Origin: Deroplatys truncata | Taxonomy: Eukaryota > Arthropoda > Insecta > Mantodea > Mantidae | Direction of reading: 5' to 3' | NCBI GenBank assembly: GCA_030765065.1 | Contig: CM060985.1 | Span: 175,213,596-175,277,595 of the forward strand | Length of the DNA: 64,000 nt | Shown: positions 1 to 64,000 of the stretch, one piece after another | Layout of the letters: each line of letters begins with the position of its first letter | Position numbering within the stretch: the first letter of the stretch is position 1 | Program-made: the position numbers and the translations under genes | The notes under the pieces: generated by a model | Databases searched by the model: none | What the model saw: only the letters and a program-made list of their open reading frames with translations | Told to the model about the DNA's origin: nothing

Positions 1-404
1 AATTTATCCAGAGCATCTCGAAACAAGAGTAGCAATTGCTTTAAAAAAACTATTCCATGAAGTTATTAAAATAAAGACTTAGAATATTTATATTTGCTTG
101 CAATGTAAACGACATTCTTTAAAAGGAAATCAGTACCACGTGGTCGCACTTCGTTTGTCTGATCAGTCCAACTAGATCATTTAACATTGTTTACTGCCAT
201 CTGGCGTGGGAAGCTAGAAGTAGGCATGCAATAACCAACATTATACGTTATGATTTTCTTTATTGTAACAAACATTATTTAAAAAACAATTACTGATTGT
301 GCAATTATCATATCCGTAGGAACTGTAAGGAATTTCTTCATTGCTTGTTGTGTTTGATGAAGATGACGAAGTAAATAGGTAGTTCTTAGTTTGAGTACAA
401 TATC
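1..404. other. Gap: no gene seen
   Basis: AT-rich sequence without a convincing reading frame, splice-bounded exon or recognisable repeat end. The last bases lead into a diverged copy of the dominant repeat family. Confidence 0.5.
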
Positions 405-848
405 AGAAACAGCTGCATTACACATTTCGTTATAGATACAAAGAGAACAGCGATAGTCAAATGTTTTACAACTGGACGCTATATGCTGACCTTAAAATTC
501 CATACTGTTTCCATGTCATCGCGAGAAACAAGTGAATGTTGGCACGACGTTTTTAAAGTATAGAACAATTCCAACCATTAATAACGGGAATCTCGGAAAT
601 AGCTGATGGCGCAAAAAGTTTATTTGAAGTAAATCGTGGATTTTAAAGAGATCTGCATTTTTTATGTAGTACCTTTTCCTCCATGACTTGAGGTTTACCG
701 GTTATACACGATTATAGAAACTTCCTTCATAATAAAGAGGACTTCACAGCTTACTTCCAGAAAATTTAAGATCTACATTTTATTTGTCATGTAAATGTCC
801 TAATATAAGGTATTTTACTCCAAATCGTTAAGAAGCATTGTTTAGAAT
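405..848 (+). repeat. Dominant repeat, subtype B fragment
   Basis: This stretch shares with 10230-10480, 48723-49055 and 50436-50830 the order of a cattacacatttcgttatag block, an actggacgctatatgctg block and an atttgtcatgtaaat block. It is a truncated member of the roughly 0.8-0.9 kb non-autonomous family described at 32166-33054. The copy breaks where the subtype A copy begins. Confidence 0.75.
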
Positions 849-1768
849 ATAAAAAATCTGATGTGTTACACTCACATGACATTCTCTACTCTTGTACAAA
901 CTATTTTTACAAACTCTTATTCTCCATCTATTTCATATTAATCGAGATAAACATTTGCAGAAACGATCTTTTGACATGCAAAGAGAATTACATTTTACAC
1001 ACAGAAACCAGTTCTAAAAATATTTGACTATCGCTTAAGGCCTACATGTTCCCCTTGTTTTGTATTTGCAAGGGCAATATAGAAATACAGTAGCCTTTAA
1101 GCACATACATATCTCTTAATAGCTGGTTGCTAGGTGCAGCATTAGGCCTTACCCATAGATTAATACTCTTTGCATATCCAAGACAAAAAAAATGAATAAT
1201 GAATTCCCATTTGAGAAAATAAGTATTGAAAATTTAAGGGAATAACAAACAATATCTCGAAAATGGTTCAGTTAACAACAAAAATGTATATGACATAAAT
1301 TGTGTATTTTAACGCGATGTACATTTTTTGTGTAGTAAAATTTTCTCTCTCTCTTATGGTTTACCGGTTATGCAAAAGTCGTTCACAATGAAGAACACTT
1401 TTGGAGACATTTCCAGAAAATTCGAGATATACATTTCATTTGTCATGAAAATATCTTAAACATATGATATTTTAGTCAAAATCGTTAGAGCCATTTTTGA
1501 GAAAATTAAAATTTTCGAAAAATGTTCCATGTAAAGGGTAATCTGGGTGGGGGGACTTTCTTGAAAACGTTTGTGTCGCATCTTTGGAAGATACTGCAAG
1601 TAGATACCAAGTTTGGTATTTTTCGGGTTTTTCCTTTTGTAAAATTCTTTAAAAAAAATCTTTTAGGAGGCCTCAAAATATATATTTCCGGTAAAATCTT
1701 TTTATCGAATGAGTGGAATACAATAATTCCTCTACTTAATATAAGGAAATGGCAGTGAGAGTATAAAA
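849..1768 (+). repeat. Dominant repeat, subtype A copy
   Basis: The left end reads tctgatgtgttacactcac followed by the cattctctactcttg block. The body matches other copies through ttcgaaaaatgttccatgtaa and the ttccggtaaaatc block. The right end is eroded (gagagtataaaag where others have gagaaagtaaaa), so the end coordinate is approximate. Confidence 0.8.
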
Positions 1769-2335
1769 GAAGATCTATGTTTATCACATAATGAGGATGT
1801 GGTAAAGGGATTTTGATAGAGTTTGAGTGAATCAGAGCTGTGATTGGTTGAAAAATAACATTATTTTAAATAGGTGCCATGAGTGTTTATAAACCAGTTG
1901 AAGAAACATCCAAGTGGACGCAGTGCTATTATTATTTCATCAGAAAAGTAACGAACGTTACACTCATATAAACCTGCCTGTCACCATGTGGATGCCAAGA
2001 ATGCCTTAAATGCCAGACAATCACAGGAAAAGGGGAAACAAATCATAAGAGACGCTTGGATTAAAAGTGCCTTTCTCTTCCGAAGTATTTTTAGTCCCCA
2101 AACATGTGCAAGGATTTCTCAGAAGGGGTGATCTCCTACAATGAAGAACAAGGCAGCGTTGCTATATTGAAAGGCTATTTTCGTTTCATTCTTCTTTCCT
2201 GAGCGTCCTGTTACGTAAACGGAACGTTTAGAATGACAACAGCCGGTCTTGATCAGTATGCTAAACTACTTGCTTTTATAGGTCACTCACTTCTGTTTAT
2301 TGCACACGGGGGCAAACAGATACGAGGACTGTCGC
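1769..2335. other. Gap: no gene seen
   Basis: Unique-looking non-coding sequence between a repeat copy and a truncated mariner. No open frame, splice signal or repeat terminus could be supported. Confidence 0.4.
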
Positions 2336-3140
2336 TAGTACCCGACCTAACAAAGAAAACACAAAAATTTTGAGAAAAAGCATCTTTATTTGTCTACATA
2401 GTCTCCTTTCATCTCGATACACTTTTCCCAGCGATGTTCAATCGCTTCGATACCCTGTTTATAGTGAGAACCGTCGAGTTCTGCAAAATAGCCATCAACT
2501 GCAAACTCCACCTCATCATTGCTGGCAAATCTGCTACCACCAAGCCATTTCTTCAACTTTGAATACCGAAAATAATCAGAGGGGGCTAAGACTGGCGAAT
2601 AGGGTGCACGAGGAAGCAATTCAAAATTTAACTCATTGATTTTGGCCATGGCGATAATGGATGTGTGAACTGGTGCATTGTCTTGATGAAACAGAACTTT
2701 GTTTCTCGCTAAATACAGCCGCTTTTGCTTGATTTTATCATTCAAACGCTGCAATAACAGTGCATAATACTCGCCATTGATTGCTTTTCCTTTTTGAAGA
2801 TAATAAATGAAAATTATCCCACGCGCATCCCAAAAAACTGACGCCGTGACCTTGCATGCAGATGGAACTGTCTTCGCCTTCTTTGGAGCCGATTCCCCCC
2901 TTCAATTAACTGTTTTGACTGTTCCTTCATCTCAGGTGTGAAGTGATGGACCCATGTTTCATCCATGGTTATTAATCGACGCAAAAACTCGGCTTTATTG
3001 CAGCGAAACATCGCCAAACATTCGACTGAAACATCCTCACGACGCTGTTTTTGTTCCATTGTGAGTAAACGCGGAACCCATCTTGCGAACAGCTATCTGG
3101 GAAATGGTTAACTAAAAAAAATTGGCTTAAGTTGTGCATT
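2336..3140 (-). mobile_element. 5'-truncated mariner element
   Basis: The 3' half of a mariner of the same family as 36452-37732. The low end keeps the inner part of the terminal repeat (agtacccgacctaac) but not its outer bases. The other terminal repeat and the transposase N-terminus are missing. At the high end the sequence runs into a repeat fragment at about 3143. Confidence 0.85.
2386..3136 (-). pseudogene. Mariner transposase pseudogene, N-terminus lost
   Basis: A mariner transposase cuts and pastes the element at TA sites using a DD34D catalytic triad. Two frames remain. The block at 2814-3059 holds ITMDETWVHHFTPE with the first catalytic Asp. The block at 2386-2754 holds VLFHQDNAPVHT (second Asp), PYSPVLAPSDYF (third Asp) and a C-terminus ending CIEMKGDYVDK. 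A frameshift separates the two, and the helix-turn-helix N-terminal third is deleted. The catalytic aspartates survive, but the gene cannot make an active protein. It pairs with the longer but also broken copy at 36631-37678. I am confident of the family and less sure of the upstream limit. Confidence 0.88.
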
Positions 3141-3142
3141 AT

Positions 3143-4475
3143 ATTCCACCCAAAAAAATTCGATGTAGAAATTTCACCGGAAGTGTATGTTTTGAGACCC
3201 CTTGAACACAAAAAGAGGCATTTTTACTTTCTCTACTACGTATAGAGATAACTAGGAAAGTATTTCCAAAATTCTGTACCGTGGTTTCACCGAAAATACA
3301 TTTTTAAGGCCCCTGAATAAAAAAAATTAGAAAAAAGTCCGTGTGTGTGTCTGTGAACAGCTTAACTCAAAAACGAAAAGGATAAACACCAAACTTTGTA
3401 TTTAGGTTCAGTATCTTTCAAAGATGCAACACGAAGATTTTCAAGAAAATTCTCCCATCCCAGACTACCCTTTACATGGAACATTTTTTCGAAAATTTTA
3501 ATTTTCTCAAAAATGCTCTAACGATTTTGATTAATATCATATGTTTAAGATATTTTCATGACAAATAAAATGTATATCTTGAATTTTCTGGGAATGTCTC
3601 CAAAAGTATTCTTTATTGTGAACGACTTTTGCATAACTGGTAAACCATAAGAGATAGATAAAATGTTACTACCCAAAAATATAGATCGCGTTAAAATACA
3701 TAATTTATGTCATAAACATTTGTTTTGTTGAGTGAACCATTTTCGAGATATTGCTTGTTATTCCCTTAAATTTTCCACTACTTATACTTTTTCTAAAATT
3801 CGTTATTCATTTTTTTTTGTCCTGGTAATGCAAAGAGAATGGAATGCGCCACATAGCAACCAGCTCTTAAAACATTTGACTATCGCTTAAAGCCTACCAA
3901 TTCCCCTTGCACCTACAAGAAAATTAGCAATAAGATTAACATCTCGATTAACATGAAGCATATGGAGAATAAGCGTTTGTAAAAATAGAGAAAGTCATGT
4001 GAGTGTAACACATCAGATTTTTAGGAAAGGGTCTGTGTATATGTGAACAGGCAGAACTCAAAAACGAAAAGTTTATTAAATACCAAACATATTTCAAGGA
4101 TGTGATACGAAACGTCCCAAAACTACCCTTTACATGCAAAAAGTTTTCGAACAATTTTATTTTCTCAAAAATGGCTGTAACGGTTTTGATTAAAATACTA
4201 TAAGTATACGTGTAAGATATTTTCATAAAAAATGAAATGTACATCTTGAATTTTCTGGGCATAGCCTCTGAATCTTACTACACAAAAAATGTAGATTTCG
4301 TTAAAGCACTAAGCTATATCAAACAAAAATGTTTGGAGTTAATTATTTCCAAAATATTCTTTATTATTGGCTTGAATTTTAGTTTCTTCAAGTCATAGGT
4401 CACCATTCGTTTCTTCTTGGAAATTCAAAGCAAACTGCGTTTTAAAATTCTGACTTTAGCCTACTGTATTCTTCT
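3143..4475 (-). repeat. Dominant repeat, outer copy split by a younger copy
   Basis: The outer copy occupies about 3143-3226 and 4017-4475. Its two halves read in register (cattccacccaaaa..gaggcattttt, then aggaaagggtctgtg..), interrupted by the inner copy at 3227-4016. The mariner at 4476 cuts its other end. Confidence 0.75.
3227..4016 (-). repeat. Dominant repeat, inner copy with target duplication
   Basis: On the plus strand it starts CTTTCTCTACTACG and ends GTGTAACACATCAG. ATTTTTA occurs at both 3220-3226 and 4017-4023. The flanks rejoin to one continuous outer copy, which defines the element ends and a 7-bp target duplication. Confidence 0.8.
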
Positions 4476-5727
4476 TACGAGGGACACTATTTATATTTTG
4501 AGCCTAATAATTAAAGCAAAGTAATTTCTGATTGAAAACGGATTTATTGATTTTCAAAATATTCTCCTTTATGATCACTACACTTTTGCATCCGTCTGAA
4601 CCATTTGTCAAAGCATTTATTCCAGTCTTCTTGAGACACCTCCAAAACATTATTTTTGAAGGCATCAACGGCTTCTTCTGCCAACGAAAATCGTTGTCCA
4701 CGCAATTTATTCTTGATGTTCGGGAACAAAATGAAGTCATGCCAAATCAGGACTGTATGGCGGATGACCCATCAATTCGATTTTTTGAGCCTTCAAATAC
4801 TCTGTTGTTAGACGAGATGTGTGTGCGCTCGTATTGTCTTGATGAAGAACGATCCTACTGTTCTTGTTGGTTTTCGTTACTTCACCGAAGACTTCCGGTA
4901 AACAAATGGTTGTGTACCATTCGGCATTGACCGTTTTACGTTCCTCTAAAGGTACTGTTGCCACATGGCCAGTTTTGCTGAAAAATCAGGCGACCAAGTG
5001 CGAACAACTTTTGTTGGATTTGCTTCATCTTGAAACACCCATACAGACGACTGCTGTTTACGTTCCGGCTCAAACGCATAGATCCATGATTCGTCACCTG
5101 TTGCAATCCTATATACGACTTTTGAGGCACCGCCATTGTATTTCTTGAGCATTTTTGTACACCAATCGACAAATCGAGATTGCGTCAAATTATGTGGGAT
5201 CCAACGAGAGCAAACTTTTTTCACGGCTAAGTAATCATGCAATATTTTATATATACTGGTGGAACTAATGCCTAGGGTTTCCTCAATCTCACAATATGTC
5301 GCATGACGATCTTTCATTACTAGTTCTTGCACAGCATCAATGTTTTCTGGCACAATAACTGATTTTGGACGACCTTTAGGAACTTCATCATTGAGCGAAC
5401 GGTGGCCACGATTAAATTCGTTAAACCAGCGTTTCACAGTGGCAAAGAATGGAGCTCGTCGCTAAATGTGGAAGTTAGTTGATCGATGCACTCTTGTCTT
5501 GATAATCCACGTAATAAATCATTGCACGGACATTTCCACGAGTTAATTCCATGTTTTTGTTGACACACAATTTTCAAGTTAGTGTAATCAAAACAAATGA
5601 CGCTCTATTGACAAAATGTTTGAAGTAGATTATGGTCAAAAATGTAAAACTTTCCATTGGAAACGTCAGATGGCACCTACAACATTCAGGGTTGCCAAGG
5701 CTCAAAATATAAATAGTGCTCCTCGTA
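4476..5727 (-). mobile_element. Mariner element with both terminal repeats
   Basis: Inverted ends of about 29 bp begin TACGAGG and continue CACTATTTATATTTTGAGCC at both sides, with TA dinucleotides at the borders (4476-4477, 5726-5727). Same family as 61183-62475. It inserted into a dominant-repeat copy and lies about 75 bp upstream of the plus-strand exon at 5801. Confidence 0.92.
4544..5552 (-). pseudogene. Mariner transposase pseudogene (MELTR family)
   Basis: The start is the ATG of MELTRGNVRAMIYY at 5552, matched by the sister copy at 61357. A deletion near codon 15 removes part of the helix-turn-helix. The main frame (4946-5437) covers NEFNRGHRSLNDE, the GRPKS linker, KICSRWIPHNL-like text and VTGxDESWIY-type catalytic text, where the first Asp is intact (GDESWIY). 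A second frame (4737-4964) holds HQDNTSAHTS with the second Asp and PPYSPDLA, and the third frame holds the C-terminus CSDHKGEYFENQ. Frameshifts separate all three frames. The Asp2 to Asp3 spacing is 34 residues (DD34D). The gene is dead, although its catalytic residues are still present. Confidence 0.9.
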
Positions 5728-5800
5728 TACAGACAAGAAAGCATCTAGATGTGTAACAAGAGTTTACCTCTTTACAGCGATGTTATTGTTTGTGTTTCAG

Positions 5801-5934
5801 AGTATATAGACTCAGCACTACAAGAGCAGTTGGAACTGGAGTCACACATTGAGCAACAGTTTTTGGAGCTGAGCAACTTGGAGCGATGTTCTCCAAGTCA
5901 CCTTTCTACCATGTTCCACGACTCTCCATCATGA
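5801..5934 (+). CDS. Probable 3'-terminal exon of an unrecognised gene
   Basis: A strong splice acceptor (ttgtttgtgtttcag) ends at 5800. The frame then reads YIDSALQEQLELESHIEQQF and onward to LSTMFHDSPS and a TGA at 5932-5934. The protein text is acidic and Leu/Glu/Gln-rich, compatible with a short helix, and resembles no transposase. The open frame reaches back to 5749 across the acceptor, so the splice position is inferred. A mariner ends 73 bp upstream, in what would be the last intron. I do not recognise the family. It could be a chance frame, but the acceptor, codon content and stop together favour a real exon. Confidence 0.5.
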
Positions 5935-6340
5935 GCCTGGGGAAGTACGTGTACACAGACTTTACATCTGAAACCATGGGATATCCCAGTAGGGCTGTAA
6001 AGCAGAACAATTCAATGGTTCAGCAGTCGAGTGTTTTAAGCTTTGATATTCAGCTTTTATTGCAGGTTGTTGAGTAAATACAGAAGTATGTATTTTGTAA
6101 AGTAAATACTAGAAGAGGCAACTTTTGAATCGTAACGTGACTGTTTAAACAGGCTGATTATTTACTTACTGGTATTGCCTTAAAAGCTTTCAGAAACGCC
6201 TGTATGTGCCTTAGTAATGTAGTACTTTATTGTGCAACATCTTTTGGGACTTAAAACTGACCTTTGTATTCATAATGAAGGATATTATGTTTTGTACTGT
6301 GAGTAAAGTTTACAATATAAATAATTTGTTTGAAGTACCA
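5935..6340 (+). other. Possible 3' UTR after the 5801 exon
   Basis: Non-repetitive, moderately AT-rich sequence follows the stop. No perfect AATAAA was seen; aatataaataatttg near 6312-6326 is the nearest polyadenylation-like stretch. Confidence 0.3.
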
Positions 6341-6392
6341 AGACTGCATAAGTAGTAAAGACTGGTTAGTTTTGGTTCATACATAACAAACA

Positions 6393-6515
6393 ATGAATCC
6401 AAATGGAGGAAATGTTGTTTCCACTACTCCCCACATGCTGTACTATGACATTGGCCCATCAAGCCATGACTGGACTCAGGGAGGCAGGGTTGTTAGATGT
6501 CTGAAATCAAAATAA
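6393..6515 (+). CDS. Possible short coding exon, unrecognised
   Basis: An ATG after an in-frame stop opens MNPNGGNVVSTTPHMLYYDI, then GPSSHDWTQGGR, then RCLKSK and a stop. It is too short to prove, but its composition (Gly, Pro, Trp, His) differs from the AT-driven nonsense frames around it. A weak donor (cagg/gttgtt) lies after WTQGG. It sits between the 5801 exon and a repeat copy. I cannot name the protein. Confidence 0.25.
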   Translation: MNPNGGNVVSTTPHMLYYDIGPSSHDWTQGGRVVRCLKSK

Positions 6516-6669
6516 GCGACAGATGCACATACGCTCCCCCTATCTGCAACTGAGAAACACAGCAATATTTATAAAATGCGTTGTACTTATCATCATCATT
6601 GTATATAAACAATCGCTAAATTCGGTTTCGTTTTCCCAATCCTTGAGAAAAACGCACAGCCGTTTATTA

Positions 6670-7568
6670 CTTTCTGTACTACGTATAGTAAGAAGGGGAA
6701 GTATTGTATTCCACCCAAAAATTCGATACCGAGATTTCACCGGAAATATATGTTTTGAGACCCCTTGAATCCAAAAAAAGCATTTTTGGAAACATGTTCG
6801 TGTGTGTCTGTCTGTGTGTGTGTGTGCCTGTGAACAGCATAACAAAGGAACGTACAGTCGGATAAACACCGAACTTGGTATTTACGTTGAGTATCTTCCA
6901 AGGATGCGACACGAAGGTTTTCAAGAAAATCCCCCACCCCAGAGTACCCTTTACATGGAAGATTTTTTGAAAATTTTAATTTTCTCATAAATGGCTCTAA
7001 CGATTTTGATTAAAATATCATATGTTTAAGATAGTTTTATGACAAATAAAATGTATATCCTGAATTTCCTGGGAATGTCTCCAAAAGTATTCTTCATTGT
7101 GAACGACTTTTGCATAACTCGTAAACCATAAGAGATAGACAAAAGTTTACTGCACAAACAATATAGATCGCGTTAAAATACACAATTTATGTCATATACA
7201 TTTTTTTTTGTTGAGTGAACCATTTTCGAGATATTACTTGTTATTCTCTTAAATTTTTCAATATTTTCTCAAATGGGAATTCGTTATTCATTTTTTTGTC
7301 TTGGATATGCAAAGAGTATTAATCTGTGGCAAAGGGAATGGTGCTGCACCTAGCAACCAGCTATTAAGAGATATGTATGTGCTTAAAGGCTACTGTTTTT
7401 CCAAATTGCCCTTGTAAATATACATTCCCCTTACATCTACAAGATAATTAGCAATAAGATAGAGGCTGCAAATGTTTATCTCGGTTAACATGAAGTAGAT
7501 GGAGAATAAGCCTTTGTAAAAATAGTTTGTACAAGAGTAGAGAAAGTCATGTGAGTGTAACACATCAG
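6670..7568 (-). repeat. Dominant repeat, subtype A, near full length
   Basis: Plus-strand text runs CTTTCTGTACTACG through the TG-rich microsatellite block near 6800-6835 to GTAACACATCAG. Length and order match 32166-33054. No perfect target duplication remains. Confidence 0.85.
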
Positions 7569-7633
7569 ATTTTCTTTTATAAACATGATCACATCTGTCT
7601 ATTTCCATAATTAATTTACTTCCTGTTTTCCAG

Positions 7634-7671
7634 CAAAACAACCACCTGTTTGTGTTCACTTCACCAGCTTC
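7634..7671 (+). pseudogene. 5' part of a putative exon split by a TTAA element
   Basis: A good acceptor (ttcctgttttccag) ends at 7633. The frame TTTCLCSLHQLL then runs up to a TTAA at 7672-7675. If the TTAA-flanked insert is removed with one TTAA copy, the frame continues without a stop into 9622-9775. Unrecognised gene; the join is inferred from frame continuity and the TTAA duplication. Confidence 0.4.
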
Positions 7672-7957
7672 TTAAGCCGCTTGTATACGATCAAATTTTG
7701 TACAAGTTCAATACTTTACAAGACTTTTCAAGAGTTGTCACAACTTTTCTTGTCAAATTGCTTCCATTAGTTTTAAAGTCTTGAATGCAAATAAGGATAT
7801 GCTCTAAACGGTCAAAGATTTCACAATTATTTGATGGTTTTGGCCAATGAAATGCGAGTATTTACAGTCTGTCACGAAATCTGCAGCTGAAAGCGAAAAG
7901 TAAACAGAAATGTCTACCCGGCAAGGTATGTCGTATGCGAACTGATTAGGTTATACA

Positions 7958-9164
7958 TACACTATGTGAATCAAAAGTATCTGGACACTCCCACAAACAT
8001 ACGTTTTTCATCTTAGGTGCATTGTGCTGCCACCTACTGCCTGGTTCTCATCCGCGACCTCAGTAGTCATTAGACATCGTGAAACAGCAGAATGGGACGC
8101 TCCGTGGAACTCACGGACTTCGAACGTGGTCAGGTGATTGGGTGTCACTTGTGTCTGAAGTCTGTACGCCAGATTTCCATACTCCTCAACATCCCTAGGT
8201 CCACTGTTTCTGATGTGATTGTGAAGTGAAAACGTGAAGGGACATGTACAGTACAAAAGCGTACAGGCCGACCTCGTCTGTTGACTGACAGAGACCACCG
8301 ACATTTGAAGAGGGTCGTAAAGAGTAATAGACAGACATCTATCCAGATCATCACACAGGAATTCAAAACTGCATCAGGATCACTCCAAGTACTATGACAG
8401 TTAGGCGTGAGGTGAGAAACCTTGGATTCCATGGTCGAGCGGCTGCTCATAAGCCACACATCACGCAGGAAAATGCCAAACGACGGCTCGCTTGGTGTAA
8501 GGAGCGTCAACATTACACGATTGAACTGTGGCAAAACGTTGTGTGGGATGACGAATCACGGTACACAATGTGGCGATCCAATGACAGGGTGTGGGTATGG
8601 TGAATGCCCAGTGAACGTCATCTGCCAGCGTATGTAGTGCCAAAAGTGAAATTCGGAGGTGGTGGTGTTATGGTGTGGTCGTGTTTTTCCTGGAGGGGGG
8701 CTTGCACCCTTTGTTGCTTTGCGTGGCACGATAACAGCGCAGACCTACATTGATATTTTAAGCACCTTCCTGTGCTTCCCACTGTTGAAGAGCAATTCGG
8801 GGATGGCGATTGCATCTTTCAACACGATCGAGCATCTGTTCATACTGCACGAGCTGTGGCGGAGTGGTTACACAACAATAACATTCCTGTAATGGACTGG
8901 CCTGCACAGAGTCCTGACTTGAATCCTATAGAACACCTTTGGGATGTTTTGGAACGCCGACTTCGTGCCAGGCCTCACCGACCTACATCGATACCTCTCC
9001 TCAGTTCCGCACTCCATGAAGAATGGGCTGCGAGAGTGAACGCTGTCATCTAGGCTAAGGGTGGGCCAATACCATATTGACTTCTAGCATTACCGATGGA
9101 GGGCGTCAAGAACTTGCACGTCATTTTCAGCCAGGTGTCCGGATACTTTTGATTACGTAGTGTA
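7958..9164 (+). mobile_element. Tc1-like element
   Basis: Inverted ends of about 30 bp read CACTATGTGAATCAAAAGTA and, reversed, CACTACGTAATCAAAAGTAT, each followed by a CGGACAC-like tail and bordered by TA (7958-7959, 9163-9164). It inserted into the TTAA-flanked element. Same family as 49056-50049. Confidence 0.92.
8092..9108 (+). pseudogene. Tc1 transposase pseudogene (DDE)
   Basis: The start at 8092 (MGRSVELTDFERGQVIG) is placed as in Tc1-like transposases and opens the paired helix-turn-helix domain. A TGA interrupts the frame at the end of SDVIVK, and another stop follows near 8390. The catalytic core is split over frames: NVVWDDESRYTMW (first Asp) at 8394-8603, then CIFQHDRASVHTA (second Asp) and QSPDLNPIEHLWD (Glu) at 8772-9053. 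It is a DDE enzyme relic, broken by stops and frameshifts. The copy at 49056 is younger-looking in its core but internally deleted. Confidence 0.92.
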
Positions 9165-9621
9165 AGCTGGCCATGTCTGCACATCGAGGGCTCGGTGGAT
9201 TACCACAAGATGGAGCAGATGAAGGTGATTATGAAGAAATAATTGCCAGGCAGTTTTCCAAACTAAGTATACATTCATGTAATGTTATATAGTGTTTCTA
9301 ACGTATCGGTTGGTGTTGTTTTCATTGTATTCCACACTCGTAATGTGATTTCATAGGATATAATACGTAAAAGTGCTACATAATATTAGTAAAGAACCAT
9401 ATTTCATTGCGAATTGTTATACTGAGATGCAAATAGTAAATTGCTTTGCGTGTGATATATTATCAATATGTTCTGAGACAACTTGTAAACACACATTTTT
9501 GACATTGCCAAGTCTTGTCAAGTCTTTTCCAATCTTGTCACACATTGAAAAATATTTCACAATTTTTCTTGTAAACTCTTAAATTGAAAAAGAAAAGTTT
9601 GATCGTGTACAAGGGGCTTAA

Positions 9622-9775
9622 CATACACCCTTCGCTGTTGACGGACATCCATCAAAAGGTAAAAGAAAGTGGCACAGCAGGTGTTGATTATTGGGCAACA
9701 TATCCACCCCCAAATATGGCCAAATTTGTAGACAATACACCAATTGTAACTGGGTCGGTACCTTTTGCAGTATAA
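9622..9775 (+). pseudogene. 3' part of a putative split exon, unrecognised
   Basis: Directly after the TTAA at 9618-9621 the frame reads NIHPSLLTDIHQKVKESGTA, then GVDYWATYPPPNMAKFVDNT, then PIVTGSVPFAV and TAA at 9773-9775. It is protein-like and matches no transposon family I know. It is in frame with the piece at 7634-7671. It may be the terminal exon of a plus-strand gene disrupted by insertion, or a fragment of a retrocopy. Confidence 0.4.
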
Positions 9776-9884
9776 ACAAGTATTGCACTCGGTTTTATCA
9801 ACTCCAGAGTGAAAACATTAACGTCATTGTTTTAAGTTTCAAGGTACAAAAAAATACGTGAGAATTACCTGGCGACCCTTCCAA

Positions 9885-10095
9885 GAGATGATGTGCATTA
9901 CCTCCATCAATAGGATGGAGATGGAACAACGGGACCTAAAGCTCCAAGCCACTAAAGACTTTGACGATACTTCACGTTATCATAGATGGTGTGGGTAGGG
10001 GCAACTTAAACTTCCAATCCCTTAATCGGGAATTGAACCACAGACTCAAGATCCACAAGTTAAATCACTGAGCTATACCAGCTCCTTGAACAGTA
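9885..10095 (-). repeat. tRNA-derived SINE-like repeat
   Basis: The reverse strand holds an A-box-like TAGCTCAGTGATTTAA and a B-box-like GGTTCAATTCCCG about 35 bp apart, followed by a conserved-looking tail. Stem pairing is too poor for a functional tRNA. Confidence 0.5.
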
Positions 10096-10119
10096 GTCCA
10101 GAGACCCTGAAAACTGACC

Positions 10120-10481
10120 AAAACTTTTGATGTGATACATTCACATGACTTTCTCTACACTTTACCCTCTACTCTTACTCAAGCTCATTCTTCTATCTAC
10201 CACATTCTAATCCAATTAAAGCTTTGCAGAAACAGCTACATTACACATTTCGTTATAGATACAAAGAGAACAGCGATAGTCAAATGTTTAACAACTGGAC
10301 GCTATATGCTGGCCTTAAAATGCATACTGTTACCATGACATCAACTGAATGTTGACAAGACTTTAAAGAATGACAAGTATTGAACAATTAAAACCATTAA
10401 TAACCGATATCTCAGAAACGGCTTATACCACAAAAATTTATTTTAAATAAATTGTGTGTTTTAAAGAGATCTACATTTTTA
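10120..10481 (+). repeat. Dominant repeat, subtype B fragment
   Basis: The head (tgtgatacattcacatgac, then tttctctac) and the actggacgctatatgctgg block identify it. It is cut at gatctacattttta, where the subtype A copy begins. Confidence 0.75.
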
Positions 10482-11302
10482 CTTTCTCTACTACGTATAG
10501 TAAGTAGGGGAAGTATTGCATTCCACCCAAAAATTTTATACCGAGATTTCACCGGAAATACATGCTTTGAGACTCCCTGAATCCAAAAGAAGCATTTTTG
10601 TGTGTGTCTGTGTCTGTGAACAGCATAACTCAGAAACGAACAGTCGAATAGACACCAAACTTGGTATTTAGGTTCAGTATCTTCCAGAGATGCGACACAA
10701 AGGTTTTCAAGAAAATCCCCCATCCCAGATTCCCCTTTACATGTAACATTTTTCGAAAATTTTAATTTTCTCAAAAATGGCTCTAACGATTTTGATTAAA
10801 ATATCATATATGTAAGATATTTTCATGACAAATGAAATGTATATCTTGAATATTCTGGAAATGTCTCCAAAAGTATTGTTCATTGTGAACGACTTTTGCA
10901 TAACTGGTAAACATAAGATAGACAAAATTTCACTACACAGAAAATGTAGATCTCGTTAAAATACACAATTTATGTCATATACATTTGTTTTGTTGAGTGA
11001 ACCATTTTCGAGATAATGCTTGTTATTCCCTTAAATTTTCCAATACTTATACATTTTCTCAAATGGAAATTCGTTATTCTTTTTTTTTCCTGGTAATGCA
11101 AAGAGAATGGAGTACTGCACATAGCAACCAACTCTTAAAATATTTGACTATCGCTTAAAGTCTAGCAATTCCCCTTCTTGCTTCTACAAGAAAATTAGCT
11201 ATAAAATTAACATCTCGATTAACATGAAGCATATGAACAATAGGCGTTTGTAAAAATAGTTTGTACAAGAGTATAGAAAGTTATGTGAGTGAAACACATC
11301 AG
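10482..11302 (-). repeat. Dominant repeat, subtype A copy inside a B copy
   Basis: It runs CTTTCTCTACTACG to GTGAAACACATCAG on the plus strand. ATTTTTA precedes it and ATTTTTTT follows it. The microsatellite block is short here (tgtgtgtctgtgtctg). Confidence 0.85.
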
Positions 11303-11499
11303 ATTTTTTTCTGTATTGTGCATATTACATGTATAACAGGTACCACTCAAACTCCAGCCAGCAGGTGGCTGGTTTTATGTCGTTATGAATAACATTAATA
11401 GTAATGTAAAATATATGGCACTAGAGTCTCCTCTTAACCTGGAAACTATATACAACTCTGCCATTACCTGTTGCCTCAGACAAATAAACAGGCAATAGA

Positions 11500-12854
11500 T
11501 ACAGGGGGATTTATGAAGAACTGACACACTTATTTCTTTAATTGTTTCAAAACGAGTTATGCTAGCGACAATGTATTATACCTGAAATGCAGAGGAATTT
11601 TGGGAGATTATTTACCTCTATAGCAAATGTTGAAAATGTCCTGCATCCTGCATAAGGCACAACTCAACACGTCGTTCCATGTTACTGGCCACTCGTTGGA
11701 GGACTATGTTGTCAATAGCTTGAATCTCCTGTGTAATGTTGTGCTTCAGATCGTCCAATGTCTGGGGACGTGTGGCATAAACCCTGTCTTTTAAGTAACC
11801 CCATAGAAAGAAATCCGGTGATGTCAAATCCAGAGGTCTCGGTGGCCACAGGTTTTTGTGAATTATCGGGTTGTCAAAGAAACTTGCAATTAGTGTCATG
11901 GATACATTTGATGTATGGCATGTAGCACCGTCCTGTTGAAAGTATCCTTGACCCAGCTCTACATCGTCTAGTTGTTCAGCAAACTCCATGAAAATCTGTC
12001 GGTACTCTACAGTGTTCACATTGTTTTAAAAAAAATTGGTCCCACTACTCTCTGCGTGGATATTGCGCACCAAACTCCGATTTTAACCGGGTGCATAGGT
12101 GCTTCATGAATAACATGTGGATTTTCGCTGGCCCAATAGCGTGAGTTATTTGAGTTCACATAGCCGGATAAATGGAACCATGCTTCATCTGTGAACCACG
12201 TGATGGACAATATGGCAGGATTTTGCACAATGATCGCCTGAAACCAATGACAATAATTCAGTCGTCTATCCTTATCTGGTTCCTGTAACTGATGGACAAC
12301 CGTAATCCTATACGGCTTTAGGCCTACACTTTTCACAGATCTCTGACTCATTAAGTAAGTGCACACTGTCTCCTGCGGCAAACGCCTTAATGATTTTTTG
12401 GGTGACTGATCCAGTCGTGCTCTTACTCAACAACCGTGGGAAGCCTAGATGAACGAGTTTTGTTTTTCACTCACCAGAGATGCAGTTGTTTCCAATTTGT
12501 GTACCAATCCCAGTATTGTGTTTCTTTGGGGAGGATTCCCAACACCAAATTCTCTCTGGTATGCCCTTTGAGTAGCTGTAATTGAATTCGTAATCCAGTA
12601 TTGCTTTACAAGGAAGAGTCGTTCATTTAATGTGTACTCCATTTTCACGTTGATTAGAATAAGATCTCAAAAACAGTTGTCGACAACAAAACTAAGAATT
12701 TCGAATAAAACATGAACATCTGCGCAGCTAGTGACAGGCAATCGAAACTCCAGAACATTCTGCTTAATTTGGTGCTAAACTTGGGGTATTGAGTGAATTT
12801 TGAAGAGAATAATTAAAGAAAGAAGCGTGTCAATTCCTTATAAATCACCCTGTA
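11500..12854 (-). mobile_element. Mariner-superfamily element, DUF4817 type
   Basis: Inverted ends begin TACAGGGGGATTTATGAAG at 11500 and, reversed, TACAGGGTGATTTATAAGG at 12854. Same family and orientation as 38230-39580. Confidence 0.9.
11618..12642 (-). pseudogene. DUF4817-type transposase pseudogene
   Basis: The start is the ATG of MEYTLNERLFLVKQYWITNS at 12642. The N-terminal helix-turn-helix (QRAYQREFGV, PPQRNTILGLVHKLETTASL) is the DUF4817 type found in many arthropod transposases. A frameshift follows at about 12445. The core frame (12016-12381) holds LSITWFTDEAWFHLSGYVNS with the first acidic residue. After a stop in a T-run, 11618-12019 holds GYFQQDGATCHTS (second Asp) and DLTSPDFFLWGYLKDRVY (third Asp, 38 residues later by my count). 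It ends QDAGHFQHLL. Two lesions make it inactive; the catalytic acids are intact. Confidence 0.88.
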
Positions 12855-13790
12855 TAGTCATTATAATCATCATCAGAAGCCGGACTTAAAATAACTTTCT
12901 AGTTATGAACATTTTAAAAGAAAGAAGTGATTATATTTTTATGCAACTAAAACACTTGTACATAGATAAATCTATTTTGGAGAGTGTTAATAGATTTTGT
13001 TACACAAAATACAGTACATAAACTTTGTAAAAACACTTTTACCTCTTTTATAGAAACCAAAATACAGCTCTAGTGATACTTTTAATGTTGTGGCTAAAAT
13101 ATTATCTTTACCATCATTAAAAGAGACTTTATTAAGGATGTTTATATTTTTTGTAATGACAAAGCATGTTTCTATTATTTAATGCTTTATGTTACTGATC
13201 TCACGAGGAGAAATGAAAGAAGCAGCAGGAGTTAAAGAAAAAATTGCATGTGTGTATAATTAAACGCAGTATATGTATGGATATTAGTAAAAAAACAATT
13301 AATAAAGCATAATTTTATAAAAATGTCTTTTATCTAACACTCGTTTGCCTTTCATCCTTTCTATATCTGTTATTGGAGCCTAGATTTTAGGTCTTATTAG
13401 CCTTCGTTTTAGGTTTTCTATACACTTAAAATAGGCTTCGTGATTTAAGTATTTATGTGCTGAAAATAAAATTTTCCTAATAAATGCTATCACCAATAAT
13501 AATTTTATTTTTATTATTTTAGCAACATGTATTTATAATCTTATCTCATGAAACAGGTACACCTTATGAATAACTATAATAAAATACGCACAATATATAT
13601 TTACTATTTCTTTTGTTTGTATTTGTTAACACTGTAATAGATAACTAAAGGCATGCCAAATAACTGTATGGTGTGAATGATTTCCTATTATCATTTCTCT
13701 TTTTATTATTTTAGTAAGATTTATTTAAAGGTACATAATTCACGAGAGTTTAGCCAATCGAAAAAATCTCACAAAAAAACACACACATAA
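12855..13790. other. Gap: AT-rich, no gene seen
   Basis: Long AT-rich non-coding stretch between two mariners. I saw no splice-bounded frame, TIR or tandem repeat I could support. Confidence 0.45.
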
Positions 13791-15102
13791 TACATGAGTA
13801 TTCCAAAACTAAGGTACTTTTGGTCTAATAACAACGTCGCTCATGAGACAAGGTTTTATTGACAGTGCCTACATATATACTTTACTTTTCCACATAATCG
13901 TCGTTCACATCTATATACTTGCTGTAACGCTGCACCAGCTTCTTTAACCCCTCGTCATAGAAGTCTGCCGCCTGGGACTTGAACCAATTGGTAACACTCG
14001 TCTTGAGTTCATCGTTGGTTTAAATCGTTGTCCACCCAGCCACCGTTTCAAATGTAAGAATAGGAAATAGTCGCTTGGTGCCAGGTCGGGACTGTACGGA
14101 GGGTGATCAAAGAATTCCTAACGAATCTCTTGAATCTCCTGTTTGGTTTTGGCAGCGGTGTGCGGGCGTGCGTTGTCGTGCAGGCGGATGATGCCAGACG
14201 ACGGTTTCACGCGGCGTTGACTTTGGATCTCACGTCTCAGTTTGGTAAGCGTTGCGCAGTACACGTCAGCTCTAATTGTTGACCCACGGTCCATGAAATC
14301 AATCAAGAGGTCGCCCTTTTCGTCCCAAAACACGGTAGGCATTATTTTGCGGTTCATGTACGGCGGTTGCTTACACTTTCTTGGTTTGGGTGAACCGGAA
14401 CGGCGCCACTGCATTGACTATTGTTTCGATTCTGCGTTGGTGTACGCTATCCATGTTTCGTCGTCCGTAACAATGTGAGAAACCATCTCCATCTTGTCTA
14501 TAGCGTTCCAAAAACTGTCATGCACTACGCATTCGTTGCTCTTGTGCTGACCGGCGAGCAGTTTTGGTACCCACCTCGCACAAAGTTTCCGATATCCAAG
14601 CTGTTCAGTGACAATCCTGTACAGCGATGTTCGAGGAACATTTGGGAATTCATCAGCCAGATCACTAATCGTCAAACGCCGACCACTTCGAAGTTTTTGG
14701 TTCACTTGCTCAATGATGCGTTGGTCCAAATACTGGGCCTACCACTCCGCTGTTTATGTGCACATTTGTGCGGTCATTTCAAAATTCTCGGCACCAGTGT
14801 CGAACCTGTTTGTCACTCATTATGTCCGGTCCATACACGAGGCATAACTCAGAATGGACGTCCGCAGCTGACGATCCTTTTACCAGGAAACATCTAACCA
14901 CATCGCGCATTTCACAACTGGCGAGATCTACGGTCATTGCGATCTACTCTCACCGACTGGCAAACCCCTAATGCATCACACCAACACTACGGTGTGTTCC
15001 AAAGGAGTCGGTAGACGGCGCTGCATGCGTGAAAGGTCATTCAAACCTACCATCCGTTAAACATTATTTATCGGACCATAGTTTTGGAATACGCCTCGCA
15101 TA
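13791..15102 (-). mobile_element. Mariner element with eroded terminal repeats
   Basis: Inverted ends share GTATTCCAAAACTA (left TACATGAG-TATTCC.., right reversed TATGCGAGGCGTATTCC..), bordered by TA. The body encodes a decayed transposase related to those at 40444 and 55431. Confidence 0.85.
13882..14937 (-). pseudogene. Mariner transposase pseudogene
   Basis: The ATG at 14937 opens MTVDLASCEMRDVVRCFLVK, then SDKQVRHWCREF and a stop where relatives have an Asn-Gly-Arg linker. The frame at 14418-14729 carries LTISDLADEFPNVPRTSLYR, CARWVPKLLAG and TDDETWIAY (first Asp). The frame at 14118-14414 carries KIMPTVFWDEKGDLLIDF and IIRLHDNARPHTAA (second Asp). The C-terminal third is scattered over frames and ends NDDYVEK at 13882. 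It is a DD34D-type mariner with several stops and frameshifts. Confidence 0.88.
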
Positions 15103-15114
15103 TTCCCTTTGCTT

Positions 15115-15533
15115 GACCACACTGTAATATACTGATTATATGTGACGTAAGTGAACTGTCATGGCATCCATTATACTTCAGCGACTCATTATGATCTTAC
15201 TCGGCGGCGCGCCACTCATATATTTTAACCCCTTCAAAACAGCCGTTCACTGGGATCCATTCTCCAGCTAAGCAATAAAATGTGCGTCTTTGAAATAAAA
15301 TAAATTCTATTGATTGTAATTTTAATATTCTAATAAATTGAGTTTATTTCCTTAGCTTCAAGATGTTACCTGTAAAAACAATAAATGCAGCTTGGACTCA
15401 ATAGTGCTGCCATCTATTGTACTACTCGCAAACTCCCCAACTGTTGCCATCTGATCAGCATGTAATTACACACAATTAACAAGATAAAACCTTTTTGTAA
15501 AAACTAAAATTTAGAAATTATAGTGTGGTTGAC
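15115..15533 (+). repeat. MITE with GACCACACTGTAAT-type ends
   Basis: The left end GACCACACTGTAATATACT and the right end (reversed) GTCAACCACACTATAATTT form inverted ends. An inverted relative of similar length lies at 35578-36037 and shares the internal tacgtcac, ggatccatt and tgtgtgtaattaa-like blocks. No coding sequence. Confidence 0.65.
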
Positions 15534-15696
15534 AAAAAACAGTTGTATGAAACGTGACCATGATGGTAATAATTAAGAGGCTTGTATGAAAATTATAAAA
15601 CTTTCTACCGCTCATTTCATATACTAGCTCACATCTTAATTAATACCATTATAGTCTTGTTGCATAATGCACTATTATGGTTTATCTTGCTTCTAA

Positions 15697-15990
15697 TTAG
15701 AGGGGGTTGCAGTAGATAACTACATATATGCCCAAATGTTCTGGCATAAACGATTTCCTATTATCACGTAGTGCATTCTTGTGTTCTCTCCACAGAACAT
15801 AACAGCAATGGAGCACACAGGTCATAGATGCTAATGTAGCAGTTTCTAGGGTTAATTTTCCTGTATATGTTTCTTCCTGCATTACTAAACGAATCAGCTT
15901 GATGTCTTCAAAGTCACGATTGCGATTAATAATTCTCTGCAGCTTTGAAGAAATGCCACTCCTACTGGTCCGTGTATTTATTTTCTGCAG
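15697..15990 (-). CDS. Unrecognised open frame, possibly exon or element-derived
   Basis: An uninterrupted frame of about 98 codons, without a clear upstream ATG, reads LQRIINRNRDFEDIKLIRLV, MQEETYTGKLTLETATLASM, CVLHCCYVLWREHKNALRDN and ends RKSFMPEHLGIYVVIYCNPL. Its composition looks like real protein. I cannot assign it to a family. It sits upstream of the LINE and could be an internal exon or a remnant of an unidentified element. Confidence 0.3.
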   Translation of the reverse strand: MQKINTRTSRSGISSKLQRIINRNRDFEDIKLIRLVMQEETYTGKLTLETATLASMTCVLHCCYVLWREHKNALRDNRKSFMPEHLGIYVVIYCNPL

Positions 15991-16609
15991 ACATTGTCAA
16001 TGATATCCAAAGCTGTCTGAGTGGCAGGATCGCGCTTTCCAAGCAGGGAACTACTTGCGGTATATATTTATAATATATCTTGATATACACAAGGGAAGCA
16101 ACAGCTTTAGGTAAATACATCATCTGAGGAACTTCCCCCAGGGGCCTACTACGGTAGGTACGGGATAGGCGCTCCCGGGGTCCCGAGCCACACTCTGGAT
16201 TGGGTTTCTCTAAGAGGTGGGAGCGTTTATACCAAACGCCCAATCAACTTTGGTCCACAAGTGTGTTTGACCAACTACCGCTTACCTCCCTGAATGCAGT
16301 GTGACTGATACCGCTGCGTGGGACGGAGGAGGGGAGTCCCAAGAGGTGGCTGGTTAACGCGTAACTTCCAGCCCCTGGGTATCATGTAGGGCTGTGCTGG
16401 TATGCGCTAATAAAAGTCAGTCCCGGAGAAGGGCCATTGCATGATCTGTAACACTCCTGAAAGCGATTGGATCCTTCTGTCTTTAAATTGGGAGGTGAGA
16501 CCCTAAGGTGAGCAAGGTCCAGGCCAGGACTCTCACATAAGCCGGGGTGGCACCCAGATTGTGACCATGCCATTGTAGACGTTTGCAATGGTGGAGGATT
16601 TTTTTCGCC

Positions 16610-17440
16610 ATGGAAGAATCCAAATCAAACAAAACATCAAGGTTAAATGATAAAGAAGTATTCGAGTGATGGACGCACTTTAACTGCTGTGGGTCTTAGC
16701 CTCCCATTCTATATTGGGCGTGAAAGACGGGCAGTTTTGCTCAGAGGTCTCTTTATCAGGCTTCAGATTGTTTTACGTGGCGTAAATATACGACGTGGGA
16801 CCACCGACTTTACTTTCCTTCCGAAGGAAGCCATGCTAAGGATTTTTACGCCCGAAAAAATCCATCGCCCTGCGCTGGGTTTGAACCCGTGACCTCGGGA
16901 ACTAGAGGCTTGCATGGTAACTAATACACCACGGAAGACGGCAGAAGTCGAAATGAAGTCCTGATTGAAGCACATTGAGCATCCCAGGCAGTGAAAATAC
17001 TCAAAGCAAACATGTTAGCTAGCTTTCCTGCTAAGGATGAGATGCATAGGACCTCGAACTCCTCGTGCGGTGTGGTATACACCGGTGCATTGGACGGTAT
17101 GACTAATGAGGAGATTCAAGAGAATCTAGAAGATCAAGAAGTTACATTCGTATATCGGGTTCAGCGGAAAGAAAGAGGTTAATTGTGCCCACTCTTTACC
17201 TCTGATCGCTTAGATTTCCCTCAAAGGATCGAGGCAGAGTATGAATCCATCAAAGTGAGCCCATTGATCCCAAATCCGCTTAGATGCTACAAGTGTCAGC
17301 GCTTTGGATACGCTTTGAAGCTGCATATATGCGTTATCTGTGGAGAATGCTCACACGATGGAGCATGCACATCAGCTTCAACTTGTGTTAACTGCAGAGG
17401 TGACCATCCATTAAGTTCCCGAGAATGCCCCGTTTTGTAG
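16610..17440 (+). pseudogene. LINE ORF1 (gag-like, zinc knuckles), broken
   Basis: ORF1 of jockey/I LINEs binds the element RNA. MEESKSNKTSRLNDK opens near 16610, is broken by the SINE, and resumes near 17010 with LASFPAKDEMHRTSN and GALDGMTNEEIQENLEDQEV. A stop then precedes the frame at 17183-17440, which holds NPLRCYKCQRFGYALKLHIC and CGECSHDGACTSASTCVNCR, i.e. clustered Cys-His zinc knuckles. Knuckle spacing is disturbed by small indels. It is inactive; the identification rests on the knuckles and the position before the endonuclease. Confidence 0.75.
16665..16943 (-). repeat. tRNA-derived SINE inside LINE ORF1
   Basis: The reverse strand begins near 16943 with an A-box-like GTGTATTAGTTACCATGC and a B-box-like GGGTTCAAACCCAGC, then shares with 40108-40340 the cttagcatggcttccttcgg and ggaccacagcagttaaagag blocks (diverged). 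It splits the LINE gag frame. Confidence 0.75.
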
Positions 17441-18165
17441 AGGAAAGAGCGATCCAAGAGACCCGGTTTAGGGAGAAGGTATCCTCCTCGGAAGCCCGGA
17501 AACTCCTGCGCACTACTAAGCCTTTGCCCCGACGTCCATTATGTATATTTAATATCAGCTAAACCGGTAACGATTCGGGAAATGGCAATCAGACCAGGTA
17601 TATAAACGGGACCCTATTTCAGAAAAGATTCTCGTAGCCAGATCACTTCCAAAGACCTCCAAATAACACCTGCTTCAAGGTCTGCCAAGTCTGTTACTGA
17701 CAAGATAACTTTAGTTACATCACGATCCAATCCCTCGACTTCAACGAACAAGATTGGCAAGCTCGTAACGATTAATACTTCACGGAAAAATTCAAGACCA
17801 GCTATAACAAAACCGACTTCCTGAAAGAAAACGAAAAGTCTGTACCCGGAGCATCCAAGAGAAAAAGTCCACGGTCATCTCCTTGGAGATCCTCTCCTGA
17901 GATGGACTGGGAAGGACTCAGATCGGCGATCTTCATTTTCGCTGATCTACACTTCCAATCGGTTCAGGATTCTCGAACCGAAGTTTTCAGATGGAAAAGG
18001 GTCCTCCCCGTGGAAGAGATGGAGCAGTAGGATTCTGCCTACACTGCCAGAAGTCAGTGAAAAATAAGCAAGATAAAACCTCCATTAAAGGTGTTAGCTC
18101 GACATAAAAAAAAGAGGATACATTGATTTGACCACCGCTTTCCTCAGTGTAGTAGACTATAACGA

Positions 18166-18679
18166 TTGAGAAATTATCCCATTACAATTACTATTGCGAA
18201 CCTACAATGGAACATACGTGAAATTAGAACACATCGACCAGAGCTTGAAGTTTTGCTCAACAAAGATGAGCCTTTGGTCGTATGTTTACGAGATACTATG
18301 CTCCGTCTGCAAGATAGATTTCTAATTAAACGCATACCCCAGCACAGTGCGATCTTACACCCGAAGAGGTTATTCCTGCGCACGGGTCACTATGACGCTT
18401 ATCAGAGATTATATATTCCTGGAACCTGTATCCAAACAGTCTGACAGCCAATCAGTCGCTGTAAGGATTAAAGTGCCATCCATCCGATTTACCATTTGTA
18501 ACATTTACCTGCCTGCATCTGACGACATCTCGCTCACTGATTTAGAAGGTCTAGTTTCCCAGTTACCAACACCTTTTCTGTTGGTGGGAGACGCCACTGC
18601 ATATCACTCTCTTTGGGGCTCACCTCAGGCTTGTGCTAGAGGCAAATTAATCGCCAATTTTTGGACAATTGTAACCTAG
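18166..18679 (+). pseudogene. LINE endonuclease domain relic
   Basis: An AP-type endonuclease nicks target DNA for LINE integration. The frame at 18166-18444 reads IANLQWNIREIRTHRPELEV, then LLNKDEPLVVCLRDTML; the usual Asn of the LQWNIRG motif and a CLQET-like motif are recognisable. Two further pieces (18347-18679) read IRFTICNIYLPASDDISLTD, FLLVGDATAYHSLWGSPQAC and RGKLIANFW. Frame changes divide it. Confidence 0.75.
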
Positions 18680-19319
18680 CTCTTCTGAACACCGGAGAGC
18701 CTACATTTCTTTCAGACTCCTTTAATACTTGATATAGCAGTTTGTTCTCTACAATTATCAATTTCCTTACAATGGAATGTCATCCCTGATTTCCACTTTA
18801 CATGTCTAATTAGTCCCTTAACACCAGATATATCCTCCACACGCTTTCCTAGATGGCGCTTAGGTCAAGCCAACTGGAACCTTTACTCCCAGATAACTGT
18901 GTTTAATTACAATGAGCACGTCTCTGTGAATGTTTTAGTCGAACCTAACATGGAGGCGATTCTTTTTGCTGCTGAGCAATCTATTCCTCAGTCGACTGTC
19001 CAACCCCATCAATTTCCGATACCTTGGTGAACGGATGAATGCCGAAATGTCATTCATGCTCGCAGGCATCGGTGTTCTTACCGATCAAATTCAGGAAAAT
19101 GCATGTCAAGTCTGGACAAGCTATTAAGGAAAGCAAAAACACACCATGGAGCCAGTTTGTAGTTCATTTAATCGACATACATCTTCCTCTGTCGTATGGG
19201 ATGAGTTAAGGCGTGTGTCCTGAAAATCGACCCACATGCCAATCGCCGGTCTTAAAACAGCTGCAGAAGCTGTTGTTGATAGATTTGACGTTAGTACACA
19301 TTTGGTCGTGCTTTCGCTC

Positions 19320-20560
19320 AAGTGTCTAGCTCAGATGCCCGAATTCCTTCCTGTTAAAACTCAGGTGGAATCTCAAGGTTTCTCGTTTCGTTCTGGAAGA
19401 TTACAATCGCCTTTTCACCATAGCGGAGTTAGAACACGCTCTTTCATCTTTGCGACTACCAAGACAATATGGTATCCACGTACAAATATTGCAACAGCTC
19501 TCTCCTGAAGGTGAGAAAAGTGGCGGGATGCCACCGTCATACCCATTTTGAAAGCTGGAAAGGACCGTCACCTTCCGTCCAGCTATCGTCCTGTTTCCCT
19601 CACCAATTGCGTTTGCAAGGTGATGGAACGCATAATAAATGGACGGTTGGTATGGTGGCTGGAAACTCATAATCTACTGACCAACACTCAGTTTCGTTTT
19701 CGACGACGCCGTTCAGCAATGGACCACCTTGTGTCATTATCGACGGAGACCATGAAGGTATTCACGAAGAACGTTCAAACCGTTGCAGTATGTTTGACCT
19801 AGGCCTATGATACGTGTTGGCGAGCAGGGATACTACGTCCCCCAAGCAACTGGAACTTACGTGGACGCTTACCATTATTCATTCAGTATTTTATGAAGCA
19901 CCGCGCTTTCTGAGTAAGGGTCGGCTCGGTTTGTTCGAACCTTTTTGTTCAGGACAACGGAGTCCCTCAGGGATCGATACTAAGCGTTACACTGTTTGCT
20001 ATGTAAATTAGTTGTATCTAGAAATGTGTTCCTCCAGGGGTATTGTCATGTTTATTCGAGACGACTTTGCCGTCTATTATACTTCTCAGCGTATGCCATT
20101 TTTTGGAACACCGTGTTCAGCAATGTTTAGAATATCTTCAAGAATGGAGTTCTAAAAACGGCTTTCGTTTGTCAACTGAGAACTCAATCTGGGTTTTTTT
20201 TTCTGGCGTCGTAGGAGACGATTACCACCTTCGTTCCGATTCGATCCAGATTTACTGCCATTCACACATGAGACGAGATTCCTGGGTTTGACGTTTGATA
20301 GGAAACTTAGCTAGTCATCGCATTTAGCACAGTTAAAAGCTCAATGTGGCTGTTTTCTGAATATTTTGAGGATATTAAATCGCAAATCTTGGGGAGCGAA
20401 TCGGGCAATTCAGCTGCGACTGTATTACGCACTGATTCGATCCAAGATAGATTATGCGTGTATCGTTTATTCCTCAGCACCACCATTCGAGTGGCTATCG
20501 GTGTCTTTCCAACTAGGCCAGTCATGAAACTGTACGGCAAATCGGCAGAAGCTCCTCTGC
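19320..20560 (+). pseudogene. LINE reverse transcriptase relic
   Basis: The reverse transcriptase core is seen across frames: YRPVSLTNCVCKVMERIING, LVWWLETHNLLTNTQFRFRR, then AYDTCWRAGI where the catalytic FDK/AYD motif would be. QDNGVPQGSIL-like text lies near 19950, and RFLGLTFDRKLS, LNILRILNRKSWGANRAIQL and RSKIDYACIVYSSA follow downstream. The YADD box region near 20060 is not intact. Many stops and frameshifts; jockey/I order is clear. Confidence 0.78.
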
Positions 20561-20929
20561 GATATCGGCATGATGTTCTGTTAGGAAATTATGGTTGTGC
20601 GCTTAAAAGTATGCAAATACATCCAACATTCGCTTTTTTCTACATCCCGCTGGACGAACTTTATAGGAACAACTCCATTAATCCAAGGTTCGTATTCGGG
20701 AGCACCTTAGCACGATATTGAAATGCCTAGCATGTTTCGTAAGGGGGAGAGGATGTACCCCCTTGGTTTCGTGGGACTACTTTGGATGACGGCATACCGG
20801 AAGTCTACGATACCTGAGTTTAGTATCGACACTGGTTTTTTTAGAATTTTTGTCAGGTACAATGCTGCATTTTTAGGTGCACCGATGGATCTCAGAGCAC
20901 CAATGGTGTTGAATGTGCTTATGTTCATG

Positions 20930-21540
20930 GAACCGAACCCTATACATGTGTGCTCATCGTAAATTTGGCTACTGTCTCACTTTGAGTGATTCCCTTATTG
21001 CACTTCAGAGCCTTCGTGAGCTGTACAACTACCATCTCATTGCACAGCACAACTAGGAGGCCCTCCATGTTTTACGCGTCTCTGGCGATAATGTAGAGTG
21101 TGCTTGAATTCCTGGCCACGTTGGTTTGCCAAGGAATGAACTGGCGGTTTTGGCAGCTAAGGCGACGACCATAGAACCCAACGTTGCAACATTGCGTGTA
21201 ACGTCGGAAGACTTTAGGCTTGTTATATGCAGAGCGGTGCTATCGTGCTGGTGCGAGGAGTGATTACCTCTCCGCGGAAATAAGCTTAGAGTAGTGAAGC
21301 ACATTCCGATAAACTGGTAACTTCCTCTCGCGTATCTCGTCGTGAGGAGGTGATTTTGGGTTCAATTGCGCATTGGCCACTGCGATTTTACGTACGGTTA
21401 TCTTTTTAAGGGGGACTCTGTTCCTGTGTGTAGCGAAGGTCTGTAGGTCCGTCATGTGTTGCTGGTCTGTGTTCCTCTGGCACTCTTCCGGACTCTCTGC
21501 AACTGTCAGCCAGTCTTGTAGAGGTCTCAGCAGACAATAA
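20930..21540 (+). pseudogene. LINE RNase H and C-terminal domain relic
   Basis: FGYCLTLSDSLIALQSLREL, IPGHVGLPRNELAVLAAKAT and LRVVKHIPINW match the C-terminal half of an RNase H domain as found in I/jockey-type LINEs. The downstream text LRIGHCDFTYGYLFKGD followed by RHVLLVC resembles the C-terminal zinc-like segment. Stops interrupt every piece. Confidence 0.65.
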
Positions 21541-21775
21541 CCAAGTGATTGAGACACTTTTTAAGTTTGTGTCAAAGGTAAATTTTCAAATCCAGATTTA
21601 GCCACAGCGATTTCACTTTTTGTACCTCTTGCCTTATATTCATGTTTATTTCTGACTTTTGCTATCATGTTATATTGATCTTTATTTTTGTCATTTATGG
21701 TGTGTTTTGTAAGGATACTAATGATCTTGAATTTGAGCGTCCTTAAACACAAATCATCATCATTATCATCATACA

Positions 21776-22148
21776 TCTTCTTTTTAGTGAATAAACATTT
21801 GGTGACATGGTTGATCAACGTATCAGTGGTAAATAAACACTTCTATTGGTATGCTACTGGGTCCCTACTGTCAGAATTAACGCGTAAATTTGTGTGCAGC
21901 TTCTGATTACCTTATAGGTGTGTGTATATTTATAAGTCAGTCTTAGAAAAGTCGTTTAAAGAAAAAATGAAGGAAACAAACTTGCATATATTTGTAAACA
22001 AAGAAATAACACGGCTTCAGCACATAGAAGCTGCCATACTTATCAGTAGTAGCAATTTGTGAAGAAAACTTTCACCAAAAGATGGACTAATGTTTACCTC
22101 CTTACTCCAAAGTGTGTGGGAGTTATGATTTTCTTTTCTTCTTTTTTG
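21776..22148. other. Gap: no gene seen
   Basis: AT-rich sequence after the LINE tail; no supported feature. Confidence 0.4.
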
Positions 22149-22360
22149 CACTTTCTCTACTACGTATAGTAAGTAGGGGAAGTATTGCATTCCACCCAAA
22201 AATTCTATACCGAGATTTTATCGGAATTACATGTTTTGAGGTCCCCTGAATCCAAAAAAGCATTTTTGGAAAAAGGTCCGTGTGTGTGTGTCCATGTCTG
22301 TGAACAACTTAACTCAAAAACGAGAAGTGGGATCGACACCAAACCTTGTTTTCTCTCCCT
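22149..22360 (-). repeat. Dominant repeat fragment
   Basis: The right-end portion only (actttctctactacgtatag to gacaccaaacctt). Confidence 0.75.
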
Positions 22361-22529
22361 CTCTCTTTAACCTGGGCCGCCTGTTTTCCTTTCTTTATTT
22401 CTTATTTATTTGTTCTTTTTTTGACATTCCGGTATTTTTCCCTTTTTTATAATTTATTATCTATTACTTTATAAACTCACGCAGGGAAGGATAGGAAACT
22501 GGCAAAAAAAGGGAAAGGTATTACTATGC

Positions 22530-22600
22530 TAGTTTGATCTTATATCTGGAATATCCGAGGCTTGAATGGCTATGTCCTGTGTTGATGAATCATCTTCCAT
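22530..22600 (+). mobile_element. Possible LINE endonuclease start fragment
   Basis: atctggaatatccgaggctt encodes IWNIRGLNG, the usual opening motif of a LINE endonuclease. Only about 20 residues are recognisable. It lies head to head with a LINE C-terminus on the other strand. Confidence 0.4.
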
Positions 22601-22689
22601 CCGTCAGCAGCATACAATCAGTGCGATTGTCCAACGTTTGTAGCTATTATAAGCCAGAGAAGAGAATTATACAATGGAAGATTCAAATG

Positions 22690-23350
22690 TAAAATATCAG
22701 AGTGTTGAGGATTCCGTATCCAAGTACGACAATGAACAATCTCTGCTGGGACATTCCATCACTCGATGTGGAAGTGAATCTGCGGTGTTACAAACTGGGC
22801 AGTTGTGGGAAATAGCCATCAGATGGCGATAGAGTTTGTCTGCCGTTGGAAGCATTTCATTTACAATCTTATACGTTACTGCCATCCATTCGGAGTTAAT
22901 CTGTGGAAGGTTAAAACATCTCCAACTGCGCTTCCAGTTGCGAGTATTTCACCAGGGATAATAGTAGCAGCTCGAGTAAGAAGGCCGTAAATATTCTTCA
23001 AGTGCGAAAGTCACCGTTCTTAACTTTCCCCGGTGGTAAGTTGTCCAAAGCCTGATAAACTTCACGTAACATTTGTCATGTTCGTCCCGATTAAAAAACG
23101 ATGTGTATTGTCGTTGTAGCATGGTGTCCACAGGGTCGTCCTGGTTCTTCAGGGCAAGCAAGAGCATTTTAAGCATCAAGGCCTGAGACTGACGAGCCAC
23201 CTCTAGTAATCCCCAGCCGCCTTGGCCCTTAGGGAGACGTACCTGAGTACGCGCAATTCGATAGAGCTTTCCTGTCCAGATAAAATAACCTTTTGTGGGT
23301 TGGAGAACATATGCAAGGAACCAAATTCTGCTGAGCGCAAAGCTATTACA
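22690..23350 (-). mobile_element. LINE C-terminal fragment with zf-RVT-like motif
   Basis: The minus strand reads KGYFIWTGKLYRIARTQVRL, PKGQGGWGLLEVARQSQALM, LKMLLLALKNQDDP and, after a break, YKIVNEMLPTADKLYRHLMA then NCPVCNTADSLPHRVMEC. The Cys-Cys-His-Cys pattern is like the zinc-binding region after the reverse transcriptase of L1/Tx1-type LINEs. It is 5'-truncated and broken by stops. Confidence 0.65.
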
Positions 23351-23354
23351 GAAC

Positions 23355-23510
23355 CACAATTTGGTATTTAAGCTCAGTACCTTCCAAAGATGCGACACAA
23401 AATTTTCAAGAAAATCCCCCATCCTAGACTACCATCTACATGGAAGAATTTTTGAAAATTTTGATTTTCTAAAAAATGGCTCAAACGATTTTGATTAACT
23501 CTCATGACGT
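23355..23510 (-). repeat. Dominant repeat fragment
   Basis: Matches the middle block only (ttccaaagatgcgacac to aacgattttgattaa). Confidence 0.7.
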
Positions 23511-23611
23511 GTGGGCTACAACGTATTCAGTTAATAAGAGCTGCCTTATGTAATGATAATTTGACTAATGTCCAGTAAGGTTATACAACTGAATATTAAT
23601 ATCTGCATATA

Positions 23612-23780
23612 TACAGGATGATGCAGGACGTCTGGAACAAACTTTGTGCAATGATAGGTCTCGAAAAGAGGATCACTTTTTGTTAGACAAACGATGTCGA
23701 CTGATCTGTTGCTTAGAAGCCATATGACTGACAGACACGACCCAGAGATTATATATACTCATTTATTGCTTTAAGAACAA
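23612..23780 (+). other. Possible transposon end, unassigned
   Basis: acaggatgatgcaggacgtc with the following gaaaagaggatcac resembles the left end of an arthropod DNA transposon. No partner end was found. Confidence 0.25.
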
Positions 23781-23794
23781 TGCAAATTAAATGA

Positions 23795-24511
23795 AAAATC
23801 CGATGTGTTACAATCACAAGACTTTTTCTGGCCTCTATGATTTATTAGTCGGTATAGAAACTATTCTTACAACTAAATGTCGACAGGAATTTACAAGAAT
23901 GACAAAGTATTGAAACAGTTGAACCATTAATAACGGATATCTTGGAATTGGCTAATGCCACAGGAAAAGTCATTTACAATAAATTGTGTGCTTTAAAGAG
24001 ATCTACATTTTTGTGAAGTGCATTTTTGTCTGTCGTTTAACGTTTACCAGTTATACAACATTATACAAAATTGCTTCAAAAGAAAGATGACTTCACAGGG
24101 TATTCCCAGAAAATTCAAGGTAGATATACATTTTATTTTCATGTAAATATCTTTAATATGTGGTATTTTAATAAAAATCGTTTCAGCCATTTTTAGAAAG
24201 TCGAGAATTTTTAAAAACGTTCAAGTAAAGTGTAGTTTGCGTTGGGGAGGTTTTCTTCAAAATTTTCGTGTCGCATCCTTGGAAGGTCTTGAACTTATAC
24301 ACCAAGTTTTGTATTTAACCGACTTTTCATTTTAGCATTGCTGTTCAGCCACACATGAACACAAAAAACATGGACCTTTTTCTAAAAATGTATGTTTTCG
24401 GTACGGGAGGCTTAGAACATATATTTCCGGTGAAATCTCGACATTTAATTTTTGAATGGAATACAATACTTCCTCTACTTGCTGCAAGTACGTGGTAGAG
24501 AAAGTAAAAAC
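23795..24511 (+). repeat. Dominant repeat, subtype B, near full length
   Basis: It starts ccgatgtgttacaatcac, carries subtype B internal blocks and ends acgtggtagagaaagtaaaa. It lacks the long CA microsatellite. Confidence 0.8.
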
Positions 24512-24519
24512 TAATTCAG

Positions 24520-24860
24520 ATAGGGCCTTCAAGGTATCCACCTTCGGCCGCAATTCATTCACAACACCGTCGTTCCATTGACTTTTGAACTCTCTCCAAC
24601 ATGTGCAGTCAAAGACACAAGGTATGTGCACAACAAGTTCTTCCTTGGTGTCCGCAGGGGTGGCTACACGTCATTCTTCGCATCCCCCCAAAAGTAAGTA
24701 GTCAAATGGCGTTAAGTTGGTTATTGTGCTGGCCTGCAACAGGTCATCCTCTCCCTATCCACTTCTCCCTGTAGTGTTGTTAAGAACTTCTCTTAAGCTT
24801 GGCTAAAGTGGGGCGGAGCCCCGTCATGTTGGCACAATATTCTTTATGAGCAGTGGCAGT
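24520..24860 (-). pseudogene. Transposase C-terminal fragment, mariner superfamily
   Basis: The reverse strand reads QHDGAPPHFSQA (second catalytic Asp region), then LTPFDYLLLGGCEE where relatives have SPDLTPLDFFLWG, then a continuous frame KEELVVHIPCVFDCTCWREF and onwards to KALSE. This is the DUF4817-like mariner group. The N-terminal two thirds are absent and no terminal repeats were seen. Confidence 0.55.
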
Positions 24861-25657
24861 GATTGAAAGACCCCAAGGTACACAACTCTATTTAAACATG
24901 GCGACAACTCAGATGGTAAGACAGAAGCAACTGTATATGCAGTAATGTGCTCAAATGGGTACGCAACTCGTGGAACAGAGCGTCAAAGGACATGGGTTAA
25001 TGCTCAATCATGTGGCTTCTTAACGTATCAGCCAATATCGGTTGTTAGACAAAATATAATTCTGTTTGTGGGATTTATCACTTCACAGAGTTTGTTGCAG
25101 AGGTCTTGAATCATTCTGTAGTATTATTTTGAAGAAATAAGTTTACTGTTATTTTATTTTGTAGTATATAAATGTAATTACAATTGGTCATATTTTAAGT
25201 ACCATATCACAGAAGATGAAGTAAAGCTAAACACTGCAATTAATGGAATGCACAAAATTCTGGTAGCTGTTTCACATCTCCTTAACCTGGTACAGTGAGA
25301 TATCATGAGTTAGTACAGGCCTCTGGTAATGTGCCATTTATTTTACGGCAAACCACTTGCATCAGATTCCTGAGCGCATCATCCTGGTCTTGCTGATCAA
25401 ATTTCTGTAACAGATAATTGATTTTACAGTTACTGCTTGCATTTATAACTGTAGAAACATCAGAGAGTTATATAACATGAATGAACTACACACAATTATA
25501 AAGAAAGAAAGTTTGTGTTTGTTTCTTTGTGTATGCATGGTAATCTCAAAATCCACTCAACCATTTTGATAATTCTTTCACCATTGAAAATCCAATTGTT
25601 GCAATAAAACACTTTCTCATTCTTTTCATAAATTACTAAAATATTAAAAAGGATTTA
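24861..25657. other. Gap: no gene seen
   Basis: AT-rich non-coding sequence up to the TTAA-flanked element; no supported feature. Confidence 0.4.
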
Positions 25658-26693
25658 TTAAGGGGACAAGGTACTCTGAAATGGTCAAAACTCACATGTT
25701 TGGTTTTAGGCACTAATAAAATCCCTATTATTTCCAGTTTCAGAAAAAATATACCTTTTGGGGGTTAAGAGATTTTTAAAACATTTAAATACTATTTAAA
25801 TGTTAGTCTATATTCCTTTAAAGCTGTCATGCAATGCTCCTTTTTAGAACATTTTTGTATCCTTCAACAACGAACGACTATATCATGCCCAGCGAGTAGT
25901 TCAGAAATTAACAAAAGAGGCCAGGACCAAGAGAAGGCGATCAGAAAAGCTGGAGCAATCCAGGAATAAAGGTGCAGATGATTATGACCCTGGAATGTAG
26001 TGAAGTTGACAGAACTTTGATGTACAAACTTTAAATTCAGTTTTCTCAAACCTACATTTTTGGATACTTATGTACCTTTTTATCAGAAAGTATGAGAGGT
26101 AGAGAGCTAAAATTTTCAGTACATGTATACAACACATAGTTAAACTTTCTGAACCACAATCATAATTTTATAATGTATATTAGTGATATTAAGAAAGCAA
26201 CAAAATTACAATTTTTCCACAGTTTCACTTTTCTGAGTATGCAAATAACTTTTTTCAATTTCTAGTGAACAGATATGCATAACTAGATAGATATGTATTT
26301 GCTTTAAATACATAATAAGTGCATATTTCAATTTACAAACTTCACAGAGTTGCTGGTTTCCTAGGGCCCATATCCTCCAACACTGTGGTTACCGAGTCAA
26401 TGTGCCCTATTGACTGAAAACTGAATATTTATTAACATTTGTCATTTATATAAATTAGTTACAATTCAGTACTTACTTAAATATGTAAACCTACATACTA
26501 CTCTTAACATAAGCTTTTCTGTCTTTCCTTGAGTTGCTGTGCTTCAAAGGGCTCCTAGCTCAAACACCGTGGTTATCGAGCTATTGAGACTTTTTTTACA
26601 AATTTTCTTTTCGGTATTCTATATTTCTTCTTATTCCTTATTCCTATATTTCCTCAGCCATCTCTTTCTGACTAAACCTAAATATTTTCCTAC

Positions 26694-26705
26694 TTCTAAT
26701 ATTTT
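26694..26705 (+). repeat. Candidate target duplication, left
   Basis: TTCTAATATTTT occurs here and at 29907-29918, bracketing both Penelope-like arms. Five bases (TTCTA) could also belong to the right arm itself. Confidence 0.5.
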
Positions 26706-26784
26706 TTTTATAATAAACCAGAAGTATTGTTTATTGTGATGTTGTGTAGAATTTAAAGTTTGAGTTGGAAAATGTTGATTCACA

Positions 26785-27579
26785 TCACATACATGCGCTA
26801 GTTGTTATCGTAGGAGCGCTTTCAAGAGATTTGTTTCTTCCATCTTCAGCTGAGACCCAACTAACTGGATCTCCCTCACCCCTCATCCCAAGAAATGTTA
26901 CATTGGACGTTATTTCTGCTCTCTGTTGAGAAAAATTGGAACCTGGTGATATTGCTGCCCTCTGTGTTGTCGGTTGGTCATTCATCATACTTCTTTCTTC
27001 TATCTTGTGATCTAATTGGTCTGCATTCTGTTGAGGAGACTTGGAAACAATTAATCTTGAATTTGTTGCCATCTGTGGAGAACATTGGGAACTTCTATTT
27101 TCTCTCTTGTTACTTGAATGGATCAACTGCATTAAGTGGTCTGTCGGTGGTATTTCAAAATTCAAAGCATTCTTAATGTTGAAATGGATGAAGATCTTTT
27201 CCCATATTTCCAAATGTGAAGGTATCTGAATGAATTTAAGTAGTTTTATCTCTTGTCCAATTTCATGATTACTATTCCAAAAGTGATTAGCTACTGCTGA
27301 TCTGTCTGTTTGTTTCAGTTTTATATTTCTTTGATGTTCACTTAATCTTATTTTTAAATTTCTTTTAGTTCTTCCTATATATAAGCCTTGACAGTCCTGA
27401 CATGGAATCTGGTAAATTCCTGATTTTTTTAAATTGTCAGTTGTATTACTCAAAGGTGTGTTCAACATGTTTTTTAAACTGAAAGCATTCTGAGGTGCTA
27501 ATTGAATCTGGTATTTTCTAAACAATTTTTCAAAAGTTTTAAACATTACTGGATGATATGTGAACCTCTTATATATCAC
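26785..27579 (-). CDS. Penelope-like GIY-YIG endonuclease frame
   Basis: In Penelope-like elements a GIY-YIG nuclease at the C-terminus of the single protein cuts target DNA for priming. The motif SGIYQIPCQDC..GLYIGRTK gives both halves (GIY, YIG), followed by NLKIRLSEHQRN with the Arg and the CxxC-like pair typical of the group. The upstream part (RFTYHPVMFKTFEKLFRKYQ) is the linker from the polymerase. The tail after about residue 150 is Ser/Gln/Asn-rich and low in structure. The frame lies 11 bp beyond the stop of the polymerase frame and in another phase, so it was once one protein. The plus-strand arm carries the same arrangement. Confidence 0.9.
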   Translation of the reverse strand: MIYKRFTYHPVMFKTFEKLFRKYQIQLAPQNAFSLKNMLNTPLSNTTDNLKKSGIYQIPCQDCQGLYIGRTKRNLKIRLSEHQRNIKLKQTDRSAVANHFWNSNHEIGQEIKLLKFIQIPSHLEIWEKIFIHFNIKNALNFEIPPTDHLMQLIHSSNKRENRSSQCSPQMATNSRLIVSKSPQQNADQLDHKIEERSMMNDQPTTQRAAISPGSNFSQQRAEITSNVTFLGMRGEGDPVSWVSAEDGRNKSLESAPTITTSACM

Positions 27580-27590
27580 ATCCTTTTTAT

Positions 27591-28607
27591 TTAGGTTTTG
27601 TAAAGTGCTAATACTATGTAAGTTTTGTTTCTTTTGTATTTAGTAAGTAGGTTATTAATAAGTTGAGGTTTAAAACCATTTTCCATGGCTACATTCTTTA
27701 TGTAATTTAATTCCATGATATACTCTTCTTTTTCCAAAGGTACTCTAATCAATCTATGAATGAGACTTCTGAAAAGAGCATGTTGATGTGATACAGGGTT
27801 GTAGAAATTATTTTTAATATAATTATCCACATGCGTTGGTTTCCTATAAATGCCAAATTTAAGATAGTTTTCTTTTCTTTTTACAGGTATATCCAGGAAT
27901 GGTAGTGAATTATTAGTTTCAATTTCCATGGTAAATTTAATATGTATATCTTGTTCATTCAAAATATCCAGTGATGAATTCAAACAATCTTGAGGTACCA
28001 CTGTGAAAATGTCATCTACATATCTATGCCATATCTTAAAAATATGTGGATGTGAAGAGGTGACAGTTTTTTCCAAAGAGCTCATATAGAGGTCAGCCAG
28101 TAAAGGAGATAAAGGATTACCCATTGCTAAGCCATGTGTCTGCTTGTAAAAGTTCTTATTGAAAGAAAAATAATTTTGATTGATACAACTGATTGTAAGT
28201 GTAATCATCTCTTGGATGTAATTGTCATATAAATTAAGTGATTCCAACCAATTTCTTAACAATTCTGGTATATTATCTGTAGGTACATTTGTAAAAAGGG
28301 ATGTAACATCAAAGGATACCAACATATCCTCTTTATTAATTGTATAATTCTGAATATGATTAATTAATTCTGTTGAATGTTTAATAGTTAATGACGGGAA
28401 CTTTTCCAAAGATGTGTATTCCTTTGTTAGCCATTTAGCCAAATTATAGCTGGGTGAGCCTATGTTATTAATTATAGGTCTCATACTATTATCTGTTTTG
28501 TGAGTTTTTGGCAAGCAATATATTTTTGACAAGGTTGGATTGTTAGTTTTGAGCTGTCGTTTCTGCTCAGTTGAAAATATAGTTGCATTGGATATCACTT
28601 GGTTCAC
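27591..28607 (-). CDS. Penelope-like reverse transcriptase, 5'-truncated
   Basis: The polymerase copies element RNA. The 338-residue frame shows SKIYCLPKTHKTDNSMRPI, then SFDVTSLFTNVPTD (first catalytic Asp), QTHGLAMGNPLSPLLADLYM (motif B) and RYVDDIFTVV (catalytic Asp pair), then LPFLDIPVKR and IYRKPTHVDNYI. These are the standard Penelope-like blocks in order. The first codon is GTG in an open frame that reaches an upstream stop, so the N-terminus is lost. A frameshift just before YKT-stop separates it from the endonuclease. It looks young, with otherwise open coding text. Confidence 0.9.
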   Translation of the reverse strand: MNQVISNATIFSTEQKRQLKTNNPTLSKIYCLPKTHKTDNSMRPIINNIGSPSYNLAKWLTKEYTSLEKFPSLTIKHSTELINHIQNYTINKEDMLVSFDVTSLFTNVPTDNIPELLRNWLESLNLYDNYIQEMITLTISCINQNYFSFNKNFYKQTHGLAMGNPLSPLLADLYMSSLEKTVTSSHPHIFKIWHRYVDDIFTVVPQDCLNSSLDILNEQDIHIKFTMEIETNNSLPFLDIPVKRKENYLKFGIYRKPTHVDNYIKNNFYNPVSHQHALFRSLIHRLIRVPLEKEEYIMELNYIKNVAMENGFKPQLINNLLTKYKRNKTYIVLALYKT

Positions 28608-28639
28608 CTGTTTTATGCAAGATGTAGATTATGATTATG

Positions 28640-29067
28640 TAAATGACATTTTCACAGTGGTACCTCAAGATTGTTTGAATTCATCACTGGATATTTTGAA
28701 TGAACAAGATATACATATTAAATTTACCATGGAAATTGAAACTAATAATTCACTACCATTCCTGGATATACCTGTAAAAAGAAAAGAAAACTATCTTAAA
28801 TTTGGCACTTATAGGAAACCAACACATGTGGATAATTATATTAAAAATAATTTCTACAACCCTGTATCACATCAACATGCTCTTTTCAGAAGTCTCATTC
28901 ATAGATTGATTAGAGTACCTTTGGAAAAAGAAGAGTATATCATGGAATTAAATTACATAAAGAATGTAGCCATGGAAAATGGTTTTAAACCTCAACTTAT
29001 TAATAACCTACTTACTAAATACAAAAGAAACAAAACTTACATAGTATTAGCACTTTACAAAACCTAA
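28640..29067 (+). pseudogene. Reverse transcriptase C-terminal piece (plus arm)
   Basis: It begins at VNDIFTVVPQDCLNSS, so the polymerase fingers and palm motifs A and B are absent and the catalytic pair reads ND. It continues through IYRKP-equivalent text (GTYRKPTHVDNY) to the same LALYKT-stop as the minus arm. It cannot encode a working polymerase. Confidence 0.88.
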
Positions 29068-29078
29068 ATAAAAAGGAT

Positions 29079-29873
29079 GTGATATATAAGAGGTTCACAT
29101 ATCATCCAGTAATGTTTAAAACTTTTGAAAAATTGTTTAGAAAATACCAGATTCAATTAGCACCTCAGAATGCTTTCAGTTTAAAAAACATGTTGAACAC
29201 ACCTTTGAGTAATACAACTGACAATTTAAAAAAATCAGGAATTTACCAGATTCCATGTCAGGACTGTCAAGGCTTATATATAGGAAGAACTAAAAGAAAT
29301 TTAAAAATAAGATTAAGTGAACATCAAAGAAATATAAAACTGAAACAAACAGACAGATCAGCAGTAGCTAATCACTTTTGGAATAGTAATCATGAAATTG
29401 GACAAGAGATAAAACTACTTAAATTCATTCAGATACCTTCACATTTGGAAATATGGGAAAAGATCTTCATCCATTTCAACATTAAGAATGCTTTGAATTT
29501 TGAAATACCACCGACAGACCACTTAATGCAGTTGATCCATTCAAGTAACAAGAGAGAAAATAGAAGTTCCCAATGTTCTCCACAGATGGCAACAAATTCA
29601 AGATTAATTGTTTCCAAGTCTCCTCAACAGAATGCAGACCAATTAGATCACAAGATAGAAGAAAGAAGTATGATGAATGACCAACCGACAACACAGAGGG
29701 CAGCAATATCACCAGGTTCCAATTTTTCTCAACAGAGAGCAGAAATAACGTCCAATGAAACATTTCTTGGGATGAGGGGTGAGGGAGATCCAGTTAGTTG
29801 GGTCTCAGCTGAAGATGGGAGAAACAAATCTCTCGAAAGCGCTCCTACGATAACAACTAGCGCATGTATGTGA
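29079..29873 (+). CDS. GIY-YIG endonuclease frame (plus arm)
   Basis: 264 residues, matching 26785-27579 except for a Val to Glu change in SNxTFLGMRG. SGIYQIPCQDC and GLYIGRTKR are intact. It has no polymerase in front, so it is likely silent unless read from a nearby promoter. Confidence 0.85.
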   Translation: MIYKRFTYHPVMFKTFEKLFRKYQIQLAPQNAFSLKNMLNTPLSNTTDNLKKSGIYQIPCQDCQGLYIGRTKRNLKIRLSEHQRNIKLKQTDRSAVANHFWNSNHEIGQEIKLLKFIQIPSHLEIWEKIFIHFNIKNALNFEIPPTDHLMQLIHSSNKRENRSSQCSPQMATNSRLIVSKSPQQNADQLDHKIEERSMMNDQPTTQRAAISPGSNFSQQRAEITSNETFLGMRGEGDPVSWVSAEDGRNKSLESAPTITTSACM

Positions 29874-29906
29874 TGTGAATCAACATTTTCCAACTCAAAC
29901 TTTAAA

Positions 29907-29918
29907 TTCTAATATTTT
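29907..29918 (+). repeat. Candidate target duplication, right
   Basis: TTCTAATATTTT, identical to 26694-26705. Confidence 0.5.
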
Positions 29919-30511
29919 ACCCTTACATTTGACACCCAGCATCTTTCTACATATAATTTCAATAGGTAAATTGGACCATTTCTTCTTTTGTCATTTTTCC
30001 CTCGAATCCTTAGTTCCTTCACATTCTAAAATTAAATGCCAATAATTATTATACTTTTTATTACATAAAAGACACTTTCCTTGGATCTCTCTTTTTCCTA
30101 AGCCTTTTAGCATCACCACTCTTGTCCTCGCCCATGCAAGGCCTTCTCGTGCTGATCTGTCACATATATCGACATATTATACATAACTAAATAATTGAGG
30201 TTCAGAAGATAGCTGATTATATTGAGAATAAGTATGCAAAAGTGTGATTCTGTATTGCAAGTAGTATCAGCGAAAAAGGTACATGAATTCACATGTTTTA
30301 AAAGCAAATTTTATTATTTTTCTGCAGAAAGAAATCACCTTTACGGACTGAACTATATAAGGTACCAACACAACCACTTAAAATAATTTTCATGGCTTAT
30401 AGAATAATTAACACAAATTTCAGAAAAAACTATTGAGAACTTTAAGAGCAATTGTAATTTAACACACTTAAGGTGTAATTTCAATCTGTTCAGATTACCT
30501 TGTCCCCTTAA

Positions 30512-31926
30512 GCCCTTATACTTGAAGACTATCACATTGCAGTTATAAAATAACATGCTTACGAAGAGCGCCTTGACTTTTAGTTGAGGATGCCATGGAG
30601 CAGAAAAATTGTTGTGTTGCTCAATAGAATATAAATAGTTAGCTGCCTTCCGCAGAGTATAAAAACAAAAGCGGTCACATTTTATTTCAAGGGTAGATAG
30701 CCATGATGCAACACTTCAACAAACAAAAGACAGAGTTCAAAAAGCAACAATCGATCCTGTGTTATATTTGTTTCTTTAACTGCCATTTATCAAATGCTGC
30801 CGATGTGTGTGTGTGTGTGTAATGAAACATGTCAAAACCTCTGAGTAACTTCTAAAGTGGTGTGCACTGAAGCTTCTGGATGACAAAATCTTCTAATAAC
30901 CTCATGTATGAGAGTTTTATTTCCTTTGTATTTATATTGTAATCACAATCGTTAGCAGGGGATCAAAATAATTGAATCAACAGTGAAAACTGCTAACATT
31001 AAAAGTCAGTGAACCACATTTTATGATTAATAACTGAGAATAGTATTTTTCTCGATGGTCACAGACTATGTATTTTCCAAAACTTGTGGCTTGGGAGTGC
31101 GGACGTTTATTTGTTGTATATGTTAAGGGTTTCTGCATTGTGTGAAAATGATGTAGCTTTTGTTAGTAAATAACTATGGGACTAAAAAGAAGGGGTAATC
31201 TTGCTATCAGCATCTCGCTAGCCTACGTCACCGTACGCTGCCACCTTTACGAATGGAAAGTTGCTGAAATTACGCGAGAAGTTATAGGTATTACGGAATA
31301 CGAGTGTTGTCGTCGATACATAGGCCATGCCGCCGAGAGGAAGAAGGCGGGAAAAGCCATGTTCATGTCCACATAACCTCGCGCAATTCCGCGATCGGTA
31401 AATAACCTTAAAATGTGAATACATTTCGTAAGGGGGGTTGCGTTACTACTGATGAAATAAACTTAAGGTTATCCATGTAGCACTATTATTAAATCATAAC
31501 CTCACGCTGGATCCCGCGGTCGCGGTTTCTGCATTTCTGCATTACTTTGGCCTTCATTGGAAACGTTAATAAAAGCTAAAGTAAAGTGAATAAATTGCCT
31601 TAGGAGTGGTTGTTGTCTGCTCTATGGCTGGTGCCCACCTGCCCCCCGTTTTAGGTGTTTTACTTTCATAGTAAAATTATGGTGTGAAGACAAGAAACGT
31701 GGGCATCTTGTCGCTGTCGCACATGCGCAATGGAAACGGCCAACCTAAATCAGGAGTGAAATCCGCGAAATAATCTTACTTTCCGTGTTCTTTTGCCGCT
31801 GATATAAACACAATGCATTATTATTAGCAATGCATTAAAGGAAACAAAATGGCTTGGGGAGGATGTGAAAATACAATATACACGGTAGTGAGAGGGAAAT
31901 TAGGTGTGGAGAACATACAGCTATAT
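30512..31926. other. Gap: mostly unassigned, with one dispersed repeat
   Basis: Non-coding sequence after the TTAA element. A block at about 30985-31185 (cacattttatgattaataac to taaataactatgggactaaa) recurs at 43378-43585. A short (TG)n lies near 30805. The small open frame after 31176 is unrecognised. Confidence 0.4.
30985..31185 (+). repeat. Dispersed repeat, copy 1 of 2
   Basis: Shares with 43378-43585 the blocks gtggcttgggagtgcgga, gttctgcatt-like and aaataactatgggactaaa in the same order and strand. Class unknown. Confidence 0.6.
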
Positions 31927-33704
31927 TAAAAAATCTGATGTGTTACACTCACATGACTTTCTCTACTCTTGTACAATCTATTTTTACAAACGCCTATTCT
32001 CCATATGCTTTATGTTAATCGAGATATCGAGATGTCAATCTTATTGCTAATTTTCTTGTAGATGCAAGGGGAATATGGTAGCTTTTAAGCGATAGTCAAA
32101 TATTTTAACGCTGGTTGCTATGCGGCGCATTCCATTCTCTTTGCAAGTCCAGGACATAAAAAAATCTGATGTGTTACACTCACATGACTTTCTCTACTCT
32201 TGTACAATCTATTTTTACAAACGCCTATTCTCCATATGCTTTATGTTAATCGAGATATCGAGATGTCAATCTTATTGCTAATTTTCTTGTAGATGCAAGG
32301 GGAATATGGTAGCTTTTAAGCGATGGTCAAATATTTTAACGCTGGTTGCTATGTGTCGAATTCCATTCTCTTTGCAAGTCCAGGACATAAAAAAATGAAT
32401 AACGAATTTGAGAAAAAGTATAAGTATTGGAAAATTTAAGGGAATAACAAGCAATATCTCGAAAACGGTTCACTCAACAAAAGAAATGTATATAACATAA
32501 GTTGTGTATTTTAACGAGATCAACATTTTTTGTGTAGTAAAATTTTGTCTATCTCTTATGGTTTACCAGTTATGCAAAAGTCGTTCACAATGAAGAATAC
32601 TTTTGGAGACATTCCCAGAAAATTCGAGATATACATTTCATTTCTCATGGCATTATCTTAAACATATGATATTTTAAACAAAATCGTTAGAGCCATTTTT
32701 GAGAAAATTAAAATTTTCGAAAAATGTTCCATGTAAAGGGTAGTCTGGGGTGGGGGGATTTTCTTGAAAACCTTCGTGTCGCATCTCTGGAAGATACTGA
32801 ACCTAAATACCAAGTTTGGTGTTTATCCGACTGTTCGTTTTTGAGTTATGCTGTTCACACACACACAGACACACACACACAGACACACACACACACAGAC
32901 ACACACACACACAGACACACACACGGACATGTTTCCAAAAATGCTTTTTTTGGATTCAGGAGGTCTCAAAACATGTATTTCCGGTGAAATCTCGGTATCG
33001 AATTTTTGGGTGGAATGCAATACTTCCCCTACTTACTATACGTAGTAGAGAAAGTAAAAAAATGAATAACGAATTTGAGAAAAAGTATAAGTATTGGAAA
33101 ATTTAAGGGAATAACAAGCAATATCTCGAAAACGGTTCACTCAACAAAAGAAATGTATATGACATAAGTTGTGTATTTTAACGAGATCTACATTTTTTGT
33201 GTAGTAACATTTTGTCTATCTCTTATGGTTTACCAGTTATGCAAAAGTCGTTCACAATGAAGAATACTTTTGGAGACATTCCCAGAAAATTCGAGATATA
33301 CATTTCATTTCTTATGACATTATCTTAAACATATGATATTTTAATCAAAATCGTTAGAGCCATTTTTGAGAAAATTAAAATTTTCGAAAAATGTTCCATG
33401 TAAAGGGTAGTCTGGGGTGGGGGGATTTTCTTGAAAACCTTCGTGTCGCATCTCTGGAAGATACTGAAGCTAAATACCAAGTTTGGTGTTTATCCGACTG
33501 TTCGTTTTTGAGTTATGCTGTTCACAGACACACACACACACAGACACACACACACAGACACACACACGGACATGTTTCCAAAAATGCTTTTTTTGGATTC
33601 AGGAGGTCTCAAAACATGTATTTCCGGTGAAATCTCGGTATTGAATTTTTGGGTGGAATGCAATACTTCCCCTACTTACTATACGTAGTAGAGAAAGTAA
33701 AAAC
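31927..33704 (+). repeat. Dominant repeat, outer copy split by an identical family member
   Basis: The outer copy occupies 31927-32165 and 33064-33704 and reads through gacataaaaaaatgaataac once the inner copy is removed. Confidence 0.88.
32166..33054 (+). repeat. Dominant repeat, full-length inner copy (reference copy)
   Basis: 889 bp from CTGATGTGTTACACTCACAT to CGTAGTAGAGAAAG. TAAAAAAAT lies on both sides (32157-32165, 33055-33063). A near-terminal inverted repeat CTTTCTCTACT/AGTAGAGAAAG sits at the right end and about 22 bp inside the left end. A (CACACAGA)n-type microsatellite lies at about 32858-32930. No conserved protein is encoded. Confidence 0.88.
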
Positions 33705-33860
33705 CTAAATCTAACCTAACATCCTGTGAATCAGAAGTCTAAGTTTAAATAAAACAAACTAAACTTAACCTAACCTCCCGTGAATCAGGAATCTAAGCTT
33801 AAAAAACCTAAATCTAACCTAACACCTGTGAATCAGAAGCCTAAGTTTAAATTAAATTAT
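33704..33860 (+). repeat. Tandem array, three units of about 50 bp
   Basis: Each unit has an aaacctaaatctaacctaac-like block, then gtgaatcaggaatc/gaagtc, then taagtttaaat. A fourth unit lies apart at 35190-35240, beyond SINE and LINE sequences. Confidence 0.65.
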
Positions 33861-34117
33861 ATTGGATTGTATTCTGTGAGTTCACTAGCAGCCATAAAGG
33901 CTTGTGAACATAGAACATGTCAAGGAAATGTACAAAAATTACATATAAACATAAATATTACACAGAATATAGAACATTTGAAATAAAATAAGACACATAC
34001 TATATGCGTGTCAAGGAAATGTGCAATATAGTTACATATATACATAAATATTGCATAGTATACAGAGCATTTAAAATAAAAAAGATATATTATATGCAAA
34101 ATGAAACAAATGAAGTG

Positions 34118-34310
34118 TTGGAAAGGTAGAATCAGACGACTGAAAAATTCAATGCCATAGCCGGGATTTGAACCACGGATCTCCCGGTCTCCGTCCGGTT
34201 GCTCTAATCACTGAGCTACCATGGCAACATGCCGGCACGCCATTAAATTCTCCAGCTGACTCGAATTTTCCCGGTAAACCACAAGGAGATCTCAAATTGT
34301 ATTGAGATGT
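34118..34310 (-). repeat. tRNA-derived SINE-like repeat
   Basis: The reverse strand carries GTAGCTCAGTGATTAGAGC and GTGGTTCAAATCCCGGC. A cloverleaf can be drawn for the acceptor and D stems, but the T stem mismatches and position 33 is not T, so a working tRNA is unlikely. Conserved flanks on both sides recur at 37738-37880. Confidence 0.6.
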
Positions 34311-34499
34311 GATACCCCAATGGCGACTTACATTCTTTGTAAGTGCTTCTTTGAAGTGTAATTTTGTACAGAGTCGAATACCTCCTTACCGTTATAAGGT
34401 TAACATACGTATAGGCAAGAACAGTTATTTTAACATTCACTAGGATTTTACCTTTGTTCGTCTCATCATTTTGTTCTATTTGATTTGTAATGCATAGCA

Positions 34500-35187
34500 T
34501 TTACTCTCAGTTCTTAATATACATACATTTAAATAGCTTCATTAATTCTAGAACAGGCATCAAATATGACTGGCAATTGTCATTAATATTTACTAATACT
34601 ACTTACAGAGCTATAGAAGTATTATCATCAGGATAATTTGTCATTCAGATAATCTTGTACAGAATAATATGCTTTTGAGCATAGGTACTCTTTAACAGCA
34701 GTTTTAAAGACATTGAAATTGTCAACTTTTCTCTTTAGATCATTAGGGAGAGCGTTAAATATTTTTATGGGCTCGTAATATACACCTTTCTGGAAACAAG
34801 AAAGCTTTGCACTGGGATGATGGATGTTACGCTTTTGTCTAGTGTTTATCTTATGAATTTCCATTTTTGTAATAAATGTGATTCGATTGCATACATATAA
34901 TTTTAAGATTGAAAATATATACATGCAAGGTAGGGTTAATATCTTCTAAAAAGATGATTGCAAGAGTGTCTGCTATGGGTGCTGGAAATGATTCTTATAA
35001 CCTTCTTTTGCATGAGGAATATTCGTTTACTTTTTACCAAGTTTCCCCAAAATAATATTCCATATTCAATGATAGAGTTAAAATATGCATAGTATACTAA
35101 TTTAAGTGTATCTATAGAACTGGCATTTACCAGTGCTCGGATAGCATAACAGGCAGAACTGAGTTTGGGTAAGATATACGTAATGTA
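34500..35187 (-). mobile_element. LINE 3' fragment, 5'-truncated
   Basis: The minus strand reads LSSACYAIRALVNASSIDTL, KLVYYAYFNSIIEYGILFWG and MQKKVIRIISS, then after a break TRQKRNIHHPSAKLS, FNALPNDLKRKVDNFNVFKT and AVKEYLCSKAYYSVQDYL. This is the thumb and C-terminal tail of a non-LTR reverse transcriptase. The 5' break lies next to a tandem unit at about 35190. Confidence 0.7.
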
Positions 35188-35303
35188 ATAAAAAAAACTA
35201 AACTTAACCTAACCACCCGTGAATCAGGAATCAAAGAGTATTACGAGTATTAACTACAGCTAGTTTTCTTATTTTAAAAGTGATGTAGTCTGCTATAACT
35301 TAC

Positions 35304-35438
35304 GTCATTGAAATACATAGTAGGCACGAAGCTCAGTCTAGGAGTTTTGTCTCCAGCAGCTACCAACAGAAGGTCCCCTTCTTCTGATTCAGCACATGAC
35401 TGAATAGGCCTGAAGTCTATTCCAAGAGAATTGGCGCA
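35304..35438 (-). CDS. GILT-like: GILT-like thiol reductase, C-terminal exon
   Basis: GILT is a secreted or lysosomal thiol reductase of the thioredoxin fold that reduces protein disulphides. This exon is exactly 45 codons. It begins after the acceptor tttgctttcag (35439) with CANSLGIDFRPIQSCAESEE, continues GDLLLVAAGDKTPRLSFVPT and ends MYFND before a consensus donor gtaagt (35298-35303). The Cys pair and the LSFVPT/MYFN text match the distal part of GILT proteins. It is phase 0 at both ends, as are the other two exons. The final exon must lie at lower coordinates or outside the window; I did not find it. Confidence 0.85.
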
Positions 35439-35577
35439 CTGAAAGCAAAATGACGCATAGGAATTAATTGCAGTGTCAGAATTATGCAGCAAGACTACAG
35501 AGGTAGTAATTAAGATGCGCATTTTCATACGAGCGTCTAATTACCATCATTATCAAGTTGCATACGACTGTTTTTTG

Positions 35578-36037
35578 GTCGACCACACCATAATTTCGAA
35601 ACTTTGGGTTTTCACAAAAAGATTTGACCCTATTAATTGTGTGTAATTAAATACTATCAGGTGGCAGCATGATGGCAAGACCTTGAGCGGGTTTACGAGC
35701 ACTGCAACGGATAGCAGTACTATTGAGTCCATGCTGTATTTATTGATTATTTGCAGGTAACGTATATTGTACAACATTGAAACAAAGGAAATGGAATCAG
35801 CTGATTGCAATATTAAAATTGCAATGAACAGGATTTATTTTATTTTAAATACACACATTACATTGTTTATCTACGGAATGGATCCCAGTGGAATACTGCT
35901 TTGAAGGTGTTAGAAGGTGTGGCCGATAGGGGAGCTATGGGTGCTGCTGAGTAAGATCATAATTAGTCGCTAAAGTATTATGGATTCCATGACAGTTCAG
36001 CTACGTCACATTATCAGTGTATTATAGTGTCGTCGAC
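35578..36037 (-). repeat. MITE with GTCGACCACAC-type ends, inverted copy
   Basis: Relative of 15115-15533 in the opposite orientation. The left end GTCGACCACACCATAAT and the right end (reversed) GTCGACGACACTATAAT are inverted. Non-coding. Confidence 0.65.
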
Positions 36038-36451
36038 TTAAAAATAATTTAATTTATTTGGTGCATGCTTATATTTCTAAATTTCTGAAGGTTACTGTGT
36101 TCCTGAAAGCAAGTAATGTGGTATATGTAACAAAAACAATATGTGTTACATTCACTGGACTTTTTCTACTCTTCTAGAAACAGTCTTTTGCTATATAAAA
36201 GAACATATGTGCGAAGAAGGCTTTGACATTTGGTTGAGATTTGCGATTGAGCATAAAATACATGCTACTCCATAAAAAAGTGCATATAAAATAAGACTAA
36301 TGCCGCGGATGTTTCATTCCAAGCAATATAATTATATAGATGGTCACGGTTTAACAACTAAAGACACAGTAAAACAAAGGACAATCTAACGTCAACATAC
36401 TTTAATAACTAGCAATTAATTGTTTTTGCACAATAGCCGAAGTTGGAAACG

Positions 36452-37732
36452 TACGAGGCAGTCCCAGAAGTACCCGACCTGACGTATATATATAGCGGTT
36501 GTTGTTTCAAACAAATGACTATGGTAGAAAGTACCCTTATAAAGCTTAAGTTTGAAGTTTGACGATGCTAAGTTGTTTACTAATTGTTTGGTAGCCATTA
36601 ATAGTAAACTCTCTCAGCGAATTTGTAAACATGGATAAAACTGGCCATCGTTATTTGATACAATACTTTCATTTAAAAGGTCTCAGTTCAACTAATATTA
36701 AAGCTGAGCTAGATTCTACTCTGGGGGAGTCTGCTCCTTCGTTTACAACAGTAACATATTGGGTGGCAGAGTTTAAGCGAGGCCGTACGAGCTGCCAAAA
36801 CGAACATCGCAGTGGTCGACCAAATGAGGTGACCACGCCAGAAATTGTGAAGAAAATCCACAAAATGGCATTGGATGACCGTTGACTGAAAGTGCGCAAG
36901 CTAGCAGACATCGTAGGCATTTCAAAAAGTACTGTACATAGCATACTAATTGAAAATTTAGACATGAGAAACTGTGCTCAAGATGGGTGCCGCGTTTACT
37001 CAAATGGAACAAAAGCAGCGTCTTGAGGTTGTTTCAATCGAGTGTTTGGCGATGTTTCGCTACAATAAATCCGCGTTTTTGCGTCGATTCATAACCATGG
37101 ATGAAACATCGGCCTATCACTTCACACCTGAGACGAAGGTACAGTCAAAACAATGGATCGAAAGGGGAGAATCGGCTCCAAAGAAGGCGAAGACAGCCCC
37201 ATCTGCAGGCAAGGTCATGGCGTCAGTTTTTATGGGAAGAGCGTGGAGTAACTTTCATTGATTAGCTTCAAAAAGGAAAAGCAATCAATGGCGAGTATTG
37301 TGCAAACTTATTGCAGCGTTTGAATAATGAAATCAAGCTTAAACGGCCGCATTTATCAAAAAAGAAAGTTCTGTTTCATCAAGACAATGCACCAGTTCAC
37401 ACATCCATTATCGCCACGGCCAAAAACAAAGAGTTAAAGTTCGAATTGCTTCCTCGTGCACCCTATTCGCCAGACTTATCCCGCTCTGATTATTTTCTGT
37501 TTCCAAAGTTGAAGGAATAGTTTAGTGGTAAAAGATTTGCCAACAGCGAAGAGGTGGAGTCTGCAGTTGATGGCTATTTTCAGAACTCGACGGTTCCCAC
37601 TATAAGCAGGGTATCGAAGCTATTGAACATCGCTGGCAAAAGTGTATCGAGCTGAAAGGAGACTATGTAGAGAAATAAAGATGTTTTTGTGTTTTCTTTG
37701 TTAGGTCAGGTACTTTTGGGACAGCCCTCCTA
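36452..37732 (+). mobile_element. Full-length mariner element
   Basis: Inverted ends of about 30 bp: TACGAGGCAGTCCCAGAAGT at the left and, reversed, TAGGAGGGCTGTCCCAAAAG at the right, both continuing TACCxGACCT and bordered by TA. It lies in the large GILT intron. Confidence 0.92.
36631..37678 (+). pseudogene. Mariner transposase pseudogene, near full length
   Basis: The ATG at 36631 opens MDKTGHRYLIQYFHLKGLSS, then ESAPSFTTVTYWVAEFKRG and SGRPNEV, the normal N-terminal helix-turn-helix. A TGA after MALDDR (36884) replaces Arg. VRKLADIVGISKSTVHSIL follows. A frameshift at about 36970 leads to ITMDETSAYHFTPE (first Asp), another break to VLFHQDNAPVHTS (second Asp) and SRSDYFLFPKL (third Asp, Pro lost before it). 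A stop follows KLKE, and the C-terminus CIELKGDYVEK is still readable. All three catalytic Asp remain, but at least three lesions kill it. Confidence 0.92.
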
Positions 37733-37737
37733 GAATC

Positions 37738-37880
37738 AGACTGAAAATTTCAATGCTATATTTGAATCACGGATCATCCGGTTTCCGTCCAGGTGCTGTA
37801 ACCAACTCAGCTACCACGGCAACATGTTGGCACGACATTAAATTCCCCAATTGACTCGTATTTTTCTCACAGAAGGAGAT
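37738..37880 (-). repeat. tRNA-derived SINE-like repeat, second copy
   Basis: Diverged match to 34118-34310: reversed GTAGCTGAGTTGGTTACAGC and GTGATTCAAATATAGC, plus the shared flank caacatgttggcacgac. It directly follows the mariner end. Confidence 0.55.
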
Positions 37881-38229
37881 TACAAATTCATTTTGAGTAC
37901 ACTGGTGATGAGGGGTTTGTGTGCTGACTCCACGGCGAGCAAAGGTGGATATACAGGTAGACGATTAAGGGCAGTGCATCCAAAAGAATTGCAACAAGAA
38001 GTTGCAAACTTCCAAGAGCATAACAATAATAGAAGAGGCGTCCGAAAAAATCCAGAAAGGACCTACAGACGTTGCCCATAGACGATAAAGATGCGTGACA
38101 AAAACATTCTACAGAAAAATAAGTGCTATTAAGCAATTTGTAACATAAAGAATATCAGACGTTAGCATAGTATATTTGACATATACACCGTTTATGTCCC
38201 GTGACGTTGAAAGAAGCCTCTCGCAGTTG

Positions 38230-39580
38230 TACAGGGTGATTCATGAAGAACTGACACACTTATTTCTTTAATTGTTTCAAAACGAGTTATGCTAACGACA
38301 ACTTATTATACCTCAAATGCAGAGGAATATTGGGAGATTATTTACCTCTCTAGCAAATGTTGAAAATGTCCTCCATCCTGCATAAGACACAACTCAACAC
38401 GTCATTCCATGTTACTGGCCACTCGTTGGAGGACTCTGTTGTCAATAGCTTGAATTTCCTGTGTAATGTTGTGCTTCAGATCGTCCAATGTCTGGGGACG
38501 TGTGGCATAAACCCTGTCTTTTAAGTAACCCCATAGAAAGAAGTCCGGTGATGTCAAATCCGGAGATCTCGGCGGCCACAAGCTTTTGGAAATTAGTCAA
38601 AGAAACTTGCAATTAATGCCATGGATCCATTTGATGTATGGCATGTAACGCCGTCCTGCTGAAAATATCCTTGACTCACCTCTACATCGTCTAGTTGTTC
38701 AGAAACTCAATGAAAACCCGTCGGTACTCTGCAGTGTTCACATTGTTTTAAAAAAATTGGTCTCACTATTCTCTGTGCGGAAATTGCGCACCAAACTCCG
38801 ATTTAACCGGGTGCACAGGTGCTTCATGAATAACATGTGGATTTTCGCTGGGCCAATAGCGTGAGTTATTTGAGTTCACATAGCCGAATAAATGGAACCA
38901 TGCTTCATCTGTGGAACATGTGATGGACAATATGGTAGGATTTTACACAATGAACGCCTGAAACCAACGACAATAATTCAGTCGTGTATCCTTATCTGGT
39001 TCCCGTAACTGATGGACAACCGTAATCCTATACGGCTTTAGGCCTGCACTTTTCACAGCTCTCTGACACATTGAGTAGCTGTACCCTGTCTCCTGCGACA
39101 AACGTCTTAATTATTTTTTGGGTGACTGATCCAGTCGTGCTCTTACGTCAACAACAACCGTGTGAAGCCTAGATGAACGAGTTTTGCCTTTTTTACTCAC
39201 TAGAGATCCAGTTGTTTCCAATTTGTTTACCAGTCCCAGTATTGTGTTTCTTTGGGGAGGATTCCGAACACTAAATTCTCTCTGGTATGCCCTTTGAGTA
39301 GCTGTAATTGAATTTGTAATCCAGTATTGCTTTATAAGGAAAAATCGTTCATTTAAAGTGTACTCCATTTTCACGTTGACTAGAACAAAAGCTCAAAAAT
39401 AGTTGCTGACAATGAAACTAACAATTACGAATAAAACATGAACATCTGTGCATCTAGTGACAGGCAAACGGAACTCCAGAACATTCTGCTTAATTTGGAG
39501 CTAAAGTTGTGGCAGTGAGTGAATTTAGAACAGCATAATCAAGGAAATAAATATGCCAGTTCTTCATAAATCACCCTGTA
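38230..39580 (-). mobile_element. Mariner-superfamily element, DUF4817 type, second copy
   Basis: The ends TACAGGGTGATTCATGAAG and, reversed, TACAGGGTGATTTATGAAG match each other over 24 bp (one mismatch). Sister of 11500-12854. Confidence 0.9.
38341..39368 (-). pseudogene. DUF4817-type transposase pseudogene, heavily shifted
   Basis: The ATG at 39368 opens MEYTLNERFFLIKQYWITNS and an intact DUF4817 helix-turn-helix, ending TRSSRLHTVVVDVRARLDQS before a stop near 39111. Downstream the same blocks as in the sister copy are visible only in changing frames (the FIQxDEAWFHxSGY region near 38880, the QQDGVTCHTSN region near 38650, the DLTSPDFFLWG region near 38540). More decayed than the copy at 11618. 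Confidence 0.88.
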
Positions 39581-40002
39581 TAACTGTTTAAGTGATCGAC
39601 GCCGCCGTTTGAAATTCGAATATTTATGAATGTCTATACCAGTGCAGTGCAATTCGGCTTATGCTGGCTCTGAAACTATGGGTGAATGATAAAAACAAGT
39701 TTCTTCTTCTAACTTTGCTAATGTTTCCCTCATATTTGTATACTGTTTAGACCTTAAAGAAGTATTTATCATTTTCAGACTGCTTTGTGTCAACAAGACA
39801 CTGAGCATACAGCTGTATAACTTCTATACACACGCAACCTGACGACAAAGTGCACAATACCATTACCTTTAGTGATGACATACTCCAATGGTGGCCAACA
39901 ATGTGTAAGTACTTTTAGCCTCCGGGTTGATAATTTAACTTTTAGGTCAATCAGTGGTAAATATTTGTTCTTTCATACAAGCCGTGTATAGAATTGGTTT
40001 GG

Positions 40003-40082
40003 AAAGGTAGAATCAGACTGAAAGATTCAATACAATCCCGGCTATGGCATTTAATTTTTCAGTCTCCTTCTCCCTATTTTAA
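40003..40082. repeat. Fold-back remnant of the tRNA-derived repeat
   Basis: ggtagaatcagactgaaaga is followed by the reverse of the same tail (cggctatggcatttaatttt, then tcagtct). It is a small inverted junction of the family at 34118. Confidence 0.5.
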
Positions 40083-40107
40083 TACGAGGGTTATCCAGAA
40101 ACTAGTG

Positions 40108-40340
40108 TATAGTATAGTGGTTACCATGCTAGCCTTTAGTTCCCGAGGTCGCGGGTTCAAACCCGGCGGAGGACGATGGATTTTTTTAGGACTTAAAAAT
40201 CCTTAGCATGGCTTCCTTCGGAAGGGAAGTAAAGCCGGTGGTCCATAAAAGATCCTCAAGGCTGATAAAGAGGCCTCTGAGCAAAATTACCGCCCAATAT
40301 AGAATGGGAGGTAAGGACCACAGCAGTTAAAGAGCGTCCA
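40108..40340 (+). repeat. tRNA-derived SINE inside a mariner
   Basis: A-box-like TATAGTGGTTACCATGCTAG and B-box-like GGGTTCAAACCCGG, followed by a body shared with 16665-16943 (cttagcatggcttccttcgg, ggaccacagcagttaaagag). It lies between the mariner left end and the transposase start. Confidence 0.75.
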
Positions 40341-40632
40341 GAGATGGCAGCACCATTCGGATAGGAATGCGCAGGAGTAGAGAAGTATGTGGGAATAATG
40401 CAATAGTTTCAGTCTTGTGGTTATCGCACAGTGCTCGGAGCAAATGGTCACTCCAATATTGTCTCCCGCCAACTGCGAGGTTCGTGCAGTCACCCGATTT
40501 TTGCACGTTCAAAAACAATCTCCAGCAGAGATCCGTTGCCAATTGTGCCGCGTGTATGGAACGACAGTATGGTAAGACGATGGTGCAGGCAATTCACTGC
40601 AGAACGAACCAATATTCACGACGAAGACCATA

Positions 40633-40911
40633 GGTTTGTTCCCACACGATTCAGAATCGATTCCGAATTATCTGAGTGTGCGCAGTAGCTAAGTGGCGTT
40701 CCAACACGACAGAGAATCAGTTCAGAACCAATTCTGAATTTCCAGTTTGCTGTTCCAACGTATTTGGGAACTAGTTCGGAACGAGTGAAATCGGTTCGTG
40801 ATTAAGAATAGGAACTGAAAATTCCAGACATGCGCAGATTGTATGGTCTACAGCGCATACTCAGTTAATTCAGAATCGATTCTAATCGCTTGGAACAAAC
40901 CCGACATAGAG
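40633..40911. repeat. Internal palindromic MITE-like unit
   Basis: The first 50 bp (GGTTTGTTCCcacacgattc, agaatcgattccgaattatc) are repeated in inverse at 40860-40911, ending in ggaacaaacc. The unit is about 280 bp with its own long inverted ends, sharing the left terminus of the larger element. Confidence 0.6.
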
Positions 40912-42389
40912 TATTGAAAAAGCGACATACTCTCTGTATTCAGTAGAAAATAAATTTGAATATGTAATTTATTCCTCCATTCGTGTTTATTTCTCAATAC
41001 GGAATAGCAAAGGTGTTTGGTAAGCAGTTGCTCGCCGTTGAGTAGTATGGCGACATACTTGAGGAAAAGAACAAACGTCTAACAAAGCCAGGGAGCAAAA
41101 CAGCGTTCAAAGATAACAAGAATGAGTGATTTAGAAGGTCACAGTGATCTTTTTAATGATGCATCGACTTCCGAAGAAGAGGATTATTTCCATTTAAACA
41201 TTATTCCGTTATTTTGGGACCTTTACCCCTTTTTGGCACCTTTATACCATTTTCCCCCAACCATACCCATAATCCCCTTTTCTCTTTTAAGTTTCATTCC
41301 AATTTATTCTTTAACTTTCAATTAACGTCTCCTCAGCTTGCTGTGTACGTGCGAATAGTAAGTCTACCTCTTTCAGTAAACGCCACGCGGGAATTGAAAG
41401 CACACCCGCAACAATGGAAAATAATTGTGTGTTCGACGAAAACCTCTTTCTCTCACTTTACTGCTATAAAGTAGCCCGCAATAATGCAATTGACAATGAG
41501 TGATTCTATCCCACCAGAATCAGTAGCCTGCTGTTCGTGAATGTGAGTTTGTTGCTGTGAGAGACGTCATCTGTTTGCGTGGAGACGAAGCCTGGGCAGG
41601 CAGAGACGACAATAACCTCAACCGCGCAGTTCCGAGAATTATTAAGACTGGGCTATAATTCACAAAACAATTATATATAAAGAAATAAAAATTTCAGCCC
41701 AATTGAATGGATAGTTTAGAAAATAGCAATTTCAGTTGTGCATCCCCTTAAATAAACCAGCACCTTATTGTGTCTTTTTCACCTTATTTGAGCACCTTTT
41801 CCCTTCCTTTTTTCATCTGAAATTTGCAACTAAAAGTCCTAACCCTGATCATAAGCATACATTGGTACCATGTAGTTTTGTATTATTTGCATTACGTTCG
41901 GAATAGAATTTATGTGGGGTGTCATTGTCTCAGAGTATTGGAGTTTTAAATTAAACATTGTGTTTAGAAGCTTCTGTAGCAGGAAACCTAATGTTAAATT
42001 GGAATTGTGTTAAATTACTTTTTCCGGGTTCTGGTTTAAATATAATATCTATATATTACAATTGTTATTCGCAATAACTCAGTATCAATGGCTTTGAACC
42101 GATAAACGAACGCGATTTATTTTTGCTCGAATATTAGGACTGGAATCAGTATGAAAGTAACGCTGAGTTTGATTTCATTCATCAACGCTGTAAACGTAGA
42201 TATTTGATCGTCTTCAGATTGACCGTGCAACGAAGAAGGCCGTGACAGAACGCGAACGGTTCAAGTAGTGTTCCAACTACACAAAATTCCGAATTAGTTC
42301 TGTGAGCGTACCGGACTGGCGCATGTGCATTAGCATGTGTTGGAATTAGTTCGGAACCCGTTCAGAACCGTATGTTGGAACAAACCTAA
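40633..42389 (+). mobile_element. 1.76-kb element with GGTTTGTTCC ends
   Basis: The ends GGTTTGTTCC and GGAACAAACC are inverted. The mariner frame rejoins if ATA is taken as a 3-bp target duplication. Subterminal GTTCCAAC/GTTGGAAC motifs recur near 40693, 40750, 42268, 42336 and 42373. A 3-bp duplication and this type of end would suit PIF/Harbinger, but no transposase is recognisable. The one longer frame (41122-41325) reads MSDLEGHSDLFNDASTSEEE, then Pro/Ile-rich text, and is unassigned. Confidence 0.65.
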
Positions 42390-43377
42390 TAGTGGCCGAC
42401 CGTCCCTGCCAGAACTGATGGAAAGTGTGCGGCAAGCAACTGTGCAGAACCGGCGCTTCACAATTTCAGAACTCTCTTGTCAATTCCCCAGATGTCTCGC
42501 TCGCTTTTGTACGAAATTGTCTCCGGTGGCTTGGTTTTCAGAAAGTGTGTGCAAGATGGGTGCCAAGGCAACTGACTGATGAACACAAAATGTCTGCACG
42601 CAGCATTGACATTCCTACAGCGATATGCAGAGAAAGGGGACGAGTTTCTCAACAATATTGTCACTGGGGATGAAACGGGCGTCGCAAGCATTGGCGGCAC
42701 AGTGGCTCACCTGTGAAGACCAAATTCAAGCACACAATCTCTGTCAAAACAAAATCATGTGCACTGACTACTGGGATCGACGTGGTGTCCTCCTGTGCAA
42801 GCTTTTACCATGAGGGGAGAACTGTAAATGCTGATCGGTATTGTTAGACATAGCATAAACTGAGGAGGGCAATCCAGAACAAGAGATGTGGGATGTTGAC
42901 AAGAGGCATGACACTACAAGACCCCATACAGCCAACGCCACACAAAATGTGTTAAATCAGTTTGGATGGGAGATCTTGGACCATCCACCCTACAGCCCCG
43001 ACCTTGCCCCAACTGATTTTCATCTCTTCCGTCTTATGAAGCGTTTTCTGGCAGGAAAACGTTTCCACGATGACGCTAAGGTGCAGAATGAAGTGACTAC
43101 GTGGCTCCGGACATTGGCGGCAGACTCCTATTGGCTGGGCATACAATGGTTGTGATTATGTTGAAAAGTAGCCAGTGAATCTATGTAATTGTTCCAATAA
43201 ATATCCCTTACTTAGTGATGATTTTGTTCTCTTTATCCTTCATCGGGACTTACTTCCTGGATGACCTTGGTAACTGTCAATAAAAAAGGTTTTGCTTTAT
43301 TTGTTCGAATGTAATGAAGTTCTTCAGGACGGTGTGATAAATAATTCTATAAAGAGAGAACATTGTGTCTAGCCAAC

Positions 43378-43585
43378 ATTAAAACACCAGTCAAACTATA
43401 TTTTATAATTAACAACTCATGAGGTTGTTTTTCTCAATGGTCGCACACTATGCATGTTTTCCAAGAAGGTTAACTTTGTGGCTTGGGAGTGCGGAATCGA
43501 TTTCGTCGTATGCGTTAAGTGGTTCTGCATTATGTGAAAACTATTAGTTTTTATACTATTAAATAACTATGGGACTAAAGACAAT
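43378..43585 (+). repeat. Dispersed repeat, copy 2 of 2
   Basis: Matches 30985-31185 in order and strand (gtggcttgggagtgcggaat, aaataactatgggactaaa). Confidence 0.6.
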
Positions 43586-43752
43586 ATACAACATTTTAAA
43601 TTCCTCCACTGTAATTATGAAATAAACATTCGACCGATGACTGTTCCACCGCCAAAGGGTGTGTATAGGCTATGCAGCATTTCCAGAATGGAAGACTGCC
43701 GGGGAAGGTTAAGGAAGTCAGACGTTCTGCCGATTATAAGGGGTAAGGCGAA

Positions 43753-44245
43753 GATTCACAATAAAATCTTATAGAAAATTGAGGCAGTATTTTTTATCGC
43801 TTAAATGATATCAGTCTAATTATATAGTATAAAAAATAATAGCCCGCCTAAAAGCAATATACGTATATTAAAATATATAAACTGTATATTACAGTCATTT
43901 TATTACGTATATGTATAAAATGTTATATGAATGTATTTCTTAGTTTAATAATGTAGGAGTTGTGAGAATAGAAGCAAGCTGCTTTTCGTAGCAAACAGAG
44001 TTACAGAGTAAAAGCCCAAGGTTGCTAACAATAAGGTAACCTTGAGGCAACAATAAATTAGAAAGTTAAAAAATGGCTGCTAATAGTCCATGGAACAATA
44101 CAAATGTAATGTTCAAAACAGTTTGTAAATGGTCACGTGGATGCGGAAAGCAAGCCAAAGTAAAAATAAACGTATTCTATTGGAGTAGGCTTAGCCAATC
44201 AGAAACTAGAAATATAGAAATGCACAAATTTAAACGGTAGACGCT
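43753..44245 (+). repeat. Dispersed repeat, inverse copy near 63.3-63.8 kb
   Basis: Shared blocks in inverse order include ttgaggcagtattttt, tgatatcagtctaattatat, atagcccgcct, taatgtaggagttgtgagaa, gttgctaacaataaggtaac and tagccaatcagaaact. Class unknown; no inverted ends recognised. Confidence 0.65.
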
Positions 44246-44785
44246 AGGAAGTAGCGTACCCAAGCAGTTCGGGTTCGGTGGTTGTATGTTAGTGTGTGTA
44301 GACGTGAGAATTCACTGCAGCGCAGATAATATATGGATGTTTACCTGTTAAAAGTGTAATTAGGAATAATATCTCACAGATGCATATGTAGACACGTCAG
44401 TAAAGTGTTATTCAACTGCCGTGAAGGATAAATAAAGAAATTAAAACTTACAGTTATAGTACTAGTCTGCATTTTCAAACTTTTTGTGAGATGATTTCTT
44501 AAAAGCAGGTGTGCTTGAATCAAGTTTTTATGTCGATTCCAGAAATAACTTCCGTGTTTTTCTATCACGTCAGGTTTGACGCAGTAATCTGTATCACAAA
44601 TTATGTAAATGTCAGAGTGATTGTAGTGTGAATATGCATTGTTGTGTGATATTGATTTGAGATGTTTGTTGATTGTAAGCATTGTCGAGAAGTGGGTTTA
44701 TACGGCCTTACTGAAACTGACAATAATAGCGTGCAATAATGTAGCGAGGGGGTGAGCTGTTTATCATTATTAGAGACGAGCAAAT

Positions 44786-44980
44786 GACGTCAGAGTGGCG
44801 TGTTTTTCTTAGAATTTGCGGGAACATTTTCCCTAGAGCATATGTTTTCGTAATTTCATTGGATATAAATATAGACGCTAATGTTGGCGCGTTTTATTAA
44901 CCAATAGCAGTTCGGTTATAATCTTTAGGCATATTGGGGCGAGGAAGTATAAATTCGGTGTCAGAATCAAGTTTCACGTA
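44786..44980 (+). promoter_or_regulatory. Promoter-like cluster: CRE, CCAAT, TATA
   Basis: A perfect CRE palindrome (TGACGTCA, near 44787), a CCAAT box (aaccaatag, near 44898) and TATAAAT (44949-44955) followed about 20-25 bp later by tcagaatcaag, which could hold an initiator. The spacing is that of a textbook promoter. aataaa lies about 275 bp downstream (45230). It may be a solo LTR or an intronic promoter; no downstream gene was seen. Confidence 0.35.
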
Positions 44981-45599
44981 GTCCAACAGAAGCATTCGCA
45001 TATAAGACATCGATTAGTTCAACGGAAGCAGTCATGGTGAATACATCGCACAGTTTATCGATTTGCAGGTTACGCGTAGCAAAGTTATGAAAAATCTCTC
45101 GTGTCGTAAAGTTAATTACACAAAAAGTTGAGGTACGCGAATTAATAATGGGCAGTAAAGAAGTTATTATAACAGTTTCAGTTTGGCGAGTGTTAAGATT
45201 AATATGTGAAAGTGAATAATGTGTTACGACAATAAAAGTAGAAAACAAATTCTTTTATCAGTGTTATCTTTGGATAAAAACTCCTTCCGTTTACACACCT
45301 GTACAAGATAAGTGCTTGACCGAGAAATCATAGCTAGCCGGAGGACAGTGAACCCAAAATTAAATACAATAACAGGCGCTCAGTAAAAGATAACACGAAG
45401 TGACCGCGGCAAATTGTATTCCATACGTGCGGCAGATAAACAGTAGCATTTTCAATTATAAACATTAATACTGCCGCAGGTTTTTACACGAAATAAGAAG
45501 TAATGTTTTGACAATTTTACTTCATATACCATTTCACACAAGGTAAGTTTTTATTCAAGAATCATTTTAAGAATACGCTCAAGAACTCCCCTAATTTAT

Positions 45600-46190
45600 T
45601 TCATGGCTACATTTTAACACAACAAGAAGCCAAAGTGTTTCATTTAATTTTTTTTCAAACTTTCTCTTCTTTGACTTCCTTGCAGATCCTTGAAGATGAC
45701 TGTCCCTCCTCAACATATAACAGTAGTCGGCCATCATAGTTTCATTCCATCTCCCCTGGTACCTCCTCTCCATTTCCTTAATATCTTGGTGAAAACGTTC
45801 ACTATAATGTCCCAGATTTTCTGGAAAGTAGTCGATATGCGAATGCAGGAAATGCACCTTTACACTCATGTTACAACCCATGTTCTTGAACATTTAGAAC
45901 ATTGTTTTAACAATGGCCTTGTAATTAGGATCTTTGTTATTGCCTAAGAAGTTTTCAGTAACTGATCGGAAGGCGGTCCATGCTTCTATTTCTCTCTCAT
46001 TCATTGTCTTCTCAAAATCTTCATCCTTCATCAGTTTCTTTATTTGAGGACCAACAAAAATTCCATCCTTTAATTTGTCTTGTGTAATGAAGGGAAATTT
46101 CTTGGAAAGGTACTTGAAGCAGGGTCCATCCTGTGGTAGAGCCCTTACAAATTACTTCATCAGCAATATTTGCTTCAAATATTTTTGAAG
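45600..46190 (-). pseudogene. C-terminal part of a multicopy arthropod protein of unknown function
   Basis: The clearest block is 45591-45893: NMSVKVHFLHSHIDYFPENL, then ERFHQDIKEMERRYQGRWNE, MMADYCYMLRRD and a Lys-rich tail. Upstream, in other frames, GPCFKYLSKKFPFITQDKLK, GIFVGPQIKKLMKDEDF and AWTAFRSVTENFLGNNK are readable. I know this C-terminal pattern from repeated, probably transposon-encoded, invertebrate proteins without assigned function. Frameshifts break it and the N-terminus is missing. Confidence 0.55.
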
Positions 46191-46369
46191 TGAAATTGTG
46201 AAAAAATTGTACGTGATAGCAAAAAACTAAAAGCAGTTCTGCAATCAGCATAAAACGTGAGTCAGAATCACTTATTAGTTTTCAGTCATCCGATATCATG
46301 CAGACTAGTGTAATTTATGTAATGTGTGCAAACATTATTCTGTAGCCGTACCAGCCCTATTTGGAGATA

Positions 46370-46640
46370 CCTGCTCTACCAGATATTACTGACGCAGCCG
46401 AGGCATAAATAATAAATAAATGAACATTAAAGAAATTATTACACATAAACTTTGTTAACACACGACACCGCCGCAACAGTTGGTTCCTAAGCTTGGGGAG
46501 AAGACCACCGCAAAGTTTGTACCTATAAGTGGTGCAACCGATGCAAACCAGACTGCTGCAAATTTGGGGTATCAACGTGGAGCTCCAACAGCCGCAAAAT
46601 TGTACAGTAATTTTATTAAGAATGGGGGCAGGTAAATAAA
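46370..46640 (+). repeat. Dispersed repeat with inverse partner near 62.8-63.1 kb
   Basis: tactgacgcagccgaggca and the gaccaccg-aaagt / gcaacc / aaattgg-type blocks recur in inverse at about 62816-63110. Class unknown. Confidence 0.45.
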
Positions 46641-46720
46641 ATGAATGAAAACGTCATTCGAAATAAAGAGCTATGCCATTTAGTAAGTTATAATTGCAGA
46701 GTTGCTAAACACCAGATTAC

Positions 46721-46894
46721 CTGCGAACCAGAGGTTGGTGGATCCCAGGTACTCATACTGCAACTGATGAAGCGCACAATGGTTGCGTTTTGTCCCGCCA
46801 GATGGTGCAAGGCACAAGCATGCATCTTGTTACCTTGGCACTCTTCAGCTCCGTGCTGACACGTGAAGGCCCAGGTTCCGTCTTGGTTCTCATA
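46721..46894 (-). CDS. GILT-like: GILT-like thiol reductase, signature exon
   Basis: This 58-codon exon holds the diagnostic GILT signature CQHGAEECQGNKMHAC (CQHGxxECxxNxxxxC). It begins after the acceptor gtcatttgcag (46895-46905) with YENQDGTWAFTCQHG, continues ALHHLAGQNATIVRFISCSM and ends TWDPPTSGSQ before the donor gtaatc. It is phase 0 at both ends, so it joins in frame to FGKAS of the upstream exon and to CANSL of the downstream exon. NAT is a possible glycosylation site. The signature makes the family call secure; I cannot say whether the gene is expressed. Confidence 0.93.
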
Positions 46895-46983
46895 CTGCAA
46901 ATGACGACATTACATCATTAATATCAGGTCCTGCATTTTAATGAGTTAAAAATGTTTAAAAATGACAAAATAACTAAAAAAGT

Positions 46984-47819
46984 CTGATTTGTTACACTCA
47001 CATGACTTTCTCTACTCTTGTACAATCTATTTTTACAAACGCCTATTCTCCATGTGCTTCATGTTAATCGAGATATCGAGATGTCAATCTTATTGCTAAT
47101 TTTCTTGTAGATGCAAGGGGAATATGGTAGGCTTTAAGCGATAGTCAAATATTTTAACGCTGGTTGCTATGTGGCGCATTTCATTCTCTTTGCATGTCCA
47201 GGACATAAAAAAAATGAATAACGAATTTGAGAAAAAGTTTAAGTATTGGAAAATTTAAGGGAATAACAAGCAATATCTCGAAAACGGTTCACTCAACAAA
47301 AGAAATGTATATGACATAAATTGTGTATTTTAACGCGATCTAAATTTTTTGTGTAGTAAAGTTTTGTCTATCTCTTATGGTTTACCAGTTATGCAAAAGT
47401 CGTTCACAATGAAGAATACTTTTGGAGACATTCCCAGAAAATTCGAGATATACATTTCATTTCTCATGACAATATCTTAAACATAAGATATTTTAATCAA
47501 AATCGTTAGAGCCATTTAGAGAAAATTAAAATTTTCGAAAAATGTTCCATGTAAAGAGTAATCTGGGGTGGGGGGATTTTCTTGAAAACCTTTGTGTCGC
47601 ATCTCTGGAAGATACTGAACCTAAATACCAAGTTTGGTGTTTATCCGACTGTTCGTTTCTCAGTTATGCTGTTCACATATACACACACGGACATGCTTCC
47701 AAAAATGGTTTTTTTTTGGATTCAAGGGGTCTCAAAACATATATTTCCGGTGAAATCTCGGTATTGAATTTTTGGGTGGAATACAATACTTCCCCTCTTA
47801 CTATACGTAGTAGAGAAAG
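46984..47819 (+). repeat. Dominant repeat, subtype A, full length
   Basis: CTGATTTGTTACACTCACAT to CGTAGTAGAGAAAG, flanked by taaaaaag and taaaaac. The microsatellite is short (acacacacgg). It lies in the first GILT intron seen. Confidence 0.88.
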
Positions 47820-47825
47820 TAAAAA

Positions 47826-48198
47826 CATGATAGACAATCTGCACCGTGAAGTAAACAGTTTAATTCCGTTTTGTGCTTAAAAGACAAAAACAAAGCAGAA
47901 TAGAAAATGAAAACATTCTAAGTCACACATCTCCATAAAGTAAAATTTCCCTTAACATGAACATAAAAAAAATTCCTCTGGTCACACTGCAAGCTTTAAC
48001 TGATAAAGATATGAAATGAGATACTCCTCTGTTTGACGCCCATCTAATAATCAATGATGCATTGCTCATTTTCACACCATGTGCTAGGCTGCACGCATTG
48101 TCTCCCTGCTAGATTATAAGGCTGCTGTATCAACCACTGACTCCCTCTCTGTTATCACCAAATATAACCAACCTATTCGCGGTAATGTTTTCCCGTTT
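47826..48198. other. Gap: no gene seen
   Basis: Non-coding sequence between two repeat copies, inside the GILT intron. Confidence 0.4.
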
Positions 48199-48722
48199 GT
48201 TACTTTCTCTACTACGTATAGTAAGTAGGGGAAGTATTGCAATCCATCCAAAAATTCGATTCCGAGATTTCACCGGAAATACATGTTTTGAGGCCCTCTG
48301 AACCCTAAAAAAGCAGTTTTAGAAAAAGGTCCGTGTGTGTCAACTCAAAAACGAAAAGTCGGATAAATGACAAACTTCTTATTTAATTTCCTTTTTTATT
48401 TTCTAAAAAAATTGTTCTAACGATTTTGATTAAAATACCATGCATTAAATATATTTACACGACAAAATAAAACGTATGTCTTGAATTTTCTGAAATACCT
48501 TATGAAGTCCTCCACGTTCGAAAGGAATTTTATATAATCTTTATATAACTGGTAAATGTTAAGTGATAGACGAAAACTTACTGTACAAAAAATGTAGATC
48601 TCTTTAAAACACACAATTTATTTCAAATAAGCTTTTTTGTGGCATAAGCCATTTCTGAGATATGCGTTATTAAATCTTTGAAATGTTCATTTCTTGGTCA
48701 TTCTTTAAAGTGCAGCTTAGAT
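48199..48722 (-). repeat. Dominant repeat, truncated minus copy
   Basis: It begins actttctctactacgtatag and reads to cattctttaaagt, then meets a plus-strand copy head to head at about 48722. Confidence 0.75.
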
Positions 48723-49055
48723 TATAACTGGACGCTATATGCTGGCTTTAAAATTCCATACTGTTTCCATCGCGAGAAACAACTGAATGATGAAAAGAAT
48801 TGAAAATACCCAAGAAATTAATAATTTAAACCTTTAATGACGGATATCTCAGAAATGGCTTAATCCACCAAAAACCTTATTAGAAATAAATTGTGTGTTT
48901 TAAACACGTTATACACTTATTGTGTAGTACGTTTTGGTCTATCTCTTAAGATTTACCAGTCAACAAGATTATAAAAAAATTCGTTCTGAATGAAGAGCTC
49001 TTCAAAGTCTATTCCCAGAAAATTTAAGATATATATTTTATTTGTCATGTAAATA

Positions 49056-50049
49056 TACTACGTGATCAAAAGTATCCGGACACCTGGCTGAAAATGACGT
49101 ACTGGTTCGTGGCGCCCTCCATCGGTAATGCTAGAAGTAAATATGGTGTTGGCCCAACCTTAGCCTTGATGACAGCGTTCACTCTCGCAGGAATACCTTC
49201 ATTCAGGTGCTGGAAGGTTTCTTGGGGAATGACAGCCAATTCTTCACGGAGTGCGGAACTGAGGAGAGGTGTCGATGTAGGTCGGTGAGGCCTGGCACGA
49301 AGTCGGCGTTCCAAAACATCCCAAAGGTGTTCTATAGGATTCAAGTCAGGACCCTGTGCAGGCCAGTCCATTACAGGGATGTTATGGTCGTGTAAATACT
49401 CCGCCACAGCCCGTGCAGTATGAACAGGTGCTCGATCGTGTTGAAAGATGCAATCGTCATCCCCGAATTGCACTTCAACAGTGGGAAGCAAGAAGGTGCT
49501 TAAAATATAATGTAGGTCTGCGCTGTGACCGTGCCACGCAAAACAACAAGGGGTGCAAGCCCCCTCCAGGAAAAACATGACCACACCATAACACCACCAC
49601 CTCCGAATTTCACTGTTGGCACTACACACGCTGGCAAATGGCGTGCACCGGGCATTCGTCATACCCACACCCTGTCATCGGATCGCCACATTATGTACCG
49701 TGATTCGTCACTCCACACAACGTTTTGCCACTGTTAAGTCGTCTAATGTTGACGCTCCTTACACCAAGCGAGGCGTCGTTTGGCATTTTACTGCGAGATG
49801 TGTGCTTATGAGCAGCCGCTCGACCATGGAATCCAAGGTTTCTCACCTCACGCCTAAGTGTCATAGTACTTGGAGTAGATCCTGATGCAGTTTGGAATTC
49901 CTGCGTCCCATTCTGCTGTTTCACGGTGTCTAATGACGACTGAGGTCGCGGATAATGAGTACCAGGCAGTAGGTGGCAGCACAATGCAGCTAAGATAAAA
50001 AAAACGTATGTTTGTGGGGGTGTCCGGATACTTTTAATCACATAATGTA
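49056..50049 (-). mobile_element. Tc1-like element, internally deleted
   Basis: Inverted ends: TACTACGTGATCAAAAGTAT at the left and, reversed, TACATTATGTGATTAAAAGT at the right, each with a CCGGACAC tail and TA borders. It inserted in a dominant-repeat copy. Confidence 0.92.
49090..49911 (-). pseudogene. Tc1 transposase pseudogene with N-terminal deletion
   Basis: The ATG at 49911 keeps only the first codons of the family start (atgggacgc) and then jumps to text that lies about 90 codons further on in the sister copy at 8092. Most of the DNA-binding domain is therefore missing. TLRREVRNLGFHGRAAAHK follows, then breaks. The frame at 49066-49668 carries [34 protein letters not shown] (second Asp), PAQGPDLNPIEHLWDVLERR (Glu) and the complete C-terminus with AVIPQETFQHLNEGI. 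The first catalytic Asp region is in another frame. Confidence 0.92.
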
Positions 50050-50302
50050 TATTTAACATATAGTATTTTAATAAAAATCGTTAGTCATTTTTAGGAAATC
50101 AAAATTTTCGAAAAATGTTCCATTTAAAGGGTAGCTGGTGTTGGGGGAATTTTCTTGAAAATCTTCATGTCACTTCCTTGGAAGATACTGAACTAAAATA
50201 CCGAGTTTGGCATTTATCTAAGTTTTCATTTTTGAGATATACTGTTTACAGGCACAGAGAAAGACAGGCACACCTACACACACACGAGCCTTTTTCTAAT
50301 AC

Positions 50303-51186
50303 TCTGATGCATATGCACATGATATGCACATTACTTTCTCTACTCTCTATCTTTATTAGTGGGTATCCAAACCATTCTTACTAGCTTACTTTTCCCATCT
50401 ACTCCATTTTAATCCAAATACACCTTTACAAAACAGCTACATTACACATTTCGTTATAGACACAAAGAGAACAGCGATAGTCAAATGTTTAACAACTGGA
50501 CGCTATATGCTGGCCTTAAAATTCCATACTGTTTCCATGACATCACGAGAAACAACTGAAAATCGATGGGACTTTAAAAGAATGACAAGTATTGAACAAT
50601 TCGAACTTTTAATAACGGATATTTCGAAACGGCTTATGTCACAAAAATATGTATTTAAGTAAATTGTCTGCTTTAAAGAGATATACATTCCTTGTGTAGT
50701 ACGTTTTCGTCTATCACTTAGCGTTTACCAGTTATACAAACTTTCTTCCGAATGAAGAGGACTTCACAGGCTATTCGTAGAAAATTCAAGATATACATTT
50801 TATTTGTCATGTAAATATCTTTCATATATGGTATTTTAATTAAAATCGTTAGAGGCATTTACCAGAAAATCAAGATGTTTGAAAAATGTTCCATGTAAAG
50901 CTTAGTTGGGGTGGGGAAATTTTCTTGAAAATCTTCGTGTCGCATCCTTGGAAATTACTAATTTCAAATAACAACTTTGGTGTTCATCCGATTTTTCGTT
51001 TTTGCTATTCACAGACACACATAAGCACAGTCAGCCACAGACATACACACAGCCATGCTTCCAAAAATTCTTTATTTGGATTCAGGATGCCTCAAAATAT
51101 GTATTTCCGGCGAAATCTCGGTATCGAATTTTTTGTTAGAATGTAGCACCTTCTCTACCTACTTTGTACATGGTAGCGAAAGTAAA
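50303..51186 (+). repeat. Dominant repeat, subtype B, full length
   Basis: It starts ctgatgcatatgcacatgat before tactttctctactctctatc and ends catggtagcgaaagtaaaaa. It begins in the ccttttt run of the preceding copy. Confidence 0.8.
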
Positions 51187-51282
51187 AAGTTCTGAATTTT
51201 CTGTTTTAGTTATACGTTTTTATTATATTTTCTGTTTGCGCCAAAATTCAAGGAACTATTGCCTTAACGTTACTCTGTTAGT

Positions 51283-51957
51283 GGGAACATGGACAACTAG
51301 CTTGTAATGTTACACTTCGGTCATTTTTGGGGAGGTAAAGTACCTTGCCAATCCAGTGGCCGGAAGTATGCTGGAGAAATAGACGAGGTCACGCTGACAG
51401 AGGGTGGGGGTAGTCAGAACATGGACAACTAGATTGTAATGTTACACTTCGGTCATTTTTGGGGAGTTAAAGTACCTTGCCAATCCAGTGGCCGGAAGTA
51501 TGCTGGAGAAATAGGCGAGGTCACGCTTACAGAGGGTGGGGCTAGTCAGAACATGGACAACTACATTGTAATGTTACACTTCGGTCATTTTTTGGGGAGG
51601 TAAAGTACCTTGCCAATCCAGTGGCTAGAACTATGCTGGAGAAACAGACGAGGTCACGCTGACAGAGGCTGGGGTTAGTGAGAACATGGACAACTACATT
51701 GTAATGTTACACTTCGGTCATTTTTTGGGGAGGTAAAGTACCTTGCCAATCCAGTGGCTGGAAGTATGCTGGAGAAACAGACGAGGTCACGCTGACAGAG
51801 GTTGGGGCTAGTGAGAACATGACAAGTAGCTTGTAATGTTACACTCCGGTCATATTTTGGGGAGGTAAATTACCTTGCCAGTCCAGTGACTCGAATTATG
51901 CTCATGGAATGGAGGTCACGCTAACAGAGGGTAGGGCTATTCCTTTAGTGAGAACAT
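51283..51957 (+). repeat. Tandem satellite, five units of about 132 bp
   Basis: Unit starts (gaacatggacaact) lie near 51285, 51417, 51549, 51682 and 51814, with a final partial at 51951. Each unit contains gtaatgttacacttcggtca, gaggtaaagtaccttgccaa and gaggtcacgctgacagagg. Units 1-4 are close to identical; unit 5 has drifted and is a few bases longer. Confidence 0.92.
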
Positions 51958-52080
51958 GGTTTACTTATCACGCTTCATTTGTATGTACTTAATATTTAAA
52001 ACTGGTTTATGGATGCAGAGTAATTGATATTTAAAAAGTGGGACATCCAACTGACACAAAGAGACAGTTGCAATACTCAC

Positions 52081-52224
52081 GGAGGCTTTACCAAACGGCA
52101 CAAACTCGACGGCGAGCTGTTCCTCTCCAAGAAGTAGCCAGGTCGGATACAGCTGAATCCTGATGAAGTTCATGCTGTCCGGACATAGGGTCTCATAGAA
52201 CACCGTCACTTTTACCGAAGCAGC
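52081..52224 (-). CDS. GILT-like: GILT-like thiol reductase, active-site exon
   Basis: A 48-codon exon: acceptor gttgtttacag (52225-52235), then AASVKVTVFYETLCPDSMNF, IRIQLYPTWLLLGEEQLAVE and FVPFGKAS, then donor gtgagt (52075-52080). This is the N-terminal beta-strand and active-site segment of the GILT thioredoxin fold. The active site reads CPDS rather than CxxC, so the second redox Cys is replaced by Ser; I believe such variants occur in invertebrate GILT-like proteins. It is phase 0 at both ends and joins in frame to the exon at 46721-46894 across about 5.2 kb. An upstream exon with the signal peptide is expected but was not found. Confidence 0.9.
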
Positions 52225-52338
52225 CTGTAAACAACCACATCACAATACATGAATACAACATCTTTATATGAGACAGTGTAATACTATTCCTTGTTATAGC
52301 TGAAAAAATTCAAATTCTGATGTGTAAAAATACATTTT

Positions 52339-52756
52339 TTTTAAAAAATCTGAAATCTTACATTCATAGACTTTCTCTGCCCACTGACGTTTGTGTTCAT
52401 ATAGGTAGTTTCTACAAATTATTCTTACCAAAGCTAATTTTTCTATTTACTTCATGTTAATCGAGATAAAACGTAGCGAGGTAAGTGCGAGGCTCGCATT
52501 CGGGAGCTCCCAGGTTCGATTCCCTCGACGGCTCGCTCTGACCGATTTTTCGTGGTTTTCGCTAATCGTTAGCCGAATTCTGGGGTGTTTATCATCTACC
52601 ACGATATCATTTCCTTCATTTCCTTTTCATTCCGTTTCCTTCTTATCTTTCAGATGTGTTTCTAGGTTTCGTGGTGGAGCGTTCGCCTCCGCTGCATACA
52701 TTCGAGATAAACGTTGCAGAAATAGCTTCATTACAGATTTCATTGTAGGTGCATAC
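52339..52756 (+). repeat. Dominant repeat head fragment, split by a SINE
   Basis: A diverged head (tctgaaatcttacattcata, then gactttctctgcc) runs to tcgagataaa at 52470, resumes at 52702 and ends near 52756. Confidence 0.6.
52471..52701 (+). repeat. SINE with target duplication
   Basis: 231 bp flanked by TCGAGATAAA at 52461-52470 and 52702-52711. It contains a B-box-like ggttcgattccctcg, then tttttcgtggttttcgctaa, a block I associate with insect tRNA-derived SINEs, and a pyrimidine-rich 3' half. Confidence 0.7.
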
Positions 52757-52869
52757 TATTGGTCTCTGACGAGAAAACGTTTGCGGGGTGTTATGTTCTC
52801 CGGAAGAGTGAGGGGCATAGTAACACCTGCCTGCTCACGATGATGTTATAAATAGATCTACTATCTACA

Positions 52870-53867
52870 AAGTGAGCCAAAAGCTCCGAACCGCCTGCGT
52901 GGTATTTTTCCTGTTCGCATCCTCGATGCTCGTTGCCGTCTGCCGCTATCATAGAAAGGCGCGGATGAAACCATACGACATTTTTAAAACTACTTTTGAA
53001 GGCTTTGCTTACCAACTTTACGAAAGGAAATGCTGAAACTGACCAGCGTCGTCCATACATTTTTGGCACCTCTTTAGGAAACTATCCATTATGAACTATG
53101 TTGTCTAATGTTTCTTCGGTAAGAACCGAACGCCGTCTTTTAGAGTTCTTAGCCTGAAATTTACTGTAAAGTTCATGGATTGTTGCACGGCCTGGAACTT
53201 TTACACCTGGAAATCTTTCTGCAAATCGTACTTTCACTTGGCGAACTGACCGAGTTAACACATACGAATTATAAATAAACACACGCTGTGCAGTAGAAAA
53301 CATATACTGAGCTATAATGTAATTTGTGACTAAGTACAGGACAAAATAATAAATAACTCGTAATAACTGAACCACATCACATCACCGTCAACTCAAAACT
53401 GCACTTCGTACTGTAAAGCAAAGCCACAACAGCGTGACTTTGTTTATAGCAGCAGTGCGTTATCATGTTTTTATCATATTTCCACACGCCCAGTGGAAAA
53501 ACACAGCACAGTTCGGTAATATTGTACATAAAATACCCCTCTTGGGGTAACTTAAAACAAAGTATATAAGACAAACCCACACATCCTGGAAGAATTAAAA
53601 CAAAATATCTGCCAGGAATTTTTTCAACGTGAACTACAGCGAGTGATGACTAGTTTCCTAAAGAGGTGCCAAAAATGTATGGACAACGACGGTGACCAGT
53701 TTCAGCATCTCCTTTCGTAAAGTTGGTAAGTAAAGCCTTTAAAAGTAGTTTTAAAAATGTTGTATGGTTGCAGCCGCGCCTTTCTATGATAGCGGAGACG
53801 GCAACGATCGCCGAGGACGCGGACAGGAAAAACACCGCGCAGCCGGTTCGGAGTTCTTTTGGCTCAA
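52870..53867 (-). mobile_element. DNA element with inverted arms of about 215 bp
   Basis: 52870-53083 is repeated in inverse at 53653-53867 (gtgagccaaaag ends; shared ctttctatgatagcgg, tttcctaaagaggtgcc and catttttggcacctc blocks). The interior holds only a transposase N-terminal piece. Copies of the arms differ at scattered bases. Confidence 0.8.
53082..53303 (-). pseudogene. Transposase N-terminal domain fragment (DUF4817 type)
   Basis: The ATG at 53303 opens MFSTAQRVFIYNSYVLTRSV, then RQVKVRFAERFPGVKVPGRA, TIHELYSKFQAKNSKRRRSV and LTEETLDNIVHNG-stop. This is the helix-turn-helix region of a DUF4817-type transposase, followed directly by the inner edge of the inverted arm. The catalytic domain is absent, so the element depends on another source of transposase. 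Confidence 0.7.
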
Positions 53868-53950
53868 TCTATACATTAAAAACATCGCGCAACGTTAGTA
53901 TTCCACCTGAAGGAGTGTGTGTTTTCTATTGATTTATAAAGTTATTTACA

Positions 53951-54068
53951 ATGTCCAGTAAGAAAGGAAGAACTCTACACAGTCAAGACCGAGAAATAGT
54001 TGCTAACGTTGTTAAAATCTGTGACGAGGAAAGCAAACAAAAGCAACTAGCCATTCAGCATTACTAGT
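53951..54068 (+). pseudogene. Possible transposase N-terminal fragment
   Basis: MSSKKGRTLHSQDREIVANV, then VKICDEESKQKQLAIQHY-stop. The opening resembles another Tc1/mariner transposase group, but only about 38 residues survive and no ends were identified. Confidence 0.4.
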
Positions 54069-54225
54069 AGAAGAGCGTATGTTTCCTAAGAAGCCTTAAG
54101 TCTTGTTGATTTGTTGAAAGTAGAGCCGTAATCTTTCTCATATAGCGCTAGAATTGTTGATATCAATACATTCCTTACAGACACATTCTCGTGAGAGGAA
54201 CACAGTACAAGAAGGATGCAGGAAA

Positions 54226-54766
54226 CCGAATAGATGGTCAGATGTTTAGAATCGAGTGGTTATGTGCCGATCTTAGAATGCCGTAGTCTTTCTATGACAT
54301 CGTCTGAACCAATTGAATACCGACACCACTTTAAAAATGGCAAAATCATAATAATTCGAACCAATAATAACAGATATCACGAAAATGGATGATGCTGCAA
54401 AAAAAGGTTATTTGAAAGAAACTGTGTCTATCTTTTCTGTGGTACATGTATGGTTTACCGGTTGCACAACGTTATACGAATTTTCTTATGAATAAAGAAG
54501 ACATCTGGAATTCCTAGAACATTCCAGTTATACATCTTATTAGTAATCTAAATATCTGAAACGATTGGTATTTAATAAGAAATTCCGAAAAACATTCCAG
54601 GTAAAGGGTAGTTTGGGGTTGGGGGATTTTCTTGAAAATCTTTGTGTTACAATTTTTTGGAATATATTGAACTTAAATACCAAGTTTGGCATTTATTCGA
54701 CATTTCCTTTTTAAGTTATGGCGTTCACAGGCACACATATACAGAGCTTTTTTTTTAAATGCTTTT
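54226..54766 (+). repeat. Dominant repeat, diverged plus copy
   Basis: The gtaaagggtagtttggggttg and attttcttgaaaatc blocks identify it. It is cut at aaatgctttttt by the next copy. Confidence 0.65.
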
Positions 54767-55266
54767 TTACTTTCTTTACTACGTCTTGTAAGGGAAGTAT
54801 TGCATTCCACCCAAATTTTGATACTGAGATTTCACCGAAATATATGTTTTTGGACCCCCTGAACCCCCCAAAAAAGATTTTAAAAAAAAAAGGTCCAAGA
54901 ATATGTATGTACCTGTAAAAACATAACTCAGAAACGAAAATCGCTAAAATACCAAACTTCGTATTTGAGTTGAAAATCTTCCAAAGATGTGACCCGAACT
55001 TTTCAAGAAAATTACTTTACCCAAAAGTATTGTTTACATGGGAAAAAATTACTTTTTCAAAAATGCCTCTAACCAATTTGATTAACATATCATATGCTTA
55101 AGATTTTTCATAAAACAAGAAATGTACATCTTGAGTTTTCTGTGAATAGCCTGTGAAGTCCACTTAATTCTGAATCACTTTGTATACTTGGTAAACCGTA
55201 AGAGATAGGCAAAATTTTACTATACAAAAAATATAAATCCCATTAAAGCACGTAATTTATGTCAAA

Positions 55267-56596
55267 TACGAGGGCAGTCCATAAAGTCCGAGACGTTTTG
55301 GCCTATCGTGGCGACGAGTAGAGCTAGAGCCATTAGCTCGGTGTCAGAACGTTCCTACATTCAGTACGCATCCAGATGTGGTAGCGTGAGGACTGTGCCT
55401 TCCTTACTGTACTCTTTGTGAGTTGTTAAAATGTGCGCTGCAATAGAAAATCCCGCCACTTGTGAAGTGCGGTCTGTGATTAGGTTTTTGCTGGCTAAAA
55501 AGAACAAACCAATTGAAATTTATCGTCAACTTTGTGGTGTTTACGGGCAGGGAATAATGAGTGAAAGCCGAGTCAGGCAATGGTGCATTGATTTTAAAAA
55601 TGGCCGTACCAATGTTCACGACAAGGATCGCAGTGGTAGGCCTAGCCTTATGACTGATGAACTGTCAATGCAAATCAATGACAAAATTCGTGAAAATCGT
55701 CATTTCATGATTATCGAACTTTCGGAACATTTTCCCAAAATTTCACAGAGTTTGGTGCATGAAATTATGGTGGAGAAGCTTGGTTACCACAAATTTTGTG
55801 CTAGGTGGGTTCCGAAAATCCTAACGGAAGACCATAAAAAGCAGAGACTGGCTGCAGCACTGACCTTCCTCCAAGATTTCAACAATATGGTAACGCTTTA
55901 CTCGATCGTATCGTAACCGGGGACGAGACTTGGGTGAAGCATGTCAATTGTGAAACAAAACAGCAATCGATGGAATGGGGACACACACATTCTCCCAATA
56001 AACCAAGAAAATGTTTGCAAACGCAGTCACCAAGAAAGGTCATGGCTGCTGTGTTTTGGGACTCTAAGAGAGTGCTTCTCGTTGAGTTTCTGGAACGTGG
56101 AACAACAATAACCTCAGAGAGGTATTGTGAAACACTAAGAAAGTTAAGGCGTGCCATACAAAATAAGCGTCGGGGAAAACTTAGCACAAAGGTGTTGTTT
56201 CTTCACGACAATGCACGCCCACACACGGCCAATTGTACCCGAACACTCTTGGATGGTTTTGGATGGGAGGTGTTTGACCATCCACCATACAGCCCGAATT
56301 TGGCGCCGAGTGACTACCACCTCTTCCCAGCGATGAAGAAATGGCTCGGTACACAACGCTTTGATACTGACGCTGAACTGCAAGCAGTGTAAACCAGTGG
56401 TTGAAGTCGCAGGCGGCAGAGTTCTACACAGAGTGTATTGAATAACTTGTACCACGGTATGCCTCAATTTGAATGACGATTATGTAGAAAAATAGCTTAA
56501 GAGTGCACCTTTCAAATGTACATAATAAACTTTGATATTTGCATTTTGTTAATTGTTTATTTCAAAACGTCTGGGACTTTCTGGAATACCCTCGTA
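55267..56596 (+). mobile_element. Mariner element, best preserved in the window
   Basis: Inverted ends of about 34 bp: TACGAGGGCAGTCCATAAAG and, reversed, TACGAGGGTATTCCAGAAAG, both continuing TCCxAGACGTTTTG. TA borders (55267-55268, 56595-56596) rejoin the host repeat. Confidence 0.93.
55431..56495 (+). pseudogene. Mariner transposase, two-frame pseudogene
   Basis: The ATG at 55431 opens MCAAIENPATCEVRSVIRFL. Then come the helix-turn-helix (RVRQWCIDFKNGRTNVHDKD), SGRPSLMTDELSMQIND, the second HTH (IELSEHFPKISQSLVHEIMV) and FCARWVPKILTEDHKK. A one-base frameshift near 55887 moves the frame. It continues ALLDRIVTGDETWVKHVN (first Asp), KVLFLHDNARPHTANCTRTL (second Asp) and YSPNLAPSDYHLFPAMKKWL (third Asp, DD34D). 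A second frameshift at ELQAV and a late stop damage the C-terminus, which still ends NDDYVEK at 56495. All catalytic residues are intact, with few lesions for its length. Confidence 0.93.
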
Positions 56597-56670
56597 GAAT
56601 TGCTTGTGGATTTAACCGTTTTCGAGATATTCCTTATTATTGGTTTAAATTTAAAAATACTTATAGCTTT

Positions 56671-57327
56671 TACTTCTCTACCACGCAGAAAGATATTGTA
56701 TTGTACCCCAAAATTACATATTGAGATTTCACCTTAATATATATTTTTGAGGCTCCTTGAAGCCCAAAAAAGGATTTTAAGAAAAAGGTCCGTGTGTATG
56801 TGTGTGTCTGCGAGCAGCATAACTGAAACACGAAAAGTCGGTTAAATACCATAAGTTCAGTATTTTCCAAGGGTGCGATACAAAGGTTTTCAATAAAATC
56901 CTCTCACTCCAAACTACACTTAACGTGGAAAAAGTTTTGATTTTTTCAAAAATGGCTCTAAAATTTTGATTAAAATACCACACTCTTAAAATATTTTCAC
57001 GACAAATGAAATGTCTGTCTTGAATTTTCTGGGAGTAGCTTGTGAAGTCCTCTTAATTCTCAATGACTTTTGTATAACTGGTAAACTGTAAGAGATGGAA
57101 AAACTATTGCTACACAAAAAATGTAGATCTCGTTAAAGCACACAATTATTTATATTTTTGTGAAGTTAACCTGTTACCGAGATATTCCTTATCATTGGTT
57201 TGAATTTTTAGATATCTACATATACTTTTCTCATTTGGGAAGACGGTATTCTTTTTTCTCTCTTTTCGTATGATCATGCAAACAGCAAGGAATTTCAAAG
57301 CCATCAAATAGTGACACACTCTTTAAA
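56671..57327 (-). repeat. Dominant repeat, minus copy
   Basis: Starts acttctctaccacgcagaaa; internal order as in other minus copies; ends near tagtgacacactcttta. Confidence 0.7.
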
Positions 57328-58013
57328 AATCTTATGTGATACTTTCATATTACTTTCTCTACCCTCTATCGTTTATTAGTGGGTATACAAACTATTCTTA
57401 CTAAGATTTATTTCTATGTCTATTAAATTTTTATTCAAATAAAAGTATAGTCAGTTCTTTTAGAACTGGACGATATGTGCTGGTTTTAAAATTCCATACT
57501 GATTCCCTGCAATCCCGAGAAACAACTGAATGTTGAAAGAACTTTAAAGAATAACCAAGAAATGAAGAATTTGAACCATTATTAACGGATATCTCAGAAA
57601 TGGCTTATGATACATAAATAGCCATTTGAAATAAACTGTATTTTAAAGAGATCTACATTTCTTGTGAAGTACGTTTTCGTCAATCGTTTAAACTTTTAAG
57701 TTATACAAGATTATACAAAATTCCTTCCCTATGAGGAGGACTTCATACTGAAACTTCAAGATATACGTTTTATTTGTCATGTAAATCGCTTTAATATAGG
57801 TGGTATTTTAATCAAAATCGTTGGAGTCATTTTTTAGAAAATCAAAATTTTCGATAAACGTTTTATGAAAAGGAGTGGTGGGGGGACTTTCCTGAAAATC
57901 TTAGTGTCGCATCCTTGGAAGATACTGAACATAAATACCAAGTTTGGTATTTATCCGATTTTTTGTTTTTGAGTTATGCTGTTCACACTATATATGACTT
58001 ACTATACGAAAGT
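57328..58013 (+). repeat. Dominant repeat, plus copy, head to head with the previous one
   Basis: It starts aaaaatcttatgtgatactt, then ttactttctctaccctctat, and ends gacttactatacgaaagtaa. Confidence 0.75.
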
Positions 58014-58118
58014 AAAAATCTGTCTGTTGCTTTACCTGCTGTTTCGTATAAGGAAATAGTATTGCAATTGAGAGTTTCTCTGGATTAAAAAGAATTTTGT
58101 TTGCCCTATTCCTTTTTA

Positions 58119-58954
58119 CTTTCTCTACTACGTATAGTAAGTAGGGGAAGTATTGTATTCCACCCAAAAATTCGATACCGAGATTTCACCAGAAATATAT
58201 GTTTTAAGACCCCCTGAATCCAAAAAAAGCATTTTTGGAAACATGTCCGTGTGTGTGTCTGTGAACAGCATAACTCAAAAACGAACAGTTGGATAAACAC
58301 CAAACTTGGTATTTAGGTTCAGTATCTTCCAGAGATGCGACACGAAGGTTTTCAAGAAAATCCCCCAACCCCAGATTACCCTTTACATGGAACATTTTTC
58401 GAACATTTTAATTTTCTCAAAAATGGCTCTAACGATTTTGATGAAAATATCATATGTATAAGATATTCGCATGAGAAATGAAATGTATATCTCGAATTTT
58501 CTGCGAATGTCTCCAAAAGTATTCTTCATTGTGAACGACTTTTGCATAACTGGTAAACCATAAAAGATAGACAAAATTTTACTAGACGAAAAATGTAGAT
58601 CGCGTTAAAATACACAATTTATGTCATATACATTTTTGTTGTTGAGTGAACCGTTTTCGAGATATTGCTTGCTATTCCCTTAAATTTTTCAATACTTATA
58701 CTTTTTCTCAAATTCGTTATTCATTTTGTTTATGTCCTGGACATGCAAACAGAATGGAATGCGCCGCATAGCAACCAGCGTTAAAATATTTGACTATCGC
58801 TTAAAACCTACCATATTCCCCTTGCATCTACAAGAAAATTACCAATAAGATTGACATCTCGATATCTCGATTAACATGAAGCATATGGAGAATAGGCGTT
58901 TGTAAAAATAGATTGTACAAGAGTAGAGAAAGTCATGTGAGTGTAACACATCAG
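58119..58954 (-). repeat. Dominant repeat, subtype A, full length
   Basis: CTTTCTCTACTACGTATAGT to GTGTAACACATCAG, with TTTTTA before and ATTTTTA after. Confidence 0.88.
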
Positions 58955-59272
58955 ATTTTTATCGGTAAGGCAGCAGCGGACGGGCGGACGACGTCTGTAT
59001 TAACGTACTTGGACACACTAGATTATGATGTCCTGCCCTGTTAATGATATACATGAAGAGTTGTTGCGTAAGACGATGCACCACGACCTTGTGCAAGCAC
59101 CTGTCTCTTACCTGTGCTATGGTAGAGTGCCTGTCCTTATTGTTAACGCATCTTGTGCGGGAAGTCCGTCATTTGTTTCAAGATGCAACCAAGATATACC
59201 GCGGCTATTCGGAGCCATGTCATAGACAAACAGTTTCTGCCCTTTCAGAAAATTATGATCAAAATTGTAAAA
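58955..59272. other. Gap: unique sequence, no gene assigned
   Basis: GC-richer than its surroundings. A donor-like cag/gtaaga occurs on the minus strand near 59110, and small frames exist on both strands, but none resembles a GILT first exon or any family I know. Confidence 0.35.
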
Positions 59273-59695
59273 TAAAAAATCTAAAGTGTAGCAGTCATAT
59301 GATTTTCTCTACTCTTCTATAGCCTATTCTTACAAAGGTTTATTCCGCCAGCTACTTCTTGTTGATCGATACAAACGTTCCTTGCACATTTACACGTTTC
59401 TTTGTAGGAATAAAAATAATAATACAATAGGCTAAAGTGGTACTCAGATTTTAAAAAGAAGATCGCTATGTGATGACTTTGAAACTGTGTGTTCTTAGTA
59501 TGAACACAAGAAAAACGAATGGATAGCGACTAACCGCCCGAAAAATTATAAACGTTTGAAAATTCAAACAAATAACAATGAATACCTCGTAAATAGTTAA
59601 AGCTACGAAACATTTACTTGACACATAGAGGTTACTAAAGTACATTTTTTACATGTTCCCACCATTATTGTATAAGTCACTAGAATCTGGTGATA
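59273..59695 (+). repeat. Dominant repeat, diverged and truncated
   Basis: The head aatctaaagtgtagcagtca, then gattttctctactcttct, is recognisable. It is cut by the mariner at 59698. Confidence 0.6.
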
Positions 59696-59697
59696 CA

Positions 59698-60877
59698 TAG
59701 GATCGCTCCAAAAGTTTTGAGAATGAAGGCAATAAAATATTGCATTCTATACACCGTCTCATGTTTTCAAACCATTTTCCAAATGCCGAACGTCATTCTT
59801 CTTTGAAGAGAGTGCAATTACATTCTTCGTAAGCAGCTGCTGCGGCACCGGGTGACTGAAATCGTGGACCTAGAATTTGTTTCTTTCATTTTGAGGAATA
59901 TAAAATGTCGCATGCTGTCAGATCTGGACTGTAGGGAGGATAGGACAAATATCTGACTCCTGCCTCCTGCAAAAATTGAGTTGTTTCTTGTGCAGTGTGG
60001 GTACAAGTATTGCCATGGTGCAAGGACGCTTTTTTCTCAGCTCATTGAACAATTGTGACAGAGATTCTGTGGTGAACCATCTGGCAGTAACAGTCTTTTG
60101 TCCCTCACAATGTGGCCACTTGCTGAGAAGAAGGAACAGATCATCTTCTTGCCAACACTTCTCGTTCGCTTCACTTTTGTTGGGAGATCCCCTCCTGGGA
60201 AGACTGTCGTTTAGTTTCTGGATCATACTGGTAAATCCAGCTTTCGTCACCTGTTACAATATTAAATATGTTTTTGGATCCTCTTCCATTGAATCTCTCA
60301 ATCATTTTCTGGCAGCATTTCATTTGTGAGGTGGTGGGGGATCCAGCGACTGCAGGGCTTCCTGACGTCAAGTTTTTCTTTCAGGATTGTTTTCACTGCT
60401 GCCGATCCAATACTTAGGGCTTCTTGAATCTGACCATATGTGCAACGATGGTGTTCCCGCGACATGCGCTCTGCTTTCACCACATTTTCATCCATTGTTG
60501 CTGTAGCCGGCCGTCCTGCTCTGTCTTCATCTTCGAGAGAATCCCTTCCTCTTCTAAACTCTGTCATCGATAAATGGTGATTGAGAGGGGCAAAGATCCC
60601 CAAATGCACGATGCAGACTTTCAAGAGATTCTCTCTCCCCTAACCTGACTTTAAAGTCATAGAAAATCATAACATGGAAATACTCTCGCTTGAGATCCAT
60701 TCTAGCGTATGACGTAGCAAGACCTGCTATACTTACACACGCGGTGCTCACGATGCACATTGTTGGAGCGCGTTCAGACTTGCACATGTTGCTATCTGAA
60801 GTTAGGAAAAGCTGCTTTGGCTTACCACTACTAATTGTTACCCATTCTCAAAACTTTCAGAGTGACTCTCGCATTCG
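59698..60877 (-). mobile_element. Mariner element, eroded ends
   Basis: Inverted ends share AAAGTTTTGAGAATG (59712 side) and its inverse cattctcaaaactttc (60842 side). Outer bases have diverged, so the limits are approximate. Confidence 0.8.
59740..60700 (-). pseudogene. Mariner transposase pseudogene, catalytic Asp lost
   Basis: The ATG at 60700 opens MDLKREYFHVMIFYDFKVRL. A frameshift precedes MTEFRRGRDSLEDEDRAGRP and the second HTH (CTYGQIQEALSIGSAAVKTI). PCSRWIPHHLTNE follows, and after another break VTGDESWIYQYDPETKRQSS with the first Asp. The second catalytic block reads HHGNTCTHTA, where other mariners have HxDN, so Asp has become Gly. PPYSPDLTACDILY holds the third region. The C-terminus FGKWFENMRRCIEC runs into the terminal repeat. 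Dead on several counts. Confidence 0.88.
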
Positions 60878-61182
60878 GGTTGTTAGATTCCATTCATAAC
60901 CACCAACTCCTCTGCAAATACGCACCTGTTACATGTATTTGGGATGGTTAATTATATCGTATATGTTACATTGGGGCCCTGCTTTTATATTCGCAGGTGT
61001 TCAAACTGTGCACACCAACCATTTAGTCAATAACTGACGCCCTGGTTTTAATATTAATTGTTATAATATATGATTATGTAATGTATATATTATATATTTA
61101 GATTAGAGATGTATTAATTAGACCAGGCATGGGGATCTCGGAAAATAGGGGTGGAACACTTCTACACTTTCCACTTAGCAGG
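60878..61182. other. Gap: no gene seen
   Basis: AT-rich sequence between two mariners. Confidence 0.4.
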
Positions 61183-62475
61183 TACGAGGGGCACTATTTA
61201 TATTTTGAGCCTTGGCAACCCTGACTGTTGTAGGTGCTATCTGACGTTTCCAATGGAAAGTTCACATTTTTGACCATAATCTACCTCAAACATTTTGTCA
61301 ATAGAGCGTCATTTGTTTTGTTTACACTAACTTGAAAATTGTGTGTCAACAAAAACATGGAATTAACTCGTGAACATGTTCGTGCAATGATTTATTACGA
61401 CTTTCAACGTGGATTATCAAGACAAGAGTGCATCGTTCAACTAACTTCCACATTTGGCGACGAAGCTCCATCGTTTGCCACTGTGAAACGCTGGTATAAC
61501 GAATTTATTCGTGGCCGCCGTTCGCTCAATGATGAAGTTCGTAAACGTCGTCCAAAATCAGTTGCTGTGCCAGAAAACATTGATGCTGTGCAAAATCTAA
61601 CAATGAAAGATCGTCATGCGACATATTGTGAGATTGAGGCAACCCTAGGCATTAGTTCCATCAGTATATATAAAATATTGCATGATTATTTAGCCGTGAA
61701 AACGGTTGGCTCTCGTTGGATCCCACATAATTTGACGCAAGCTCAAAAACATGCTCGTGTCGATTGGTGTACAAAAATGCTCAAGAAATACAATGGCGGT
61801 GCCTCAAAAGACGTATATAAGATTGTAACAGGTGAGGAATCATGTATCAATGCGTATGAGCCGGAACGTAAACAGCAGTCGACTGTATTGGTGTTTCAAG
61901 ATGAAGCAAATCCAACAAAAGTTGTTCGCACTCGAAGCACTTCGAAGCAAATGGTCGCCTGCTTTTTCAACAAAACTAACCATGTGGCAACAGTGTCTTT
62001 AGAGGAACGTAAACGGTCAATGCCGAATGGTACACAACCATTTGTTTGCCGGAAGTCTTCGGTGAAGTAAGGAAAACCAACAAGAACCGCAGGATCGTTC
62101 CTCATCAAGAGAATGCGAGCGCACACACATCTCGTCTAACAACAGAGTATTTGAAGGCTCAAAAATCGAATTGATGGGTCATCCACCATACAGTCCTGAT
62201 TTGGCACCCAATGACTTCTTTTTGTTCCCGAACATCAAGAATAAATTGCGTGAACAACGATTTTCGTTGGCAGAAGAAGCCGTTGATGCCTTCAAAAACC
62301 ATGCTTTGGAGGTGTCTCAAGAAGACTGGAATAAATGCTTTGACAAATGGTTCAAACGGATGCAAAAGTGTATTGATCATAAAGGAGAATATTTTGAAAA
62401 ACAATAAAGCAGTTTTCAATCAGAAATTACTTTGTTTTAATTATTAGGCTCAAAATATAAATAGTGCCCCTCGTA
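61183..62475 (+). mobile_element. Mariner element with both terminal repeats
   Basis: The ends CGAGGGGCACTATTTATATT match in inverse, with TA borders at 61183-61184 and 62474-62475. Sister of 4476-5727; the two copies share terminal and coding sequence. Confidence 0.93.
61357..62407 (+). pseudogene. Mariner transposase pseudogene with Asp-to-Glu changes
   Basis: The start is the ATG of MELTREHVRAMIYYDFQRGL at 61357; the open frame reaches further upstream without another ATG. About 238 codons are uninterrupted and include TFGDEAPSFATVKRWYNEFI, RPKSVAVPENIDAVQNL, LGISSISIYKILHDYLAVKT and SRWIPHNLTQAQKHARVDW. The first catalytic block reads TGEESCINAY where GDES is expected. A frameshift near 62015 follows. 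The second catalytic block, in the new frame, reads HQENASAHTS where HxDN is expected. Another break at AQKSN precedes PPYSPDLAPNDFFLFPNI (third Asp intact). The C-terminus ends DHKGEYFEKQ. Two catalytic Asp are Glu, besides the frame breaks. Confidence 0.93.
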
Positions 62476-62590
62476 GCATTCGCCCGGTGCCAACGCGAAT
62501 GTCAACAGAAAGTCACTTAGTGGCGTATAATTGTAAATGTCTATATATATTTCCGGTTTTACAATGTTCCGGCGCCCAAGACTACAGTTT

Positions 62591-62764
62591 TTAACATCTT
62601 CTCATGACTTTTCTCCATTCTTGCCTGTGAGACCATAAGTCAGTTTCCCAACCCAGCATTGCCCCTCTGATTCCTTGAACCCACGTGCTATGGGGTCTTC
62701 CTTTTCTCCTCCTTCCTGGTGGCATCCACTCCGTTATTCTTTTGGCTAATCTTTCATCTTCCAT
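62591..62764 (-). pseudogene. RTE-type LINE C-terminal tail
   Basis: 57 codons from an ATG at 62764: MEDERLAKRITEWMPPGRRR, KGRPHSTWVQGIRGAMLGWE, TDLWSHRQEWRKVMRRC-stop. The GRRRxGRP..W motif and the following Trp-rich segment are typical of the extreme C-terminus of RTE-like reverse transcriptases. Nothing of the polymerase remains; the copy is a short 3' fragment. Confidence 0.6.
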
Positions 62765-64000
62765 TCTTTTACCATTCTATTTGTTTCTGTTGAATAAAAT
62801 CTAACATTCAATCTTGAACGTTGAAGAAGTCTTTTCGTTGTATTGTTATTTGCCCCACGCTTTGGGAGCCAATTTGAAGTAGTTTTGTTTTAGGAGTTGT
62901 ATTGTATTTCGACCGTTGGGGAGCCGATTTGAAGTTCGTTGCAACCGCACGTATAGTACCCGGTTTCCGGTAGCCTTCGCCCCAAAATGTACTTTCCGGT
63001 GGTCTTTGCCCCAAATGTTTAAAAAATATCAATTTTGTAATTTGACTGTTTCTTTAAATATTATATATTTATGTTTGCCTCGGCTGCGTCAGTATTATTG
63101 TTAGAGACATGTTTCTCTTTGCAGGGTTGTGGTGTGACTGAAGAATGTAGGCTTACGCAGATTTTAATTTTTGACACGATTTAAATAACACTTCACTGAT
63201 ATAGAGAGATGTGAGATTGTTTTATTGATTACTTGCACTTTTTAACACGTAAACTATTTTGGTCTCACACTGAATACGTATTAAATTTCTCGAGCACGCA
63301 TCTCGCATCTGATTAGTAACACTGTCTGCTAGCAACCAACGCGTCCAGTTATGAGCACTGTCTACAAGCAACTGACTTCTAGATTTGTAAATTTTGCTAT
63401 ATTTCAGTTTCTGATTGGCTAATCCTAGTCCAATAGAATACCCTCATTTAACTAAAGCTTTTTCTGGTTGGCTATTTTATGAACTGTCACAAAAAATTAC
63501 ATTATTGCTTCCAAGAATCACAAGTAGTATTGTTAAACATTCTTACTCATTATTGCCTCAAGGTTACCTCATTGTTAGCAACTTTTAACCTATTATTCTC
63601 ACAGCTCCTACATTATTAAATTACATAATACATTCAGATAACATTATTACATGCATACAATAATATAAACATATACAATGACTGTAATATACACTTTTTA
63701 TATGTTGTTACATACATATATTTCTTCAAGGCGGGCTGTTATTGAATTATATATTATATAATTAGACTGAAATCATTTAAGTGTTAAAAATACTGCCTCA
63801 ACATTCATATTTTCTTTTATAATCTCATTTCTAATTTTGTATCTTTTAGACATCCTAGCAGGTCTCCTACAATAATCCATTTCTGTTGTCAGTAATTTTC
63901 TTTTTAACTTAGTTCAGAGTTGCAGCCATAGGTTATAATTGTTCTATCTATTGTTTTAGCAATTCTAGTTTTAGTTTTTTTTGTGACCTGTTTATCGTGT
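62765..64000. other. Gap: dispersed repeats, no gene seen
   Basis: Contains the inverse partner of the 46370 repeat (about 62816-63110), an imperfect duplication of about 70 bp (gggagccaatttgaagtag near 62865 and gggagccgatttgaagttcg near 62920) and the inverse partner of the 43753 repeat (about 63330-63835). Confidence 0.45.
63330..63835 (-). repeat. Dispersed repeat, inverse copy of 43753-44245
   Basis: Inverse matches include agtttctgattggcta, ggttacctcattgttagcaa, tctcacagctcctacattat, ggcgggct and atactgcctcaa, in the order expected. Confidence 0.65.

Follow-up and report, generated by a model that had tools for sequence, protein, structure and literature searches.

L1 retrotransposons offer a familiar case of priming from two strands, known as twin priming, in which both target strands prime cDNA at one insertion, and L1 inversions consist of non-overlapping pieces of one RNA. 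In some Penelope-like elements (PLEs), a hammerhead ribozyme has been reported in the pseudo-LTR (pLTR). In PMC3846280, inverted pLTRs are described in the Penelope elements of Adineta vaga and are called typical of flies and fish as well, and self-priming is favored as their origin. A tail on one of two inverted pLTRs is also in print (PMC3846280), and PMC8969392 mentions inverted pLTRs and 3' extensions. In vitro, the Poseidon element of Anolis carolinensis cuts both target strands and extends each of them; it has an AT-rich target preference and begins reverse transcription at two neighboring internal sites of the RNA, the sequence between them being the tail (PMC11167929). No difference in start site was reported there between the top and the bottom strand in vitro (PMC11167929); therefore, the Poseidon assay does not predict a strict pairing of one tailed and one tail-less end.

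Here, we analyzed a 64,000-nt stretch of the Deroplatys truncata genome (the window; C11:175213596-175277595 of a 4.29-Gb assembly) that contains a PLE with reverse transcriptase (RT) and GIY-YIG endonuclease and with an inverted partial copy. The sequence-only reading of this DNA had described two GIY-YIG Penelope-like copies placed head-to-head, which was confirmed, with Pfam GIY-YIG matches in both, and had likened them to inverted partial Penelope-like copies, rightly, as the same arrangement appears in PMC3846280. Like the A. vaga elements described there, the family studied here combines RT and GIY-YIG, truncated copies, tandem units, a head-to-head inverted partial copy, a short target duplication and a short tail at one end (PMC3846280); unlike them, the inverted arm here is long (1.27 kb), and the tail rule is strict across 34 pairs. 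With Poseidon (PMC11167929), it shares adjacent internal RT starts spaced by the tail length and, if the mechanism proposed below holds, extension on both strands. In contrast with Poseidon in vitro, the pairs in this genome have the two start sites divided between their arms. Poseidon also has a hammerhead ribozyme (PMC11167929), whereas no Rfam ribozyme matched the element here at E up to 1, either in window positions 26000-30500 or in the tandem units of a relative (L034).

Structure of the insertion and template of its arms

Positions along the element are given on a ruler, U, a 2829-nt tandem unit that occurs naturally in this genome (minus strand of L011, 1501-4329). The features of the locus, in window coordinates, are as follows.

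26694-26705, no strand: left target-site duplication, TTCTAATATTTT, present once in empty sites
26706-28622, minus: left copy, the longer one, U915-2829, 5' truncated, its 3' end at tail site T
26706-26751, minus: the 46-nt tail, which separates 3' end site T (26706) from 3' end site N (26752)
26785-27579, minus: GIY-YIG endonuclease part of the left copy (Pfam PF01541, E 5.3e-6)
27591-28607, minus: reverse transcriptase part of the left copy (Pfam RVT_1, E 2.7e-11; YVDD)
28623-28635, no strand: junction of the two 5' ends, 13 nt, no alignment to unit U
28636-29906, plus: right copy, the shorter one, U1515 to about U2783, ending at no-tail site N, 5' truncated
29079-29873, plus: GIY-YIG endonuclease part of the right copy (Pfam PF01541, E 5.3e-6)
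29907-29918, no strand: right target-site duplication, TTCTAATATTTT, present once in empty sites

The insertion is 26706-29906, which the 12-mer borders exactly on both sides, and the single occurrence of the 12-mer in empty sites bears out the candidate target duplication that had been noted outside both copies. When aligned, the arms (26747-28022 and 28636-29911) proved to be as equal in length and as nearly identical as they had been judged by eye, with 1276 nt each, six mismatches, no indels and a spacing of 613 nt. The 0.6-kb center of the earlier reading is no separate part: it consists of the rest of the longer left copy on its 5' side (to 28622) and the 13-nt junction, and no stretch of host DNA is found at the join. 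The outer ends are not mirror images: the left copy carries the 46-nt 3' tail and ends at T (...TTATAAAA), whereas the right copy lacks it and ends at N (...TTTAAA), 46 nt earlier. The right copy stops at 29906 (...CTTTAAA), and the TTCTA that follows is the first 5 nt of the 12-mer; this agreement between the right target duplication and the element is probably due to chance. Microhomology priming at TTCTA was considered and dropped, since other N ends stop at or near TTTAAA, mostly without such homology.

In the left copy, the GIY-YIG domain lies downstream of RVT_1, in the C-terminal position, and a one-base deletion near 27635, common to both arms, is followed by an early end of the RT frame. 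The right copy begins within the RT domain, at the YVDD codons. An unbroken reading frame exists elsewhere in this family; the protein of a relative matched telomerase RT chains (E 2.3e-4) and, equally well, group II intron-like RTs (2.1e-4). Tandem units could be identified in relatives (the 2829-nt unit; 15 direct neighbors), whereas the 5'-truncated window copy has none.

The history of the site was examined with an empty-site query in which the window flanks were joined, the insert was removed and one TTCTAATATTTT was kept. It spanned the junction in all 40 scored host-repeat copies at 94-98% (417 first-look candidates), covering query positions 1-133 in 38 rows, 3-133 in one and 1-132 in one; in the one copy read letter by letter (L088), the 12-mer was present once. 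Thus, the whole structure is one insertion, as the earlier reading had supposed, and arm changes absent from the other sampled copies agree with this. Two independent insertions, or a single insertion that was later duplicated in inverted form or rearranged by recombination within the genome, might be entertained because tandem and clustered copies are common here, the 15 direct neighbors among them. For the window, this explanation is refuted by the empty sites, whose single TTCTAATATTTT places one target duplication about the entire structure; the clean join, the arm changes found nowhere else in the sample and the orientation bias among sampled copies described below (28 to 0) also oppose it, and we regard it as extremely improbable. 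On the minus strand of the host repeat itself (25601-26705 and 29919-32000), a short frame shows the pattern C..C..H..C and may be the end of a LINE.

The arms differ from each other by 0.47% (6/1271), whereas the nearest other sampled copy differs from them by 1.7% over 975 nt. At each of the six differences, one arm has the base found in most other sampled copies. The left arm carries the unusual base at 26824, 26839 and 26900, the right arm at 27834, 27850 and 28016 (left-arm numbering); among other copies it was seen in none at 26824, 27850 and 28016, in one each at 26900 and 27834, and in 3/43 at 26839. A distance of 6 nt separates the inner edge from 28016/28642, a site that may be part of the junction. 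Six further substitutions are common to both arms and absent from all other covering segments, in a scan of 1270 positions with at least 20 other segments (64 segments, some loci repeated). The deletion near 27635 is likewise in both arms, whereas the position is occupied in 39 of 40 comparison rows (by another letter in two of the 39, and with a gap close by in one; the fortieth row stops short, and two of the 40 repeat a locus). Such joint private changes, together with the low divergence, show that the RNA from which the two arms were copied came from one source. The source copy probably already had the broken RT frame, in which case the enzyme would have been supplied by another copy. Transcripts of the two arms might, as the earlier reading suggested, form a hairpin that gives rise to small RNAs.

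Head-to-head pairs across the genome

Four probe searches, each with at most 40 candidates scored out of hundreds to thousands, yielded 111 distinct copies; candidate copies in this genome number in the thousands (4696 places at first look in one of the searches, with 40 scored). Among neighbors within 6 kb in this sample, 28 were head-to-head, 15 were direct and none was tail-to-tail. Ends were read for 37 head-to-head pairs, and both outer ends could be scored in 34. Four pairs (C16:609.0M, C12:17.79M, C13:124.4M and C2:135.5M) were recognized by a short inverted arm beside a seemingly single copy.

All 34 scorable pairs had one T and one N outer end, that is, the optional 3' tail was on one inverted end in the window and in each of the 33 others. 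If ends were independent at 50:50, the chance of 34 discordant pairs would be about 6e-11, a figure to be read with the fact that pairs within one family are not fully independent, while their target flanks differ, as do all joins compared. Three pairs were set aside: C3:1.31M, one end of which continues to U186 and for which no target duplication was found; C14:172.38M, in which a 19-nt N-like inverted piece lies opposite an N end and no target duplication was seen, possibly an N/N pair; and C16:193.0M, in which the N end alone was read, within a duplicated region. C5:70.77M (N/T from the search table alone) and C16:361.2M (one end shown, T) were also left uncounted.

Target duplications accompanied nearly all pairs. 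A score of at least 8 was reached by 33/34 pairs vs 31/1326 mismatched controls, and a score of at least 10 by 28/34 vs 0/1326; the only pair below 8 was C15:20.86M (score 7). The commonest length was 12 bp. N ends were inexact in C10:262.28M and C13:124.4M, with about 4 and about 15 extra nt, respectively, before the duplication. One-armed copies (9 T and 5 N) scored at least 8 in 3/14 cases vs 3/182 controls, and reached 9 in 2/14 vs 1/182. They mostly lack a clean duplication, for which later deletions could also account.

We also compared 29 inner joins (28 of the 34 scorable pairs plus the dropped C3:1.31M). All lay at distinct positions, with the arms abutting within 22 nt, and none contained a longer stretch of foreign DNA; gaps ranged from -5 to +22 under strict matching to diverged references. 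In the remaining six pairs the arms abut within 10 nt by BLAST. Microhomology at the inner joins was considered as well, with BLAST overlaps of up to 12 nt, and no excess is claimed.

These data bear on two other readings of the window. A pre-existing inverted dimer copied as a unit from elsewhere would explain why the arms share private changes, as if copied together. However, all 29 compared joins are at different positions, and none of the 40 candidates scored, apart from the window, has a match extending to the 13 junction bases with which the query began, which makes such an origin very unlikely. A false palindrome created by assembly has to be weighed because inverted repeats are a known source of misassembly and the structure was seen in assembly sequence rather than in reads. 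Against it, both arms have differences of their own, they are of unequal extent and one is tailed, the duplication at the outer ends is single in empty sites, and 33 other loci, each with target flanks of its own, repeat this outer architecture, with different joins where these were compared. An assembly artefact is therefore unlikely, and we assign it a minimal probability.

The N arm was longer than the T arm in 20/34 pairs (tally from coordinates). The arms overlap by 100 nt or more in 13 pairs (the dropped C3:1.31M included); of these, the partner arm was the nearest sampled relative in six, tied in one and was less close than another copy in six. In three of the latter (C10:262.28M, C3:1.31M and C8:44.34M) most arm differences occur in one arm alone, which is what age would produce. 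In the other three this was not so (C15:20.86M, 6/11; C4:3.04M, 2/4; C6:96.88M, 0/2), and a common template may therefore not extend to every pair. Two or more tandem units on one side of a pair also occur, as expected from a tandem RNA.

Two-sided priming as a candidate mechanism

On the basis of these observations, the window insertion very probably arose by two-sided target-primed reverse transcription from a staggered cut, with both 5'-truncated cDNAs joined. The enzyme of the element would make a staggered cut of about 12 bp in the interspersed repeat, and the free 3' ends of both strands would prime cDNA on the element RNA, the left strand starting at T and the right strand at N, which lies 46 nt farther upstream in the RNA. 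Neither cDNA would reach the unit's 5' end: they would stop after about 1.9 and 1.3 kb, respectively, and be joined there with 13 nt in between; filling in of the stagger would yield the TTCTAATATTTT duplication. Priming from two strands is suggested because T and N ends stand at the borders of one duplication, in divergent orientation and with arms of unequal length. It is also in line with the in vitro behavior of the Anolis element, which extends both strands from adjacent start sites spaced by the tail (PMC11167929). The protein may act as a dimer, on one RNA or on sister RNAs, and host end joining could connect the cDNAs. As in L1 twin priming, two target strands would prime at one insertion. 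Unlike the non-overlapping pieces of L1 inversions, the arms here overlap by about 1270 nt, both beginning near the 3' end.

Snapback or self-priming, in which one cDNA (or an antisense RNA, as PMC3846280 proposes) folds back and is copied into an inverted arm, could produce the head-to-head orientation and near-identical arms, and since the T arm is the longer one in the window, length alone does not exclude it there. However, a copied arm would be expected to run out to the template's end, with nothing to make it stop at N, and a T arm could not be copied from a tail-less N arm. This route predicts one arm contained in the other and ending with it, whereas the outer ends, T and N, are unequal; in the window the end sites alone oppose it. 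As a general route it is further opposed by the 20/34 pairs whose N arm is longer, and hence no copy of the T arm, and by target duplications at both outer ends in 33/34. Self-priming does not fit because of the N stops, the tail-less N templates and these longer N arms, and we consider it improbable.

Returning to two-sided priming, a bolder proposal is that the T and N start sites form an obligate pair, such that one strand primes at each per double-strand cut. We advance this tentatively, as a proposal that could well fail; two RT subunits on adjacent sites of one RNA, or on paired RNAs, would probably be behind it. If it is true, the inverted dimer would be a normal direct product of transposition and not an accident, and a clean target duplication would depend on the pairing. 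A related idea, that a trailing RT follows on one RNA and leaves the N arm ahead and longer, was unsupported (N longer in 20/34, p = 0.39), and the T and N sites showed weak folds only when examined for stem-loops (z -1.4, -1.5 and 0.0).

In the literature searched, which lay outside subscription papers and preprints, neither a strict rule of one T and one N end nor its use as an argument for two-sided priming was found, and this rule appears to be the part worth following. Insertions that keep both cDNAs, with a tail end, a no-tail end and one duplication, would record both priming events, and the thousands of candidate copies make the two-strand model testable by counts of T/T, N/N and T/N pairs.

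Neighboring repeats and interrupted copies

Two PLE copies 1.64 Mb apart, L115 (C16:193025600-193028600) and L116 (C16:194665200-194668200), carry an insert at the same place, with ends CCCTCCGTCA...TGACGGAGGG at TTAA and 99.1% alike over 2344 nt, which we take to resemble piggyBac. Judged by eye, the flank at the N end of one locus and that at the T end of the other agree in the manner of a target duplication, and a segmental duplication is therefore likely behind these loci. Their reading as one C16 pair split by 1.64 Mb was rejected, as both loci carry the same piggyBac-like insert, and they were not counted. In L117 (C16:75.08M), a PLE copy is interrupted by an insert of about 1.8 kb (170-1961) with a GC-rich start and about 10 bp duplicated around it.

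Elsewhere in the window, remnants of transposases of the mariner/DDE kind were found at 55431-56392 (HTH_48 and Transposase_1), 61339-62070 (HTH_48) and 49066-49668 (DDE_3). A direct tandem duplication of 231 bp (98% identical) occupies 31925-32386, and a 132-bp tandem repeat with five copies (91% matches) lies at 51285-51939. The repeat at 33700-33856 has a 54-bp unit that includes CTAACCTAACC, which presumably resembles the insect telomere repeat.
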